A DNA stretch of 64,000 nucleotides, taken from contig CALLFZ010000017.1 in assembly GCA_938010045.1 (NCBI GenBank), positions 1-64,000 on the forward strand, given 5' to 3'. The position numbers and the translations under genes are program-made. Below are positions 1 through 64,000 of the stretch, in pieces. The notes beneath the pieces are model-generated. The model was given only the letters and a program-made list of their open reading frames with translations, did not search any database and was not told the origin of the DNA. Within the stretch, counting starts at the first letter, position 1. Every line of letters starts with the position of its first letter. Source of the DNA: an uncultured bacterium. Its GTDB lineage: Bacteria > Verrucomicrobiota > Kiritimatiellia > PWTM01.

Positions 1-174
1 GCCGCGGCCGCGGCGGCGGAGGAAGCATCGGGCGAGACGGTGCAGCAGCTCCAGCAGCAGCTCGAGCAGGCGGTGGCCGAGGAGCGGTATGAGGATGCCG
101 CGCGTCTTCGAGATCGCATTGCGGCCCTGCGCGGTGGAACGACGTCGCACAGCCGGACGAAGGATACGCCGTGA
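1..174 (+). CDS. mcsA: McsA C-terminal end (partial), UVR-motif protein
   Basis: An open frame runs in from the window edge and ends at TGA 172-174, giving the last 57 residues of a protein. It holds a UvrB/UvrC-type (UVR) helix-loop-helix motif, around EERYEDAARLRDRI, followed by a short polar tail. McsA proteins carry zinc-finger CxxC pairs and then a C-terminal UVR motif, and they activate the arginine kinase McsB. The zinc fingers would lie outside the window, so the call rests on the UVR motif and the position directly before mcsB. The stop overlaps the GTG start of mcsB by four bases (GTGA). Other UVR proteins are possible but unlikely in this setting. Confidence 0.75.
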   Translation, partial: AAAAAAEEASGETVQQLQQQLEQAVAEERYEDAARLRDRIAALRGGTTSHSRTKDTP

Positions 175-1244
175 CGCTTGAGGAGTTCCTTCGTTTGGAG
201 CCCGCGGAGGAGGGGTGGATCGGCGGGGGCGAGATAGCGGTGAGCAGCCGCATCCGGCTGGCGCGAAATCTGGCCGGGCGCCCGTTTCCAGGTCGGGCGG
301 GGGAGGAGGTATGTGACGAGATCTGGGCTTCCTTGCGTCCGCGGCTGGCGGCGCTGCCGGTGATGCATCCGTCAGTGGCGGTAGGGGGCGAGGAGCTCGG
401 GTCGTTACAGCGTCAGATTCTCGTCGAGCGCCATCTGGCCAGCCGTGAGTTTGCGATGCGCAGCCGCGGCAGCGGGATTGTGGTTCGGACCGACCACACC
501 TTATCGGTGATGGTGAACGAGGAGGACCACCTCCGGTTGCAGGCGCTGGGGCGCGGGTTGTGTCTTGGTGAGCTCTGGGAGCGCATGGGCGCCCTCGACC
601 GCGCGGTGGAGGGCATTGCCCCGATCGCATTCTCCGACCGATGGGGGTACCTGACGGCGTGTCCGACGAACGTCGGCACGGGCTTGCGCGCGAGCGTGAT
701 GTTGCACCTGGCCGGACTGGGAATCTTGGAGGAAATGGGCCAGGTGGTGCGTGGCATTCAGAAGATCGGCATGGCCGTGCGGGGGCTTTGGGGTGAGGGC
801 AGCGAGGCGGTGGGCCACCTGTATCAGATTTCGAATCAGGTGACGCTGGGCGAGCGTGAGGAGACCCTGATCGGCCGCTTGGATGGTCTCGTCCGGGAAG
901 TGATGGAGCACGAAACCAATGCGCGGCGGCGTTTGCTGAAGAGCCGGGAGACCGCGCTGCGGGACCACGTGGGGCGGGCGGTGGGGATTCTCGCCAACGC
1001 GTATTTGCTCAGCGCCCGGGAGGCGGTGGCTCACCTGTCGACCTTGCGGCTGGGGGTGGACGTGGGTATGTTGGATCGGCCGGAACGGGTCGCGGTGGAC
1101 CGTATGCTGCTGTGGGTCCAACCGGGCCACGTACAGCTTCTCGCGGGTCGGGAGCTCGATTCTCGTGAACGCGACGAGTTCCGGGCGAGTCTGATCCGTG
1201 GGTGGTTGAATCCACCGCGGCGGCGTCGAACGACGAAACGATGA
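171..1244 (+). CDS. mcsB: Protein arginine kinase McsB
   Basis: The 357-residue product matches the full length of McsB, a kinase of the phosphagen (creatine/arginine) kinase fold. It phosphorylates arginine side chains and so marks proteins for ClpC-ClpP degradation. The N-terminal SSRIRLARNL block and the catalytic loop TACPTNVGTGLRAS, with its conserved Cys, are intact. The GTG start overlaps the mcsA stop and the TGA overlaps the clpC ATG, so mcsA-mcsB-clpC read as one coupled operon. No Shine-Dalgarno site is obvious, which fits coupling. The family is best known from Firmicutes (ctsR-mcsA-mcsB-clpC) but also occurs elsewhere. No ctsR is visible; the upstream side is cut off. Confidence 0.95.
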   Translation: MTLEEFLRLEPAEEGWIGGGEIAVSSRIRLARNLAGRPFPGRAGEEVCDEIWASLRPRLAALPVMHPSVAVGGEELGSLQRQILVERHLASREFAMRSRGSGIVVRTDHTLSVMVNEEDHLRLQALGRGLCLGELWERMGALDRAVEGIAPIAFSDRWGYLTACPTNVGTGLRASVMLHLAGLGILEEMGQVVRGIQKIGMAVRGLWGEGSEAVGHLYQISNQVTLGEREETLIGRLDGLVREVMEHETNARRRLLKSRETALRDHVGRAVGILANAYLLSAREAVAHLSTLRLGVDVGMLDRPERVAVDRMLLWVQPGHVQLLAGRELDSRERDEFRASLIRGWLNPPRRRRTTKR

Positions 1245-3742
1245 ACAACTTTACGGAACGGGCACAGAGGGTCCTGCGGTTGGCCCAGCAGGAGGCCGAG
1301 CGGTTCAACCACGGGTTCGTGGGGACCGAGCACCTGTTGCTGGGACTTCTCGCGTTGGGCGACGGGGTGGCGGTCTCGGTGCTGCGCAAGATGGGCGTGG
1401 ACCTCGACATGCTGCGGATGGAGGTCGAGAAGGCCCTCGGCGTGGGGCCGGAGACGAAGACGATCGGCAACATCCCGTTCACACCACGTGTGAAGAAGGT
1501 GCTGGCGTTGGCGGCGAGCGAGGCGCGCGCGCTGAACCACTCATACCTTGGGACGGAGCACATCCTGCTGGGATTGCTTCGCGAGGGCGAGGGCGCGGCC
1601 GCGCAGATCCTCAAAAATCTGAACATCGATCTCGAAAAAACCCGCATCGCGATCATGAAGGAGCTCGATCCCGACTTCGAGCCGGGACCGGCGGCGAGCG
1701 GCGAGTCGGCGGACGACGAGGGCGATGTGGCCGAGCCGTTCGGCGCTCCACCGGGCGGTGCGCCGTCGCGCAAGGCCGGCAAGACGCCGGCGCTCAGCAC
1801 GTTCGGCCGCGATCTCACCGAATTGGCGGCCAAGGACGCGCTCGATCCCGTCATCGGTCGCGGATCGGAGATTGAGCGGGTGATTCAGATCCTGTGCCGG
1901 CGGACGAAGAACAACCCGGTGCTGATCGGCGAGGCTGGCGTCGGTAAGACGGCGATTGTCGAGGGCCTTGCGCAGGCCATCGCGGCGGGCGATGTGCCGG
2001 AGCTGCTGCGCGACAAGCGCGTCGTCACGCTCGACCTCGCGCTGTTGGTGGCGGGGACCAAATACCGGGGGCAGTTCGAGGAGCGGCTGAAAGCGGTGAT
2101 GGATGAGATCCGCCGCCTCAAGAACGTGATTCTGTTCATTGATGAGCTCCATATGCTGGTTGGCGCTGGCTCGGCCGAGGGCGCGATGGACGCGGCCAAC
2201 ATCATTAAGCCAGCCCTTTCGCGCGGCGAGATCCAGTGCATTGGCGCGACGACGCTCGCGGAGTACCGGAAATTCATCGAGAAGGACGCGGCCCTCGAGC
2301 GGCGGTTCCAGATCGTGATGGTGCGCGAGCCAACGGTCGAGGAGACGATCCAGATCCTCGAGGGGCTCCGTCCGCGCTACGAGCGACATCACCACGCCAA
2401 GTTCAGCGACGAGGCGGTCCGGCTGGCCGCAGAACTTTCCGCGCGATACCTGACGGACCGGTTCCTGCCCGATAAAGCAATTGATGTCATCGACGAGGCC
2501 GGGGCGCGGGCCCGCATCCGGACCATGACACGGCCGCCGGAGATCAAGGCACTCGAGCGTCGCATTGACGAGGCGAGGCGCGCGAAGGAAACGGCGATCG
2601 CACGGCAGGATTTCGAGGAGGCCGCTCGTCGGCGCGACGAGGAGCGGCGGTGCCGCGAGGAGCTCGACTCGGCGATCGAAGCCTGGCGGCGCAAGCGGGA
2701 CGAAACGATTGTCTCGGTGGACACCGACGACATCCTGAACGTCATCGCGAAGTGGACCGGCATTCCTGTGACGCGGATGGGTGAGGAGGATATGACGCGG
2801 CTGCTTCGCATGGAGGCGGAACTGGAGCGGCGCGTGGTGGGCCAGTCGGAGGCGGTTTCGGCGGTGGCGAAGGCGTTGCGGCGTTCTCGGGCTGACCTGA
2901 AAGACCCGCGGCGGCCGATCGGTTCCTTCGCGTTTCTCGGTCCGACCGGCGTCGGCAAAACGCTGCTCGCGAAGGCGCTCGCGGAATTCATGTTTAACGA
3001 TCCCGACGCGCTGATCCAGATCGACATGTCCGAGTACATGGAGAAGTTCAGCTCGTCGCGGCTCGTGGGCTCGCCGCCGGGTTATGTCGGATATGAGGAG
3101 GGGGGGCAGCTCACCGAGAAAGTGCGCCGGCGACCGTACTCGATCGTTCTTTTTGACGAGGTCGAGAAGGCGCATCCGGACGTCATGCACATGCTGTTGC
3201 AGATCCTCGAGGAAGGGAAACTGACGGACGGTCTCGGCCGCACGGTCTCCTTCAAGAATACGATCATCATTCTCACCTCGAACCTCGGCGCCGAGCTGGT
3301 TCGCAAGGGCGGCACCCTGGGCTTCGGTGCGTCATCGGCCGATGAGAGCTATGAGTCGCTCAAGCAGCGGATGCTCGACGAGGCGCGGCGGATTTTCAAA
3401 CCGGAGCTGTTGAACCGGATTGACGAGATCATCGTGTTCCGTCCGCTCGGGCGCGAGGACATCGTGAGCATTCTCGATCTCGAGCTGGCCAAGGTTCGGG
3501 AACGGATTGCGGCGCGCCGCATTGAGTTGATCTTGACGCCTGAGGCTCGTCAATTCCTCATGGACAAGGGGTTCAATCCGCAGTTCGGCGCCCGGCCGAT
3601 GCGCCGCGCGATCGAGCGATACCTTGAGGATCCGCTGGCGGAATACATCCTGAAGGGCGGCGTGCAGGGCGAAACCATCGAGGTCCGCGTCGAGGGTGAC
3701 CATTTGATGTTCTCGCAGCCGGCCGGCACGGCCGCCGGCTGA
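1241..3742 (+). CDS. clpC: ATP-dependent Clp protease ATP-binding subunit ClpC
   Basis: The 833-residue product is a Hsp100 unfoldase that feeds substrates to ClpP in the cytoplasm. In order it has two Clp-N repeats (about residues 1-145), a first AAA+ domain with Walker A GEAGVGKT at 230-237, a middle domain with a UVR motif near 450-475, and a second AAA+ domain with GPTGVGKT at 567-574, then the ClpB-D2-small domain. The UVR-bearing middle domain separates ClpC from ClpA and ClpB. I start it at ATG 1241, which overlaps the mcsB stop as ATGA. A longer reading from 1202 exists but adds residues foreign to the family, whose members begin MNNFTERAQ-like. The acyltransferase follows after two bases. 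Confidence 0.97.
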
Positions 3743-3744
3743 CC

Positions 3745-4683
3745 ATGTCCGCGTTCGATTCCGACCGTACCGTCCCGACGGGCTACCCGAGGGCGGCGTT
3801 GATCGTGTGGTTGAACCGGCTTCAAACCTGGATACAGGCTCGTCCGTACGAGGCAGCCCTCCGGTGGGGTGAACGGGTGGGCAGAGTTTGGTGGTGGGTA
3901 TCCCGCCGGCGTCGCACGGAGGCCGAGGCGGCGGTGCGTCTCAGTCTGCCCGACGTCGGCGAGTGTGGGGCACGTCGGATCGTGCGAGATATGTTTCGGC
4001 ATCTGGGCACGAACGTTGCCGAATCCCTCTGGTTGACGGCCGAACGGATCGGCGGGTTCGTGGAGGACCGGATTCGGATCGAGGGCATGGAGCACGCCGA
4101 GCGGGCGCGCGCGCAAGGGACGGGGGCCCTGATCCTGACCGCGCATCTGGGCAATTTCGATCTCTTGTGCTGCGCCGCGCCGGCGATTGGGTTTCCGTTG
4201 TCAACTGTCGCGAAGCGCATGCGCAACACGGCGGCGGACGCATGGATTCGCGATCGTTGGCGTTCGTTTGGTGTGGACGTACTGCCGCCGCGCAATTCGA
4301 TCCGGGATTGCATCCGGGCCGTTCGCGAGGGACGTCTGCTGGGGTTCATGTTGGATCAGAACATGACCCGCGATGAGGGCGTGTTTGTGGAGTTTTTCGG
4401 GCGGCCGGCGTGTACGACCACGGGGCTCGCGGTGCTGGCGGCCTACACGGGGGCGCCGGTGATGCCGGTGTTCGTACACCGCGAGCACGACGGACGGCAC
4501 CGTATCCGCGTGCTGCCGCCGTTGGAGCCGCCGGCGGGGCGCGAGCCGGAGTCGCTACGGGATGCCACACAGAGCTACACGCGGGTGATTGAAGCGCAGG
4601 TCCGCGCACATCCGGAGCAATGGATTTGGTTACACCGACGGTGGCGGACCCGCCCGCCGGCGCCGCACGATGAACGCGTTTGA
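3745..4683 (+). CDS. LpxL/HtrB-family lipid A-type acyltransferase
   Basis: The 312-residue protein belongs to the lysophospholipid/lauroyl acyltransferase family, which adds secondary acyl chains to lipid A precursors at the inner membrane. The catalytic HX4D motif is HLGNFD at residues 134-139. The late block EQWIWLHRRW is the usual C-terminal signature of LpxL-type enzymes. The start ATG lies two bases after the clpC stop, so it is probably co-transcribed with the protease genes. The last 14 bases overlap pgpA. Donor and acceptor cannot be told from the sequence. The presence of lpxA at 51591 supports a lipid A role. Confidence 0.85.
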   Translation: MSAFDSDRTVPTGYPRAALIVWLNRLQTWIQARPYEAALRWGERVGRVWWWVSRRRRTEAEAAVRLSLPDVGECGARRIVRDMFRHLGTNVAESLWLTAERIGGFVEDRIRIEGMEHAERARAQGTGALILTAHLGNFDLLCCAAPAIGFPLSTVAKRMRNTAADAWIRDRWRSFGVDVLPPRNSIRDCIRAVREGRLLGFMLDQNMTRDEGVFVEFFGRPACTTTGLAVLAAYTGAPVMPVFVHREHDGRHRIRVLPPLEPPAGREPESLRDATQSYTRVIEAQVRAHPEQWIWLHRRWRTRPPAPHDERV

Positions 4684-5167
4684 GCGTCCATGGAGCCCGG
4701 TGGAGTGGGCCGCCAGCGGGTGGGGGCTCGGGCGGGTCCCGTGGATGCCGGGCACATTCGGCACGATTCCGGGCGTGTTGATCGTCGCCGCGCTTTGGCC
4801 GGCGCTGCCAGGCGGATGGGTGGCGCCGGCCATCATCGCTCTCCTGCTGGCATGGGCGGCGGTGCCGCTGTGCGGGGAGGCGGAGCGTCGGCTCGGCGTG
4901 AAGGACGACCGACGGATCGTCGCCGACGAATACCTATCGTTTCCCATTGCCATGATCGGTCTTCCCGTGACGCGGGGTGCGTGGTGGGTGCTGCCGATGG
5001 TGTTTCTGGCGTTTCGGTTGTTTGACATTCTGAAGCCGTGGCCGGCACGCGAATGCGAAAGGCTCCGCGGAGGGTGGGGAGTGGTGCTCGACGACGTCGT
5101 GGCCGCGCTGTATGCGTTGGTCTGTTGTCACGGGTTGTACAGGACAATTCTGTATTACCAGACGTGA
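4670..5167 (+). CDS. pgpA: Phosphatidylglycerophosphatase A
   Basis: The 165-residue integral membrane enzyme dephosphorylates phosphatidylglycerol phosphate to phosphatidylglycerol. The N-terminal block GLGRVPWMPGTFGTIPG, the acidic ADEYLSFP segment and the late LDDVVAA segment are typical of PgpA, and several hydrophobic helices span the rest. I place the start at ATG 4670, inside the end of the acyltransferase gene (14-base overlap), because upstream in-frame residues are not PgpA-like. The pairing of two lipid enzymes behind clpC suggests an envelope-maintenance operon. Confidence 0.92.
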   Translation: MNAFERPWSPVEWAASGWGLGRVPWMPGTFGTIPGVLIVAALWPALPGGWVAPAIIALLLAWAAVPLCGEAERRLGVKDDRRIVADEYLSFPIAMIGLPVTRGAWWVLPMVFLAFRLFDILKPWPARECERLRGGWGVVLDDVVAALYALVCCHGLYRTILYYQT

Positions 5168-5210
5168 TGGCTTGGGGTCGGGCGACGGCGTGCCGCGGGG
5201 CGGTTTGACC

Positions 5211-5951
5211 ATGTGCGGGCGGTACAGTTTTGCATTGCGCAAAGACGAGGTCGCCGCGGCTCTCGGTTTGGATCCATCGGCGCTGCCAGACGAGATCTAT
5301 CCCCGTTACAACATCGCGCCCGGTCAAATGGCTGTGGTCGGGATCCCCGAGGCGGCCGGCTGCCGGTTGGTCCACGCGCGATGGGGGATCCGGACCTCGC
5401 GGAGCGTGGCGTCGGGCGTGGCACCGCTGATCAACATTCGCGCGGAAAGTGTGCTCGCGGGGCGGCCGGTTGGACGCTGGCTCGCGGGTCGGCGCTGCGC
5501 GGTGCCTGCGAGCGGTTTTTTTGAGTGGAGCGCTCGGGGACGGGTTCGGCAGCCATGGTACTTTTCCCGCGCGGATGGCCGGCCGTTTGTGTTCGCAGGT
5601 TTCTGGGCGCCGGCGGCGCCGGACGGCGCGATCGAGTATGCGATCGCGACGACGCGGCCGAATTCGGTGGTGGCCCGCGTGCACGATCGAATGCCCGTGA
5701 TCCTCACGGATGAACGATTGAGCGAATGGCTCGATCCCGCGATCGCGTCGGCAGATCGTGTGCCCGGCTGGGCGGAGCCATTCCCGGCCGAGGTGATGCA
5801 ATCATGGCCGGTTTCCCGTCGGGTCGGCGATGTGCGCACCGACGACCCTTCCTGCATCGCTCCACTTGCGGGCATGACCGAAGGGGACGAGGCGGATCTA
5901 TTTGATGGGCACCGCTGCCCGTACCGCCGCCACGTTCCGCCATGCTCTTGA
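5211..5951 (+). CDS. SRAP-domain abasic-site processing protein (YedK/HMCES family)
   Basis: The 246-residue protein fits the SRAP family, which forms a covalent DNA-protein crosslink at abasic sites in single-stranded DNA. The catalytic Cys must follow the initiator Met, and this fixes the start at ATG 5211 (MCGRYSFAL); an in-frame start at 5112 would bury it. Other family residues are present: N75 and R77 in INIRAES, E105 in PASGFFEW and H158 in HDRMP. It follows pgpA after 43 bases on the same strand and may share its transcript. Downstream the sequence becomes AT-rich and non-coding. Confidence 0.93.
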   Translation: MCGRYSFALRKDEVAAALGLDPSALPDEIYPRYNIAPGQMAVVGIPEAAGCRLVHARWGIRTSRSVASGVAPLINIRAESVLAGRPVGRWLAGRRCAVPASGFFEWSARGRVRQPWYFSRADGRPFVFAGFWAPAAPDGAIEYAIATTRPNSVVARVHDRMPVILTDERLSEWLDPAIASADRVPGWAEPFPAEVMQSWPVSRRVGDVRTDDPSCIAPLAGMTEGDEADLFDGHRCPYRRHVPPCS

Positions 5952-6180
5952 TCGGTTCGGTCACTTTTCTTGATATTTTTCGCTTCATAATTTCAAAAAC
6001 GATAGAGGCCGACGAGCTTGCGAATGATGGTGTGTATTTATAAGTTATTCGTAATCAGTGTAGTAAGGTCCATTGTGTGGATTTGAACCCGCCGGGGAAT
6101 GACGGGTTCTGCGCCTCGATCCGGCATTTGGCACGCATATTGCTCCACCTGCGGCAGGGTACGGGAATGAGGGCTGTGCG
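5952..6180. other. AT-rich intergenic region
   Basis: This 229-base gap is clearly more AT-rich than its surroundings, especially 5965-6060. It probably ends the SRAP transcript and holds the promoter of the small gene at 6181. I see AT-rich hexamers but no -35/-10 pair with good spacing, and no convincing terminator hairpin. Confidence 0.5.
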
Positions 6181-6399
6181 ATGAAAGTGAGCAATGGGTA
6201 CTCGGCGGACGGTGTGTCGCAGGTGACGATGTCATCCGTGATGAGGGAGCCGATCGCTCGTCCGATTCGCGGTCCCGCGGCGCACCAACATCATTGGTCC
6301 GTGTATCTGGTGTTTGCTTCGTTCTGTTTGCTCATCGCGGGGTTGGCTTCCGATCCCCGGTTCCAGCAGATCGTGCGTGAGTGGTTTCTGAGTCGGTAA
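6181..6399 (+). CDS. Small single-pass membrane protein, unknown function
   Basis: This 72-residue open frame is not recognised as any family. After a polar, basic N-terminal half with a His pair (HQHHW), a hydrophobic segment (about residues 40-57, VYLVFASFCLLIAGLA) should form one membrane helix, followed by a short amphipathic tail ending EWFLSR. Support for a real gene is its isolated position, the AT-rich region before it and the strong intrinsic terminator that starts 27 bases after its stop. The ribosome-binding site is weak. It could be a small regulatory or structural membrane protein; no function is assigned. Confidence 0.55.
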   Translation: MKVSNGYSADGVSQVTMSSVMREPIARPIRGPAAHQHHWSVYLVFASFCLLIAGLASDPRFQQIVREWFLSR

Positions 6400-6426
6400 A
6401 TTCCCACAATCCCTCCCCAGCCCAGA

Positions 6427-6457
6427 CCCCCCGGTGGCTCCCACCGGGGGGTTTTTT
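6427..6457 (+). terminator. Strong intrinsic terminator
   Basis: A perfect 11-base-pair stem (CCCCCCGGTGG at 6427-6437 with CCACCGGGGGG at 6441-6451) has a CTC loop and is followed by six T at 6452-6457. It ends the transcript of the small membrane protein gene. A short A-rich complement on the other side means it may also help stop zwf transcription arriving from the opposite direction. Confidence 0.93.
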
Positions 6458-6528
6458 GCCGGTTGGGGCGCGAAGAGGGGCGATCAGGTGCCCGGCTGAG
6501 CGGTTGGGATACGGGGCGAACTGAAATC

Positions 6529-8100
6529 TTAACGCGGGCCATCGGCGGCGGGCGTGTGCCACTCGGTATCGTAGTTCGCGAAGATCGAGGCGGCCTCGCG
6601 GGGCCCCCAAGTGCCGGCCGGATAAAAATACAACGGCGCTCCGGTGTCCATCGTCTCCCAGGCGTGGAGGATCGGATCCACGACGCGCCACTGGGCCTCG
6701 ACCTCGTCTGAACGGGTGAAGAGCGTGGAATCTCCGCGAATCGCATCGAGGAGGAGCCGTTCGTAGGCCTCGGGCAACGCGCCGGGCCAGCGATCGGCAT
6801 AGAGGAAATCCATCACGACGTCTTCCACCTGAACCTGCATACCGGGCCGCTTCGCTGAGAATCGCAGCGCGATGCCCTCCGCAGGCTGGATTCGGAAGAT
6901 CAGCCGATTCGGCCGGGCGGCCGTGAGGTCGCAGACATCGCCGACACATTCGACGGTCTCAAACAGCTGGAGCGGCGGCACGCGGAACTGCACCACGATC
7001 TCGGTCACGCGCCGCGCCAGCCGTTTTCCCGTACGCAGGTAGAACGGCACGCCGCTCCAACGCCAGCTTTCAATGTCGAGCCGGAGGGCGGCGAAGGTGG
7101 GCGTGTTCGAGTCGGGCGCGACGCGTTCCTCCGCGCGATACGCGGGGACGGCACGGCCCTCGATCGTACCCTCCGTGTACTGGCCGCGAACCGCAACGCT
7201 GTCCACGCAGCCAGGCGCAATGGGTACGATGGACTGCAACACCTTCACCTTTTCGTTTCGGATCGCATCGGCGGTGAGGCGGGCGGGCGGCTCCATCGCA
7301 ACCAGGCACAACAGTTGCATCAGGTGGTTCTGCACCATGTCGCGAACCACACCGGTCGCATCGTAAAACGCGCCGCGCCCGCTCTCCATCCCCACGGTTT
7401 CCGCGGCGGTGATTTGGATGTGGTCCACGTACTGACGGTTGAACAGCGGCTCGAAAATCCCGTTCGCGAACCGAAACGAAAGGATGTTCTGGACCGTTTC
7501 TTTGCCGAGGTAATGGTCAATGCGATAAATCTGCGACTCGTCGAGATAGGTGAGCGACATGCGATTCAGCGCACGGGCGGTGGCCAGGTCGCGCCCGAAC
7601 GGTTTCTCAATGACCACTCGGCTCCAGAGCGGGTCGAAGGGCGTGCGGATCAGACCGTGCTCGCTGAGCGCGCGGATAATGACCTCGAAGAGATCGGCTT
7701 TGACCGACAAATAGAACAGATGGTTGCGCGGAAACGGCGGGGTGTGCTGAAGCCGTTCGCGCAGCGAGTCGAAGGCCTGCGGGTCGGACTCGATGTCGCC
7801 AACGTGGTAGTAAAGGTGGCGCAAAAAATCGTCGAGGGGAGGCTCAGGAATCGGACGCGACGCAAAGCGCCGGATCGAGTCGGCCATCCACTCGCGAAAC
7901 GATTCATCGGTGTAGGAGCGGCGGGCGAAGCCGACGATCGCGTAGTCGGGGGGTAGCAGGCCGCGGCTGTGGAGCGAGCAGAGCGCCGGCAAGAGCTTCC
8001 GGTGTGTGAGATCGCCGGTGGCTCCGAAGATCACGAGTGTGAACGGATCGCGCGCTCGCAGGGAGGACGCCGGGGTAGCGGAGGCCGCATCGCTCGTCAT
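6529..8100 (-). CDS. zwf: Glucose-6-phosphate 1-dehydrogenase
   Basis: The 523-residue enzyme oxidises glucose 6-phosphate to 6-phosphogluconolactone with NADP+ (or NAD+) and opens the oxidative pentose phosphate pathway. The dinucleotide-binding loop GATGDLTHRKLL starts at residue 26 and the active-site signature RIDHYLGKE contains D195-H196. I start it at ATG 8100. The open frame extends further upstream, but that sequence covers the promoter and leader hairpin. The gene is monocistronic and converges with the small gene at 6181. The next pathway step may be the lactonase-family protein at 20011, though that one looks exported. Confidence 0.96.
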   Translation of the reverse strand: MTSDAASATPASSLRARDPFTLVIFGATGDLTHRKLLPALCSLHSRGLLPPDYAIVGFARRSYTDESFREWMADSIRRFASRPIPEPPLDDFLRHLYYHVGDIESDPQAFDSLRERLQHTPPFPRNHLFYLSVKADLFEVIIRALSEHGLIRTPFDPLWSRVVIEKPFGRDLATARALNRMSLTYLDESQIYRIDHYLGKETVQNILSFRFANGIFEPLFNRQYVDHIQITAAETVGMESGRGAFYDATGVVRDMVQNHLMQLLCLVAMEPPARLTADAIRNEKVKVLQSIVPIAPGCVDSVAVRGQYTEGTIEGRAVPAYRAEERVAPDSNTPTFAALRLDIESWRWSGVPFYLRTGKRLARRVTEIVVQFRVPPLQLFETVECVGDVCDLTAARPNRLIFRIQPAEGIALRFSAKRPGMQVQVEDVVMDFLYADRWPGALPEAYERLLLDAIRGDSTLFTRSDEVEAQWRVVDPILHAWETMDTGAPLYFYPAGTWGPREAASIFANYDTEWHTPAADGPR

Positions 8101-8112
8101 GATGTGTTTCCC

Positions 8113-8133
8113 GGCCGCGCGGACGGCGCGGCC
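8113..8133 (-). promoter_or_regulatory. 5'-leader hairpin of zwf
   Basis: A perfect inverted repeat (GGCCGCGC / GCGCGGCC, loop of five) lies 13 bases before the zwf start codon. By the promoter below, it would begin almost exactly at the transcript 5' end. Such 5'-terminal hairpins can stabilise mRNA or limit ribosome access. The hairpin is seen directly; its role is inferred. Confidence 0.6.
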
Positions 8134-8140
8134 GTCGCAT

Positions 8141-8168
8141 AATGTAGCGACGGGGGCAGGCGCGTCAA
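8141..8168 (-). promoter_or_regulatory. zwf promoter
   Basis: On the minus strand TTGACG (8168-8163) and TACATT (8146-8141) are separated by 16 bases, a good match to a housekeeping sigma promoter. Transcription would start near 8134, leaving a leader of about 34 bases. Confidence 0.65.
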
Positions 8169-8192
8169 CCGGACGTTTACGCGAGCCGATGG

Positions 8193-8909
8193 CGCGGTTG
8201 AGGAGTGAGCAGTCAATACCGGCGCAGAGGAAGGGAGGCATGTATTGTTTGCGCCAACGCCCCGGCGCCATTCGCCGATGTTTCTCGCGCACTCGAACAA
8301 CAACAAATGTTTCGTCCATCCAGCCCTTCCCGGGGACAGGCACGCACCGCCGGCACGTACCATCGGCGGGGCACTCGGCGATCGTCGCCACGCGTCCGCC
8401 GGCATGGAGTCGGCCTGGGGGGCGACAGGTACTTCACTGGGGGCCGTGGTCGCGGTGAACCGTAGGGGGTTGCCAAATGCCGCTCCCGATGGGGCCCGGT
8501 TGGTCCGACTGCCACTGATGTTCGCAGACAGGCGAACCGCTGATCCTTTGCCGCTGTGTTCGTTTCACACAACAGGGAGGCCTCCACGGGTCGAGCCGAG
8601 CGTGGCGGTCGGAGTTTCTCCGGCCAGTGTCTGTCCCCGGTTTCGATTGGGGACAGGCGCATGCGCAGGCACATGCGCAGACGTCGCGACGAATTGATTT
8701 CCAAGTGGCTGTGATTTCTTGTCGGGAGCCTGTGCCCATGGAGAGCCGCGGTCACTGTTGAGCGATTCCGCGCCGAAGTCCGCGAGCATCGAGGCCATGC
8801 TTTGCGGCGCGCAGAGCTGGCTGGTGCGGTACTGGGAAGAGGCACACGTGCTCCTCACGGCATCTAGAGCTCTCGTCTCACCCCTCAAACCCATCCACTG
8901 AGCGATCGG
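8193..8909 (+). repeat. Dispersed noncoding repeat element, copy A
   Basis: This stretch between divergent zwf and the beta-helix gene has no credible gene. It is one of three diverged copies of one element (others 18948-19895 and 59789-60442), all in the same orientation. The shared left module includes TTGTTTGCGCCAACGCCCC (from 8245) and CCATTCGCC (8268-8276). Then comes GGGGACAGGCAC (8332-8343) and a middle block shared with copy C that includes GAGCCGAGCGTGG (8593-8605). TTCGATTGG follows near 8642, and the right module contains CGTCTCACC (8874-8882) and ATCCAC (8893-8898). Short frames inside are not conserved as proteins. The remaining bases to 9052 show nothing clear. Confidence 0.7.
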
Positions 8910-9052
8910 CTGATGTTCATCCGGGCGCGATGAGATCTCATGAGAGGGCCTCGTCTGCGCGGGCGCTGGCCGGCTTTTTTTCGTGGCCTGGGGTGTGCCG
9001 GAGAGGCTGGGGCGCACCTCTCGGCCGAGGAGCGGCGATTCCGTTGGCTCCC

Positions 9053-9083
9053 TTGACAATTCAGGCGGGTGGAGAAATAGAAT
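9053..9083 (+). promoter_or_regulatory. Candidate promoter of the beta-helix/TSP3 operon
   Basis: A perfect TTGACA (9053-9058) is followed by TAGAAT (9078-9083), but the 19-base spacing is longer than ideal. It lies about 50 bases before the start codon at 9136, which has a GGAGG ribosome-binding site at 9123-9127. Confidence 0.45.
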
Positions 9084-9135
9084 CGAAGAGAGGGCGCACC
9101 ATGACCGCAGGGTGTGCAATATGGAGGATGCATTC

Positions 9136-11256
9136 ATGAATCGACCGTTGCGGGTTGGAATCGCCGCTCTGGTCCTGGCGGCGGCGGCGGCTGTCGCGGC
9201 TCCAATCATCAGTTATCAGGGGGTGGTCACCGTACACGGGACACCCATCACCGGCACGGGTTACTTCAAATTCGCGTTGCTCGATGGGAACGACCATGTG
9301 GTGTGGACGCACGACGGATCGCCACCTGGCTCGCCGCCGGCGGGTTGGCTTGAATTGCCGGTTAGCCGTGGCCTCTTTCAGGTGCCACTGGGCGATACCA
9401 ACGTACTCGGAATGACGGCGCCGATTCCGGCGGCCGCGCTACACACGCCTCCGATTCGATTGCGCACATGGTTCTCGACGAACACAACGTCATTTTCGCT
9501 TCTCAGCCCGGATGTTCCGTTGAACGTTCCCGACTGGTCGGTGTTCGACAGCGGCGCGCTGCTGGTGGTGGATGTCGGCGGTCGCGGCGATTTCAGCAGC
9601 CTCAATGCGGCGATGAACTATGTGGCGGCGAGCGCCTGGATTCAGACCGTATGGCTCATGCCGGGCCACTATGAGTTGAGCTCAACCGTGGAGATGCCGT
9701 CGAACCGGTGGGTGGTCGTCCGCGGTTTCGACGAGGGGAGCGTGACGATCCGGCGCGCGGGCGGACCGGCTCTGCGGTTGGGGAGCGGCCGCCTGGTTCA
9801 TCTCCAGATCACCGGTTCGCCGGCGGCCACGGACGCGGGTGGGGGCACGAATGTGTACGTGGAGCTAGCGGACTGCCGACTCTCGGGCGAGGGGACTGCG
9901 GCAGCTTTGGCGCTCTCGGGCACGGGCACGGTGGTGGTGGCGAGGAATGTCTTGTTCGAGTCCGAGGCCGGTGTCGCGGCCCAGCTGCAGGGTCGCGTGT
10001 GGTTATCGGCGCGGGATTGCCGCTTCGATGTGGGCGGCGGCGGCGCAGGAATTCGACTCGGCGGGGCGGCGGGCGCACAGATTGTGGACAGCACGCTGAG
10101 CGCCGAGAGCGGTCGCGCCGTCGTGCTGGGCGGCACCGAGGACCTGGCGTGGTTTGAGGCCGCGAATTCAGTGTTGCGCGGCGGCATCGTGAGGAGCAAC
10201 TCCCTCGGCGGAGCGATCCTGCGGCTATGCACGGTGTCGGCGGACGAGGCGAACGGCGCGGCGGTGTCGGTGACCGGCGCTGGCGCGTGGAACGAGACGC
10301 GATTGGAGCAGTGCGTGGTGGACGCGGTTCGAGTTCCGGCGGTGGCGGTCGCGACGCCGGCCGGCCGCACGGCCAATCTCGTGCTGCGAGATAGCCGGAT
10401 CCGGTCGTTCGAACTTCCCGCGGAAGAGGCAGTCGTGGTGGCGACCAACGCGAATGCGGGCGCCGTAGGTTTGGAGCTGGACGTTCGCGGCTGCGAAATT
10501 GCCGACATGAGCTCCGAGGATACTGTCCGGGCTGTGCAGCTTCACGGGGCGGAGTTTCATTCGTTCGGGACCGAGATTCGCGGTGGCATCGGGATCGAGG
10601 CGGGCGCCCACAGCGAGGTCTCCCTGCGCATGTCGGCGGTCGATGCGCGGACCACCGCCGTCTGGCTGCGGAGTGGGTCCGAAGGATCGGCAAGCTCGTG
10701 CGACATCATCGGCGGAACGGACGAGGCCGATGGGGCGGGTGTATGGGCAGAGGCGGGTACGATGGCGGTGCTGATCAATTCCTGGGCCGAAGGGCAGGGC
10801 CGCGGCGCTGGTGCGATCGGCATCCGGTGCGCGGCGCAGGGGAGCGACGGGGCCACGGTGTTCGTGGTCGGCGGGGGGGTGATGGGCGACGCGAGGGCGG
10901 TGCTGGTTGAGGGGGGTGTGTGCTTCGCGGGCAACGCTACGTTTCTGACCATGGCGGGCATCCCGTTGGAAGTACGGCGGACGACGGCCAATCCCGATGC
11001 CGAGTTTCATTCTTGTCAGATCATGCGGTTAACGGAGGCCCCGACCCCCGCCGTGTTGCTCAGCGGCCTTCCTGCACCGGTGCCGAGGCTGGTCGGCTGC
11101 AGCCTATCCGCGCCGGGGGCGAGCGCATCGGTGTCGCTCCACACGGCAGTGAACGGGCAGATCGGACTGATCAACTCGGTGCTGAGCACGAACCTTGGTC
11201 CGGGGGTCATGATCGTGCCGGCGACGAGCTTGGGCCAGGGGAACTACATTCCATGA
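9136..11256 (+). CDS. Secreted right-handed beta-helix protein
   Basis: The 706-residue protein begins with a signal peptide (basic MNRPLR, then an Ala-rich hydrophobic stretch to about residue 22). After a beta-rich domain of about 120 residues comes a pectate-lyase-like segment opening DVGGRGDFSSLNAAMNYV. Hundreds of residues of short repeating strands with Gly/Asn turns follow, as expected of a parallel beta-helix. No catalytic residues of a named polysaccharide lyase can be picked out. The start is set by GGAGG at 9123-9127, eight bases before ATG 9136; an ATG at 9121 would overlap that site. Its TGA overlaps the TSP3 gene (ATGA). It is likely exported, possibly surface-attached or carbohydrate-active. 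Confidence 0.75.
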   Translation: MNRPLRVGIAALVLAAAAAVAAPIISYQGVVTVHGTPITGTGYFKFALLDGNDHVVWTHDGSPPGSPPAGWLELPVSRGLFQVPLGDTNVLGMTAPIPAAALHTPPIRLRTWFSTNTTSFSLLSPDVPLNVPDWSVFDSGALLVVDVGGRGDFSSLNAAMNYVAASAWIQTVWLMPGHYELSSTVEMPSNRWVVVRGFDEGSVTIRRAGGPALRLGSGRLVHLQITGSPAATDAGGGTNVYVELADCRLSGEGTAAALALSGTGTVVVARNVLFESEAGVAAQLQGRVWLSARDCRFDVGGGGAGIRLGGAAGAQIVDSTLSAESGRAVVLGGTEDLAWFEAANSVLRGGIVRSNSLGGAILRLCTVSADEANGAAVSVTGAGAWNETRLEQCVVDAVRVPAVAVATPAGRTANLVLRDSRIRSFELPAEEAVVVATNANAGAVGLELDVRGCEIADMSSEDTVRAVQLHGAEFHSFGTEIRGGIGIEAGAHSEVSLRMSAVDARTTAVWLRSGSEGSASSCDIIGGTDEADGAGVWAEAGTMAVLINSWAEGQGRGAGAIGIRCAAQGSDGATVFVVGGGVMGDARAVLVEGGVCFAGNATFLTMAGIPLEVRRTTANPDAEFHSCQIMRLTEAPTPAVLLSGLPAPVPRLVGCSLSAPGASASVSLHTAVNGQIGLINSVLSTNLGPGVMIVPATSLGQGNYIP

Positions 11257-12011
11257 ACGCGCGTCTCTGTAGGACATTGGCGGGCGTGCTCGCTGGGCTA
11301 GCCCTGCCGCTGCGGGCGCCGGCCGCGGTGCAGAGCGGCGGACCGTATGCCGTGGAGCACGCTTCGTTTGGCGGTTCGGCTACGCTTCTGCCGGTGGGCG
11401 CGGCGCCGTGCCAGATGCTCGCGGTGGCCGCTCAACCCGGACCGGTGGGTGAACGTGCCGCGGGCGGGGGAAGCGTGATCATCGCTGCTGGTATTCTTTC
11501 TAGCCGCCCGGTGTGGGACACGGATGGCGATGGAGTGCCTGATGACGAGGATACGGACCTCGATGCCGACGGCATCCCCAATGCGATTGATCCTCTCCCC
11601 TATGACACCGACAACGACGGTCTGAACAATCTCGTCGACGAGGACGATGACAATGACGGTCTGAGCGATCTCGACGAGGCGATGCTCGGCACGGATCCGC
11701 TGCGCGCGGACACCGACGGGGACGGTTACGACGACGGCACGGAAGTGCGGGTGTTGGGCACGGATCCGCGAGACGCGGGCGACGTTCTGCGATTCGCGGA
11801 GGTGCGGATGGCCGGCGGTGCCGTCATTGTGACCTGGCGCGCCTCTCCGGGAATTCAGTACTGGTTGCAACGAGCTTCGACCCTGGCGCCGGGCGGCTGG
11901 AGCGATGTGGGCGGACCGCGGTCGGGTCCGGGACCCTGGCTCACAGTGACCGATGCGGCGCCGGCCGGTGCGGGGGTCTGGCGGGTGCGCGTCTCGGCGG
12001 GTGGTCCTTGA
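11253..12011 (+). CDS. Secreted thrombospondin type 3 repeat protein
   Basis: The 252-residue protein has an N-terminal signal peptide and a short region containing QSGGPYAVEHASFGG. A calcium-binding acidic array follows (about residues 89-165) built from DTDGDG-, DLDADG- and DTDNDG-type loops, as in thrombospondin type 3 repeats. The last 75 residues form a beta-rich domain with YWLQRASTLAPGGW, a pattern common in exported PVC proteins (from general knowledge). The gene starts inside the stop of the beta-helix gene (ATGA), so the two exported proteins are made together. Function is unknown; cell-surface or matrix attachment is plausible. Confidence 0.8.
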   Translation: MNARLCRTLAGVLAGLALPLRAPAAVQSGGPYAVEHASFGGSATLLPVGAAPCQMLAVAAQPGPVGERAAGGGSVIIAAGILSSRPVWDTDGDGVPDDEDTDLDADGIPNAIDPLPYDTDNDGLNNLVDEDDDNDGLSDLDEAMLGTDPLRADTDGDGYDDGTEVRVLGTDPRDAGDVLRFAEVRMAGGAVIVTWRASPGIQYWLQRASTLAPGGWSDVGGPRSGPGPWLTVTDAAPAGAGVWRVRVSAGGP

Positions 12012-12033
12012 CGAGTCCTGCGGTTGTGCGGGG

Positions 12034-12142
12034 GTGGCCGTGACGTCGTCCACACGGAAGGGGCGACGCGCAACATTAGCGTGCGGGCTGACCTAGCCCC
12101 ACTCGGTGGCCGTGACGTTGTCCACACGGAAGGGGCGAGGCG
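12034..12142. repeat. Two copies of a 37-base direct repeat
   Basis: Near-identical 37-base units lie at 12034-12070 and 12106-12142 (35 of 37 bases equal), beginning GTGGCCGTGACG and containing GTCCACACGGAAGGGGCGA. They sit in the 253-base gap between the converging TSP3 and xth genes. A short frame through them is not gene-like. They may belong to a composite intergenic element with the TCCAA-N3-TTGGA pair just downstream. Confidence 0.8.
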
Positions 12143-12157
12143 GGCGGTGGCGCGGAA

Positions 12158-12202
12158 TCCAAGGGTTGGACCGCGAATGGACCGTGGCGTCCCAACCTTG
12201 GA
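12158..12202. repeat. Paired TCCAA-N3-TTGGA palindromes
   Basis: A perfect palindrome TCCAAGGGTTGGA (12158-12170) is followed 32 bases later by an imperfect one, TCCCAACCTTGGA (12190-12202). The same pair with the same 32-base spacing recurs at 50888-50932, so this is a repeated intergenic element and not chance. Confidence 0.7.
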
Positions 12203-12264
12203 GATGAGGCCGCGACGAGTTCGGACCTGAGGGTGTTGAGCCCGCGGGTGCAGAATCTCGGCTC

Positions 12265-13038
12265 TCAGCGGAATATGCCGACGACGGGGGTATGGTCGGA
12301 GGGTTTTTCCCAAGTGCGCGGCTCAAGATCAATCCACGCGTCCAGCGCCTCGGCTGCGAGCGGTGGTGTTGCGAACAGATAGTCGAGACGCCATCCGATC
12401 CGCCGGCGGACGGCATTGGGCGTGCGGTAATCGAAAAACGAGTAGTGGCCGGGTTCGGGGTGGAAGCGGCGGAAGACATCCACGAATCCCCAGTCGCGGC
12501 AGGCGGCGAGCGCCCGTCGGGCGTCGATGTGGAAGCAGACGTGGTCCGTGTACTGTTCCGGCGCGTGGACATCCTCCGGCTCGATCGCGACGTTGAGATC
12601 GCCGACCCAGAGCACGCGATCGCGGTCGGGGCGGACGTAGTGTTCCCAGAAGCGGCGCAGGCGTGCGAGCCACTGAAGTTTGTAGCGGTAGTTGGGATCG
12701 GTGATCTCGCGGCCCTGTGGCACATAGGTGTTCACGATCCAGAGGTCGCCGAAGCGCGCGCGCATCATCCGCGTTTCGTCCGGCGGTTCGGCCACGGGCA
12801 GGCCAAAGGTGACCTCGTCGGGCGGGCGGCGTGACAGGATCGCCACGCCGTTCCACGCCTTCTCGCCGCGGAATACGCAGTGATAGCCGAGCGACTCGAT
12901 CTCGGCGCGAGGAAACTCCTCGTCGCGCACCTTGGTTTCCTGGACGCAGAGCACGTCCGGTGCGGCGGCGGGCAGCCATCGAGCGAGGATGGGTAGACGA
13001 GCGCGAATCGAGTTCACGTTGAAGGTGGCGATCTTCAT
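12265..13038 (-). CDS. xth: Exodeoxyribonuclease III (AP endonuclease)
   Basis: The 257-residue enzyme cleaves DNA 5' of abasic sites and removes 3'-blocked ends in base excision repair. It has the ExoIII landmarks: an N-terminal asparagine in TFNVNS, metal-binding E34 in VQETKV, GDLNVA in the middle and the terminal SDHTPV with H249. It is the last gene of the minus-strand run lon, LolA-like, xth and overlaps the preceding gene by four bases. The window also encodes a SRAP protein (5211), a second abasic-site function. Confidence 0.95.
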   Translation of the reverse strand: MKIATFNVNSIRARLPILARWLPAAAPDVLCVQETKVRDEEFPRAEIESLGYHCVFRGEKAWNGVAILSRRPPDEVTFGLPVAEPPDETRMMRARFGDLWIVNTYVPQGREITDPNYRYKLQWLARLRRFWEHYVRPDRDRVLWVGDLNVAIEPEDVHAPEQYTDHVCFHIDARRALAACRDWGFVDVFRRFHPEPGHYSFFDYRTPNAVRRRIGWRLDYLFATPPLAAEALDAWIDLEPRTWEKPSDHTPVVGIFR

Positions 13039-13790
13039 GGTGACACCTCGCGAGGCACGGCGTGCGTTTCGCGAACGCGCAGGGTGACCCGTTCGGGGCG
13101 GGGCGGAGTTTCAAGGTCGATGTCTTCGACCACCCAGCGATCGTTGACCTTGGCGACACTTTTGACGGAGAGGCGGCGGACGACGTGACCGGAGGCGTCG
13201 CGCCCCTCGGCCTGAAGCAGCAAGTGTTCGCGTACGTCCACCCAAATGCGGACCGACGCGTAGCGGGCGCCGGCCGGTGCCGAGAGGTCGGCGACCCAGC
13301 ATTCGCGGGCGCGCTTCAGTTCAAGGCCGAGGACGCGACCGCGGGTCCACCAAAGGAAATCGAAGAAGAAATCGGACCAACGGAGGCCGGTGTCGAGGGC
13401 CTCTGCGTCGGACGGCAGCGAACGCGCCGCGCGACCGTCTGCTGCGAGTTCGTGGAGCGTGACGGTGCCGTCGGGCCCTATGCTCGCGATGACGGCCGCG
13501 AGCGGGGCGCCGAAGGCGTCCGTGAGCCGGGCGTCGGCGGAGGGGGGGTGTGCGCGTAGATCGAGGCGCAGTTCGAGCCCGAGGGTGCGAACGGTTTCGC
13601 CGCGGGCGTCGCGCAAGAGCAATTCGCCACGAACGATCCAGAGGGCGTCGGGGAAGGTGGAACGGACGCGTTCGAGCAACTCGGAGGCCGTCGGCGGGGG
13701 AACGGCGGGGCGGTCGGTGTTGGCCTCCTGCGTCATTCCGCGTGAGGCCGGCAGCCCGCTCAGGAGGATGGCGAGGAGCCGGCGTTTCAT
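13035..13790 (-). CDS. LolA-like outer-membrane lipoprotein-sorting protein (probable)
   Basis: The 251-residue protein has an N-terminal export signal (MKRRLLAILLSGLPASRG) and a beta-rich body, with strands such as VRIWVDVREHLLLQAEG and YASVRIW. This resembles proteins annotated as outer membrane lipoprotein-sorting proteins with the LolA/LolB half-barrel fold. The resemblance is one of fold pattern and is weak at sequence level. It overlaps both neighbours by four bases (lon before it, xth after it). A role in carrying lipoproteins across the periplasm is inferred only. Confidence 0.55.
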   Translation of the reverse strand: MKRRLLAILLSGLPASRGMTQEANTDRPAVPPPTASELLERVRSTFPDALWIVRGELLLRDARGETVRTLGLELRLDLRAHPPSADARLTDAFGAPLAAVIASIGPDGTVTLHELAADGRAARSLPSDAEALDTGLRWSDFFFDFLWWTRGRVLGLELKRARECWVADLSAPAGARYASVRIWVDVREHLLLQAEGRDASGHVVRRLSVKSVAKVNDRWVVEDIDLETPPRPERVTLRVRETHAVPREVSP

Positions 13791-16180
13791 GTTGGCGGGG
13801 CTCCGAAGATGGCGGCGAGCGCTTCTTCAACGTTTCGGACACGAAGGATCGAGAGCTGTCGGCGGACGTCCCGCGGCACTTCGACGAGATCGTCGCGGTT
13901 TGCGGCGGGCAGGATCACGCGGCGAAGGCCGCCGCGGGCCGCGGCGAGCACCTTCTCGCGAATGCCTCCGACGGGCAGCACACGGCCGCGGAGTGTGATT
14001 TCGCCGGTCATCGCACAGTCCGGAGGGACGGGCTGCTGGCGCAGGAGGGACACCAGCGCGACCGCGATGGCGAGGCCGGCCGAAGGGCCGTCCTTCGGCA
14101 CGGCGCCGGCGGGGACGTGGATATGGAGGTCGTGGTGTTCGGTGAAGTCGGGGGGCAGGTCCCACGCCTCCGCGCGAGCGCGAACGAGCGAGACGGCGGT
14201 TTCGGCGGACTCCTTCATGACGTCGCCGAGCAAGCCGGTGAGGATGCGGCGGCCCTGGCCGGGCATGGTGGCGACCTCGATGGTGAGGATGTCGCCGCCA
14301 TCGGGGGTCCAGGCGAGCCCCTGCGCGAGGCCCGGCGGTGGGTTCGAATCGCGACCAGCGTCGGGAATGCGCGGCGGCCCCAGCCATCGCCGAAGGTTGT
14401 CCGGCGCGATGTTCACGCGGGTGGTGGGACGCGTGAGGATGGCGCGCGCGGTTTTTCGACACAGGGCAGCGAGATGGCGATCCAGCTGGCGGACGCCGGC
14501 CTCGCGGGTGTAGCGGGTAATTATCGCGTCCAGCGCCTCATCCGAGACATCGAGCTGGCCGGGGCGCAAGCCGTGCTGCTCGATCTGGCGGGGCAGCAGG
14601 TGGAGGCGAGCGATGCGGACCTTCTCGCGGGGCGTGTAGCCCGGCAGTTCGATCACCTCGAGTCGGTCGCGCAAGGCGGGCGGCACGGGATCGAGCATGT
14701 TGGCGGTGGTGATGAACAACACGCGGGATAGGTCGAAGGCGACTTCAAGGTAATGGTCGCGAAAGGCGCGGTTCTGTTCGGGGTCGAGCACCTCGAGCAA
14801 CGCCGCGGCGGGATCGCCACGGAAGTCGCGTCCGATCTTGTCGAGCTCGTCGAGCATGAAGACGGGATTGCGGCTGCCGGCGCGGCGGATGCTCTGGATG
14901 ATGCGCCCCGGCAGGGCGCCGACGTAGGTGCGGCGGTGTCCGCGAATCTCGGCCTCGTCCTGGAGGCCGCCAAGCGAGAGGCGCACGAAGTGTCGCCCCA
15001 TCGCATCGGCGACGGCCTGTCCGAGCGAGGTTTTGCCAACGCCCGGCGGTCCAACGAGGCACAGGATCGGCCCGCTGAGATCCCGCTTGAGGCGGAGGAC
15101 GGCCAGAAACTCGAGGATACGTTCGCGGACCTTGTCGAGCCCGTAGTGGCGGGAGGCGAGCACGCGCTGCGCGGCTCGCAGATCGAGTCGGTCGGGGGTT
15201 TCGACGGTCCAGGGCAGCGAGAGCAGCCAGTCGAGGTAGGTGCGAATCACGCCGTACTCCGGCGACGCAGGGGGCACAGTGGCGAGGCGGTCAAGTTCCT
15301 GCTGCGTCGCGGCGGCGGCCTCGGGCGGCAGGTTGGCCTCGCGCATCCGGTCCCGGAGCCGTTCGACCTCCGAGGCGGACGACTCGGTTTCGCCGAGCTC
15401 TGCCTTGATTTGTCGCAGCTGTTCACGGAGCACGTGTTCGCGCTGGGTTTTCGAAAACGTTTCCGACACGCGCGCCTGGATTTTGCGGCCGAGCTGGAGA
15501 ACCTCGCGCTCGCGGTTGAGTAGGACCAGAATGCGTTCGAGGCGGGCGCGTACGGAGAGTTCAGCGAGCAGCGCCTGCCGTTCTTCGATCGGCATCGGGA
15601 GGTTGGCCGCAATCAGGTCGGACAGTCGCGCCGGGTCCTCGGTATTGAACAACGCGATTTTGAGTTCCTCCGGCAGTACCGGCGAGAGACTGATGACCTC
15701 CATGAACTGGTGCGAGGCGGTGCGCGCGAGGGCCGCGAGCTCGGGTCCGGTCTCGATAATGTCGTCGAGCAGCATGACCTCGGCGCGCAGGAAGGGATCG
15801 CCGGTGGACGTCCACACGCCGAGGCGGCAGCGACGTTCCCCTTGAACCAGCATTCGGACGGTGTCATCGGGGAACCGGAGCATCCGCAGCACTCGACCGA
15901 AGCAGCCCACATCGTGCAGATGATCGGGGCCGACTTGGTCATCGGGCATTTGACCCTCCCGTTGCAGGACGCCCGCGAAGAGACGGTCGCCCGCCGCGAC
16001 GTGCTCCGCGAGCCGTTTGGAGCGGGCGGTATTGATCAGCAGAGGGGCGATCATGGCTGGAAAGAGAACGACGTCGTTCAGCGGCAGGATTGGAACGGAC
16101 GGTAGGACCGCGCCCCGGGCGGGCACGGACGGCGACGGGGATTTCGATCCGGCAGGCGAACGCGAACTTGAAGTATTCAC
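13787..16180 (-). CDS. lon: ATP-dependent protease La (Lon)
   Basis: The 797-residue protein has the LonA order: N-terminal substrate-binding domain (from about residue 28, VPILPLNDVVLFP), helical linker, AAA+ module with Walker A GPPGVGKT at 377-384, and a C-terminal Ser-Lys protease domain. Catalytic S700 lies in KDGPSAG and K743 in PVGGIREKV. It degrades damaged and regulatory proteins in the cytoplasm. The start is GTG 16180, with no clear Shine-Dalgarno site. The TIM-barrel gene ends 47 bases upstream on the same strand, so lon may be read through from that operon. Confidence 0.97.
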   Translation of the reverse strand: MNTSSSRSPAGSKSPSPSVPARGAVLPSVPILPLNDVVLFPAMIAPLLINTARSKRLAEHVAAGDRLFAGVLQREGQMPDDQVGPDHLHDVGCFGRVLRMLRFPDDTVRMLVQGERRCRLGVWTSTGDPFLRAEVMLLDDIIETGPELAALARTASHQFMEVISLSPVLPEELKIALFNTEDPARLSDLIAANLPMPIEERQALLAELSVRARLERILVLLNREREVLQLGRKIQARVSETFSKTQREHVLREQLRQIKAELGETESSASEVERLRDRMREANLPPEAAAATQQELDRLATVPPASPEYGVIRTYLDWLLSLPWTVETPDRLDLRAAQRVLASRHYGLDKVRERILEFLAVLRLKRDLSGPILCLVGPPGVGKTSLGQAVADAMGRHFVRLSLGGLQDEAEIRGHRRTYVGALPGRIIQSIRRAGSRNPVFMLDELDKIGRDFRGDPAAALLEVLDPEQNRAFRDHYLEVAFDLSRVLFITTANMLDPVPPALRDRLEVIELPGYTPREKVRIARLHLLPRQIEQHGLRPGQLDVSDEALDAIITRYTREAGVRQLDRHLAALCRKTARAILTRPTTRVNIAPDNLRRWLGPPRIPDAGRDSNPPPGLAQGLAWTPDGGDILTIEVATMPGQGRRILTGLLGDVMKESAETAVSLVRARAEAWDLPPDFTEHHDLHIHVPAGAVPKDGPSAGLAIAVALVSLLRQQPVPPDCAMTGEITLRGRVLPVGGIREKVLAAARGGLRRVILPAANRDDLVEVPRDVRRQLSILRVRNVEEALAAIFGAPPT

Positions 16181-16227
16181 GAACGCATTCTACGGCAGGC
16201 GGGGCCGAACGGCGATGCGCGGATGGC

Positions 16228-17106
16228 TCACGGGAAGGCGGCGCGCCAGGCGGCCATCGAGTTGCGCAGATGGTCCTGCTTGAGGCCGGCCACTCCCCAG
16301 AGCTGCAGGCAGATGGGCCCCGTGAAGCCCCGCCGGTCGAGATCGCGCACGAGCGCCGCCCAATCGAACGTGCCCTGGTCGAGTGGCTGGATGAGGCGCG
16401 TCCACGAGCGGTCTCCGTCGGGCGTGGCGCCATTGATCGTGACCGCGTCCAGCAGCGGTATGGCGAGATCCAGGCGCTGTTCCAGATCGCGCCCGTCCAC
16501 CTTCAGCCAGTGAGCGAGATTGAAGGTGACGACGACGTTGGGCCGCGCGGTCTGTTTTGCGAGCCGGACGGCGTGCTCGACCCGCTCGAGCCAGAAGCCC
16601 GCGTGGGGGTACAGAGAGATCGAGACGCCGGATGCGGCGGCCTGATCGGCGAGTCGGCGCAGACCCTCCGCGGCGGGTTCGTCGCCCGCTTCCGCGGAGC
16701 GCGGGAATTCCGAACTTTGAATGGCGAGCCACAGCCGGGGGCAGAGTCCCTTCATGGCCGCGAGCATGCCTTCGACGCGGGGATCCGGGGCCAAGCCGTC
16801 GCGGCCGAGCCGCGCAGTCGCGTACACCGCGACGAGTCGCAATCCGATGCGTTCGGCGCTCTCGCCGACGTTGCGCAGCATCTGCGGCTCCGTGGCCGAC
16901 CAGGTGACGCCGGCGAACCCGATGCGTCGCGCGAGGTCGAGCTGCTCGGTTTCCGACATGCCGGCCACGCGGAAGCCGGTGTCCATCACGATGAGGTCGC
17001 GGCCGGCAAGAGCCGGTGTGGACCATGCGGCGAGGGCGAGGCGCAGCACACAGCGCGCGGCGACGCGTGACGGGCGGGTCAGAACCGAGAAGTGAACGGT
17101 ATTCAT
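16228..17106 (-). CDS. Exported sugar phosphate isomerase/epimerase-like TIM barrel
   Basis: The 292-residue protein resembles the AP endonuclease 2/xylose isomerase-like TIM-barrel family. It has strand-loop signatures such as RIGFAGVTWS near the start of the barrel, VVVTFNLAHWLKVDG in the middle and GFTGPICLQLWG near the end. An N-terminal hydrophobic stretch (LRLALAAWSTPALA) looks like a signal peptide. I start it at ATG 17106, which overlaps the sulfatase stop; the open frame extends further but the upstream part is in the sulfatase gene. Substrate unknown. Its place behind a sulfatase suggests breakdown of sulfated sugars. A related exported protein lies at 60536. Confidence 0.75.
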   Translation of the reverse strand: MNTVHFSVLTRPSRVAARCVLRLALAAWSTPALAGRDLIVMDTGFRVAGMSETEQLDLARRIGFAGVTWSATEPQMLRNVGESAERIGLRLVAVYATARLGRDGLAPDPRVEGMLAAMKGLCPRLWLAIQSSEFPRSAEAGDEPAAEGLRRLADQAAASGVSISLYPHAGFWLERVEHAVRLAKQTARPNVVVTFNLAHWLKVDGRDLEQRLDLAIPLLDAVTINGATPDGDRSWTRLIQPLDQGTFDWAALVRDLDRRGFTGPICLQLWGVAGLKQDHLRNSMAAWRAAFP

Positions 17107-18473
17107 GGTCGCGGAGCGCGAACCTCGTTCTCCCATGCCGCGATGGCGTTGGATAACCGGCGTACGTCGTCCGGTCGGCGCAAGAAGAGGTTGTCGCGTT
17201 CGCCAGGATCGGCGCCGAGATCGAAGAGACCTTCGAACTCGGTCTGCATGCCACGGGCTCGTGTGACGAGCTTGAGGTCGCCGTCCCGAACGGCGCGCCA
17301 TGTGATGTCGCCGCGTCGGACGCGCCAGAAAAGGCGGCGGGCCACGTTTGGGCGGCGCTCGCGCACGTGGGCCAGAAGATCCATACCGTCGAGCGGCGGC
17401 TCGCGGGACAGATCTGCGCCGGCGACGCGCAGGAGCGAGAGGGACCAATCCATCGTGATACCGACCTGATCGCTGACAAGGCCGGCCGGCAGCACGCCCG
17501 GCCAGCGGACGAAGCAAGGCACGCGGATGCCGCCGTCCATCAGCGAGCCCTTCCAGCCCGAGTGGGGGCCGTTGGAGCCCGGTCGGATGGCGCCGTTGTC
17601 GCTGGTGAAGACGACGAGGGTGCGGTTTGCGACGCCGCCGCGCTCCAACGCTTCGAAGATCCGGCCGACACATTCGTCCAAGCGGCGGAGCATCGCGGCG
17701 TAGCGCTCGGGGGTGCCACGGTTGACCTCCGCGTGTGGGACGGGTTCGGGCGATGAATCATCCGGTCCTTGAAACGGCGTGTGCGGCGCGGTGTACGGAA
17801 GGTAAAGAAACCACGGTTCGCGGGGCGCGAGGGAGAGCCATTCGATCGCCTCTTCGGTGATCCAGTCGGTCATGTAGACCCCGGGCCGTCGGACGAGTTG
17901 GCCATTGCGGTAGATCGCGCACAGCCGGACGTTGTTCTCGTCGATCTCCACGTGGTGAAAGTAGTCCACGCCCCCGCCGAGGATACCGAACCAGTGGTGG
18001 AAGCCGAGGCGGTCCGGCCAGAAGGCGGGTTCGTAGCCGAGATGCCATTTGCCGATCGAGGCGGTGATGTATCCGGCAGCGACGAGCGCCCGGGGCAGCG
18101 TTGCGAATGAAGCCGGTAGTCCCAGTTCGTTCTGTTCGCGAAGACGAATGGCATCGTCGTAGCGGCCGACATTTGCCAAGCCGATCGCGCATTCGAGGCC
18201 GCCGACCCGTTGTGGGTATCGCCCGGTCAGTAGCGCGGCGCGGGTGGGGGTGCATTCGGCGGAGTTCGCGTAGAACTGGGTGAAACGGACGCCCTCCGCC
18301 GCTAGGCGGTCGAGGTGGGGTGTGGAGATTGAACCGCCGTAGCAGGAAAGGTCACCCCACCCCAGGTCGTCGGCGAGGATGAACAAAATGTTCGGGCGCG
18401 GGGACGAAGTTGGAAGGAGGGCGGCTGTGGCGCCCGCCGCGAGGAGAGTGAGGAATGAACACCATCGAATCAT
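17103..18473 (-). CDS. Secreted sulfatase (formylglycine-dependent)
   Basis: The 456-residue protein has an N-terminal signal peptide, then the sulfatase opening PNILFILADDLGWGD with metal-binding Asp pair D35-D36. The modification motif C-T-P-T-R follows at residues 74-78. The Cys would be turned into formylglycine by a separate maturase that is not in the window. A later metal-site stretch reads VVFTSDNGA. The enzyme removes sulfate esters, probably from polysaccharides, in the periplasm or outside. It overlaps the lipoprotein gene before it and the TIM-barrel gene after it by four bases each. Substrate cannot be read from the sequence. Confidence 0.93.
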   Translation of the reverse strand: MIRWCSFLTLLAAGATAALLPTSSPRPNILFILADDLGWGDLSCYGGSISTPHLDRLAAEGVRFTQFYANSAECTPTRAALLTGRYPQRVGGLECAIGLANVGRYDDAIRLREQNELGLPASFATLPRALVAAGYITASIGKWHLGYEPAFWPDRLGFHHWFGILGGGVDYFHHVEIDENNVRLCAIYRNGQLVRRPGVYMTDWITEEAIEWLSLAPREPWFLYLPYTAPHTPFQGPDDSSPEPVPHAEVNRGTPERYAAMLRRLDECVGRIFEALERGGVANRTLVVFTSDNGAIRPGSNGPHSGWKGSLMDGGIRVPCFVRWPGVLPAGLVSDQVGITMDWSLSLLRVAGADLSREPPLDGMDLLAHVRERRPNVARRLFWRVRRGDITWRAVRDGDLKLVTRARGMQTEFEGLFDLGADPGERDNLFLRRPDDVRRLSNAIAAWENEVRAPRP

Positions 18474-18832
18474 GGGGAAAGGGCGGGGCCGCGGCGGGCA
18501 ACGAGGTCGTCGCGGTTGCCCACTTGCCCATCGGGGCCGCCGGAGCGCAGTTCAAATGCGCCCGGCCCCGTGCGGCGGTACTCGAGCGAGCGTCCCCAAC
18601 GGTCGGTGAAGACGAGCGAGGGTTCGTAGCTTTGCAGGCGGGCGCGCACGTCGGGGTCATCGAGCGTGGCGGGGTAGTCGGCGTGTTCGAGGCAGTAACG
18701 GTCCAGCGCGGCGATGATCACCTGGAGATCGCGGGGAGCAGGATCTCGCACCCGCGGGCCGCAGGCCGCCAGCCACAGGGCGGCACATGAAAAGAGACTA
18801 ATTTTGGCGAACACTCGGCGAGGCAATCTCAT
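18470..18832 (-). CDS. Lipoprotein with GspG-like C-terminal domain
   Basis: The 120-residue protein begins MRLPRRVFAKISLF and has a lipobox LAAC at about residues 22-25, so it should be lipid-anchored. The rest resembles the periplasmic domain of the type II secretion major pseudopilin: a helix (LQVIIAALDRYCLEH), then FTDRWGRSLEYRR and SGGPDGQVGNRDDL near the end. It lacks the prepilin cleavage motif and long N-terminal helix of true GspG. I start it at ATG 18832. It is the first gene of the sulfatase operon and overlaps the sulfatase start. It could be a retooled pseudopilin domain; function unknown. Confidence 0.65.
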   Translation of the reverse strand: MRLPRRVFAKISLFSCAALWLAACGPRVRDPAPRDLQVIIAALDRYCLEHADYPATLDDPDVRARLQSYEPSLVFTDRWGRSLEYRRTGPGAFELRSGGPDGQVGNRDDLVARRGPALSP

Positions 18833-18947
18833 GCAATGCGATGTCTCCGCGTCGAGCCCTTCGTGGCTGCCCCCACGCGGCTCGAGACCCGATGAAACCA
18901 CGGGCGGGCCGTTGGAGCAAGCGCGATGTTGAATGGCGGAAGCGATT

Positions 18948-19895
18948 GCGCTGCGGAGAATCAGCAGGACATAGAGGCAGCGGCGAAGGGGGAGAACATT
19001 GTTTACCCAACGTCCCCGCCCCGTTCGCCAGTGTTTCGCACCCCTTCCACAAAAAAAGAATCTTTCGACGATCCGGCCCGTCCTGGGGACAGGCACCTTG
19101 GAGAGGTACCTTGGAGAGCCCTTGGGGACGAGCCGTTGGGGACAGCCGTTGGGGACAGGCACGTGCCGGCCGGTTGGAGCGGCGCTGGGGCGCTGGGGAC
19201 AGGTATGTGGGGCGAGGGCTGTTGGACGGGGGCCGTTGGAGAGGTGGCCGTTGGGACTGACACGGCGCAGGCGGTTGAGGACGGGGCACGTACGGTGGGC
19301 CGGGCACCTGGCGTTAGCCCCCATCTTGCCCCCGCCATGGGGACATGCACAACTCTGGGCGCAGTGGGCGTAGGCCTGAGTGCCCATCCCCAGTCCGCTG
19401 CTCCGGCGAGCGATTGGGGACAAGCGATGGGGGACAGGCCCATACGCTCAAGCGATGGGGGACAGGCACATACGCTGGTACATACGCTGGTACATACGCT
19501 CGATATATTGTGACTTTTTACGGGTGCCTGTCCCCATTCCCATGGTTGCCTGTCCCCACATTCCCATTCCCATGGTTGCCTGTCCCCATTGGGCCTCCGT
19601 AAGGACAGGCTTGTGGAACGGCTGTTGGGTGGGACGGCTGTTAGGGACCGTTGGGGCCGTTGGGGACGGGCCGTTGGGGACAGGCCCGTGCCGGCCGGTT
19701 GGGGACAGGTTCGTGCCGGCCGGTTGGGGCGGCCTGGGGACAGGTATGTGGAGGCGAGGGCTGTTGGACGGGGGTTGCCACTTGCCTGTCCCCGGTTTGT
19801 GGCCCTGGTCTTCGATTGGGGACGGCACAAGTGGGCGCCTACCGGTATCCGGATTTTTCGTCTCACCCCTGAACGTAATCCACAGCGCTATCGGA
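18948..19895 (+). repeat. Dispersed noncoding repeat element, copy B
   Basis: This is the longest of the three copies, in the divergent gap before the lactonase gene at 20011. The left module holds TTGTTTACCCAACGTCCCC (from 18999) and GTTCGCCAGTGTTTCGC. The right module has TTCGATTGGGGAC near 19811, CGTCTCACC (from 19859) and ATCCACAGCGC (from 19878). Between them lie many GGGGACAGGCAC-like units in direct orientation and GTGCCTGTCCCC units in inverted orientation (about 19525-19590). A block from GTGCCGGCCGGTTGG to GAGGGCTGTTGGACGGGGG is repeated near 19165 and 19710. Long frames cross the array on both strands but are low-complexity and not conserved. No gene is supported here. Confidence 0.75.
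19465..19500. repeat. Three tandem 12-base units inside element B
   Basis: GGCACATACGCT is followed by two copies of GGTACATACGCT in perfect tandem. A related unit, GGCCCATACGCT, lies just before. This looks like local slippage within the GGGGACAGGCAC array. There are no unique spacers, so it is not CRISPR. Confidence 0.85.
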
Positions 19896-19921
19896 TCTGG
19901 ATGGAGGAACCGCGGTGAGCG

Positions 19922-19947
19922 GCCGGCCGGGCATCGGCCCGGCCGGC
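19922..19947. repeat. Perfect 11-base inverted repeat
   Basis: GCCGGCCGGGC (19922-19932) and GCCCGGCCGGC (19937-19947) can form a very stable hairpin with an ATCG loop. No T-run follows, so it is not a standard intrinsic terminator. It lies between element B and the lactonase gene, 27 bases after the right end of the element. Confidence 0.7.
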
Positions 19948-20010
19948 GGGCAGCCTCGCGAAATTGTGGAGGTCGCGTATGATGGAGATTCAACTGGAGA
20001 GGCGATGACA

Positions 20011-21138
20011 ATGAATTGGCGTTGGGCAGCGGTGGTCAGCGCAATCGTTTGGGTGTGGGCGTCGAGTGTGGCCGAGGTGATGGCGGGCCAAGTATGGTTC
20101 GGCACCTACAGCCGGCGGGGCAGCGAAGGGATCTATGTGGCGGAGTTTGACGCCCTCACCGGCCGTTTGGGCCAACCGCGCTGCGCGGCGCGGGCGACGA
20201 ATGCCTCGTTTCTGGCGCTGCATCCGTCACGTCCCGTCCTCTATGCCGTCCACGAGGTTGGACGATTCGACGGGCGGCCCGCGGGTGGCGTGGCGGCGTA
20301 TCGCCCGCAAAGCGATGGTGCGTTGGAGCCGCTGGTGGTTCGGCCGACGGACGGCCCTGTGCCGTGTCATGTGGCGGCGGACCCGCGCGGGCGGTGGCTG
20401 GTTGTGGCGAATTATGCTGATGGCAGCGTTGCGGTGTTTCCGCTGGACGCGGAGGGGTGGCTGGGACCGCGGTTGCAGCGGCTCCAGCACGAGGGGCGGG
20501 GGCCCAATGAGCGGCGCCAGCAGGGTCCGCATGCGCATGGGGTGACCTTTGACCGAACCGGAGAATGGTGCTGGGTGCCGGATCTTGGTGCGGACCGTGT
20601 GTTTGGATATCGGGTAGGCGCGCGTGGATTGGAGCTGGCGCCAGGAGCGATCGGCGTACCGCCGGCTGGATCGGGGCCGCGCCACTTTGAGATTCACCCG
20701 AATGGTCGGTGGGCATACTCGGTGAACGAGCTGACCTCCACGGTGACCTTCTACGAATGGGCGGCGGAGCGGGGAACGATGGAGGCCAAAACGACGGTGG
20801 GCGCGCTGCCAGTCGGCTTCGAGGAGGCGAACACCGCGGCGGAGATTGCGATCCATCCGACCGGGCGGTGGTTGTACATCTCGAATCGCGGCCACGACAG
20901 CATCGCGCAGTTTCGCATCGAGCCGGACGGGCGGCCGGTGCGCGTGGGGCACACGGCAACCCGCGGGCGGACGCCTCGGCATTTCGCGCTGGATCCGGAG
21001 GGGCGGTGGCTGCTGGCAGCAAATCAAGACACGGACAACGTTGTGGTTTTTCCGATCGAGCCGGCCAGCGGCACTCCGGGAGAACCGGTGTGCGAGATTG
21101 CGGTCCCGGCGCCCGTCTGCGTCGTGTTTCGTCGCTGA
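20011..21138 (+). CDS. Exported lactonase-family seven-bladed propeller (6-phosphogluconolactonase-like)
   Basis: The 375-residue protein resembles the YbhE/Pgl lactonase family. It opens WFGTYSRRGSEGIYVAEFD, has repeated blade motifs (FLALHPSRPVLYAVHE, HVAADPRGRWLVVANY, IAIHPTGRWLYISNRG, HFALDPEGRWLLAANQD) and the family stretch GPHAHGVTFDRTGEW. An N-terminal hydrophobic segment (residues about 6-24) looks like a signal peptide, which is odd for a cytoplasmic pentose-phosphate enzyme. I favour ATG 20011 because GGAGAGG at 19996-20002 is then eight bases away; ATG 20005 is possible. The true substrate may be another lactone or sugar polymer product. Confidence 0.8.
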   Translation: MNWRWAAVVSAIVWVWASSVAEVMAGQVWFGTYSRRGSEGIYVAEFDALTGRLGQPRCAARATNASFLALHPSRPVLYAVHEVGRFDGRPAGGVAAYRPQSDGALEPLVVRPTDGPVPCHVAADPRGRWLVVANYADGSVAVFPLDAEGWLGPRLQRLQHEGRGPNERRQQGPHAHGVTFDRTGEWCWVPDLGADRVFGYRVGARGLELAPGAIGVPPAGSGPRHFEIHPNGRWAYSVNELTSTVTFYEWAAERGTMEAKTTVGALPVGFEEANTAAEIAIHPTGRWLYISNRGHDSIAQFRIEPDGRPVRVGHTATRGRTPRHFALDPEGRWLLAANQDTDNVVVFPIEPASGTPGEPVCEIAVPAPVCVVFRR

Positions 21139-21149
21139 AGGAAGCGCCC

Positions 21150-22271
21150 GTGCATTCGCCCGCCCCGCGACAGCCGACGCTGCCCTACAAGTGTGGCCAT
21201 TGCGGTGCGGCGTATCCTGAAACTTCGCTGCCGTGGTGTTGCGCCCGCTGCGGCGGGTTGTATCGCCGATGGGCCGACAACGTGCGCCTCGCGGGGTCGG
21301 GGACCGCGCGAGGGCTGGCCCAATGGGCCGAATGGCTCGGGGTTCGGGCGGACACCTTGGACCGGATTTCGCTGGGGGAGGGGGGAACGCCTCTGGTATG
21401 GACGCGCACGGGGTGGGGTGGGGAGGTGGCGCTGAAGGTGGAGGGATTAAATCCAACGGGTTCGTTCAAGGATCGTGGGGCGGCCGTGCTGGTGGGTGCG
21501 GCGGTGGAACGGGGCATCCGGACTGTGGTGGAGGATTCTTCGGGGAATGCGGGCGCGGCGCTGGCGGCCTACGCAGCTCGTGGTGGGGTGCGTGCGCACC
21601 TTTTCGTGCCTGAGATGGCCTCCGGATCGAAGGTCTTTCAGATTGGGCTGCACGGCGCGGACGTAACGCGCGTGCCGGGATCACGCGCGGCGGCGACGGA
21701 AGCCGCGAGGACCGAGGTGGACCGCGGTGCAGTCTATGCGAGCCACGCGCACCAGCCGTTTCAGATCGCGGGGTATGCGACAATTGCGTTCGAACTGGCC
21801 GACCAGCTCGGCGGTCTGCCCGGCACGGTGGTGGCCCCGGCGGGCCAGGGTGGGCTTCTGTTGGGCCTGTGGGATGGCTTTCGTGCGTTAGCATCGGGCC
21901 GGGGGAGGGAAGCGGGTCCGCGGCTGGTGGGGGTGCAGGCGGCCCGTTGTGCAACGCTCGCTCGCGCGGCGGGCGTTGCGGTGCCCGAGGACGGCGGCGG
22001 ACCGACCTGCGCGGAGGGAATCCGCGTGGACCGGCCGGTTCGCGGCGCCGAGCTATTGGATTTGGTTCACCATGGCAACCTGGAATTCGCGATCGCAACG
22101 GAGCGGGAGATCCGAGAGGGGCGCGAGGAGCTGGCGCGGCGGGGCTTCGGCGTGGAGCTGTCCTCGGCGGTGATCTGGGCCGCTGTGGGACGCGGCCTCG
22201 CATCGGGGCAGTGGCGGCCGCCTGTCGTGGGCGTCCTCACGGCCCACGCGCTGAAGACGCCCACCGCCTGA
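21150..22271 (+). CDS. Threonine synthase-like PLP enzyme
   Basis: The 373-residue fold-type II PLP enzyme has an N-terminal zinc-ribbon-like set of cysteines (C15, C18, C31, C34), then SLGEGGTPLVW. The PLP-binding lysine lies in NPTGSFKDRG, and EDSSGNAGAALAAYA follows. These are the marks of threonine synthase, which converts O-phosphohomoserine to threonine. Related lyases cannot be excluded. The start is GTG 21150, preceded by GAAGGAAG at 21137-21144; no ATG lies in a suitable place. It starts 11 bases after the lactonase stop and may share its transcript. Confidence 0.82.
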   Translation: MHSPAPRQPTLPYKCGHCGAAYPETSLPWCCARCGGLYRRWADNVRLAGSGTARGLAQWAEWLGVRADTLDRISLGEGGTPLVWTRTGWGGEVALKVEGLNPTGSFKDRGAAVLVGAAVERGIRTVVEDSSGNAGAALAAYAARGGVRAHLFVPEMASGSKVFQIGLHGADVTRVPGSRAAATEAARTEVDRGAVYASHAHQPFQIAGYATIAFELADQLGGLPGTVVAPAGQGGLLLGLWDGFRALASGRGREAGPRLVGVQAARCATLARAAGVAVPEDGGGPTCAEGIRVDRPVRGAELLDLVHHGNLEFAIATEREIREGREELARRGFGVELSSAVIWAAVGRGLASGQWRPPVVGVLTAHALKTPTA

Positions 22272-22346
22272 GTCGTCGCCGAAGCCTTCGCGGCCCCTGG
22301 AATGCACCGGCCAGACACCGCACGCGATGCCGGTGCACAAAGGCAT

Positions 22347-22374
22347 TTGCATTCGGGCTGGCTTTGTGTAGACT
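22347..22374 (+). promoter_or_regulatory. Candidate promoter of the RRM gene
   Basis: TTGCAT (22347-22352) and TAGACT (22369-22374) are 16 bases apart. Transcription would begin near 22381 and give an unusually long leader of about 145 bases before the ATG at 22527. Confidence 0.45.
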
Positions 22375-22441
22375 CTATTCCGCCTGCATGCGGAAGGTAG
22401 CTGCAGTTCGGTTGGTAGATTGCCCACCTGGCCGGTGTTCG

Positions 22442-22493
22442 TGCCTCGGTGACAGTCCGAAACCCGAAAGCGTCGGGAACAGCCACTGAGGCA
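22442..22493 (+). promoter_or_regulatory. Structured 5' leader of the RRM gene
   Basis: TGCCTCGGTG (22442-22451) pairs with CACTGAGGCA (22484-22493) over ten base pairs with one G-U. Inside, CCCGA (22463-22467) pairs with TCGGG (22473-22477) around a five-base loop, leaving an asymmetric internal loop. The structure ends 33 bases before the RRM start codon. RNA-binding and cold-shock genes often have structured leaders, so regulation of translation, perhaps by temperature or by the protein itself, is plausible but untested. Confidence 0.6.
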
Positions 22494-22526
22494 TCCGCAG
22501 AGCTGGCAGAAAAGAGAGAACACAAC

Positions 22527-22850
22527 ATGGCCACACGGTTATTCGTGGGGAATCTGTCCTTCGATACGACGGAGGACGAACTGCGCAGCCTGTTCGAGAA
22601 ATCTGGACAGGTGGTGAGCTGCGAGATCGTGCTCGACAAGTTCAGCGGGCGTTCGCGCGGCTTCGCGTTTGTGCAGATGGGCACAGACGATGAGGCTTCG
22701 CGGGCGATCGCGGACTGCAACGGCTACCGGCTGGGCGGCCGCGCGCTGACGGTCAACGAGGCCCGTCCGCGCGAAGAGCGTCCGTCCCGCGGCGATTTCG
22801 GTGGCGGGGGCGGGGGTCGGTTTGAGCGCGGCCGCGGCCGGCGGTTCTGA
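22527..22850 (+). CDS. Glycine-rich RRM RNA-binding protein
   Basis: The 107-residue protein is one RNA recognition motif (residues about 3-80) followed by a Gly/Arg-rich tail. RNP2 is LFVGNL and RNP1 is RGFAFVQM. Such small RRM proteins are known from cyanobacteria and several other bacteria, often as cold-induced RNA chaperones. The start ATG 22527 follows a purine-rich stretch AAAAGAGAGAA. The gene has its own candidate promoter, a long structured leader and a strong terminator, so it forms a single-gene unit. Confidence 0.93.
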   Translation: MATRLFVGNLSFDTTEDELRSLFEKSGQVVSCEIVLDKFSGRSRGFAFVQMGTDDEASRAIADCNGYRLGGRALTVNEARPREERPSRGDFGGGGGGRFERGRGRRF

Positions 22851-22875
22851 TCCGGTCGTTGTCTGATGCTCATGG

Positions 22876-22909
22876 CGCGGGCGCCCGGTCGGGCGCCCGC
22901 GTTTTTTTG
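22876..22909 (+). terminator. Intrinsic terminator of the RRM gene
   Basis: CGCGGGCGCCC (22876-22886) and GGGCGCCCGCG (22891-22901) form a perfect 11-base-pair stem with a GGTC loop, followed by seven T. It lies 26 bases after the RRM stop. Confidence 0.93.
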
Positions 22910-23008
22910 TTTTTCGTTGAGCTCGGCTCAGGCTCACTCCGCGCTGCGCAGTGGATTGCACGGAGGATGGATGCCCGCGGCGTCCGGCAGCGGACGCGCG
23001 GCCACACT

Positions 23009-23446
23009 TTAATCCCAGACCGGTTCGTTCTCGTCTGTGGGGTTGGTGGGACCGCCTGAAGCGGCGGGCTCGGCGGTGGACGGCTGGGGCTGAGTCGTAT
23101 AGCGTTTGAACATGGTGATGGGAGCATTGGCCGGGCGGCGGGGCGGTTCACTGACGGCCGGCGGAATCGCGGGAGCGGGCGAGGGAGCCGGCATTGCGCC
23201 GGTCGGGCGAGCCCGCGGAGGCGATGGCATAAGGGGTGCCGTCCCCACGGCCGGATCTCTGGCCGGCTCCGTCGCCATCGCCAAGGGCTGCGCCGACGAC
23301 TGCTCACGCGCATCCAGCATGCGCCGTAGCGCCAGCCGTTCCTTGGCGCGCTTGCTCGTCGAGGCATGGGCTGCGACCGCGAAGAGGAGGCTGAGAAACG
23401 TCGCGATGAGGCCGGTGACGGTGAGTGCGGCGGGATCCCAATTCAT
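23009..23446 (-). CDS. Proline-rich membrane-anchored protein, unknown
   Basis: The 145-residue protein is not recognised. It has one hydrophobic helix near the N-terminus (about residues 8-27, LTVTGLIATFLSLLFAVAAH), then a basic segment with a short helix. A long Pro/Ala-rich, probably disordered tail follows, ending DENEPVWD. Its start overlaps the ExeA-like ATPase stop by four bases (ATGA), so it is the last gene of the response regulator/KaiC/ExeA cluster. It may anchor or link the cluster proteins at the membrane; that is inferred from position only. Confidence 0.6.
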   Translation of the reverse strand: MNWDPAALTVTGLIATFLSLLFAVAAHASTSKRAKERLALRRMLDAREQSSAQPLAMATEPARDPAVGTAPLMPSPPRARPTGAMPAPSPAPAIPPAVSEPPRRPANAPITMFKRYTTQPQPSTAEPAASGGPTNPTDENEPVWD

Positions 23447-24309
23447 ACGGCGGTCTCCCCAGCGCTCACCTTCGCGCCGGACGGCGCGGTGAGACCGGCT
23501 TCGGTGATGGCCTGCAGCATGATCTGGCGCGTGACCTTGGTCGCCTTCAGCACGTAGCCCATCATCAGCGCGATATCACAAATGTTGTTGATCAAGCGGG
23601 GAATTCCGCCCGAGGCGACCGCGACCTCGCGGAGCGCGTCCTCTTCAAACACCCACATATCGCCGCCGGCCGCGCGCATGCGCAGCTCGACGTATTCGAT
23701 CACCTGGCGTTCATTCAGCGGGGCTAAATGCCAGATCATCGCAAGACGTTGGCGGAGGGCAGGCTCACGCGCGAGGCTTGAGATGAGCTGCTCGTGGCCA
23801 GCCAGGATGATCGTGAACGCGGCCGAGTCGGGCCGGCCGGCGGTGGCGGGTATGCGGATGTTCGTCAGTAAGTGCAGCAAATCGATCGACGCGGAATCGC
23901 GAATCAATTGAGCTTCGTCGATTGCGAGAACCGTGTGCACGAACGGCGGGCGATTTGATGCGACGAGTTCGTGCAGCGCGTCGAGCAGCGAGGCGACGTC
24001 CGCGAAGCTGGCCGAGGGAATCAGCGCCCGGCCGATTTGACGGGCGAGCGTATCCACCCCGCCCGGCGGCACGTCCATACGGACCATTCGCGAACTGCCG
24101 ACGCTGTCGACCTGGCGGGCGAGCAGTTCGAGGACCATGGACTTGCCGACGCCGTACGGTCCAGCGAGCACGCCGCCGAGCTTTCGGCCCTGGACCACGT
24201 AAATCAGACGTGCGAGTCCCTCCTGGTGTTGGTCTGAGAGATACGCAAAGCGCGGGTCCGCCACATTCTGGAAGGGTTCTTCGCGAAGATTCCAATGGGA
24301 CAGGTACAT
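23443..24309 (-). CDS. ExeA/GspA-like AAA ATPase
   Basis: The 288-residue protein opens MYLSHWNLREEPFQNVADPRF-like (quoted in part), the usual start of ExeA-type ATPases. These are known from secretin assembly (ExeAB) and from many uncharacterised clusters. Walker A is GPYGVGKS at 50-57 and Walker B is VLAIDEAQ at 127-134. Later blocks AGHEQL, LRQRLAMIWHLAPL and SGGIPRLINNICD are family-typical. The C-terminal peptidoglycan-binding part of full ExeA is absent. It follows the KaiC-like gene by nine bases and overlaps the membrane protein gene. The pairing with a KaiC-like ATPase and a response regulator suggests a signalling-controlled machine. Confidence 0.85.
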   Translation of the reverse strand: MYLSHWNLREEPFQNVADPRFAYLSDQHQEGLARLIYVVQGRKLGGVLAGPYGVGKSMVLELLARQVDSVGSSRMVRMDVPPGGVDTLARQIGRALIPSASFADVASLLDALHELVASNRPPFVHTVLAIDEAQLIRDSASIDLLHLLTNIRIPATAGRPDSAAFTIILAGHEQLISSLAREPALRQRLAMIWHLAPLNERQVIEYVELRMRAAGGDMWVFEEDALREVAVASGGIPRLINNICDIALMMGYVLKATKVTRQIMLQAITEAGLTAPSGAKVSAGETAV

Positions 24310-24318
24310 GAGCGTATC

Positions 24319-25212
24319 TCAGCCGCCGAGCGTGACTCCGAATCGAAATCCGCGCGGGGAAGGCCGTTCGGAGGGGTTCTGAGGAGACAAAAGGACCTGT
24401 GAAAAGCGGACGCGGGCTGGAGGGGCGAACGCGCCGGGCGACGGCGCGGCGGCAGAGGCGGGCGCGCCCGTAGAGGACGCCGCCCCGCCGGTTTCGGCGG
24501 CGACAATGGGCGCCGCGTTCCGCGAGTCCTCAGTCCCCTCCACTGCTCCGCGACCGGGCACCAGCACGTACGGCATTGGGAGAAGCGTACGCGTGGCGCC
24601 GAGATACTTCGTGGTGGTCCAGGTTTTCTGTGAGGTTGTGGGATCGACGCTCAAGGTGATGGAAATCGGTACGACATCATCGATCGCGTTCTTGATACGG
24701 ACGGCGGCCGACGAGACCGGGCGCGGAAGTGTGAGAAGCGTGGTGCACCGCAGCCGCTCGAAGGCGCGGACAAACGAGAAGACGTGTTCAGAGACAAGAT
24801 CCGGCTGCGCCGCGGCCACCCACGGGACGACCGTGTCGATCGCCATGCGTCTGACCGCCTGGCTTTCAATGATGTCCTGAAGCTCGAGAAACCCCTCGGT
24901 GGGCAGCATCATGTTGGTTTCGCGGTCGCGGCCGGGGACGTAATGGCTGTACTCGAGCAGAGTGAGCGCTCCACTCTCCACCGCGTGTTCCATATCCGGG
25001 CCATAAGCGGCCGCCCAGATCGCGGAGTCGGCGGCCGGACGCGCGGAGAGCAGGAGCGCTCGCTGTCCTGACCGAATCCCCTGGGCGAGAAACTGGAGTG
25101 AGATCGCAGACTTGCCGACGCCGGAGGGACCACACAGCAGCCAACAGCGGCCGGCATAAACGCCGCCCGTCGAGGCGTCAAAAAACTCAATCCCTGTCAG
25201 CTCCTTATGCAC
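24319..25212 (-). CDS. KaiC-like RecA-superfamily ATPase
   Basis: The 297-residue protein has one RecA/KaiC-type domain. It starts GIEFFDASTGGVYAGRCWLL and has Walker A GPSGVGKS at 28-35. A hydrophobic strand ending in Asp (RRMAIDTVVPW) serves as Walker B. In KaiC-type ATPases the strand after Walker A usually ends with a Glu pair; here the matching place reads LLLSARPAAD, so catalysis may be weak or altered. The last 90 residues are Pro/Ala-rich and probably disordered. The gene overlaps the response regulator by eight bases. Relatives act in clocks, archaellum motors (FlaH/ArlH) and signalling. The role here is unknown. Confidence 0.75.
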   Translation of the reverse strand: MHKELTGIEFFDASTGGVYAGRCWLLCGPSGVGKSAISLQFLAQGIRSGQRALLLSARPAADSAIWAAAYGPDMEHAVESGALTLLEYSHYVPGRDRETNMMLPTEGFLELQDIIESQAVRRMAIDTVVPWVAAAQPDLVSEHVFSFVRAFERLRCTTLLTLPRPVSSAAVRIKNAIDDVVPISITLSVDPTTSQKTWTTTKYLGATRTLLPMPYVLVPGRGAVEGTEDSRNAAPIVAAETGGAASSTGAPASAAAPSPGAFAPPARVRFSQVLLSPQNPSERPSPRGFRFGVTLGG

Positions 25213-25612
25213 GATCCGCTTTCTGCTCGCTCCGTTGTTGTTCGGGGGATTGGTTCGCGAGCCACCGATTCACCACAGCGCGAACAAAACCCATCTCAAA
25301 GGGTTTCGTTAGAAAATCGCGCACGCCGAGTTGGCGGCATTCCTCGACAAAGGCGGGGTTCGGGTATCCGGAGATCACCACCACGGGGCAGTCGGGACGC
25401 AGCGAAACGAGACGCCGAATGAACTCAATGCCGCGCGGTTCGCCGGGCATGTATACATCGGAAATCACCAATTGAATGTCTGGGTCGGCAATGGCATGGA
25501 GCGCCCCGCCCGCATCCGATGCGGATACGATTTCATGATTCGCGGAGGCCAGGACGCGCTGGAGGTACCCCAGCACGCCAGGGTCGTCATCGACGATCAA
25601 AATCTTCGGCAT
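25205..25612 (-). CDS. Single-domain response regulator
   Basis: The 135-residue protein is a receiver domain with a short C-terminal extension. The acid pocket is D8-D9, the phosphorylated Asp is D52 in VISDVYMPG, the switch Ser lies in VVVISGY and the Lys in FLTKPFEM. No DNA-binding output domain is present, so it should act through protein contact, most simply with the ATPases encoded after it. I start it at ATG 25612 (MPKILIVDDD); the frame extends upstream but crosses the promoter. No histidine kinase is in the window. Confidence 0.92.
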   Translation of the reverse strand: MPKILIVDDDPGVLGYLQRVLASANHEIVSASDAGGALHAIADPDIQLVISDVYMPGEPRGIEFIRRLVSLRPDCPVVVISGYPNPAFVEECRQLGVRDFLTKPFEMGFVRAVVNRWLANQSPEQQRSEQKADRA

Positions 25613-25637
25613 TCGGTACCCATCCCTAACCCAACAT

Positions 25638-25673
25638 CCATCCGCATCATAAGCGGATGGTCCGGAAACGCAA
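25638..25673 (-). promoter_or_regulatory. Promoter with overlapping palindrome
   Basis: On the minus strand TTGCGT (25673-25668) and TATGAT (25651-25646) are 16 bases apart, just before the response regulator gene. The -10 lies in the loop of a perfect eight-base inverted repeat, CCATCCGC (25638-25645) and GCGGATGG (25653-25660). A factor binding this palindrome would block or shape promoter use, so it is a good operator candidate. A second hexamer TAGAAT lies further upstream. Confidence 0.55.
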
Positions 25674-25727
25674 GCCGAACTCGAAATCGCTCTGATGATT
25701 CTAGGTGGTTGGTTGGGACCCGGCCGC

Positions 25728-28700
25728 TCACGGAGCCGCCGCACCCGCCGGGCCAATCCAAATGCAACGAGATGGATGGCGCAGTTGTTGCAGGAGGTCA
25801 CGCGGCTCATGGAGAGCCGAAACCAACCTCACGCCGGGTTCGAACTCGATGCGCCGGCTCCAGCGCGCGGAGCCGTCATCCTGGCGCTGAACCGTGACCG
25901 ACACACGGTTGGAACTGGCGGCGGACGATGTGAGCGGCAAGGGCGCGCTGGGGATCCAATCGACCTGCGGAGGGGGACGGAGGCAGAGCGAGATGTTCTC
26001 GCGGATGGGCTGTTCTCAGTGCAGGGGTTGAGTGCGGGTGTTGCCCTCGACACCGGGCCAGACGGGACGAGGAAGAGGGGGTTCGACCTACCACCGGGGG
26101 TCAGCCCGTTGGGCCAGGCAGGGGATCCGAAGCCGGAGTTCCTCAACCGCTGGATATTCGTCGAGGCGGCGGATGGGCGCGCCCTCGGGATCCGCATGGA
26201 GCGAGATCGCGGCGAGCTTGGTGCGGTCGGTGCGGCGCAGCTCCTCGGGCGTGAGCTCGCGAATTTCGCGGACGTAGGCGGCATGGTGCCTGCCGTGGAA
26301 GCGACGGCGTCGCAGGATGCGCGCGGCGCCGTCCGGCTCGATCTCGATCTCGAATTCAATCTCCGTGCTGTGGCGGAATTCCGCGGGTTCTGGCAGCGCA
26401 ATGATGCGCCCGGCCGATACAACCAGGGCCAGATTGCCCCACGAGGGAGTGGCGCCCAGCGCCGCGTCGTGGTCGGTGTCATTGCGAAGGATGGGGCGCC
26501 CATCCGCATCGTGGACACCGCATCGTGGACACGGATCAAAACCCGGTCGAAAGGATAGAGCCAGGGCATATCGCAGAGCGGTGCATATTGGGCGAACTGA
26601 TGGGACAGCGTGGTGGCGGGTACCCATTCGGGATCGAGGCCGATGGCGCGGAGCATCGCGAACAACAGGATGGCGCGGTCGACGCTGTGACCGTAGCCGT
26701 CGGCCCAGACACGGTCCGCGGACGACGCCTCGCCCAGGGGCAGGGCGAACGGATTGGGGCCGGCATCGCGGATACGTTGCGCCACCGTGTCACGGATGGC
26801 GCGGATGCGCTCGAAGAGCGGCCGCGAATCGGGGGCAATGTGGCGAGCGAAGGAGGTGAGTTCGTCGCTGGCTTCGGAGACCGTTATCCGCAAAGTGGTC
26901 TGCAGCCGGCGGCCATACTCCTGACAGTCACCGTCGCTAAACAGCCAACAGCGACCGGCCAGCCATGCCGGCGGCTCAGCGGGTTCGCGGGGTGTCGGGG
27001 GGATGCGCTCGGTGCGCCAGGTCGGGGTGTGGCTACCATTTGCGACCGTGTCACGGCGATCCCGATGGGGTGCGGCGGCGGGTTCAGCGATGCGAGTGGC
27101 GATGCCAGTGGGCGCAGGGAGGCGCACGATGCGTTCGCGCACCGGGTCTTGTGAGGACAGCGCCGGGGCTTCGGCGAAGAATGGCGGTTTCGGACGACTG
27201 CGACCGTACAAATCGGATGCGGGCGCCCGGAGCGATGGCGGGCAGCGCGGCGACGAGCACGCGGCCGGCCGGGTAGCGCGGGGCCGAGGCTCTCCACGCC
27301 TGGTCCATGATCTGCACGTCGAGGGGACCGGGTGAGTTCGTGGCACCTTCCGGCGAGATCACTTCCGCGAAAATGAGCCGCGCCTCATTGTGGTTGTCCA
27401 AATACGGGAGCTTGATCTCCGCGCAGGCTGTGGCGCCCGCATAGGTGAGGGGGACTTCAACAACTCATTGGTCACGGCCCAGGCGCTGGGTGCGAGCCAC
27501 GCGACATCGGTGGCGTGACAGACCACTTCAACGTCCGGTGGGGATGGCCGAAAGGGAAGGGCCGGCCGAACCGTGGCCGGAGCGAATGGGGCGGCCGCGG
27601 CAAAAATCCAGCGGTGACGTTGTTCGGCCACAACCGCGCGCATGGCCTCGCGAACGTTGAGGTAGTCGCGGGACGAAATCTCGATCTCACGGAAGTGCCA
27701 CCATGTTCGGCCGAAGATTTCGTTGGAGTGCGCCTTCCACTCGGTCCACCAGGGCATACTGGGAATCGTAATCCGGCGCGCGGGGGGCAGGCTCTGAACT
27801 GGTCCAAGAACTGGCGCCGTGCGAACGCGAAGCGTTTCCTCGACACCGCCGGTCGATCGCAGGCGAAGAGGGAATCGGCGCCGATCGAGCGATACGGCGT
27901 CGAGGTCGCGATGCACGACGCCGAACGCGGCGCCGAACGACGGCGGCGCCACGAGCACGGCCGACCCGCGGGGGATGGCGGGGGCGGGGGCGTCGAACCG
28001 CCACCGGGCGCGCAGGGGACGCGAGCGGTCGCACAGCTCGGGCGGATCGAGTTCGAGCTGGCTGATCCGACAGCCGGACAGCGCCAACTGAGCGGCGGGT
28101 TCGAACAGGCGGCGGCGTTCTTCGGCGCTGCGGCGAGCCAGATAGTTACGGTAAACGTTGTCGTTGATGCCAGAAACACCGCCTCACAGCGGCCGCGCAT
28201 TTCTCGGTTCGGCGACAGTTCGCTGTCTGTTGTGATTCGGACCACGTTCGAGACAGCGGGCGGCACCGGGGAGATCCGGAGAGGTTCGCCCTCGGGAGTG
28301 GCCATTCAGGTAGCTGCGGTGTGCGAGATAGGCCGGCAGCCAGTCCCGGCTGGCTTCGTCGGTGGGATCGAGCAGGGCGGTGGCGCCATCGGAGAACCGG
28401 ATCGCGGCGATGGCGTGATTGAAGTAGGGCATGGGCACGTGGGGGTCGAGCAGCGGGCCGGCGTGGATGAGAACGGGGAATCCGCTGAGCCCGGCGGCCG
28501 AGGCCATCGCGGCGAGCAGGGCGGCCTTGTCCCGGCACACGCCGTGTCGCTATCGCAGGGTGAGGGCGACGTCATGCGGCTCGTAGCCGGGGGCCTCGGT
28601 CTCAGCGGTGATGCCGAGGTAGCGGACCGGTTGTGAGACGAAGATGAAGAGCGCATCCGCCTGCGCTTGTTCGTCGGTTCGGCCGCGGAGGAGTTTGGCA

Positions 28701-29536
28701 ACCACGCTGGGCAGTTCGTCCCCTGGCGTCATGTGCGGTTGGCAGAGGTTCCAACACCATCGTGAAATTGAGGGCCAGTCCTTGCCGGTGCTCACGAGCA
28801 CGCGCTGGAGCACGCCGTATGGCTCGGGCATGAAGGGTTCGTGGTACATGCGCGGGACATAGGTGGCGGTCCTGCGGTGACGCGTGCCACCCGCCCACGG
28901 CTCCTTTTCGCAGTGCAGAGTGCCGGGAATCTCATCCCGCACAACGCGGTGCCGGAACGGACGAACCGACGGCGCTTCCACTTCGTATACTGCGCGAAGG
29001 ATCGGCGCCGCGCCTTCCCGAAGGCATATGTCGAACCACTCGTTCGGGACGCGCACGCGGTGTCTCCGTTCGACGAGCGCCACGTGCACAACGTCACCCG
29101 TCTCGACACCGGGCACCCCCACCGACAAGAGTTTTGCCAACGGGTCATAACTGTTGTTCGCCATTTGGTCCGGATGCGCGGCCACGCGAGTGGTCCGCGC
29201 CACATCGACCGGCCAGCGGCGTCCATCGGGCTTTAGAATCTCCCCACGTGCGACCTCAATTGTGGAGTCCACCGAGAAGGCCGGCCTTTTTGGCGTCAAC
29301 ACCCGCATGCAGCTCTCGTACCAGGAGGTCGCTGTGCCATCCGGCGCGTAGCGCGCCCGCTCGAGTTGATCGAGTGTCACAGTATCGGCGTCGGACCACC
29401 ACGATCTGTCCACGCCTGCGACGGAACAGCGAGCCGCGAGAGGATCGAGCGTCGGCCCTGGCGGGGCCGATGGTGAAGTGGTCAGCCCCGCGGCGGCGAG
29501 AGAAAACCCAACTGCGACGAGGAACGACAACGTCAC
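25728..29536 (-). pseudogene. Disrupted tandem DUF3857-transglutaminase protein
   Basis: Read across frames, this 3.8 kb encodes an exported protein with two successive DUF3857/transglutaminase-like units. It starts at GTG 29536 with a signal peptide. Unit one includes QPVRYLGITAE and, after an in-frame TAG (28552-28550), RHGVCRDKAALL. Unit two includes ADGYGHSVDRAILLFAMLRA and ends near RHPSRCIWI. Damage seen: the TAG; frame changes near 28305, 28165-28190, 27460 and 27200; a 14-base tandem duplication at 26504-26531; an extra C in a C-run near 26096; and a TGA at 26018-26016 where W is expected. Neighbouring genes are intact, so general sequencing error is unlikely. Intact homologues are about 1,200 residues by my recollection. 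Confidence 0.85.
26504..26531. repeat. 14-base tandem duplication that shifts the frame
   Basis: CCGCATCGTGGACA occurs twice in perfect tandem (26504-26517, 26518-26531). Removing one copy restores the minus-strand reading VHDADGRPILRNDTD in the transglutaminase pseudogene. It is a recent-looking slippage mutation. Confidence 0.9.
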
Positions 29537-29672
29537 GGGGCGACGAAACCGTTCGCGGGGATCCCTCCAACGGCCGAAGGCGGCTTCGCAGCGTGGCCCG
29601 ACGTGGTGCGCTCCGACGGCGGCGCATCCGGGATTTCATGTCGGCAACGGCTTCGGCTATTCTTACCGCCGA

Positions 29673-31577
29673 ATGTACTGGCTGGATATTCTAAATGGAC
29701 CCGCGCGCGGCCGCCGAAAGATTCAGCGTCGGTCGCTGGTGTTGGGATCCGATCTTTCGTGTCAATTTTGGGTAGACGCCCCGGGGGTCGCACCGCGGCA
29801 TGCGGAAATTGTTGAGCGGGCGGGGGCGGTGGTGTTGCGTCTTCTGGCGCGGGCTCCGTCCGAGCGGCTCAAGCTGAATGGCGAGATTGTGGCCGGTGAA
29901 CGGTTGCTGAGCGATGGCGACACCATTGAAATTGCGGGTGTGCGCATCCGGTATCGGGCCCGGCTGCCGTGGGTGGAACGAGCGGCGCCGGCGTTACGCT
30001 GGGGGATTCCGCTAGCCATGGTGCTGGGCGGACTGGGATGGTGGGGTGGGCGATGGTGGATGCGGGAAACCGCGAAACAGGCGGGGGCAACGCGATCGAG
30101 TGCGATTGAGCCGATGACAGCGCCGGCGGCCGAGCCAGCCCTCGTGACGAGCGCGGAGCCGCCTCGTTTGGCCCGCATGGAGGCGTTGGGGGAGGCGGTC
30201 CAAGCGGCGGCCAGCAGTCCGAAGGCCCCTTCGACGAACACTGAGAATCCGGTGGAATTGCCGCCGCCCATTCCGGCGCCACCGGCCGAAACTCCGTCCC
30301 TGTCCTCCGATGGCGAGCCGGCGGCCGAAGCGACGGTCGCCATGCGGCTGCCGACGGAGAGCGATGCAAAGACCTCGTCTCTTCCCGTGGCCGCGGGACA
30401 GTCGGGGGAAGTCGCGCCTGCGGTGGCGGAGCGGGCGCCAACGACAGTGGAGTCGGCGTTTGAGCCGCAGATCAAGGCCGCCGAGGCGCTTGGGCAGGCG
30501 GGGGCATGGGATCGGGCGCTGTCCCTCGTCGCGGAGGTGCCGCCGACCGATTCGGGGTATGCGCGAGTGCTGGCGGTTCGCGCTCGTGCTGCGGAAGAGG
30601 CGGGGCGTTGGCGCGAAGCGGAGGCGCTCTGGACGGATGTCTTGCGAGTGGGCAGTGGAACGCCATTGTATGAAACGGCGTTTCGCGAATTGATTCGCCT
30701 GGCCGAGCGCCAGGTGTCATTGGCGCCACCGCCGCTGCTGGAGCGAGCGGCGATGATGACCGGCTCACCGCCCGCCAGGGTGTCGCCACCGCCGGTCGTG
30801 CCGGAATCGGTGTTGGACGCGATGAGGTCGGCGCGCCCGCCACCCGCCGCGTCGCCGCCGATTCCCGAGCCGCCCGCCGTGGAGCGCACGTCCCCGACAA
30901 CGGCATCGGTCGCGAGTCGGCCGCCGGCCACGACTCCGCCGGGCGAGACACCGCGTCCGGAACCGTCGTGGCCACTTCTCCGAACCAACGCGGCGGCGAT
31001 AGTTGATTCGGAGCGTCGAGCCGCGACGGCCGCTTCGGCTCCCAGTCCAGGACCGGCGAGCGGGCCGGGCCAGACGGAGGCGCCGCGCCCGGCTGCGACC
31101 GCGGCGGCGCCGTCGCAGGTGACGGCCCGGGTTGCGCCGGCCGTGGCCGAAGCGCGGACCAGTCCGTTGTTTTCGGTGGTGCGCGCGGATATGACTCGTT
31201 TTCCCGCGGACGAGGGTCGAGACGATTTCCGCGTGCTGAATGTGCAGTTTCGACTCGAGGGAGGGCGCGAACCGATTCCTCTGGACCGGTTGGCGGTGGA
31301 GTTGACGTTTTTCGATCGCGCGGGAGATCCGCCTCAGGTGTTTGCGAGCCGTATAGCGCGCGGCGCGCAACGATACCAGTTGACGGGGGCCCCGTGGCGG
31401 CCCGGCGAAGTGAGGCAACTGACGTTCAGTTACACGGTGCCGAAGGGCGCCCGAGAGCGCGAGTATCAGGAATACGGCGTCGCCGCCGCCTACCATGGCT
31501 ATCGGTTGCGTATAATCTATGAGGGGCAAGTCGTTTTGGTCCATGCGCGGCCGTCGGATCTCGCCGATCTACGGTGA
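29673..31577 (+). CDS. FHA-domain single-pass membrane protein
   Basis: The 634-residue protein starts with a forkhead-associated domain (about residues 8-92): LVLGSDLSCQFWV, RHAEIV, then LNGEIVAGERLLSDGDTIEIAG. FHA domains bind phosphothreonine peptides. A membrane helix follows (about 108-128, GIPLAMVLGGLGWWGGRWWM). After it lie a long Pro/Ala-rich linker, a short helical TPR-like part (about 265-330), more Pro-rich linker and a C-terminal beta domain (about 505-634). With cytoplasmic FHA at the N-terminus, the rest would face the periplasm. No kinase or phosphatase is adjacent. The start ATG 29673 is the first family-like position; the frame extends upstream without matching sequence. Confidence 0.8.
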   Translation: MYWLDILNGPARGRRKIQRRSLVLGSDLSCQFWVDAPGVAPRHAEIVERAGAVVLRLLARAPSERLKLNGEIVAGERLLSDGDTIEIAGVRIRYRARLPWVERAAPALRWGIPLAMVLGGLGWWGGRWWMRETAKQAGATRSSAIEPMTAPAAEPALVTSAEPPRLARMEALGEAVQAAASSPKAPSTNTENPVELPPPIPAPPAETPSLSSDGEPAAEATVAMRLPTESDAKTSSLPVAAGQSGEVAPAVAERAPTTVESAFEPQIKAAEALGQAGAWDRALSLVAEVPPTDSGYARVLAVRARAAEEAGRWREAEALWTDVLRVGSGTPLYETAFRELIRLAERQVSLAPPPLLERAAMMTGSPPARVSPPPVVPESVLDAMRSARPPPAASPPIPEPPAVERTSPTTASVASRPPATTPPGETPRPEPSWPLLRTNAAAIVDSERRAATAASAPSPGPASGPGQTEAPRPAATAAAPSQVTARVAPAVAEARTSPLFSVVRADMTRFPADEGRDDFRVLNVQFRLEGGREPIPLDRLAVELTFFDRAGDPPQVFASRIARGAQRYQLTGAPWRPGEVRQLTFSYTVPKGAREREYQEYGVAAAYHGYRLRIIYEGQVVLVHARPSDLADLR

Positions 31578-31659
31578 TCCGAGCGTGAACAGGTTCGCGC
31601 GGCGTGTCGACGGTGATACGATCTGAACGCCCGGCGCGGTGGGCCGGCGGGAGTCTTGC

Positions 31660-32934
31660 ATGATCGACATCCGGATCATTCGAGAGCGTGAGGCCGATGT
31701 GCGCGCGGCGTTGAGGAATCGCGGATCCGACTTTGACCTGGACGGCTGGCTCGCGCTCGACGCGAGGTGGCGGGCGCTGGTCACCGAGCGCGATGCGCTG
31801 AACAGCGAGCGGAACGCGAGGTCGAAGGAAATTGGTCGTCTGCGCGCGTCGGGCGCCGACACCGCGGCGGCTCAGGCGGCGGTGCGGGCACTCGGCGAAC
31901 GGATTGCGGCGATTGAACGGGAACTCCGCGAGATTGAGGCCGAGCGCGACGCGCGACTCTTGTGGATTCCGAACCTACCGCACTCGACAACGCCGGTGGG
32001 GCCGGACGCGAGCGGCAATATCGTGGTGCGCACATGGGGGCGTCTGCGTGAGTTTCCGTTTCCTCCGCGACCGCACTGGGAGATCGGCGAATCGCTTGGG
32101 CTGTTCGATTGGGCGCGCGCGGCGAGGATGTCCGGCGCCGGATTTCCGTTGTTCAAGGGGTTCGGCGCCGAGCTGCGTCGAGCGTTGATCCGGTTTATGC
32201 TCGATGTGCACACGCGCGAGCATGGCTACACCGAGATTGCGCCGCCGTATCTGTGCACGGCCGCGGCGATGACCGGCACGGGTCAGTTGCCGCGGCTGGC
32301 GGCGGATATGTACCGCGTGGCGGAGGAGGACCTCTATCTGATTCCGACCGCGGAGGTCCCGCTCACCAACCTTTACCGCGAGGAGATCATCACCCAGCCG
32401 CTGCCGATTTGCGTGACGGCGTACTCGCCGTGTTTCCGGCGCGAGGCGGGCGCGGCCGGCCGCGACACCCGCGGCATCATCCGGGTGCACCAGTTCGACA
32501 AGGTGGAGCTCGTGCGGTTCGTCGAGCCCGCGCGGTCGTATGAGGAGCTGGAGATTCTGACGGGGCATGCGGAGGCGGTGCTCCAGCGGCTCGGGTTGCC
32601 GTACCGTGTGGTCGCATTGTGCACCGGTGATCTCAGTTTCGCCGCCGCGAAGTGCTACGACCTTGAGCTGTGGGCGCCGGGCCACGGCGGCTGGCTGGAG
32701 GTGTCGTCGTGCAGCAACTTTGAGGATTTTCAGGCTCGCCGCGCCGGCATCCGCTACCGCCGGGCGGACGGCAAGGTCGCGTTTGTCCACACGCTGAACG
32801 GCTCGGGCGTGGCGCTGCCGCGTCTGCTGGTGGCGCTGCTGGAAAACGGGCAGCAGGCGGATGGTTCCGTCGAGCTGCCCGAGGCGCTGGCCCCGTATCT
32901 GAATGGCCGCACGCGCATCGAGCCTCTGGCCTGA
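31660..32934 (+). CDS. serS: Seryl-tRNA synthetase
   Basis: The 424-residue class II synthetase charges tRNA-Ser (and tRNA-Sec) with serine. It has the N-terminal coiled-coil arm (about residues 25-105) and class II motif 2 with FRREAG and IRVHQF. Motif 3 reads GSGVALPRLLVALLEN, and TAEVPLTNLY is the serine-site block. ATG 31660 is preceded by GGCGGGAG at 31645-31652. The tilS gene begins 13 bases after the stop (or inside this gene if an earlier start is used), so the two tRNA genes are coupled. Confidence 0.97.
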   Translation: MIDIRIIREREADVRAALRNRGSDFDLDGWLALDARWRALVTERDALNSERNARSKEIGRLRASGADTAAAQAAVRALGERIAAIERELREIEAERDARLLWIPNLPHSTTPVGPDASGNIVVRTWGRLREFPFPPRPHWEIGESLGLFDWARAARMSGAGFPLFKGFGAELRRALIRFMLDVHTREHGYTEIAPPYLCTAAAMTGTGQLPRLAADMYRVAEEDLYLIPTAEVPLTNLYREEIITQPLPICVTAYSPCFRREAGAAGRDTRGIIRVHQFDKVELVRFVEPARSYEELEILTGHAEAVLQRLGLPYRVVALCTGDLSFAAAKCYDLELWAPGHGGWLEVSSCSNFEDFQARRAGIRYRRADGKVAFVHTLNGSGVALPRLLVALLENGQQADGSVELPEALAPYLNGRTRIEPLA

Positions 32935-32947
32935 GGACGAGGCGGGC

Positions 32948-34429
32948 GTGCGCGGGGAACCGCGATGGATCCGGAAGGTCCGGCACGCGGTGGAGGAGCA
33001 TCGTCTTCTGGCGGGGTGCTCGACGGTGCTTGTGGGGGTGAGCGGCGGTGCGGATTCGGTGGCGTTGCTGGTGGCGCTGCGGCGTCTGTGCGGCGAGGGG
33101 CCGCCTCGATTGCACGTGGCCCACTTCAACCACGGGATTCGGGGCCGTGCGGCGGCGGCCGATGAGGTTTTCGTGCGGCGTCTCGCGGAGCGACTGGGGC
33201 TCGCGTGCAGCATTGGCCGAGCAGATGTGCCGCGCCAGGCGCGATGCTGGCGGCTCTCCATGGAGGCGGCGGCCCGCGAGGCGCGGTTGCGGTGGTTCTC
33301 ACGGGTCGCGAAGCGCGTTGGAGCAGATCGGATCGCACTCGCGCACACTCGCGACGACCAGGCCGAAACGGTGCTTTTGCGGCTGTTGCGCGGGGCGGGC
33401 ACGGAGGGGCTGTCCGCCATGTCCCGCGACACCGTGGTCCGCGGTCTGCGCATCATCCGGCCCATGCTCGATCTCTCGCGCGAAGAGATACGGCGCGCGC
33501 TGGCCGCCGAGGGCTGGAGGTGGCGGGAGGACGCGACCAATCGCCGTCTGCGGTATCTTCGCAACCGCGTACGGCTGCGATGGCTGCCCGCGATCGAGCG
33601 AGAGCTCGGGCGTGACGTTCGAGCGACGCTCGCCCGCGTGGCGGAAATTCTCGCCGCCGAAGACGAGGTACTCGCATCGCTGGCCGAGCGCGCCGCACAG
33701 CGACGCATCGGGAGTCGAGGATTCGCGCTACGCGGCGTTGGAAGGATCGCGCCCGCTCTTCAGCGTCGGATGCTCCGGCTGTGGATGCGCGGTGCGGGCG
33801 TACCGGAGGGTGGGCTCACATGGTCGGCGACGGAACTGGTGCGTGCGCTCGCGACGGGCGCCGTGGGGACATGTGTGGCCCTCGCCGGTGGCTGGAGCGT
33901 GCGGCGCGACGGCGACTGGTTGCGGCTGGTCCGCAGGGCGGTCACCCGAAACCGCCACCGTTGGCATGCCGTCCGATTGCCGTTGCCCGGCGGTGTGCGG
34001 CCGTCCGGTGCGGACTGGACCCTCGAGGCGGTTCCCGACCGGGGCTGGCAGACCGACGGTGAACACGGCGTGGGTGTGCTGCCCGCGGTGGCGTGGATCC
34101 GGCGCGACATGGGCGCCGAGTTTCTCACGGTGCGTCCGTGGCGGCCGGGTGATGCCTTTCGGCCGCTCGGTGGACCCGGCACCGCAAAGGTTTCGGATCT
34201 GTTGACGAATGAAAAAGTGCCCCACGAGCTGCGGTCCGGCTGGCCCGTGGTTCTCTGCGGAGACGACATTGTGTGGCTGCCGGGGTATCGCATCGCTCAC
34301 TCGGTGAGAGTCCAGCGTCGCGGCGACCCAAGCTGGCGGCTGACGCTCCGCCGTTGCTTGGAAAGCGATCGTGCGGGGGCTATAGTCGGTCCAGGCGGAG
34401 CGCGGTCCGCTTCGACGAGGAGACTATGA
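32948..34429 (+). CDS. tilS: tRNA(Ile)-lysidine synthase
   Basis: The 493-residue enzyme modifies C34 of the CAU-anticodon tRNA-Ile to lysidine so that it reads AUA. The PP-loop ATPase motif SGGADSVALL lies near residue 30, HFNHGIRG and AHTRDDQAETVLLRLLRG follow, and the C-terminal substrate domain contains TVRPWRPGDAFRPLG. I favour GTG 32948, which gives the usual spacing before the PP-loop; ATG 32903 inside serS is the alternative. The stop overlaps the next gene as ATGA. The last 25 residues after WRLTLRR extend beyond the usual family end. Confidence 0.93.
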   Translation: MRGEPRWIRKVRHAVEEHRLLAGCSTVLVGVSGGADSVALLVALRRLCGEGPPRLHVAHFNHGIRGRAAAADEVFVRRLAERLGLACSIGRADVPRQARCWRLSMEAAAREARLRWFSRVAKRVGADRIALAHTRDDQAETVLLRLLRGAGTEGLSAMSRDTVVRGLRIIRPMLDLSREEIRRALAAEGWRWREDATNRRLRYLRNRVRLRWLPAIERELGRDVRATLARVAEILAAEDEVLASLAERAAQRRIGSRGFALRGVGRIAPALQRRMLRLWMRGAGVPEGGLTWSATELVRALATGAVGTCVALAGGWSVRRDGDWLRLVRRAVTRNRHRWHAVRLPLPGGVRPSGADWTLEAVPDRGWQTDGEHGVGVLPAVAWIRRDMGAEFLTVRPWRPGDAFRPLGGPGTAKVSDLLTNEKVPHELRSGWPVVLCGDDIVWLPGYRIAHSVRVQRRGDPSWRLTLRRCLESDRAGAIVGPGGARSASTRRL

Positions 34430-35349
34430 AACGCTGGTGGGTGACGGGTGCGATGCTGGCCGGCGGGCTGGCGATGGCCGCGGAGCCGATCACCGCGACC
34501 GTCAAAGGCGAACGGGTGAATGTGCGCGCGCGGCCCCATCCCCAGGCCGAGGTCGTGGGGCAGTTGAGCGAGCCGGCGAGGGTTCAGGTCCGTTCGATGA
34601 CCAACGACTGGCTGGAAATTATTCCGCCCGCCGAATTCGATCTCTGGGTCCACCGTGAGTTCGTCGAAAACGGCAACGTCACGGCGTCCAAACTCGTCGT
34701 GCGGGCGGGGCCGGGCATCAATTATCCGAAGGTTGGGGAACTGAAGCGCGGCGATTCGGTCCAGGTTCGGGGGGAGTTCGGTGAGTGGTTGAAGATCGCG
34801 CCACCCGCGGACGCGTCGCTGTGGATTTCGAAGTCTGTGGTTCGGTTGCCCGAGCCGCCGAAACCCCCGGCCGTGGTCGCCGCGCGCCCGCCATTGGGTT
34901 CGGCCTCCGGTGTTCCATCCGGTCCGCCCGTCGCGACAGGGCGGCCGCCCGTGGCAGTCGCTTCGCCGGCGGTGCCCCTTGCGGTTCCGGCGTCGCCGCC
35001 GCCCACGCCCGTGCCGCCGCCAGTGGTCGCGGTGCCGCCCCCGCCCCCGACACCGCCGCCGTATGTGCCCGAGGACCTGCGCCTTGCACCGGTCGAGAAT
35101 CAGGGCGCGGTGGTGCAACGCGAGGGGCGAGTGCGAGCGACGATGCTCACACTGGGACGCCCGTCGCGGTACCAGTTGGTGGACGAAACCGGCGGCGTGC
35201 CGGAGACCAGCTGCTATCTACGAGGCAATGACGCACAGTTGCGCTCGTTCCTCGATCGGCGGCTGCGCATCCGTGGCCGGCAGTACTGGGTGCAGGGCAG
35301 CCGTTATCCGGTCGTCGTGGTGGACCAAATCGCTGTGCTGCCCGATTGA
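34426..35349 (+). CDS. Exported double SH3-domain protein
   Basis: The 307-residue protein has a signal peptide (to about residue 18) and two bacterial SH3 domains (about 22-82 with [20 protein letters not shown], and 85-145 with [20 protein letters not shown]). A long Pro-rich linker (about 150-215) and a C-terminal beta domain (about 220-307) complete it. Bacterial SH3 domains often bind peptidoglycan or peptides, so a periplasmic envelope role is likely. A GAGGAG ribosome-binding site lies at 34417-34422, and the ATG overlaps the tilS stop. Confidence 0.82.
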
Positions 35350-35440
35350 GCGATTCGGTGGGCCGGCCCGCCCAACGCGGGGAGATGGACCGGTGCGCGG
35401 CGGGACGGTCGAAGGCGCAACCTCACGAGGAGAAGATCGA

Positions 35441-36655
35441 ATGAAGATTGTTCTGGCGTATTCGGGTGGTCTGGACACGTCGGTGTTGCTGAAGTGGTTG
35501 CAGACGACGTATCGCGCCAAGGTCATCGCGTTCTGCGCCGACATCGGGCAGGAGGAGGAGCTCGGCGGGTTGGACGAAAAGGCGCGGACGACCGGGGCGG
35601 CAGAGGTGGTGATTGAGGACCTTCGAACGGAGTTTGCTCGAGACTATGTGTTCCCAATGTTGCGAGCGGCGGCGGTCTATGAATCGGGGTATCTGCTCGG
35701 CACCTCGATTGCGCGTCCGCTGATCGCGCGCCGGTTGGTGGAGATTGCCCAGCGGTACGGCGCCGACGCCATCGCCCACGGCGCCACGGGCAAAGGCAAC
35801 GATCAGGTGAGGTTCGAACTCACGGCCATGGCGCTCCAACCCGACATCCGCATCATCGCGCCGTGGCGAGAGGAACGGTTCCGCCAACAATTCCGGGGAC
35901 GGATGGACATGATCGAGTACTGCCGGAAGCACAAGATTCCGGTCGAGGCCTCAGCGGAAAAACCATACTCGATGGATCGAAATCTGCTCCACATCAGTTA
36001 CGAGGGGGGCATCCTTGAAGATCCGTGGGCCGAACCGCCGGACGACATGTTCAAACTAACTTCTGCGCCCGAATCCGCGCCGGATCGCGCCGAATACGTG
36101 GAAATCGAATTCCGGCGCGGCGATGCGGTCGCGGTCAATGGACGACGCATGAGCCCGGCGCAGATTCTCCAGCATCTGAATCGGGTGGCGGGGCGGCATG
36201 GGGTTGGGCGCGTGGACATCGTCGAGAACCGGTTTGTCGGCATGAAGAGCCGCGGGGTGTATGAGACGCCAGGCGGCACCGTGCTACACCGGGCGCGCGA
36301 GGCGGTGGAACAGATCACGATGGACCGGGAGGTGCTGCACTTGCGCAACAGTCTCGTGCCACGCTATGCGGAGATGGTGTACTACGGCTTCTGGTTTTCT
36401 CCCGAACGTGAAATGCTGCAGGCGGCGATGGACGCCGCGGCCTCGGCGGTCACAGGCACGGCCCGAGTCAAGCTGTTCAAGGGGAATTGCATCGTCGTCG
36501 GGCGGCGATCGCCCCAGTCCCTCTACAACCCTGGCGTCGCCTCGTTCGAACAGGCGGGCGGGTATGACCAATCTGATGCGACCGGCTTCATCCGACTGCA
36601 GTCATTGCGGTTGCGTATGCGTGCGGCGATTCGCGAAGCCGCTGAACAGTCCTGA
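35441..36655 (+). CDS. argG: Argininosuccinate synthase
   Basis: The 404-residue enzyme joins citrulline and aspartate with ATP to make argininosuccinate, the next-to-last step of arginine synthesis. The PP-loop [14 protein letters not shown] is at the N-terminus, followed by [14 protein letters not shown] and the citrulline/aspartate-site block [20 protein letters not shown] 35441 has a GAGGAGA ribosome-binding site at 35427-35433. The next enzyme, argH, is not in the window. It lies 91 bases after the SH3 gene. Confidence 0.97.
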
Positions 36656-36849
36656 TGGTGGCTACGGGCACAGATGCAGAGGGGTCCGATCGCCCTGGCA
36701 TCCCGGCGCCGTTGGTGGCGGCCTCCACGGCATGGGCGTTTCAACACACGAAGGCTAATCCATGGCGCGGGTAGATCTGTTTTGGGACGCCATTCGCGTT
36801 TTTTGTGATTCTAGTGAAATGTATTGTTACTTAGGTAGCGTAAGATTGG
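36656..36849. other. Intergenic region between argG and serA
   Basis: Within the 322-base gap (36656-36977) this first part holds no gene. ATGGCG near 36762 and CGCCAT near 36788 could form a weak stem followed shortly by TTTTTT near 36799, a poor terminator candidate for argG. From about 36790 the sequence turns AT-rich as it approaches the serA promoter. Confidence 0.4.
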
Positions 36850-36878
36850 TTGACTGGAACGTAATGTGGAACTATAAA
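36850..36878 (+). promoter_or_regulatory. serA promoter
   Basis: TTGACT (36850-36855) and TATAAA (36873-36878) are 17 bases apart, a near-consensus housekeeping promoter in a locally AT-rich stretch. Transcription would begin near 36885, about 93 bases before the serA ATG, which has AAGAGGG at 36965-36971. Confidence 0.75.
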
Positions 36879-36977
36879 CTGATGACGATGACTCATCCGT
36901 GCCGAGAGAAAGGGTGGTGAGGCGAGTGGTTGGTGATGGATGGCCGGCAGAGGTCTGAGGCAGAAAGAGGGTCGACC

Positions 36978-38570
36978 ATGAAGAAGGTACTGATTCCGAC
37001 TAAGCTGGACAAGGTTGCCGCGGAGATTCTTCGGAAGCACGGCGGGTATGTGGTCGTGCAAGACGATTCGGTCTCGGCCACGGAGGACGCGCTGCTGGCA
37101 TTTGCGAAATCGCATCCCGATGCCTATGCCCTGATCGTTCGGAGCGAGCGGGTGACACCTGCGCTGATTGACGCGCTTCCGTCGCTGAGGGTGATCATTC
37201 GGGCTGGGGCAGGCGTGAACACGATCGACACGCGGTATGCGCGCCGCAAGGGCATTGACGTGATGAACACGCCTGGCGCGAACGCGAACGCCGTGGCCGA
37301 GGAAGTCATTGCAATGGTGCTCGCGGACATGCGGCACATTGTCAAGGCCGACGCCTCCTGCCGCGCCGGGCAGTGGGAAAAGAAGGCGTTCATGGGTCGA
37401 GAGCTCGCGGGCAAGACGGTGGGCATTGTGGGACTCGGGGCGATTGGCCGGTTGCTCGCACGACGCCTCAGCGGATTCGAGTGCCGGCTGCTCGGCTATG
37501 ATCCGTTTGTCTCACCGGATTTGGCCGCCGAGCACGCGGTGACGCTCGTGGACCTGCCGGAGCTATTCGCCGAGTCGGACATCATCTCGCTCCACGTGCC
37601 GGAAAACGAGAAGACCCGCGGGATGGTCAATCGTGAACTCCTATCGCGAATGAAGCCCGGTGCGACGCTCGTGAATTGCGCGCGGGCCGGCATCGTGGTG
37701 GAAGCGGATTTGCGCGCGGTGAAGGCCGAGCGTTCGATTCGCTTCCTCAACGACGTGTATCCGAAGGACGAGCCCGGGCCAAAGTCGGTGGCCGACATCG
37801 CCGACCTGATGCTGCCTCATCTCGGCGCGAGCACGCGCGAGGCGAATGCGACGGCGGCGCGGCGCGCGGCGGAACAGTTGATCGATTTCGACGACAAGGG
37901 CATCACCTCCTACATCGTGAACCGCGACATTCCGGAGGGACTCGACCGTGCCTACGCCGACCTCGCGTTCCGGCTGACGCGGTTCTGCCGGGCGCTGTCG
38001 GGCTCGGACCGCCCCCTGAAGATGATTGAGACCAGCTTCTACGGTGCGCTGAAGCCGTTCGCCAGCTATCTGCTGGTGCCGATCGTCGCGGCGCTCGATG
38101 AGACGTTCGACCGTTCCATGGATCCCGCGGCCGCGCTGAAAGTCCTGCAGAACCGCGGCATCGAGTACACCGATCGCGTCACGGACGATTCGAAGGGCTA
38201 TCGCAACTCCATCACGATTGATTTGACGGTGGACCGAGGCGGCGGGGTGTTGCGCCGTACGAGCGTCCGCGGGACGGTCACCGAAGGCGCGCTGATGGTC
38301 TCGCGGGTGGACGACTTCCACAAGCTGTACATTGAGCCGGCCGGAAACCTGGTGGCGTTCTCATATCGCGACCGGCCCGGCGTGCTCGGCCAGATCGGCG
38401 CGATGCTCGCCGGCGCGGGCATCAACATTGACGACGTCCGAAATCCGCACGATTCGAAGGGCGAAATGTCGCTCGCGATCCTGCGGGTGAACCAACCGCT
38501 ATCCGCGGACGTGGTGGAGCGGATTGCGCGACAGATCTCGGCCGACATCGCCTGTTCCGTGACCCTCTGA
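36978..38570 (+). CDS. serA: D-3-phosphoglycerate dehydrogenase
   Basis: The 530-residue enzyme oxidises 3-phosphoglycerate to 3-phosphohydroxypyruvate, the first step of serine synthesis. It is the long form: catalytic/NAD domain with VGIVGLGAIGRLLARRL, the Arg in NCARAGIV, the active-site His in LPHLGAST, then an allosteric substrate-binding domain (about 320-450) and a C-terminal ACT domain (about 455-530, with FSYRDRPGVLGQIGAML). The ACT domain suggests serine feedback. ATG 36978 is chosen over 36930 because of the ribosome-binding site and family start. Confidence 0.96.
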   Translation: MKKVLIPTKLDKVAAEILRKHGGYVVVQDDSVSATEDALLAFAKSHPDAYALIVRSERVTPALIDALPSLRVIIRAGAGVNTIDTRYARRKGIDVMNTPGANANAVAEEVIAMVLADMRHIVKADASCRAGQWEKKAFMGRELAGKTVGIVGLGAIGRLLARRLSGFECRLLGYDPFVSPDLAAEHAVTLVDLPELFAESDIISLHVPENEKTRGMVNRELLSRMKPGATLVNCARAGIVVEADLRAVKAERSIRFLNDVYPKDEPGPKSVADIADLMLPHLGASTREANATAARRAAEQLIDFDDKGITSYIVNRDIPEGLDRAYADLAFRLTRFCRALSGSDRPLKMIETSFYGALKPFASYLLVPIVAALDETFDRSMDPAAALKVLQNRGIEYTDRVTDDSKGYRNSITIDLTVDRGGGVLRRTSVRGTVTEGALMVSRVDDFHKLYIEPAGNLVAFSYRDRPGVLGQIGAMLAGAGINIDDVRNPHDSKGEMSLAILRVNQPLSADVVERIARQISADIACSVTL

Positions 38571-38660
38571 GGGCGGCGTGCGGCTGCGATCGTTGCACGA
38601 CTCGATCGGCCGGGCGATACTCACGTGGCGCGGTTGAGCCGCGCGCGGGAGAGACTCTGC

Positions 38661-40064
38661 ATGTCGATTCGCACCGTCGCCTGCATCGGCGCCGGCTACG
38701 TCGGTGGCCCGACGATGGCCGTCATGGCCGAGCGTTGTCCGGATCTCGAGTTCGTGGTGGCCGACCGCGACGAGTCGCGCGTGCGCGCATGGCAAGCCGG
38801 CACGCCGCCGATCTATGAACCGGGGCTCGAGGAAATACTGCGCGTGGCGCTCCGGCGCAACCTGCAGTTCACCACGGACGTCGTTTCGGCCGTTCGGCAG
38901 GGCCAGATCATCTTCGTGAGCGTAAACACGCCAACGAAGACGTTCGGCGAGGGCGCCGGCATGGCCGCCGATCTGCAGCACTGGGAGGCCTGCGCTCGGG
39001 CGATTCGCGCCTTCGCCGACGGCCCGCGGATCGTGGTCGAGAAAAGCACGGTGCCGGTGCGGACCGCCGAGGCGATGGACCGTATCCTGAACGATGGCCC
39101 CGGACCGCGGAAATTCGAGGTTCTGTCGAACCCCGAGTTTCTGGCGGAGGGAACGGCGATCCAGGACCTGTTGGAGCCGGATCGCGTTCTGATTGGCGGC
39201 CCGGATACCGCACAAGGGCGCGAGGCGGTGGAGCAGCTCGTCTCGATCTACGCGCGGTGGGTGCCCCGCGATCGAATCCTCACGATGAGTGTCTGGTCAG
39301 CGGAGCTCGCGAAGCTGACCGCGAACGCGTTCCTCGCCCAGCGGATCAGTTCGATCAACTCGATCGCGGAGCTGTGCGAAGCCACAGGGGCTCGCATCGG
39401 TGAAGTGGCGCGCGCGATTGGGCTGGACCGGCGCATTGGCCCGAGGTTTCTGGAGGCCGGCATCGGATTCGGCGGTTCGTGCTTCCGCAAGGATCTGCTG
39501 AACCTCGCGTATCTCTGCCGCGTGGCCGGCCTGGACGAAGTGGCGGAGTACTGGACCGCGGTTGTGCGCATGAACGAGCGGCAACAGACGCGGTTTGTGG
39601 CGGGCATGTTGCGCCGCATGTTCAACACGCTCGCGGACAAACGGATCGCGCTCTTCGGTTTTGCGTTTAAGCCCGACACGGGCGACACGCGCGATAGCCC
39701 CGCGATCGCGATCGCCCGCGCGCTGCTCGCCGAGCGGGCTCGGCTGGCGATCACGGATCCGCGCGCCCTCGAGAACGCACGCCGCGAGCTGGCCGACGTG
39801 ACCGACCGGATCGAGTTTTGGGCCGACCCCTACGCGGCCGCTCGCGGCGCTCATGCGATCGCGGTGCTCACCGCCTGGCGCGAGTATCGGGATTTGGACT
39901 GGTCCGAATTGTACCGCCACATGGAACGGCCGGCCTTCGTGTTTGACGGGCGGAATGTGCTGGACGTGGACGCCCTGCACGAGATCGGCTTCAATGTCGT
40001 GCCAATTGGGGCGCCGGCCCGAATCCACGGCGGTGACCCCGCGGCCCATCTGGCCCTGACGTGA
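38661..40064 (+). CDS. ugd: UDP-glucose 6-dehydrogenase (animal-type)
   Basis: The 467-residue enzyme oxidises UDP-glucose to UDP-glucuronate for surface polysaccharides. The N-terminal NAD loop is IGAGYVGGPT. The stretch LSNPEFLAEGTAI and catalytic C274 in FGGSCFRKD are clear. Length, the GAGYVGGPT form and the Cys near 275 fit the eukaryotic-like branch more than the shorter bacterial Ugd. ATG 38661 follows GGGAGAG at 38647-38653. Its stop overlaps the GTG of the AsmA-like gene. Confidence 0.95.
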   Translation: MSIRTVACIGAGYVGGPTMAVMAERCPDLEFVVADRDESRVRAWQAGTPPIYEPGLEEILRVALRRNLQFTTDVVSAVRQGQIIFVSVNTPTKTFGEGAGMAADLQHWEACARAIRAFADGPRIVVEKSTVPVRTAEAMDRILNDGPGPRKFEVLSNPEFLAEGTAIQDLLEPDRVLIGGPDTAQGREAVEQLVSIYARWVPRDRILTMSVWSAELAKLTANAFLAQRISSINSIAELCEATGARIGEVARAIGLDRRIGPRFLEAGIGFGGSCFRKDLLNLAYLCRVAGLDEVAEYWTAVVRMNERQQTRFVAGMLRRMFNTLADKRIALFGFAFKPDTGDTRDSPAIAIARALLAERARLAITDPRALENARRELADVTDRIEFWADPYAAARGAHAIAVLTAWREYRDLDWSELYRHMERPAFVFDGRNVLDVDALHEIGFNVVPIGAPARIHGGDPAAHLALT

Positions 40065-40972
40065 ATTCGCTGCTTCGCAGACGAGTGGGCTGGGTGTTCG
40101 TCGGAGTGGGGGCCGTGCTCGCGGCGCTGCTCGTGTTCGGCTCTCTCGCCGGGCCCCGGCTCGCGCGCTCTTGGCTACAGACCGTGTTTCGTGACTCGAG
40201 CGGACTTGATGTGCGCATTGGACGCGTGAGTGCGGGCATCCGGCCACTCGGGCTGGGAATGTACGACGTTCGCCTGATGAACCCGGCAGAGTTTGGCCCG
40301 GGGGAAGCGTTGGTGATTCGCGAGCTTCGCGTGGAGCTGCCGTGGCGGGCGGTGTGGCGTCGAGAACCCACCCTCGATCTGGTTCGGTTCGATGTGCCCA
40401 GTCTTGTGATTGAACGCCGAGCTGGCGGGACGTCGAATTGGCAGCGCATCCAGGAGATTGCATTCCCGAGGCTCCGGCCCGCGGCGGACCGCGATCCGCG
40501 GCCGCCCAGTCCGCCGGAACCGCCGTCGCCCTCGGACTCCCCGCCCCCTCCTCCCTCGGAGCAGAGACCCGCGCCAAGGTCGGCGGCGCCCGTTGAAGAC
40601 GCCCCTGCGCTCAGGATCTCGCGACTTCACCTTCAAGTGGGTGTGGTCGAGATCCGTGAGGTGCGGCCGGATTGGCCCCAGCCCAAGGTTCAGCGTCTCG
40701 AGCTGAATCTCGACCAATCTTGGACGAACGTGACGGATCTGAGTGTGGTGGGAGCCGAACTGGCCGGTGTGGTGATGATCCGGTCGGCGCCGATTCTGCT
40801 GAACGAGTCGGTGGCCGAGACCGTGGGCGAAAGCGCGGCTCGGGCGATGGACAAGCTCGAACGAAAGGCCGCGCGGCTCCTCGAGAAGCTGGGGGCCGGC
40901 GGAGAGGCGGCGACCAATTGGATTGATCAGGGCCTGGAGGAGCTGCGCAAGGCCTTGCCGGGAACGTTCTGA
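40061..40972 (+). CDS. AsmA-like membrane-anchored protein
   Basis: The 303-residue protein has an N-terminal membrane helix (about 9-31) and then a beta-rich region of the AsmA/DUF748 sort (GLDVRIGRVSAGIRPLGLGMYDVRL; quoted in part as RIGRVSAGIRPL, LVIRELRVELPWRAVW). A Pro-rich insert lies near 148-178. Further strands follow, then a C-terminal helix rich in Lys and Glu. AsmA-type proteins are periplasmic and linked to outer-membrane lipid handling. GTG 40061 overlaps the ugd stop (GTGA). The assignment is by pattern and is moderate. Confidence 0.6.
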   Translation: MNSLLRRRVGWVFVGVGAVLAALLVFGSLAGPRLARSWLQTVFRDSSGLDVRIGRVSAGIRPLGLGMYDVRLMNPAEFGPGEALVIRELRVELPWRAVWRREPTLDLVRFDVPSLVIERRAGGTSNWQRIQEIAFPRLRPAADRDPRPPSPPEPPSPSDSPPPPPSEQRPAPRSAAPVEDAPALRISRLHLQVGVVEIREVRPDWPQPKVQRLELNLDQSWTNVTDLSVVGAELAGVVMIRSAPILLNESVAETVGESAARAMDKLERKAARLLEKLGAGGEAATNWIDQGLEELRKALPGTF

Positions 40973-41122
40973 AGCGCTGCAGCCAGCGCCCCCGCGCCTG
41001 GAGATGGGGCTTCACGCCGTCCGCTCTCCCCTGCTGGATATCGCAGGCCGCAAAGCTCGGGACCATCGGCGCACGATGCGGCGTTTATTCTGAACACCAT
41101 CGGCGACCGGCGGCGCAAAAGA

Positions 41123-43339
41123 CTACGGCGGGCCGACGGGCGTAAGATCGAAACGGTCAATCCAGAGTCGCATCGCAGCGTTCGTGTCGCCGCAGGGTGC
41201 CAGCCACAGAACGGCGTGGCGCACCCACGCGAGGGGCGGCAATTCGATCTCGGTATACGCGTCCGGCCGCAGCTCGTCCGCTCGCCACACGCGGTGTGCC
41301 AGTCCGCGGCCCGCGGTTCGATCGTAGACACCGAACCGCACGGCCTGATGGGTTGGCGAGCCGCCGGGCTCGATCCGGAGTCGGGCGCTGGCGCGATAGG
41401 TCACACCACTCGCGGCCTGCGTGGGCGCCCACTGAATCAACCACTCGACCGTGTGGCCGGCTGCTTCCACGGCGATGCCGTCCTCGGCGAGGGGATCCGG
41501 AACCCGACGGGCGAGCGTCCCGAGAAACGCAACCGACAGCGCGTCGTCCTCGCCCCGGAGAACACCCGCGGGAACGGCCGTGGGCCGACGGGAGCCCTCG
41601 AGCTCGATCTGGGCCAGTTCGAGGGCGATCGAGTGCGTGTGCTCACGCAGATGGGTGAGGTTGTGGCGGCGCACAGCGTCGGCGAGACGCCGCGCGGCCT
41701 CGGCGCGACGTGCCACATCGGCGCGCGAATGAAGGAGGGCATACCAGACCGGCATGCGCAAACGCTCGACCCGCAGCGCCAAGGCCCCGTCGCCGGCGGC
41801 TGTCTCTTCGGCGCGACACAAAATGTCGTCCCACTCCGTGATTGCCGCTGGCGGCAGGTCCGGCCGCTGGGGGCCATCGAAAATGCGGACGTGGGCGCCC
41901 GATTCCCGCGCGACACGTCGGCGGGACTCGAGATACGCAGTCACGTGCTCCGCGGCGCGACCGTAGACCGCGCGCACGAACTCCGGAATGAGCGCATCGG
42001 GATCGCGGGAGGGATCCCACAATAGCTGCGCCAGCACCCATGAGCGCAGTTCCGCCAGTTCGCCCCCGCCGCCAGGGGAATAGTTGCCCTGCTCGAAGAC
42101 ACCCGATACGCCGTGCGCGGCGAACGTCCGCACGTTGGGTGCCAAAACGTCGAGGTTCGGGAACGGCAACAGGTAGTGGGCAAAATCGGTCGTGTAGTCC
42201 CAGACGTAGAGGCGGCGCGCGCTACGCTGCCATCCGCGCAAGTCCTCCATGAACGCGCGATTCGTGTCTTCAGGGCAGCCATCGAGAGGGTGGGCGAAGC
42301 AGCACTCGATGCTGCAGAGCCGGATGATGACGTTGGGACGGGGGCGGATCGTGCGGGGCGGCCGTCGGGTGTACTGGTAGGCCAGCGTCTCGATACGGAT
42401 GCCCGGGTGTTCCGATTCGATGGCGGCGGCAACGTGGTTGACGAAGTCCAGCAGCGAGCCGGCGTGACTGCCTTCGGCCTCATCGAGCGCCGCACACGAG
42501 GGACACTGGCACGGGTTGTGCCAGTCGTTCTGGGAAACGGAAATGATGGTGGCATCGGGACGCTCGCGAATCCAGCGGCGGACGGCTTCGACTGCGATGC
42601 GGCGAACCTCGGGATGGGTGAGACAGAGCTGGGTATTCTCGCGGAGGCGGCGACCGTGGACCATGGAAAACCATTCGGGGTGGGCGTCGAAGTGATCGGC
42701 GGGATTGAGAATCTGTTCGAAGGTGTGCACGAAACGCCCCCACACGACGCGACCACCGTGCTCCTCCTGCAACCGGGCGTTGTTGGAATTGAGCCGATTG
42801 CGCATTGCCCAGTCCCCGTCGAAGGCCTCGGTCCAGAAGACCTCGCGGTACTCAAATGCCGGCCGCTCGCGTTGGTCAAGATCGGCCGGCAGCACCGGTT
42901 GAGCGTGGCTGGGAATGCTAGCGACGTCGCGAGTGTACCAACGGCATCCGAGGTGGTCGTGAAGGAGACCGATGGCGCCGTACAACACGCCGCGCGGACG
43001 ACCGCCCGTGATGCGGAGCGCGGTACCGGTGGGTGCCCACGCGAGGCGGTATTCTTCATCGCCCAGCGACGAATCGAACACGAGCTCGATCGCGGCGGGC
43101 TCCGCGCGTTCATTCGGGAGAATGACGAATGAGCGCCCGGTCATGTTCGAGAGCGCGCTCGCAAGTTCGCGAGCCGCGCGCTGTTCCGCGGCGGTTGGGC
43201 CGGATGGTAAACGAATGGCGGCCGGCACCGCTGCCGGCGGCAGCAGCGGACGCATGTCACCACTCTGCGCACTCCCCACCCGAATCATGGCGATTAGGGT
43301 CACCGCGCACCACGGGTGGTGGTGGGGGGTTCGGGACAT
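41123..43339 (-). CDS. Exported DUF4838 protein, probable glycoside hydrolase
   Basis: The 738-residue protein has a signal-like N-terminus, then an alpha-glucuronidase-type N-terminal domain (about 40-140, with EQRAARELASALSNMTG and GVLYGAIGLLHDHLGCRWY). The DUF4838 TIM-barrel region follows (about 170-480, including SVSQNDWHNPCQCPSC and LYVWDYTTDF). The C-terminal 200 residues are helical and then beta-rich, perhaps carbohydrate-binding. Such proteins are common in polysaccharide-degrading Bacteroidetes and PVC bacteria, but their substrate is unknown. It starts eight bases after the DUF2723 gene on the same strand. Confidence 0.82.
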   Translation of the reverse strand: MSRTPHHHPWCAVTLIAMIRVGSAQSGDMRPLLPPAAVPAAIRLPSGPTAAEQRAARELASALSNMTGRSFVILPNERAEPAAIELVFDSSLGDEEYRLAWAPTGTALRITGGRPRGVLYGAIGLLHDHLGCRWYTRDVASIPSHAQPVLPADLDQRERPAFEYREVFWTEAFDGDWAMRNRLNSNNARLQEEHGGRVVWGRFVHTFEQILNPADHFDAHPEWFSMVHGRRLRENTQLCLTHPEVRRIAVEAVRRWIRERPDATIISVSQNDWHNPCQCPSCAALDEAEGSHAGSLLDFVNHVAAAIESEHPGIRIETLAYQYTRRPPRTIRPRPNVIIRLCSIECCFAHPLDGCPEDTNRAFMEDLRGWQRSARRLYVWDYTTDFAHYLLPFPNLDVLAPNVRTFAAHGVSGVFEQGNYSPGGGGELAELRSWVLAQLLWDPSRDPDALIPEFVRAVYGRAAEHVTAYLESRRRVARESGAHVRIFDGPQRPDLPPAAITEWDDILCRAEETAAGDGALALRVERLRMPVWYALLHSRADVARRAEAARRLADAVRRHNLTHLREHTHSIALELAQIELEGSRRPTAVPAGVLRGEDDALSVAFLGTLARRVPDPLAEDGIAVEAAGHTVEWLIQWAPTQAASGVTYRASARLRIEPGGSPTHQAVRFGVYDRTAGRGLAHRVWRADELRPDAYTEIELPPLAWVRHAVLWLAPCGDTNAAMRLWIDRFDLTPVGPP

Positions 43340-43347
43340 GGTCTAGA

Positions 43348-46300
43348 TCACCGGACGAACGGTTGCAGCGCCCCGGGCAACACCACAGGCGCGCCGCCGC
43401 CTGAGGGCGGCGCGAGAAAGCTTTCGACGTCAGATCGCCGTCGCAGTTGTTCGAACCGCGGATCCTGGCGCACCTGGTTGCGCACGGCATCGCCGCCGAC
43501 CTGGACCGCATTGCGGAGCGCGGCCACGGCGTCGTCGCTGCGGCCGAGCAGCAGCCGCACCGCGGCGAGTTCCATCCATCCGTTCGCATCCGTCGGCCGT
43601 GCCATCACGTAGCGTTGGAGCGCCATATCGAGCAGCGGCGCCCGCTGGGCCTCATAGGCGAGCCGCCCCAGTTCGAGGTACACCTCGACCGGCAGTCCGG
43701 TTTGATTCAGAAGACTGGCGCAGAGCTGATCAAACTGCGCCATGCGGCCGTGCCGTCGGTAGAGCTGGGCCAGTTCGACCGCTTCCCGCAGATCGAGATG
43801 TCCGCCCTGGGCGCGTTCCTCGATCTCGGACATGCGTTTCAAGCTGCCCTCCATCTGATCAATGAAGCCCAGGAACTCTCGAATCTTCTCGTTCTGGGGG
43901 TCGCCCTTGAGGAATTCGGTGATGATCGACCGGGCCTCCGCGTAACGGCCGCGGGCGAGGTAGACGTCGGCCATGCGGAAATTGGCCTCGGGACTGAGCG
44001 GATAGAGCGCGATGGCCTGGCGGAACGCGTATTCGGCTTCGTCATACAGTCCGCGCGCGGCATAGAGACCCGCGATCGCGCCGCGCAGTTTCGAAAAGGT
44101 TTTGCGGGCGACTGCGTCGCGAAGGAACTTTCGGTCGTTCAGCAGGCGTCGGCAGTACCAGTCCCAGAAGGCGCGGTCCTTCTCGATGAGCGGAGGTTCG
44201 AGCCGCGACGGTTGCCGGCAGATTTTCATGATCAGACCGTGCGGCTCGAGAAACTCGTACATCCACGGGATCACGTAGCTTTCTTCGACGTAGAACTCGT
44301 GCTGGGGATTGTTGTCGTAGATCTGTCGCGCGAGGATGCCGTTGATCTGCATCACGCCCTGGACACCCTGGACGCTGATGCGGCCGTCTTTGACAGCGAT
44401 GTCGGCGCCGGCGGCCAGCTGGCCCGCGCGGACCATGTCAAAGTACTGCTGGAAGGCCATGTTGCTGTCGAGGATCGAGGGGATCCAGATCGTGTCGCCA
44501 TACAGGTCGCGCATCACGTTCAGGTAGGTGTTGTCGGCCAGCGCGTTTTGGGTGATCAGATACACGTCCGGCCGAATCTTCGCGGAATAGATCATGTAGG
44601 TGGGCACAAACCGTCCCGGATCCGTGCCGCCGAAAAAGATCGCGTTGGTGGCCATCGCGGGCGGCCAGGAGGGATCCGGGTAGTCCGCCCACGCGCGCTC
44701 GAATTCCTCGGGGGGAAGAGTTTTTTGAAGGTATTCGCGGATGGCCTCGGCGCCGCGCAGTTGCCAGTCGCCGAACTGCCAGCCGTAATCGTGGCCGTTT
44801 TGCTCGGCGCCGCCGACGGTCCGGATCAGCTCTTCATCGTAGTAATTTTGCCACAGCATGAGGCCGGGCGGACCGATCAGCGCGGCGGCGATCGCGGCCC
44901 ACCGGAGCAGCGGGATCGCGCCCACGATCACTTCGATCATCGCGAGCGCGAGCACAAGCCCGTAGCCGAGCCAAAGGGCGTACAGCGTATGTGACTGGAT
45001 GAATTGGACGCGACCGATGAACAGCGTTTGAACGTCGAGCGAGGGGTTCCAGAGCATGATGAAGACGACGCTGACCATCACGAACCCAACGGCAGTGGTC
45101 AGCAGCCAGCTCCGGTTTTCCGGCGTCGACTCGTAACCAAATTCGATGCGCCACAGCCCACCGTGCTGGGCCGCGTATATGAATCCACCGAGCAATGGCA
45201 GGAGCATGATCACGAAGATGATGAGCCGTGCGGTCGCTCCCATCGGTTCGCGCGAAAACAACATCCGGCCGAGCTGGAACTCGGCGAAGAGCAGTGCGAG
45301 GACGCTCAGACCCAGCAACACTCCATACACGACCGCGGTGAACAGGGACCGCGACCGGCACTGCCGTGCGATGTGGGCGACGAATTCCGCGGCCTTGGCC
45401 AGCACACCCACGCCCCCGATCGCGAGCGCCGCAAACGCGACCGCCCGATACAGGGCCACCAGCACGGGGGGAATCGACCGGCCCGCTAGGGCCAGACCCA
45501 TTTCCAGCGTCACGAGGACACCGATCATCACCGCGAGCAGAAACGCGACACTAAACATTCGGACACGGCGGCCCGCGATCGTGACCTCCCACATCGTGAA
45601 TGGCAGTACGCCGCCGACGACCAGCGGCAGGGAGAACTGGCGGCGCAGGTCCGCGAGGAACGCGGCGACCTGGTGGAAAAACTTGATCGAGAAGACGTCG
45701 GTCGGCGTGATGCGTTCATACTGGCCGCGACTGATCGCGTGCAGAAAGCCTTCCCAGGTGCGCGGGTAGCCCCAGTTCATCGGCGGATTCTGGTCCGACG
45801 CGATCGGCAGATAGAGATAAAACGAGAGCCCCAGCTCCATCAGCAGGATGGTCACGGCGGCGGTTTTACCGTTGGGCAGCAGAATCCAGCCGGCCACGGG
45901 GATGGCCACCGCGAGCAGCAGATGGATCCAGAAGGCCGGACCGCGTGGCCCTGCGGGCGCCGTCCAGGCGAGCTCGGGGTGGTTGAGTTTCACCGCGGCG
46001 ACGTTGAACAGCAGCAGCGCGACGAGCGCGGCGCCGATCACCGCAAAATCCCGGAAGAGCTCGGGATCGCGCACAAGGATGGCCAGCGCAAATGCGAAGA
46101 CGAAGAACAGGAGCGTCTGGTGATTGGTGAGCCCCAAACCGAAGAGAAAACCGATGGCGTAGAGCACGTGGCGGTCCTGGGGACGGGCAATCCAGCGGTA
46201 GATCAGCAAAGCGATGAACAACTGGAAAAAAGCATTGAGCGCGTACACCTCCGCGATCACCGATTGGGACCACATGACGGGGCTGAAGGCGAGCACAAGA

Positions 46301-46773
46301 CCTGCCGAGACACCGCAGACGGCGCAGAACACGCGCTCGACGAGCGGATCGAGCGCTTCGTTGAACCGCGCAATGGTCCGCAAGAGATCCGAGCTCGAGC
46401 GACTCACGAGCATCGCCAGCAGACCGCAGGCGAGGGCACCGAAGAACGCGGACGCGAAATTGACCCCCCAGGCGGGGTTCGGATGGCCGAGGAACGTCTT
46501 GAAATCGAACACCCACTGGAAGAACCAGGTCAACAACGTCCAGATCGGATAGCCCGGTGGATGAGGCACGCCGAGATAGTCCGAGGCGACGACCAGTTCC
46601 CCCGAGTCTTCGAGCGTGACGGTGGGCGCCAGTGTGAGGGTGTATCCGATCAGCGACAGGAGGAAGGCGGATCCAAATGCGATCCAGTCGGCGCGTCGGA
46701 AAAACGGCGATCCGGTGCGGTGATCGGCGCTGCGTGGTTCGTCCATCGTGACATCCGCGATGTTGTTGCTCAT
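43348..46773 (-). CDS. DUF2723 GT-C-type membrane protein with TPR tail
   Basis: The 1141-residue protein begins with the DUF2723 domain, a multi-helix region related to protein O-mannosyltransferases. It has EDSGELVVASDYLGVPHPPG in the first loop, where GT-C enzymes carry an acidic pair. About a dozen or more membrane helices extend to near residue 640. A soluble part follows, and the last 270 residues form TPR-like helical pairs (YDEAEYAFRQAIALYPLSPEA, YAEARSIITEFLKGDPQN). It probably transfers a sugar from a lipid carrier at the outer face of the inner membrane. It is divergent from parB. Confidence 0.85.
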   Translation of the reverse strand: MSNNIADVTMDEPRSADHRTGSPFFRRADWIAFGSAFLLSLIGYTLTLAPTVTLEDSGELVVASDYLGVPHPPGYPIWTLLTWFFQWVFDFKTFLGHPNPAWGVNFASAFFGALACGLLAMLVSRSSSDLLRTIARFNEALDPLVERVFCAVCGVSAGLVLAFSPVMWSQSVIAEVYALNAFFQLFIALLIYRWIARPQDRHVLYAIGFLFGLGLTNHQTLLFFVFAFALAILVRDPELFRDFAVIGAALVALLLFNVAAVKLNHPELAWTAPAGPRGPAFWIHLLLAVAIPVAGWILLPNGKTAAVTILLMELGLSFYLYLPIASDQNPPMNWGYPRTWEGFLHAISRGQYERITPTDVFSIKFFHQVAAFLADLRRQFSLPLVVGGVLPFTMWEVTIAGRRVRMFSVAFLLAVMIGVLVTLEMGLALAGRSIPPVLVALYRAVAFAALAIGGVGVLAKAAEFVAHIARQCRSRSLFTAVVYGVLLGLSVLALLFAEFQLGRMLFSREPMGATARLIIFVIMLLPLLGGFIYAAQHGGLWRIEFGYESTPENRSWLLTTAVGFVMVSVVFIMLWNPSLDVQTLFIGRVQFIQSHTLYALWLGYGLVLALAMIEVIVGAIPLLRWAAIAAALIGPPGLMLWQNYYDEELIRTVGGAEQNGHDYGWQFGDWQLRGAEAIREYLQKTLPPEEFERAWADYPDPSWPPAMATNAIFFGGTDPGRFVPTYMIYSAKIRPDVYLITQNALADNTYLNVMRDLYGDTIWIPSILDSNMAFQQYFDMVRAGQLAAGADIAVKDGRISVQGVQGVMQINGILARQIYDNNPQHEFYVEESYVIPWMYEFLEPHGLIMKICRQPSRLEPPLIEKDRAFWDWYCRRLLNDRKFLRDAVARKTFSKLRGAIAGLYAARGLYDEAEYAFRQAIALYPLSPEANFRMADVYLARGRYAEARSIITEFLKGDPQNEKIREFLGFIDQMEGSLKRMSEIEERAQGGHLDLREAVELAQLYRRHGRMAQFDQLCASLLNQTGLPVEVYLELGRLAYEAQRAPLLDMALQRYVMARPTDANGWMELAAVRLLLGRSDDAVAALRNAVQVGGDAVRNQVRQDPRFEQLRRRSDVESFLAPPSGGGAPVVLPGALQPFVR

Positions 46774-46910
46774 TGGATCGAATAAGCTAGGCTAGAGTCA
46801 CCAAAAAACGGAATCAAGCCGGCGAGTGCTCTCACGGCACGTTGGGGTGCGGCATGGTAGCAACTGGGGGCCGACGTTCAATCCACCGCCGGCGCCAGAA
46901 AGGACGTTCG

Positions 46911-47828
46911 ATGACGACTCGACCGGGCGGGTTGGGGCGGGGGCTGGGTGCGCTGATCCCGCGCGGAGGTGGTACGGACGCGACGGCGTCGACCGCCGAG
47001 CGATCTGCGTCCGGCGGGGGGGCGAACACCGTTCCTGTGGCGTCCATTCAGACCGGCCGCTGGCAACCGCGCCGGCAGTTCGCACCCGAGGCGTTGGAGG
47101 AACTGACGGCGTCGATCCGCGCCCACGGTGTAGTGCAGCCTCTGCTGGTGCGTCCGATGGGCGAAGGCTATGAGCTGATTGCCGGCGAGCGCCGGTATCG
47201 GGCGGCGGTGGCCGCGGGACTGGCCGAGGTGCCGGTGCGGGTGGTGGAGGTCTCGGATGTCGAGGCACTGGAACTGGCGCTGATCGAGAACCTTCAACGA
47301 GAGGATCTCGACCCGATCGAAGAGGCGGAGGGCTATCGGGCGCTTTCGGAGCGATTTCATCTCACTCAGGAACAGATCGCGGAACGGGTGGGCCGGTCGC
47401 GGGCCGCCGTGGCCAATTCGCTACGGCTGCTGACGTTGCCCGAATCGGTGCGCGGGATGCTGCAGAGCGGCACGCTGAGCGTCGGGCACGCCAAGGTGTT
47501 GCTCGGCGTTGAACTGGCGCCTGAACAGGAGCGGCTGGCGCGCGACTGCGCGGCCAAGGGATGGTCAGTCCGAGAGTTGGAGCGAGAGGTTGCAAAGCGT
47601 CAACGGGGCCCTCGACGGCGTCGCAGCACGGCACCGGACATTCCGGAGGTTCATCTCAAGGACTTGGAGGAGCGGCTCAAGCAAAAGCTGGGAAGTCCCG
47701 TGAGAATCGAGCCCTCGCGCACGCTGGCGGGAGGCCGCAAAGCGCCGGGCCGGATCGAGGTGGAGTTTTTTTCGGCGGACGATCTCGATCGGCTGATGTT
47801 GATCCTCGGCGTGTCGGAGGATTTTTAG
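46911..47828 (+). CDS. parB: Chromosome-partitioning protein ParB
   Basis: The 305-residue protein has the ParB order: a basic N-terminal LGRGLGALIP, a CTP-binding domain with GERRYRAAVAAGL, the NLQRED motif, a helix-turn-helix part (LTQEQIAERVGRSRAAVANSLRLL) and a C-terminal dimer domain. ParB binds parS and slides as a CTP clamp to organise the origin region. ATG 46911 is preceded by AAAGGACG at 46899-46906; an earlier in-frame start at 46842 adds unrelated residues. No parA is adjacent and I see no parS-like 16-mer in the window. Confidence 0.94.
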   Translation: MTTRPGGLGRGLGALIPRGGGTDATASTAERSASGGGANTVPVASIQTGRWQPRRQFAPEALEELTASIRAHGVVQPLLVRPMGEGYELIAGERRYRAAVAAGLAEVPVRVVEVSDVEALELALIENLQREDLDPIEEAEGYRALSERFHLTQEQIAERVGRSRAAVANSLRLLTLPESVRGMLQSGTLSVGHAKVLLGVELAPEQERLARDCAAKGWSVRELEREVAKRQRGPRRRRSTAPDIPEVHLKDLEERLKQKLGSPVRIEPSRTLAGGRKAPGRIEVEFFSADDLDRLMLILGVSEDF

Positions 47829-47834
47829 GACGAG

Positions 47835-48509
47835 ATGCGCTGGCGTGTGACGGCAAGCAACCGCGAATCGTACCAGCGGCTCTCGGCGTGGCTGGCCTCG
47901 GCGGGAATTGTGGCCATACCGTGCGATGGCGACTGGCCTCCGCCGGAGACGGTGACGGTGGATGCGGACGCGTTACTGCTGGGCGGCGGCGGTGACCTGT
48001 CGGACGAGGCCGGCCGGTACGACGCTCCACCGGGCATCCTGCGGGGCTGTTGCCCCGAGCGAGATGCGGCGGAGTTCGCGTGGGCGCGGGCGTATTGGGC
48101 GGCAGCCCGGCCGGTCTTCGGCGTCTGCCGCGGTCTTCAGGTGATTGCGGTGTCGCTCGGAGCGCGGTTGGTGCCGGATGTGCAAACACGGTGGCCGGCG
48201 CTGGACGAGGCGCATGAGGCATCGATCGGCGACGCTCGTCATGGCCTGCGCGCGACGGGCGAGGGCCCCATGGCGAGGGCGCTGCGCCACGTGACGGTCG
48301 TAAACAGCGCTCACCACCAGACGGTGGGCACCACGGGCGAGTTTGCCGTCTCGGCGCGAAGTCTGGCGGGGTTGATCGAGGCGATCGAGACTCCGCCAAA
48401 CTCCTGCGCGCGGGCGTCGGCGGTCCAGTGGCACCCTGAGCGCCTCCCGTTCGACGATCCCGCCGCGCGGCGGGTCCTTGAGGTGTGGCAGCAGGAGGCG
48501 GATCGGTGA
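47835..48509 (+). CDS. Class I glutamine amidotransferase-like hydrolase (peptidase C26)
   Basis: The 224-residue protein fits the gamma-glutamyl-GABA hydrolase/peptidase C26 group. An oxyanion-strand block LLLGGGGDL lies near residue 50. The nucleophile is C98 in FGVCRGLQV, and the His-Glu pair sits in VQWHPE near the end. These enzymes cleave gamma-glutamyl amides, as in putrescine breakdown (PuuD). The substrate here is unknown and the protein is slightly shorter than PuuD. It starts six bases after the parB stop, so it is probably co-transcribed. Confidence 0.85.
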
Positions 48510-48567
48510 GCGAGCGGTTCGATGCGGGGCCGGCGGCCATGGCGTCGGCCCGATGTGGAGGTCGCCG

Positions 48568-49440
48568 ATGAAGGGCATTGTGCTGGCCGGGGGTGCCGGG
48601 ACCCGATTGCATCCGGTGACGCGGGCGGTGAGCAAACAGTTGTTGCCCGTGTATGACAAGCCCATGATCTACTATCCGCTGTCAGTGCTGATGCTGGCCG
48701 GGCTCCGCGAGATTCTGGTGATCAGCACACCGGAGGATCTGCCGAGATTCCGCCAGTTATTGGGCGATGGATCCACCTGGGGGTTGCGGCTGGCGTACGC
48801 GGAACAGCCGAGACCCGACGGGCTGGCGCAGGCGCTGACCATCGGACGCGACTTCCTCGAGGGCGAGCCCTCGGCGCTGATTCTCGGCGACAACATTTTC
48901 TTTGGTCAGGGGCTTCGCGAAGAGTTGGAGTCAGCGGCGAGGCTGACCGAGGGTGCGTGCATCTTTGGCTATGCGGTGCGAGATCCCGAACGCTATGGGG
49001 TGCTGGTGTTCGACGAGCGCGGCGCGGTTATTGAGATCGACGAGAAGCCAAGCCACCCGAGGTCGCGGTTCGCGGTGCCCGGTCTCTACTTTTACGGGCC
49101 AGATGCGCCAGAGCGGGCGGCCGCGTTGCGCCCATCCGCGCGTGGCGAACTGGAAATTACCGATCTCAATCGTGGCTATCTGCGCGAGGGGCGGCTACAG
49201 GTGAGATTGCTGGGGCGCGGCATCGCCTGGCTCGACACCGGAACGCCCGTCTCGCTGCTCCAGGCGGCCAACTTTGTGCAGACGATTGAAGACCGACAGG
49301 GGTTGAAGATCGCCTGCCTCGAGGAGATCGCGTGGCGCCAGGGATGGATCGGCGACGACGATCTTCGCCGCGCGGCGGATGCGCTCGGCCGCGGCGAGTA
49401 CGCCGCCTATTTGCGGCGGCTGCTCGAGTTCCGCGGATGA
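48568..49440 (+). CDS. rfbA: Glucose-1-phosphate thymidylyltransferase
   Basis: The 290-residue nucleotidyltransferase makes dTDP-glucose from dTTP and glucose 1-phosphate, the first step towards dTDP-rhamnose and related O-antigen sugars. It begins with the loop [13 protein letters not shown], and the blocks [23 protein letters not shown] and [15 protein letters not shown] are all intact. ATG 48568 has GGAGG at 48557-48561. It overlaps rfbC by four bases. rfbB and rfbD are not in the window. Confidence 0.96.
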
Positions 49441-50003
49441 GCCCGCTCCCGATCATCGAGCCGGCCGGACTGCCGGGCGTGCTGATCATCACCCCGCCGC
49501 GATACGACGACCGGCGCGGGTACTTCGCGGAGCTCTATCGCGCTGATCTCTATGCGCCGCTCGGCGTCCGCGCCTCCTTCGTACAGGCGAATCACTCGTG
49601 CTCCCGTCCGAGTGTGTTGCGGGGGCTCCACTACCAGCTCCGCCACCCGCAGGAGAAGTTGGTCGCCGTTGCGCGCGGCCGAATTTGGGACATCGCGGTG
49701 GATGTGCGCCGGGGATCGCCAACATTTGGCCGTTGGACCGCCTGCGAACTCAGCGCCGAGAACCGCCGCCAAATCTTCGTGCCGGCCGGGTTCGCGCACG
49801 GCTTTCTCGTGCTGGGCGACGAACCGGCCGACGTGATCTACTTTTGTTCCCGCGTCTATGCGCCGGATGACGAGTACGGGGTGCGCTGGGACGATCCCCA
49901 GCTGGCCATTCCGTGGCCCTGCACGGCGCCCATCGTCTCGGATAAGGACGCGCGGCTGCCCCATCTGGCCGACATGCCGCCCGAGCATCTTCCGCTCGCT
50001 TGA
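49437..50003 (+). CDS. rfbC: dTDP-4-dehydrorhamnose 3,5-epimerase
   Basis: The 188-residue cupin-fold enzyme epimerises dTDP-4-keto-6-deoxyglucose at C3 and C5. Family blocks are [29 protein letters not shown] with the catalytic His, [11 protein letters not shown] and [13 protein letters not shown]. The length is normal. Its ATG overlaps the rfbA stop (ATGA). A stable hairpin lies shortly after its end. Confidence 0.96.
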
Positions 50004-50020
50004 CGGCCCGGCGGGGCTCG

Positions 50021-50047
50021 TTCGTCGTCGGCAAACCCGGCGACGAA
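50021..50047 (+). terminator. Hairpin after rfbC, possible terminator
   Basis: TTCGTCGTCGG (50021-50031) pairs with CCGGCGACGAA (50037-50047) over 11 base pairs with one G-T, loop CAAAC. It starts 17 bases after the rfbC stop. There is no T-run, so it may act with Rho or only protect the 3' end. Confidence 0.4.
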
Positions 50048-50119
50048 AGTCACCGCTTCTCTCCATCGTCGAACCTCCATTGCGCGAGGCGCAGACCCGC
50101 GCGCTCACGTCCAGCACGA

Positions 50120-50734
50120 TTAGAGTTGCGGATCTGCACCCGACGACCTCCCCCCGCCCGGCACTCTGCCGCGCGCAGCCCATGCGAGTGCGACGGTCAT
50201 CGCCCGGCGAGGCGGGAAGCTCGCGAGCCACTGCTCGGTGCGGCGATCATCGCGGGATTGGCACGCGCGCGGCGTGCGAGTGGGCCAGCCGCTCGCTCCG
50301 CCACGCGTGCGGGGCATCCGGAGCGGCGGCCAGTGCCCTCCGCAGCACCGGCTCATACGCCAACGACGTGAACGTGGTGACCAACAGAGTGCCGGCCGAG
50401 GTCTCGAGCACGCCCGTATCACGATCGTCGGTGGCGCTGTCGAGCAGGATGCGCGGCCGTGTCTTCGTTCCGCCGTGGTCGCGACTGTGGAGCATTGCGA
50501 CACGGTCAAAAGGACAGATCTACGCCGCGCGCCCCCCGGCGGAGCACACGAGCATGAGCTTGCCGTTGTGCCGGCGCCACAGCCTGGGCCAACCGTACTC
50601 AGAGCCGGGATCGGTCGGAATCCACCGCCGATCCAGGACTTTCGCGCGCCGCGATTCGCTTGTCCGACAGACGCCGCGGCGACGAGCGCTGCCGTGGTGG
50701 ACCACAGAAAAACGCGGCGGCTGAGCGCGGCCAT
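50120..50734 (-). pseudogene. Decayed exported sialidase (BNR-repeat) gene
   Basis: Starting at ATG 50734, the minus strand encodes an export signal (MAALSRRVFLWSTTAALVAAA). Then, in changing frames, it gives pieces of a sialidase-family protein: EYGWPRLWRRHNGKLMLVCS, MLHSRDHGGTKTRPRILLDS and TDDRDTGVLETSAGTLLVTT. A remnant DDRRTEQW follows near 50250. At least two frame changes and a stop interrupt it, and the C-terminal half of such proteins is missing. The bases between this and rfbC (50048-50119) show nothing recognisable. Confidence 0.75.
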
Positions 50735-51025
50735 TCGAGGTTTGGACCTGCCGGCGTGTCGCGCGAGTGTCAACAGCGATGTGTGGGCGGCTGGTGACGC
50801 GCTCCGAGTGAAGCGGGCCGCGGGTCGCAGAGTATGAGCAGCGCGCGTGTGTGTCGAGGGCGAGGAGTGGGGCTCGACGCGGCGACGGTCCAATGATGGG
50901 AGGGCTCCAGGCGGTTGGCGTCCAAACATTGGAAGACCGCGGCCGACGCCACGCTCGGAGGCCCTTCCCGAGCTCTGAACCGACGGCGCGGGAGGCCGCA
51001 GCGGGGGGCTGGCGAGGCGCCGAGG
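50735..51025. other. Intergenic region before the fabZ promoter
   Basis: This part of the 404-base gap holds no credible gene. Apart from the TCCAA-N3-TTGGA pair at 50888-50932 I see nothing else in it. Confidence 0.5.
50888..50932. repeat. Paired TCCAA-N3-TTGGA palindromes, second locus
   Basis: An imperfect TCCAATGATGGGA (50888-50900) is followed by a perfect TCCAAACATTGGA (50920-50932). The start-to-start distance is 32 bases, exactly as at 12158-12202. Both 19-base spacers end in TGGCG, and both pairs are followed by a GC-rich stretch containing GCGGCC or GGCCGCG. Confidence 0.7.
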
Positions 51026-51054
51026 TTTTCAGGCGGGCGAACACGGCCTAGAAT
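51026..51054 (+). promoter_or_regulatory. fabZ-lpxA-gsp operon promoter
   Basis: TTTTCA (51026-51031) and TAGAAT (51049-51054) are 17 bases apart. Transcription would start about 78 bases before fabZ and could carry through gspF, since the gaps in this run are all under 20 bases. Confidence 0.55.
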
Positions 51055-51138
51055 AGACCGCCAAGTGCAGGTCGGGCACCGCGGGGCCGGCGTGGTACGG
51101 GAGGCGGGCGTCGGCCGGCGCTGTGCAGGAGACGACGC

Positions 51139-51594
51139 GTGAGCATCATGGGGATCGAAGAGATACAGGCGCTGCTGCCGCACCGGTATCCGTTTTTGAT
51201 GGTGGACCGGATCCTCGAGTGCGACGACCGTGAGCGTATCGTGGGCATCAAAAACCTGACGATCAACGAGCCGTTTTTCCAAGGCCATTTTCCGGGCCAG
51301 CCGGTGATGCCCGGCGTACTTCAGCTCGAGGCGATGGCGCAGGTCGGCGGTATCCTCTTGAACAAGATCACGGGGCGGGTCCAGGTGATGTACTTTCTTG
51401 CGATCGACCGGGCGCGGTTTCGGCGGCTATTGACGCCGGGCGACCAAATGGTGGTCGAGGTGCGGTTTTTGAAGATGCGCCTGAACATGGCGAAGTTCTC
51501 GGGACGGGTCACGTGCAACGGCGAGCTAGCTTCGGAGGCGGAGCTGATGTTCGGGACGGGTCGCAACTCCGAGCCATCGGGTGCAGCGAAATGA
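51139..51594 (+). CDS. fabZ: 3-hydroxyacyl-ACP dehydratase FabZ
   Basis: The 151-residue hot-dog-fold enzyme dehydrates 3-hydroxyacyl-ACP in fatty acid elongation and competes with LpxA for substrate. The blocks HRYPFLMVDRI and GHFPGQPVMPGVLQLEAMAQ hold catalytic H50 and E64. I use GTG 51139; ATG 51148 is also possible. The stop overlaps the lpxA start, a pairing of fabZ and lpxA seen in many Gram-negative bacteria. Confidence 0.95.
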   Translation: MSIMGIEEIQALLPHRYPFLMVDRILECDDRERIVGIKNLTINEPFFQGHFPGQPVMPGVLQLEAMAQVGGILLNKITGRVQVMYFLAIDRARFRRLLTPGDQMVVEVRFLKMRLNMAKFSGRVTCNGELASEAELMFGTGRNSEPSGAAK

Positions 51595-52361
51595 GGAGGA
51601 TACACCCCAGCGCGGTGGTGGATCCGGCCGCGGAACTGGGCGACGAGGTGGAGGTGGGGCCATTCTGTGTGATTGGACCGCACGTGCGGATCGGGGACGG
51701 TACGCGGCTGATCGCGCACGTGGTCGTGGACGGGTATACGACGCTCGGCCGAGGGTGCACGATTTATCCGTTCGCGGCGGTCGGAACTCGAACGCAGGAT
51801 CTCAAGTACCGGGGCGGGGCGCCGCGCGCCGAAATCGGCGACGGGACCACGATCCGCGAATACGTGACGGTGAGCTCGGCGACCGCCGATGGCGACGTGA
51901 CGCGGGTCGGTGCACGCTGCCTGCTAATGGCCTGCTGCCACGTCGCGCATGACTGCGTGCTCGGTGACGACGTGATTATCGCGAATTGCGCGGGCCTCTC
52001 GGGCCACGTGGTGGTGGAGGATCAGGCTGTGATCGGGGGGCTCGCGGGAATTCACCAGTTCGTGCGGATTGGTACGGTCGCGATGATCGGGGGGCTTGCG
52101 AAAATCACGCAGGATGTCCCCCCCTACATGTTGGCGGACGGCCACCCGGCGACGGTGCCTACGATCAATCGCGTGGGATTGGAACGCCGTGGTTTCTCGC
52201 CGGCAACGATCGAACAGCTCAAGCGAGCCCACCGTCTGATCTACCGAGAAGGGCTCAACGTCCACCAGGCGCTCGAGCGGATTCGGGCGGAACTGAGCGG
52301 GCCGGAGATCGCCCGGCTTGTGGAGTTCATCGAGCAGTCGAAACGAGGTATTCTCCGCTGA
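51591..52361 (+). CDS. lpxA: UDP-N-acetylglucosamine O-acyltransferase
   Basis: The 256-residue left-handed beta-helix enzyme starts lipid A synthesis by acylating UDP-GlcNAc from 3-hydroxyacyl-ACP. Hexapeptide repeats run through about residue 190, and the catalytic His of CHVAHDC is H120. The family blocks GIHQFVRIG and NRVGLERRGFS follow, then the C-terminal helical part. Its ATG overlaps the fabZ stop (ATGA). It is direct evidence for LPS and an outer membrane. Confidence 0.96.
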   Translation: MRRIHPSAVVDPAAELGDEVEVGPFCVIGPHVRIGDGTRLIAHVVVDGYTTLGRGCTIYPFAAVGTRTQDLKYRGGAPRAEIGDGTTIREYVTVSSATADGDVTRVGARCLLMACCHVAHDCVLGDDVIIANCAGLSGHVVVEDQAVIGGLAGIHQFVRIGTVAMIGGLAKITQDVPPYMLADGHPATVPTINRVGLERRGFSPATIEQLKRAHRLIYREGLNVHQALERIRAELSGPEIARLVEFIEQSKRGILR

Positions 52362-52378
52362 AGGCGGGAGGACATCGG

Positions 52379-54310
52379 ATGCAGGCGCGGGCGGCGCAGG
52401 TCGGGATCGCGGTCGGCGTAGTCACAGCCGCGCTGGCTGTGTATGCGGCGGAGGAGACGGGGGCGGGAGTCGCCACGCGGTCCGGCCCCGTCGCCACCGC
52501 GGTTCGGTTTAACTTCGATCAGGCCGATATCCGAGTGTTGGCGGGGGTTGTCGGCGAGATCACCGGCCGGCGATACGTGGTCACGGACAAGGTGGCGGGG
52601 ACCATCACGGTCGTCGCGCCGGCTCCGCTGACGCCCGAGGAGGTCGGGCGGCTGTTCCTCGCGCTGCTCGAATCGCGCGGCTTCGGCGTGATCGAACGCG
52701 AGGGGACTCATTTCATCGTGCCGCTGCCCGAGGCGCAGGGCGCGGTCATGACTCCGCCGCTCGACCGGCCTGGCACGGACGCGCAAGGACTGGTGACCCG
52801 CATCTTCGCGCTGCAGCACGTCGAAGCGGGGGAGGTTGCCCGGACCCTTGAACCGCTCGTGCGGGGCGCGAAGACGGGCGGGCTCACGGTGTTTGCACCG
52901 GGCAACCGAATCGTGGTGACCGAGACGCGGTCCAATCTGGAGCGCATCGCGGGAATCATCGAGGAACTGGACCGCCCGGGCTCGACGAGGACAGTCGAAG
53001 TGGTCCGGCTGCAGCGCGGCTCGGCCGAGGAGTTGGCGCAGCAGATCAGTGCGGCGATTGCGGGGGCCGAGCCGGCCGCGGCGGGGGTCGGCCGGCACAT
53101 CCGACAGGTCGTCGAAGGGGGCGGTTCACTGCCCGCCGGCGCGATGGTCGTCGCCTCGCCAGCCGCGAACAGTCTGGTGATGGTGGGCACGCCGGTGCAG
53201 ATCGCGGAGCTGAAACGCATCATCGCGCTGCTCGATGTCGAACCCGCGGCGGGTGTCGGGCGGCTGAATGCGATTGCCCTCAAATACCTCTCAGCCGAAG
53301 AGGCCGCGAAAAGTCTGAGCGCGCTCTTGCAGAAGAGCGTGGAGAAGGACGCCCGGCAGCGCATCGCGATTGAGCCGAGCCCCGCCAACAACGCGTTGCT
53401 GGTTCACGCTTCGCCGGCCGATTTCCAATGGGTGCGCGAACTGGTTGAGTCGCTCGACGCCGCTCCCTGCCAAGTGCTGATCGAGATTCTGATTGCCGAA
53501 ACCGACGCAAACCGGCAGCTCGACCTCGGCGTGAACTGGTCCACCGTGGAGATGCCGGGGCGGGGCGAGGCGGTAGCGGCCGCGCGCAGCCGCCTCGGGC
53601 CCGCGGATGCGGTCCAAGACATCTTGCAGAAAAACGTATTTCCCCAGGGGCTCGCGGTGGGCATCGCGTACGGCGCGGAACAGGGACTCGCAATCCCGTT
53701 GCTGGTGCAGGCGCTGAAACAGGATCGCGACACGCGAATTCTCTCGAGCGTGCCCCTTTTGGTACAAAACAACACCGAGGCGAGCGTGAACGTGGTTGAG
53801 AATATTCCCGTGTTGCGCTCGACGATTGAGGGCGGCGCGGGCACGTCGCGCGATGTGATTCAGAACATCGACCGGATGGACGTGGGCATCAAGCTGAAGG
53901 TCACGCCGCGCGTGAACCCGAATCGTGAAATTTCCTTAGTCTTGAATCCGACGATCGAAGCGATCGTCGACGCGGCGTCCGGCCGCGAGCTCGCACCGAC
54001 GATCGCGAAGCGCGAAATCAAGACGACCATCACCGTCCCGGACCGAGCAACGGTGGTGATCAGCGGTCTGATCCGCGAGGACAAAGGGCGGCGCCAGTAC
54101 AAGGTGCCGCTGCTGGGCGATATTCCTTGGATCGGGGTGTTGTTCCGCTATTCGACCGAGGTCCGCCGTCGGAACAACTTGCTGGTGTTTGTCACTCCCA
54201 GAGTGGTGGAACAGGGGGCGGAGTCGGACGCGGTGGGCACGGCGCTCGAACAACGTGCAGGCATGCCGAATGTCTCCCGACCGATTCGGGCGCCGGTGCC
54301 GCAGGAGTGA
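52379..54310 (+). CDS. gspD: Type II secretion secretin GspD
   Basis: The 643-residue outer-membrane secretin has a signal peptide, then the N0 domain (about 42-115, FNFDQADIRVLAGVVGEITG) and N1-N3 ring domains with LQHVEAGEVARTLEPLV, LQRGSAEELAQQI and LKYLSAEEAAKSL. The secretin core runs from about 440, with VPLLVQNNTEASVNVVENIP, and ends near LLVFVTPRVV. ATG 52379 has GGGAGGAC at 52366-52372. It forms the exit pore of the type II system with gspE and gspF after it. gspC and the pseudopilins are not in the window. Confidence 0.94.
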   Translation: MQARAAQVGIAVGVVTAALAVYAAEETGAGVATRSGPVATAVRFNFDQADIRVLAGVVGEITGRRYVVTDKVAGTITVVAPAPLTPEEVGRLFLALLESRGFGVIEREGTHFIVPLPEAQGAVMTPPLDRPGTDAQGLVTRIFALQHVEAGEVARTLEPLVRGAKTGGLTVFAPGNRIVVTETRSNLERIAGIIEELDRPGSTRTVEVVRLQRGSAEELAQQISAAIAGAEPAAAGVGRHIRQVVEGGGSLPAGAMVVASPAANSLVMVGTPVQIAELKRIIALLDVEPAAGVGRLNAIALKYLSAEEAAKSLSALLQKSVEKDARQRIAIEPSPANNALLVHASPADFQWVRELVESLDAAPCQVLIEILIAETDANRQLDLGVNWSTVEMPGRGEAVAAARSRLGPADAVQDILQKNVFPQGLAVGIAYGAEQGLAIPLLVQALKQDRDTRILSSVPLLVQNNTEASVNVVENIPVLRSTIEGGAGTSRDVIQNIDRMDVGIKLKVTPRVNPNREISLVLNPTIEAIVDAASGRELAPTIAKREIKTTITVPDRATVVISGLIREDKGRRQYKVPLLGDIPWIGVLFRYSTEVRRRNNLLVFVTPRVVEQGAESDAVGTALEQRAGMPNVSRPIRAPVPQE

Positions 54311-54315
54311 AGCCG

Positions 54316-56007
54316 ATGCGTCTGGATGAGGTCTTGCACGCGCACGGCGTGCGGCCCGAGACCCTCGCGGAGGCACGCAAGCGTGGCGCGGTCACCGGCC
54401 GCTCGTTGGCCGAGGTGCTGGTGGATATGGGGGAGCTCGACGAGGTCCAAGCAGCGCGGGCGGAGGCCGAGGCGCTCGGCATCGAGTTTTTGGAAACCGT
54501 CACCGACGATCTGATCGATCCCGAACTGGTGGAGCGGCTGCCTGTGGAATGGGCGCGGGGACATCGCGTGTTGCCGATTCGACGCACGACGGGTCCGGCG
54601 GCGTTGATCGGTCGCGTGTCCGCTGCGTCGGCGGCCCGGGATTTGTCGGTGTTGCTGGGACGGGACCTTCCGCCCGTTGTCACAACGGAAGCGGAGCTCG
54701 ATCGCGCAATCGAACGGTGTTACTTCCGCCGTCGGCCGGCCACCGCCCCTTCGGGGTTCGAGAGTGGACCGGAGCCGTCGCCAGCCGTGGCGACCACCGG
54801 CCCCGCCGCGGAGGATCTCTTGCGAGCGGCAGACGGCGCACCGGTCACACAGTACGTGAACTACCTGCTGCTCGAGGCGCTCCGCGCGGGCGCATCAGAC
54901 GTTCACATCGAGCCGCGGGAGGGGCGGATCCGGGTTCGATTCCGTGTGGATGGGCTATTGCGCGAACAGCCTTCGCCGCCGGCCGCCCTGGCGGGGGCAC
55001 TGGTGTCTCGCCTGAAGGTGATGGGCCGGATGGATATTGCAGAGCGCCGGCTTCCCCAGGACGGCATGGCGCGCGTTCAGGTCGGCGCGCGCGAAATCGA
55101 TATCCGTGTGTCATCGGTGCCGATTGCGGACGGCGAACGGTTGGTCCTGCGTCTGCTGAATCGGGATACCGCGCTGCTTCCGTTGTCGTCGCTCGGCATC
55201 GCGGCGGCCGAACTCGATGCCGTTCGCGCGCTGCTGCGAGAGCCGCAGGGGCTTGTGCTCGTGACCGGGCCGACCGGCAGCGGCAAGACCACGACGCTGT
55301 ATGCGGCGCTACAGGAGCTCGATACGCACCGGCTGAACGTGCTCACGATCGAAGACCCCATCGAGTATCGGTTGGAGTCGATCAGTCAGATCCAGGTGCA
55401 TCCGCGCATCGGGCTGACCTTCGCGCGGCTGCTGCGGCACGTATTGCGGCAGGATCCAGACGTGGTGCTCGTGGGAGAGACGCGCGACCTCGAGACTGCG
55501 GAAATTGCGGTGCGGGCCTCGCTGACCGGCCACCTCGTGTTCACAACGCTCCACACGAATGACGCGGTGTCTGCGGCGATGCGGCTGGCGGACATGGGGG
55601 TGGAACCCTATTTGTTGGCGGCGTCGTTGAAAGGGGTGCTTGCACAGCGGCTTGTACGACGGCTGTGCCCGGAGTGTCGGGCTGAACGTCGCGTGGAGGA
55701 GGCGGATCTCGCGGAATGGGGGCCGGCGCTGTTGGACTCGCTGCACGGCGGCCGCCACTGGGTGGCTGCCGGATGCGCGCAGTGTGACGAGGGCTATCGG
55801 GGGCGGACGGGCGTATTTGAGTTGCTGCGGGCCACACCGGCGCTGCTGGATGCGTTGCGTCGCCGAGCCCCGCCCGCGGAGCTTCGTTCGATCGCCGTCG
55901 CGTCTGGGATGCGGCCTCTGCGCGCAGCGGCCCTGGCACTCGTCGCGGCGGGGGAGACCAGTCTGGCAGAACTGCGTCGCGTTCTGGGGCGCGACGACGG
56001 CGGATGA
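54316..56007 (+). CDS. gspE: Type II secretion ATPase GspE
   Basis: The 563-residue cytoplasmic ATPase powers pseudopilus assembly. It has an N-terminal MshEN-like domain (to about 145) and the block ASDVHIEPREGRIRVRFRVDG. Walker A is GPTGSGKT at 318-325, with the Asp box TIEDPIEYRL, Walker B region LRQDPDVVLVGETRD and His box TGHLVFTTLHTNDA. The four zinc cysteines lie in CPECRAE and CAQCDEG. PilB of type IV pili is the close alternative; the neighbouring GspD and GspF favour GspE. It overlaps gspF by four bases. Confidence 0.93.
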   Translation: MRLDEVLHAHGVRPETLAEARKRGAVTGRSLAEVLVDMGELDEVQAARAEAEALGIEFLETVTDDLIDPELVERLPVEWARGHRVLPIRRTTGPAALIGRVSAASAARDLSVLLGRDLPPVVTTEAELDRAIERCYFRRRPATAPSGFESGPEPSPAVATTGPAAEDLLRAADGAPVTQYVNYLLLEALRAGASDVHIEPREGRIRVRFRVDGLLREQPSPPAALAGALVSRLKVMGRMDIAERRLPQDGMARVQVGAREIDIRVSSVPIADGERLVLRLLNRDTALLPLSSLGIAAAELDAVRALLREPQGLVLVTGPTGSGKTTTLYAALQELDTHRLNVLTIEDPIEYRLESISQIQVHPRIGLTFARLLRHVLRQDPDVVLVGETRDLETAEIAVRASLTGHLVFTTLHTNDAVSAAMRLADMGVEPYLLAASLKGVLAQRLVRRLCPECRAERRVEEADLAEWGPALLDSLHGGRHWVAAGCAQCDEGYRGRTGVFELLRATPALLDALRRRAPPAELRSIAVASGMRPLRAAALALVAAGETSLAELRRVLGRDDGG

Positions 56008-57200
56008 CCACCTGGCGGTACCGAGGGTTCCGGGCGAGCGACGGCCGGCGCGTGGTCGGCCGCATCGAGGCCGACAGTCTGAAGCAGGCGCGCGAGCGGC
56101 TGGTCGGCCAACACATCTTCGCGGAGCGCGTCGAACCGCTCGCGGAGGAACGTGGAGCGGCGGCCCGATGGCGGCGCGGCGGCGAGCGGGCCGGTGTGTA
56201 TCGCGAACTCGCCGCGCTGCTGGGGGCGGGGCTGCCGATGACTTCGGCGCTGGATTCATTGGTCGAATCCGCGGAGTGGACCGCGATGGCGCCCGCGCTG
56301 GCGGGCGTACGGGACCGAATTCGTGAAGGAGCCGGACCGGCCGAGGCATTCGAGGCCACGGGGGTCACGCCCCTCGAGGTCTCGCTGCTGCGCGCGGGCC
56401 AGCGCGCCGGCGAAATGGCGGCGGTCTTCACAAAACTGGCGGACTTGCTGGACGAGGAGGCGACGATCCGGGACCGTGTTCGGTCGGCGTTGCTGTATCC
56501 GGCCATCGTATCCTCAGTTGCGCTACTGATTGCGGCGGGCGTGTTCGTGTTGTTACTGCCGGCCTTTGCGCGAATGTTCGAGGAATCGAGGGTGACTCTC
56601 CCACCGCTGACGCGCCTCGTGATGGCGGTGGGGCGCGCAGCCTCCGCGGCCATGGGACCGGCGTTACTGGCCGGCGCGGCGCTCGTGTGGGCGATCGCAC
56701 GGTGCTGCGCCCGGTCGCCCCGTTGCCGCGCGGCGTTGGAGCGGTGGATGCGCGGGCTTCCGGTAGTGGGGCCAGCGAGGGAGGCGTTGATCGGGTTGCG
56801 GTTTGCGCGGACGCTTGCACTGTTGCTGCGGGGCGGCATCCCCATGATCGAAGCGCTCGAGTTGGCCGCGGCGGCGTGCGGGAGCGTGGACGTCGCCTCG
56901 GCGATGCCCAGCCAAGTCGAACGGGTGCGTCACGGCGGGCGCCTCCACGAGGCGATTCGAAACATCGAGCCGCTGCGCCGGATGCTCGCGGCGTGGATTG
57001 AGGCGGGCGAACAGAGCGGCGATCTTCCGGCGATGCTCGACATTGCGGCCGCGCGGTGCCAGCAGGTATGGAACCGGCGGCTGACGCGTGGGCTGGCGCT
57101 GATCGAACCCGCCCTCATTCTCCTGCTTGGCGTTCTGGTCTTTCTGTTGGCCCTTGCGATTCTGCAGCCCATCCTCGCGCTCCACCGCCAACTCACTTAA
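56004..57200 (+). CDS. gspF: Type II secretion inner-membrane platform protein GspF
   Basis: The 398-residue protein opens WRYRGFRASDGRRVVGRIEA and carries two copies of the T2SSF helical domain. The first is at about 70-190 (YRELAALLGAGLPMTSALDSL) and the second at about 260-380 (FARTLALLLRGGIPMIEALEL). Three membrane helices lie near 170-195, 215-235 and 370-393. It anchors GspE at the inner membrane. The start overlaps the gspE stop. No pseudopilin gene follows; the next gene is on the other strand. Confidence 0.94.
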   Translation: MTTWRYRGFRASDGRRVVGRIEADSLKQARERLVGQHIFAERVEPLAEERGAAARWRRGGERAGVYRELAALLGAGLPMTSALDSLVESAEWTAMAPALAGVRDRIREGAGPAEAFEATGVTPLEVSLLRAGQRAGEMAAVFTKLADLLDEEATIRDRVRSALLYPAIVSSVALLIAAGVFVLLLPAFARMFEESRVTLPPLTRLVMAVGRAASAAMGPALLAGAALVWAIARCCARSPRCRAALERWMRGLPVVGPAREALIGLRFARTLALLLRGGIPMIEALELAAAACGSVDVASAMPSQVERVRHGGRLHEAIRNIEPLRRMLAAWIEAGEQSGDLPAMLDIAAARCQQVWNRRLTRGLALIEPALILLLGVLVFLLALAILQPILALHRQLT

Positions 57201-57283
57201 TCCCCTACCGCCCCCGAGGGCATCGCCGGAACCCCTGCGCGAACGGTCGTTCCACCGCCGCGGGCGGGGGCCCGTGCACCACG

Positions 57284-58207
57284 TCAGCCCACCAGCTTTC
57301 GTAGCCGGGCCGGACAGGGCGGTGTAGCGCCGGCTCTCGAGGCCACAAATGCGCCGAGACGGTTCGCGGCGTGCAAAGCCTTCGCAAGGTCATGTGTGCG
57401 CAGGTAGGCCACTGTGAAGGCGGCGGTAACGGCGTCGCCCGAGCCGACCGTGTCGGCCACCTTCACCTCGATACCCGACACGTCGAGGCGGCCGTCGTTC
57501 GACCACGCGGAGGCGCCCGCCGCGCCTCGCGTGACGACAACCACGGAGATGCCGAACTGTTGCGTCCAGCGGCGCGCCGCCTCCTCGTATCCGGGCCACC
57601 GTGTCCACAGCAATCGGGCCAGTGTGTGGGCTTCATCCTCGTTGACCTTGAGGACATCCGTTTGCTGCAAACGCGCGCGAAGCAGGCGGGGAGGCGCGAA
57701 ACCACGGCGGAAGTTGACGTCCCACACCCGGAGTGCGCCGCGGCATCGGCGCAGCACCTGGCCGACGGCGCGGCGCGTCGCGCGGCCGCGCTGAGCGAGC
57801 GTGCCGAAGACGATGGCCTGCGGGCGCCAGCGCGCGATCGAATCGAGCACCGCGGGCGACGCGTCAAGAAACTCGTAGGCCGGCCGCGCCACAAACGCGT
57901 ACGTGGCACATCCCTTTGCATCGAGCTGGACGCGCGCCCACCCCGTCGGGTGGTTCGGATCGCGAAGCACCCATCGACACCGCACGCCGCGACGACGCAG
58001 GATCTCCAGCGCGCGGCGTCCGCGCGAGTCTCGGCCAACGGCCGACCACACGGCCGCCTCCGCCCCTAACCCCGCCGCATGCACCGCGACATTGCACGGC
58101 GCACCGCCGAGATGCTCCCGCGCTTCAATGATATCCCAGATGATCTCGCCGACGCACAGAATTCGGGGATATGGCGCACGCGGGCGGGATGGAGGGCGCA
58201 GCGTCAA
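57284..58207 (-). CDS. PfkB-family carbohydrate kinase
   Basis: The 307-residue kinase has the ribokinase-fold marks: an N-terminal GEIIWDII, the LGGAPCNVAVHAAGLG sugar-binding block and the catalytic DTVGSGDAVTAAF near the C-terminus. The early GEIIWD and LGGAPCN forms are like fructokinases, so fructose is a likely substrate but not certain. No ATG is well placed; TTG 58207 is the best start I see, with the tRNA-Gly gene ending 20 bases upstream. It may be transcribed by read-through from the tRNA promoter. Confidence 0.85.
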   Translation of the reverse strand: MTLRPPSRPRAPYPRILCVGEIIWDIIEAREHLGGAPCNVAVHAAGLGAEAAVWSAVGRDSRGRRALEILRRRGVRCRWVLRDPNHPTGWARVQLDAKGCATYAFVARPAYEFLDASPAVLDSIARWRPQAIVFGTLAQRGRATRRAVGQVLRRCRGALRVWDVNFRRGFAPPRLLRARLQQTDVLKVNEDEAHTLARLLWTRWPGYEEAARRWTQQFGISVVVVTRGAAGASAWSNDGRLDVSGIEVKVADTVGSGDAVTAAFTVAYLRTHDLAKALHAANRLGAFVASRAGATPPCPARLRKLVG

Positions 58208-58226
58208 CAGAGCCTCGAAAACAGAA

Positions 58227-58301
58227 TGGAGCGAGCGATGGGATTTGAACCCACGACATCCACCTTGGCAAGGTGGAGCTCTACCACTGAGCTACGCTCG
58301 C
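58227..58301 (-). tRNA. tRNA-Gly (GCC)
   Basis: On the minus strand the 75 bases fold as a full cloverleaf: acceptor GCGAGCG/CGCTCGC, D stem GCTC/GAGC, anticodon stem CCACC/GGTGG around TTGCCAA with anticodon GCC, and a T stem with TTCAAAT loop. The 3' CCA is encoded. It has its own promoter. Confidence 0.97.
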
Positions 58302-58316
58302 CCCGGTTGCTGGCAC

Positions 58317-58344
58317 AGTGTAAGAATAACAGTGAACGTGTCAA
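58317..58344 (-). promoter_or_regulatory. tRNA-Gly promoter
   Basis: On the minus strand a perfect TTGACA (58344-58339) and TACACT (58322-58317) are 16 bases apart, starting transcription about 10 bases before the tRNA 5' end. Confidence 0.75.
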
Positions 58345-58587
58345 GTGTTCCGGCCAAGTTTTTTTGCGAACGGGTATCCCCCATTCCGCAGAACCGATCG
58401 CATACGAATCGCACTGTGCGCGCGAGACCAATCGGGGATGTCCGCGTCGCACTGCGACAGAGAAGTGTTGCATGGGCTCATTGCAATGGCGGGGCGTGAG
58501 GGGCGCCAGCGCGGCTCAAGATTCGACTTCTCCGCCGTCAAGACCCCGTGGTGATGGCGCACGAACCGCCGCAACATCGGGTGCGGT
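58345..58587. other. Intergenic region between tRNA promoter and esterase gene
   Basis: About 240 bases without a convincing gene. A T-run near 58360 has no stem before it on either strand that I can see. Short frames here look accidental. Confidence 0.4.
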
Positions 58588-59682
58588 TCATGGAACTCTT
58601 GCGCCCCTGACGCGACCATCCGGAGTCGCCTCGGAGTGGGCGCGGAGCTCCTCGAATCGCTCCGGAGGATGGTCGCCCTCCGAGGACGATCTCGGCGGCC
58701 GACGCACCGGGACGGCGGGCGCAGCGGTCTGTACGGCGCCAGTGGGCGCCGGCGCCGATGCATCTCCCTTGAGCCAGCGGTCGAAAAAAGTTTGAATCAT
58801 GCGGTCAAACTCAGGACCGCCAAATCCATGGCCGTGCCCCCCGCCAAGGACAGTGTGGAAATGGACGTGCACACCGGCGTGCTTCAACGCCTCGAACAGA
58901 GCCATGCTTTGGTCGTGCGGCACGATCGGGTCCTGGTCGCCATGCGCGATGAAGAAGGGCGGATCATCGGGTGAGGCATACGCGGCCGGGCTCGCGGTGG
59001 CGGCCCGTACAAGGTTGGCGGTGACGGGGCCGCCGAGGAGTCGCGACTCGGGCGAGTCGGCGCGACCGAAAGCGCCGGACATGCCGGACGCCAGGTATTG
59101 CGGGATACGGCGTAAATCGGCCGGCCCGAAGAAATCGCAGACGGCCTGCACGCGACTGGAGACGTTCGTGTGGAGACCGACATCCCAACCCGCGACATCG
59201 CCGGCCGTACCCAGCAACGCCGCGAGATGTCCGCCCGCTGAGCTGCCCCATGCCGCGAAGCGGTTGGGATCCAAACCGTACTCGTCGGCGTGCGCGCGTA
59301 GCCAGCGGACCGCCGCCTTACAATCTTCGATCTGAGCTGGGAACGGGGCGTCGCTGCTCAGTCGGTATCCGATGCTCGCCACCGCATAGCCGCGATCGAG
59401 ATAGGGGCGGGCGATCCGCACCGAGTCCTTGCTACCACCCATCCAGGCACCACCATGGATCCAGACAATCAGCGGCAGCGGCCGGCGCGCGTTCTTTGGG
59501 AGATACAGATCCAGACGTTGGCGTGGATGTCCTTCCGGCACGTACGCGATGTCCCGCCGCACCTCCATTTCGCGTACATCGTCCGGCAAGCGCCGTAACG
59601 GAGGCGGCAGTTGGGCGTGTACGAGCGGCCACCCGAATGCAGTCCCCAGAAGACCCATGACCAGTGCCACAAGTCGTTTCAT
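58588..59682 (-). CDS. Exported alpha/beta-hydrolase esterase
   Basis: The 364-residue protein has a signal peptide and a hormone-sensitive-lipase/BD-FAE-like alpha/beta-hydrolase fold. The oxyanion block is IVWIHGGAW at residues 72-80 and the nucleophile is S148 in WGSSAGGHLA. The Asp is in HGDQDPIVP and the His in GGGHGHG. It probably removes acetyl or similar esters from polysaccharides outside the cytoplasm. About 55 C-terminal residues after FFDRWLKGD are Pro/Arg-rich and not part of the fold. It ends next to the tRNA-Gly region. Confidence 0.88.
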   Translation of the reverse strand: MKRLVALVMGLLGTAFGWPLVHAQLPPPLRRLPDDVREMEVRRDIAYVPEGHPRQRLDLYLPKNARRPLPLIVWIHGGAWMGGSKDSVRIARPYLDRGYAVASIGYRLSSDAPFPAQIEDCKAAVRWLRAHADEYGLDPNRFAAWGSSAGGHLAALLGTAGDVAGWDVGLHTNVSSRVQAVCDFFGPADLRRIPQYLASGMSGAFGRADSPESRLLGGPVTANLVRAATASPAAYASPDDPPFFIAHGDQDPIVPHDQSMALFEALKHAGVHVHFHTVLGGGHGHGFGGPEFDRMIQTFFDRWLKGDASAPAPTGAVQTAAPAVPVRRPPRSSSEGDHPPERFEELRAHSEATPDGRVRGARVP

Positions 59683-59788
59683 TGAGAACGATGCTCCGTT
59701 CAGTCAAAAGACGCGCAGGGTAATCCGTTGATTGTAGAGGACCGGAGCGATGATCGGGACGCGACGACATTGAGTCCGCGCCGATTGT

Positions 59789-60442
59789 GCCGTTAGGGAT
59801 GCGCGGTGAATCCCGGCATCGGCGAAAAGAGGGCAAACTCGTTTACCCCAACGACCCCGCGCCATTCGCCAGTGTTTGGCGCTGCTACCCCGAAAGAATA
59901 CGAAGGTTGGATACTGCCGGTCGAGAAGCTCCTGAGCACGTTGCGGGACGGTTGAACGTGGTTTGGGGGATAGATGACGGGAATGTGGGGAGCGGGACGC
60001 CGTTTTATGCGTGCGTGGGCTTGGGGATGCTGGTGCACACTGGCCTGGCGAAGTTACTGGCCGTTGAGGACAGGCACCTGACTGGCCGCACTGGGCTAGA
60101 TGAGCCAAGGGGGCTAGGTGCCTGGGGGGCTAGGTGCCTGTCCCCGTTGGGCGCGGGGGCTAGGTGCCTGTCCCCGTTGGGCGCGGTCATGAGGGCGGGG
60201 TGTTCGGGCCGCCAGGGGCGAAACATCGGCGGGACGACTCCGCCATGGCTGCCGCGCGCCATTCTTGCCACCGTGTTCGCTTTGCGAAACAAAGCGGCCG
60301 AATGCCGAGCCGAGCGTGGTGGTCACGGCTCCTGATCGGGCCAGTGCCTGTCCCCCGTCTTCGATTGGCGAGACGCACAAGTGCGCTCCTCTCCGCATCG
60401 AGACCCTCGTCTCACCTCTCGAAACAATCCACAGCGCCATCG
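59789..60442 (+). repeat. Dispersed noncoding repeat element, copy C
   Basis: The third copy, in the divergent gap between the esterase and the TIM-barrel gene, is in the same orientation as A and B. The left module has TCGTTTACCCCAACGACCCC (from 59839) and CCATTCGCCAGTGTTTGGC (from 59862). Inside are GAGGACAGGCAC near 60066 and two GTGCCTGTCCCCGTTGGGCG units near 60133-60184. A block shared with A has GAGCCGAGCGTGG (60307-60319) and TTCGATTGG (60360-60368). The right module has CGTCTCACC (60408-60416) and ATCCACAGCGC (60427-60437). No conserved open frame runs through it. The short flanks 59683-59788 and 60443-60459 show nothing else. Confidence 0.72.
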
Positions 60443-60459
60443 GGTGGTTGATTGCATGC

Positions 60460-60488
60460 TTGACCCCAGCGGATGGTCGGGCTACGGT
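60460..60488 (+). promoter_or_regulatory. Candidate promoter downstream of element C
   Basis: TTGACC (60460-60465) and TACGGT (60483-60488) are 17 bases apart; the -10 is weak. It begins only 18 bases after the right end of element C and would drive the gene at 60536. Confidence 0.4.
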
Positions 60489-60535
60489 GCGAGCGTCGCT
60501 GCCGAAGTGGAGCGGCCGGGGAAAGGATGATGCAG

Positions 60536-61414
60536 ATGAGCACGTCGCGGCGGGAGTTTTTGTGGATGGGCGCGGTGGGATCGGTGGCATGGTCAGCCCG
60601 CACAATCGCGGCGGGGGCGGAGAACACGGCATCGCCGCTTTTTGGCGCGTGCCGAGGACCGGAGCAGCAGGCATTGCTCAAAGAGATCGGCTACGATTTT
60701 TGGGAGGGGAGCGTCGGGTCGGTGCTGATGCCAGGTGACCCGGACGACGCATTCGAGAAAAAGGCCGCGAAGTGGCTTCCCCTTGTGCTGCCGGGGCGGT
60801 CCTGTGCCGGCTTTTTCCCCGCCAGCATTCCGTTGGTGGGGCCGCAGGTGGATTGGGAGGCGATCGAGCGGCATGCCCGCTCCACGTTTCGCCGCGCCCG
60901 GCGACTCGGCATTGACCACATCGTGCTGGGCAGCGGCGCGGCTCGGAAAATACCCGATGGGTTTGATCCGGCGCGCGCGCGCGCGCAGTTCATCGAGGCA
61001 TGCCGTCGAATGGCGCCCGCGGCCGCGGAATTCGGCGTCACGGTGGTTCTGGAGCCGCTGAATCGTGCCGAGACCAATTTCTTCCATCGTGTGGACGAGG
61101 GCGCGGAGCTCGTGGACGCGGTCGCACACCCGAACATTCAGTTGCTGGCGGACATCTACCACATGATGCGCGAGGACGAGGGCCCCGAGTCGATCCGAAC
61201 GGCGGGTGCGCGCCTGCGGCACTGTCACATCGCAGAAAAAGCCAACCGCGCGCCTCCGGGAACGGGAGGTGAGGATTTTCGACCCTATTTCCGTGCGTTG
61301 AAGGAGATCGGTTATCAGGGCGGGATCTCGATCGAGGCCCGATGGGGCACAGACCTCGCTGCGGATTTGCGGCGGGCGCTCGATGTGATGCGCCGGCAGT
61401 GGATGGAGGCTTGA
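60536..61414 (+). CDS. Exported sugar phosphate isomerase/epimerase-like TIM barrel
   Basis: The 292-residue protein has an N-terminal export signal of Tat type (SRREFLWMGAVGSVAWS). It is followed by a xylose-isomerase-like TIM barrel with IDHIVLGSGAARKIPDGF, VTVVLEPLNRAETNFF, LLADIYHMMREDEG and YQGGISIEARWG, in which the Glu, Asp and His residues form the usual metal site. It is related to hydroxypyruvate isomerase and epimerase-like enzymes; the substrate is unknown. ATG 60536 is eight bases after AAAGGA; ATG 60527 and 60530 are closer alternatives. A second, more divergent member lies at 16228. Confidence 0.83.
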   Translation: MSTSRREFLWMGAVGSVAWSARTIAAGAENTASPLFGACRGPEQQALLKEIGYDFWEGSVGSVLMPGDPDDAFEKKAAKWLPLVLPGRSCAGFFPASIPLVGPQVDWEAIERHARSTFRRARRLGIDHIVLGSGAARKIPDGFDPARARAQFIEACRRMAPAAAEFGVTVVLEPLNRAETNFFHRVDEGAELVDAVAHPNIQLLADIYHMMREDEGPESIRTAGARLRHCHIAEKANRAPPGTGGEDFRPYFRALKEIGYQGGISIEARWGTDLAADLRRALDVMRRQWMEA

Positions 61415-61427
61415 GGGACGCGGCGCG

Positions 61428-62240
61428 ATGAGCTGGATCCAACGCTTGGAGGAGGCGCGGGCTGCGTTTCGTCGGCGCGACCGGGAAGCATCGGCGCGCG
61501 CACACGATCCACAGAGAATCCGCCAGGCGGAGGAGCGCCACGCCGGCGCTTCCGGACGGTACCTCAGCGAAATGGTTTACGGCTCGCTGGACGGCGTGAT
61601 CACGACCTTCGCCGTGGTCAGCGGCGTGGCAGGTGCGCGGTTTGGGACGGGTGTGGTATTGGTGTTGGGGCTGGCGAATCTTCTCGGCGACGGTCTTTCG
61701 ATGGCGGCCGGCGCGTATCTCTCGGCCCGGAGCGATCTCGATTACTACCGGCGAGAACGGGCACGGGAAGCGTGGGAAATCGATCATTTTCCCGAGGGCG
61801 AACGGGAGGAGTTGCGGACCATCTACCGCGCCATGGGGTTCTCGGAGGAGGATGTGGAGACGCTCGTCCGTATCCTAACTCGCGATCGGGAGTTGTGGGT
61901 GGATATGATGATGGTCCACGAGCTGGGTTTGTTGCGCGAAAACGTCCGGCCGTTCCGATCCGCTATGGCGACGTTGGCCGCGTTCGTCACGGCCGGCGCC
62001 GTTCCGTTGTTGGCCTACGTGGTGGGCCTGATGCATCCTTGGCCGGCGTCCGCAATGTTCGCGTGGTCGGTCGCCGCGACGGGGGCCACACTGTTCGGGC
62101 TCGGGGCGGCCCGCACACTGGTGACGGGTGTGGGCTGGTTGCGCGGCGGCATCGAAATGCTGGTGGTGGGCGGCGCGGCGGCCGCCGTTGCCTACGGGGT
62201 GGGTGCGCTGCTGCGCGCGCTGGGAATCGCGGCGGCGTAG
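61428..62240 (+). CDS. VIT1/CCC1-family metal transporter
   Basis: The 270-residue protein has the VIT1/CCC1 layout. An N-terminal helix pair contains YGSLDGVITTFAVVSGVAGA and LANLLGDGLSMAAGAYLSARSD. A cytoplasmic acidic loop follows (about 108-165, with EELRTIYRAMGFSEEDVE), which in relatives binds iron, then three more helices in the C-terminal third. It probably exports or sequesters Fe2+/Mn2+. It starts 13 bases after the TIM-barrel gene and may be in its operon. Confidence 0.9.
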   Translation: MSWIQRLEEARAAFRRRDREASARAHDPQRIRQAEERHAGASGRYLSEMVYGSLDGVITTFAVVSGVAGARFGTGVVLVLGLANLLGDGLSMAAGAYLSARSDLDYYRRERAREAWEIDHFPEGEREELRTIYRAMGFSEEDVETLVRILTRDRELWVDMMMVHELGLLRENVRPFRSAMATLAAFVTAGAVPLLAYVVGLMHPWPASAMFAWSVAATGATLFGLGAARTLVTGVGWLRGGIEMLVVGGAAAAVAYGVGALLRALGIAAA

Positions 62241-62286
62241 GCCTCGTCGAGCGGCTGGCCGGTGAGCCGGGCATCCCACAGCATCG

Positions 62287-62315
62287 TTGGTGGCACCGTG
62301 CCGGTCTGATATAGT
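62287..62315 (+). promoter_or_regulatory. Promoter of the response regulator/YchF-like pair
   Basis: TTGGTG (62287-62292) and TATAGT (62310-62315) are 17 bases apart, 20 bases before the response regulator ATG. Confidence 0.6.
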
Positions 62316-62335
62316 GTGGACACGAACGCACGATC

Positions 62336-62776
62336 ATGTTGAAGGTGTTAGTCATTGATGACGACCGCAGCATTGTTCAGGTGCTCCGGGTCGCTTTTCA
62401 GCAGAAGGGAGCGAAGGTATTGGCCGCCGCCGATCCGGTCCAAGGGGTGCGCTTGGCGATCGAGGAGCGGCCTGACGTGATTCTGCTCGATCTGCAAATG
62501 CCGGCTGGCGGCGGTTCGGTGGCGATGCGGGCGCTCAGCCGGAACGTGCTGACCCACCTGATCCCGATCATCTGCATCTCGGCTTTGCAAGGCGACGAGG
62601 TTCGAGAGGCATGTCTGGCTGCCGGAATCCAGGCGTTCTTTTCGAAGCCCTTCTCGCCCTCGGAGGTTGTCGCGAAGGCGTTTGAACTCGCCGGGCATCC
62701 TCTGCCGGCAGAACCCGGTCGCCCCGCCGGCCCACCGGAGGGGGTGGGGGGCGCGTCGGGAGCGTCGCCCACGTGA
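62336..62776 (+). CDS. Single-domain response regulator
   Basis: The 146-residue protein is one receiver domain plus a Pro/Gly-rich tail. Acid-pocket residues are D8-D9, the phosphorylated Asp is D52 in ILLDLQMP, the switch Ser is in IICISAL and the Lys is in FFSKPFSP. It has no DNA-binding domain. Its stop overlaps the GTG of the YchF-like gene (GTGA), so the two proteins are translated together and may act together. No histidine kinase is nearby. Confidence 0.93.
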   Translation: MLKVLVIDDDRSIVQVLRVAFQQKGAKVLAAADPVQGVRLAIEERPDVILLDLQMPAGGGSVAMRALSRNVLTHLIPIICISALQGDEVREACLAAGIQAFFSKPFSPSEVVAKAFELAGHPLPAEPGRPAGPPEGVGGASGASPT

Positions 62777-63837
62777 GTCTCGCACTGTATCTGATCGGTG
62801 CGCCACGGTCGGGCAAGTCGGCCGTGTTCGACGCGCTGACGAACACTCCTCAGGGGCCTCATTTCACGGTTCGTGGAGGTCATCGCTGGGGCGTGGTGAA
62901 AGTGCCTGATGCGCGGCTCGAAGCATTGAGGGACCTCTTCCGCCCTCGCACGTTCACGCCCGCCGAAATTACGTTTGCCGACATCATGCCGCCGGGCGGA
63001 GACGGCGCGGCCTTCCGGGACGCGTTGCCTGTGCTGGGGCAAGCGGATGGTTTCGTATTGATCGTGCAGGCGTTCGGTGCGACGGATGGCGAGGGGCGGC
63101 CGCTGGACCCCGTGGCCCAGATGGAAACCGTGCTACTCGAAATGACCATGGCCGACTTCGAGCATCTCGGACGGCGACTTGAACGCATCCGCACGGATCG
63201 CCGTCATGGCGCGAAAGTGTCCGCGGCGGAATTGGCGCTGCTCGAGCGATGCCACGCTCACCTGGCGTCCGACCGGCCATTGCGGACGCTCGAGCTGCGT
63301 TCGGACGAGGAGAAGATGCTCCGGACCTACCAGTTTCTTTCGCGCAAACCGCTGCTCGTGGTCGCCAATGTCGCGGAGGACTCGCTGCGCACCGAGGGGC
63401 CAGATCTCTTGGCCGAGGCCGCGGCCGCGCGTGGCCTCGATGTTCTCCGGTTCTGCGCGCCGGTCGAGGCGGACATCGCGTTAATGGAACCCGACGCACA
63501 GCGCGAGTTCCTCGCCGAGTACGGCCTGGCGGAACCTGCTCGAGTTCGGTTGATTCGGACCGCCTATCACGCGCTGGATCTGATCAGTTTCTTCACTGTC
63601 GGTGACGACGAAGTGCGCGCATGGACGATATCGCGCGGCACGACGGCCCAGACGGCAGCCGGCAAGATCCACACGGATCTCGAGCGAGGGTTCATTCGCG
63701 CCGAGGTGGTGCCGGCCGAGACTCTGCTCGCGGCCGGAAGCCTAGCACGATGCCGCGAGGCGGGCACGTTGCGCATCGAGGGGAAGGACTATATCGTGCA
63801 GGACGGCGACGTGGTCCATGTGCGGTTCAGCGTTTGA
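62773..63837 (+). CDS. Divergent YchF/OLA1-like GTPase with TGS domain
   Basis: The 354-residue protein aligns along its length with YchF. The C-terminal half is close, with FFTVGDDEVRAWTISRGTTAQ, AAGKIHTDLERGFIRAE and the TGS end EGKDYIVQDGDVVHVRFSV; the YchF nucleotide motif NVAED is kept. The N-terminal half differs: Walker A is GAPRSGKS (9-16) in place of the usual GLPNVGKS. The switch II DxxG region reads FADIMPPGG and is shortened. The switch I threonine block is absent. It may bind nucleotide but hydrolyse poorly. GTG 62773 overlaps the response regulator stop. Confidence 0.85.
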   Translation: MSLALYLIGAPRSGKSAVFDALTNTPQGPHFTVRGGHRWGVVKVPDARLEALRDLFRPRTFTPAEITFADIMPPGGDGAAFRDALPVLGQADGFVLIVQAFGATDGEGRPLDPVAQMETVLLEMTMADFEHLGRRLERIRTDRRHGAKVSAAELALLERCHAHLASDRPLRTLELRSDEEKMLRTYQFLSRKPLLVVANVAEDSLRTEGPDLLAEAAAARGLDVLRFCAPVEADIALMEPDAQREFLAEYGLAEPARVRLIRTAYHALDLISFFTVGDDEVRAWTISRGTTAQTAAGKIHTDLERGFIRAEVVPAETLLAAGSLARCREAGTLRIEGKDYIVQDGDVVHVRFSV

Positions 63838-63877
63838 CGCATTCGCCGCACCGTCGCCAGGCCGGGGAGGTTGACCG

Positions 63878-64000
63878 ATGAAGCACTGCTGGGCTGTGGC
63901 TGTGGGGTGGCTCGCATGCGCGCACGGGGCACCGGCAGGTCCGCCGAACGTTCTGTTTGCGATCGCAGACGATTGGTCGTGGCCTCATGCGGGCGTCTAC
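63878..64000 (+). CDS. Sulfatase N-terminus (partial)
   Basis: The last 41 codons of the window encode a signal peptide (MKHCWAVAVGWLACAHGAPA) and the sulfatase opening PNVLFAIADDWSWPHAG, with the metal-binding Asp pair. ATG 63878 has GGGGAGG at 63864-63870. The active-site Cys/Ser motif lies beyond the window. It starts 40 bases after the YchF-like gene. Confidence 0.85.
   Translation, partial: MKHCWAVAVGWLACAHGAPAGPPNVLFAIADDWSWPHAGVY

Follow-up and report, generated by a model that had tools for sequence, protein, structure and literature searches.

Synthases of the Pga, cellulose and alginate types are switched by c-di-GMP. In the Pga system, the pair PgaC-PgaD is controlled by this nucleotide (PMC8461298). 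Proteins related to those of the locus analysed here are known from other settings. In the archaellum, the KaiC-like protein ArlH binds ATP, and phosphorylated ArlH stops binding the ATPase ArlI (PMC8978795). ExeA and ExeB provide a precedent for an ATPase that acts with a single-pass partner (PMC4098917). The circadian clock ATPase KaiC, which shares the PF06745 fold family with one of the proteins described below, has two domains and tandem catalytic glutamates and is accompanied by kaiAB. The curated ATPase family nearest to the ExeA-like protein is the XrtA/PEP-CTERM-associated ATPase TIGR03015, named after a system that is itself tied to exopolysaccharide loci. The parts of the unit belong to known families, and no description of their combination was found among the open-licence papers searched: none of these combines KaiC and ExeA with exopolysaccharide or a response regulator, and none combines KaiC with a polysaccharide deacetylase and a response regulator.

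Organization of the four-gene unit

The window, i.e. the whole stretch of 64,000 nt that was analysed, corresponds to positions 1-64000 of contig C17 of the 3.2 Mb draft genome G000. It encodes, on the minus strand and in 5' to 3' order, a response regulator, a KaiC-like protein, an ExeA-like ATPase and a small membrane protein. The first two genes overlap by 8 bases, the second and third are separated by 9 bases, and the last two overlap by 4 bases; the coordinates of all four agree with this layout as given in the preliminary description. The open reading frames are genes and not chance ORFs, because orthologues keep the same order in many genomes. The single promoter that had also been proposed was not recovered, as a sigma-70-type scan of positions 22850-26100, which is low-powered in this organism, gave no match. 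The four-gene unit is real, conserved and tied to exopolysaccharide secretion. A role in anti-phage defence was considered and rejected (no PADLOC match).

Two neighbouring genes were recorded. A small RRM-like RNA-binding protein with a Gly/Arg tail, recognized from its sequence only, adjoins the module (22449-22850, plus strand). Upstream of the module, a DUF3857/transglutaminase-like gene (25829-29536, minus strand) is decayed, with in-frame TAG (28552) and TGA (28186) codons and frameshifts. In the neighbouring species G001, the same gene is intact as a single frame of 1507 aa (L030:4427-8947).

Response regulator and KaiC-like protein

The first gene (25205..25612, minus strand) encodes a single-domain response regulator of 135 aa (PF00072, E 3e-22). 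It fits the CheY-like single-domain class, consisting of the receiver domain alone with the acidic pair, the phospho-acceptor Asp, S/T and Lys. The codon of the acceptor Asp52 lies at 25457-25459, and the acidic pair, S/T and Lys (FLTKPFE) are kept in 16 orthologues. A gene with this domain is found directly upstream of KaiC in 26 of 38 loci and is missing from several lineages. The response regulator is dispensable in part of the lineages, which have lost or replaced it.

The KaiC-like protein (24319..25212, minus strand; 297 aa, GTG start) is a single-domain ATP-binding protein (PF06745, E 5e-22) with a Pro/Ala-rich C-terminal tail that carries a conserved RFSxV motif. Its Walker A motif GPSGVGKS (25108..25131, minus strand), identified by sequence comparison of the loci, is kept in most of them; the P-loop is degenerate in L108, L112 and L121, and L046 shows a Lys-to-Arg exchange. 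The segment SARPAAD (25027..25047, minus strand) stands in place of the canonical KaiC FEE, so that the tandem catalytic glutamates are absent. They are missing from the KaiC-like protein in 37 of the 38 loci, the exception being L109, whereas canonical two-domain KaiC proteins of relatives (L022, L023) read MAFEE and retain them.

Membership in the KaiC family might suggest a clock-like timing device, as cyanobacterial KaiC is. In contrast to clock KaiC, however, the module protein has one domain and lacks the glutamates, its P-loop is degenerate in some loci, and neither a kaiA nor a kaiB homologue was encountered in the module, so that a timing role is very improbable. Models generated with AlphaFold from two-sequence alignments were poor for the KaiC-like and the ExeA-like protein (mean pLDDT 35 and 46, respectively) and were set aside.

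ExeA-like ATPase and membrane anchor

The third gene (23443..24309, minus strand) encodes an AAA+ ATPase of 288 aa (AAA_22, E 2e-15) with no membrane helix and no Pfam match to a peptidoglycan-binding domain. Walker A (GPYGVGKS, 24139..24162, minus strand) is kept in every orthologue that covers the site. The Walker B Asp-Glu (23914..23919, minus strand), the sensor and the arginine finger are kept in nearly all loci; in L115 and L116, the Walker B Glu is replaced by Asp and the arginine is missing. The protein thus has what characterizes the ExeA/GspA group, an AAA core with intact Walker A and B motifs and an arginine finger. Compared with NCBIfam TIGR03015, it scores 115.9 bits (E 2e-33) against a curated cut-off of 324.5, and is therefore not a member of that family; no exosortase was present among the genes scanned around the module. 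The two ATPases proposed in the preliminary description are unequal: the ExeA-like one has intact catalytic motifs, and the KaiC-like one is without the tandem glutamates and, in some relatives, also without the P-loop. The window's genome also encodes a second ExeA-like ATPase (G000:C31:54862-55653, L029; 33% identical), which adjoins a symporter and an ABC-class ATPase and has no neighbouring exopolysaccharide genes. Similar copies are found in most relatives.

The last gene (23009..23446, minus strand) encodes a small Pro-rich membrane anchor of 145 aa, with an N-terminal helix, a basic flank, an FKRY motif and a C-terminal PVWD. The predicted sole membrane helix, LTVTGLIATFLSLLFAVAA (23369..23425, minus strand), is followed by basic residues. 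Locus comparison identified the short motif FKRY (23099..23110, minus strand; F[KR][KRQ] in relatives) and the C-terminal peptide EPVWD (23012..23026, minus strand). In a plain sequence search the anchor looked almost genus-specific. The gene following ExeA nevertheless has a shared build in nearly all loci: a short acidic N-terminus, a helix that typically reads T-G-[LV]-I-A-T-x-L-S-x-x-F-A, basic residues, a Pro-rich linker and F[KR][KRQ]. A W[EDQ] end, mostly as [Y/F]xW[E/D/Q], is found on the anchor in 30 of 38 loci, a count that includes three loci reaching a contig edge (L042, L043, L121) in its denominator. Among 2632 ORFs of 70-330 aa from the first loci, a W[ED] C-terminus occurs in only 18, of which 14 are anchors and the other 4 lack a hydrophobic helix. 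The C-terminal motif recurs in all nine loci that had been left out of its definition, and the diverged loci L110-L112 have it as well. At two loci, L045 and L046, the anchor gene has been relocated and now heads the divergent polysaccharide operon.

The net charge of the anchor is higher after the helix than before it in 29 of 29 cases. By the positive-inside rule, this basic flank places the Pro-rich tail probably in the cytoplasm, where the ATPases are, in keeping with the membrane docking by a Pro-rich protein that had been suggested earlier.

The pairing of an ExeA-group AAA+ ATPase with a small, Pro-rich protein that crosses the membrane once recalls ExeA/GspA-ExeB/GspB of type II secretion. 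It is conceivable, if rather unlikely, that the ExeA-like ATPase and the anchor place or assemble a trans-envelope exporter, like ExeAB or a ParA/MinD-like positioner, while response regulator and KaiC decide when and where, and that synthase activity itself is untouched. The best-studied ExeA relative is indeed an assembly factor with a single-pass partner (PMC4098917), and in the diverged loci L110 and L111 KaiC-ExeA is part of the operon that encodes the TPR-deacetylase-barrel protein and not of the synthase operon. However, in contrast to ExeA/GspA, the module ATPase has neither a transmembrane nor a peptidoglycan-binding domain, the tail of its partner is predicted to be cytoplasmic and not periplasmic, and no secretin locus is present. 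The orientation of the module, which is divergent from the synthase gene in most linked loci, also argues against a role confined to assembly.

Conservation across genomes

Of 58 sampled relatives, 22 have a KaiC orthologue at the threshold of the search tool, and 18 have one at E below 1e-45. Further orthologues come from other families of the class, and a diverged copy is present in one genome outside it. A contig scan with single-protein patterns found one relative only. The surrounding DNA of 38 KaiC loci was read and compared. In 33 of them, the gene immediately after KaiC is that of ExeA; two of the five exceptions (L107, L121) break off at a contig edge. Such wide conservation, together with the gene order at 38 loci, indicates that the unit arose long before the window's species and is conserved well beyond its genus. 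Its core is KaiC, ExeA and the anchor. The compact unit of four proteins put forward in the preliminary description is upheld, the same set being kept together across relatives with the anchor as a constant partner. The genes do not co-occur rarely, nor do the module loci fall into a named pilus or gliding locus; a pilus, gliding or type II secretion context was not seen there.

Several loci deviate from this pattern. In L108, L110, L111, L112 and L121, diverged KaiC-ExeA pairs lie in or near a TPR-deacetylase/SGNH/MBOAT operon; several of these pairs have degenerate nucleotide motifs in KaiC, and ExeA is intact where readable. In L036 (G005), RR-KaiC-ExeA is kept and the W-E anchor is absent along with the synthase, possibly by joint loss.

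Association with exopolysaccharide genes

A set of polysaccharide genes adjoins the module in 27 of the 38 loci; in 16 this set includes the GT2 synthase itself. The synthase is processive, has membrane helices (Pfam GT2/Chitin_synth_2), and is nearest to hyaluronan (6e-22) and chitin synthases among solved structures. A PgaB-like deacetylase with TPR repeats matches solved PgaB (1e-12), and a TPR-deacetylase-barrel-like protein matches solved IcaB (5e-9). Not every deacetylase copy has an intact set of catalytic residues; the PgaB-like protein of L037 reads TTFEQS. For the exporter candidate, the TPR part is clear, and the only signs of a barrel are a C-terminal Phe and a weak match to Autotransporter. 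Further genes of the set, those for O-acylation among them, encode an MBOAT acyltransferase, an SGNH/DUF459 hydrolase and a GHL10 hydrolase. An unusual PgaA-PgaB-like fusion is encoded at L104:7247-10981 and L037:15954-19499, where a single protein combines a putative outer-membrane barrel with TPR repeats and a PgaB/IcaB-like deacetylase domain.

Features in common with PgaABCD and IcaADBC, which make and export poly-beta-1,6-GlcNAc, are the processive GT2 synthase and the PgaB/IcaB-like deacetylases; a candidate exporter with TPR repeats and a putative outer-membrane barrel may be a further one. In contrast to these systems, the synthase is closest to hyaluronan and chitin synthases, deacetylase and TPR are fused to the putative barrel, and MBOAT and SGNH proteins are added, as is the RR-KaiC-ExeA-anchor module. 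Judged by the enzyme families, the polymer would be Pga/Ica-like. The conserved unit is not the stand-alone envelope machine postulated earlier; it belongs with a Pga/Ica-like system of exopolysaccharide synthesis and export.

The two halves are not always neighbours. In the window's genome, C34 carries the synthase, which shares 55% identity with its L037 counterpart, together with a PgaB-like gene, and C21 carries the TPR-deacetylase protein, MBOAT and SGNH; a physical link to the module is therefore missing there. Module and synthase are unlinked within the window's own genus, and in G000, G001, G005, G006 and G010 the module does not adjoin exopolysaccharide genes.

Co-inheritance of module and synthase

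Co-occurrence was scored with a synthase cut-off of E below 1e-150 and KaiC cut-offs of E below 1e-45 for the 58 relatives and below 1e-15 for the phylum sample. Among the 58 relatives, 17 have both, one KaiC only, one the synthase only and 39 neither (Fisher 2e-12). Across 289 genomes of the phylum, the corresponding numbers are 23, 6, 1 and 259 (Fisher 2e-27); as the genomes are related, neither value is a strict probability. Permutation restricted to within families still gave P 2e-4. KaiC without a synthase at threshold was found in G005 (also without the anchor), G060, G131, G221, G280 and G292. As for the synthase-only genomes, G012 (69% complete) carries an ExeA orthologue where a contig ends, and in G231 a diverged KaiC adjoins ExeA.

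Over 15 linked loci, KaiC, ExeA and the synthase show correlated distances (Mantel r 0.77-0.82). G172 has two modules whose KaiC proteins are 48% alike, and the second is 91/90/97% identical (KaiC/ExeA/synthase) to that of G190. Module and synthase therefore travel as matched sets. These comparisons strongly suggest that the module is tied to the exopolysaccharide system.

A general regulator, acting for instance on motility, stress or transcription, that is just carried along in exopolysaccharide islands would fit the five genomes with an unlinked module and the many outputs of CheY-like response regulators. Yet none of the four proteins has a DNA-binding domain, and the unlinked genomes G000, G001, G006 and G010 keep both halves, which hitch-hiking does not predict. 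With the co-occurrence and the matched subtypes of module and synthase, such a regulator is improbable.

Proposed function of the module

The module probably acts in the cytoplasm, tethered to the membrane and governed by the response regulator, to control (or drive) a Pga/Ica-type, synthase-dependent exopolysaccharide system. Its parts would divide the work, with the ExeA-like ATPase as engine, the KaiC-like protein as nucleotide-responsive adaptor, the response regulator as input and the anchor as tether. It may act on synthesis, export or assembly.

A more specific version is put forward only tentatively: a phosphorelay-gated two-ATPase complex, recruited by a cytoplasmic aromatic-acidic peptide at a C-terminus, may activate or drive the processive synthase and may be able to replace c-di-GMP control, as a new kind of control over polysaccharide secretion. 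On the main reading, an unlinked histidine kinase would phosphorylate the response regulator, which would set the state of a KaiC-like ATP-bound oligomer acting as adaptor or switch, not as motor. KaiC and response regulator together would license the ExeA-like ATPase, which the anchor tail would bring to the inner membrane and which would remodel or activate the synthase/export complex. Polymer output would then follow the phosphorelay and the ATP state, and the module would do for its synthase what c-di-GMP does for PgaC-PgaD. The anchor could occupy the place of a PgaD-like synthase partner.

The archaellum ArlH-ArlI-ArlJ offers a parallel, in that a KaiC-like protein gates a partner ATPase, at a membrane platform and with input of the response-regulator type (PMC8978795). 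This is an analogy and not membership: in the module the partner ATPase is an ExeA-like AAA+ protein and not a type IV-pilus-type ATPase like ArlI, ArlJ and archaellin are absent, and the output would be a polysaccharide. No archaellum genes were present in the loci examined, and ArlH structures were not among the matches of the KaiC-like protein at E 1e-3.

A general replacement of c-di-GMP by the module was rejected, as most module genomes have GGDEF domains; replacement is therefore possible only in some. G027 and G051 carry the module without any GGDEF domain, and the window's genome is without PilZ. If the proposed mechanism is true, the ATP- and phosphorelay-based module would add to c-di-GMP another means by which surface-polymer synthesis is switched, and the W-E tail would offer a testable handle for recruitment. 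The module would also give a function to a branch of bacterial KaiC-like and ExeA-like proteins that so far has none assigned.
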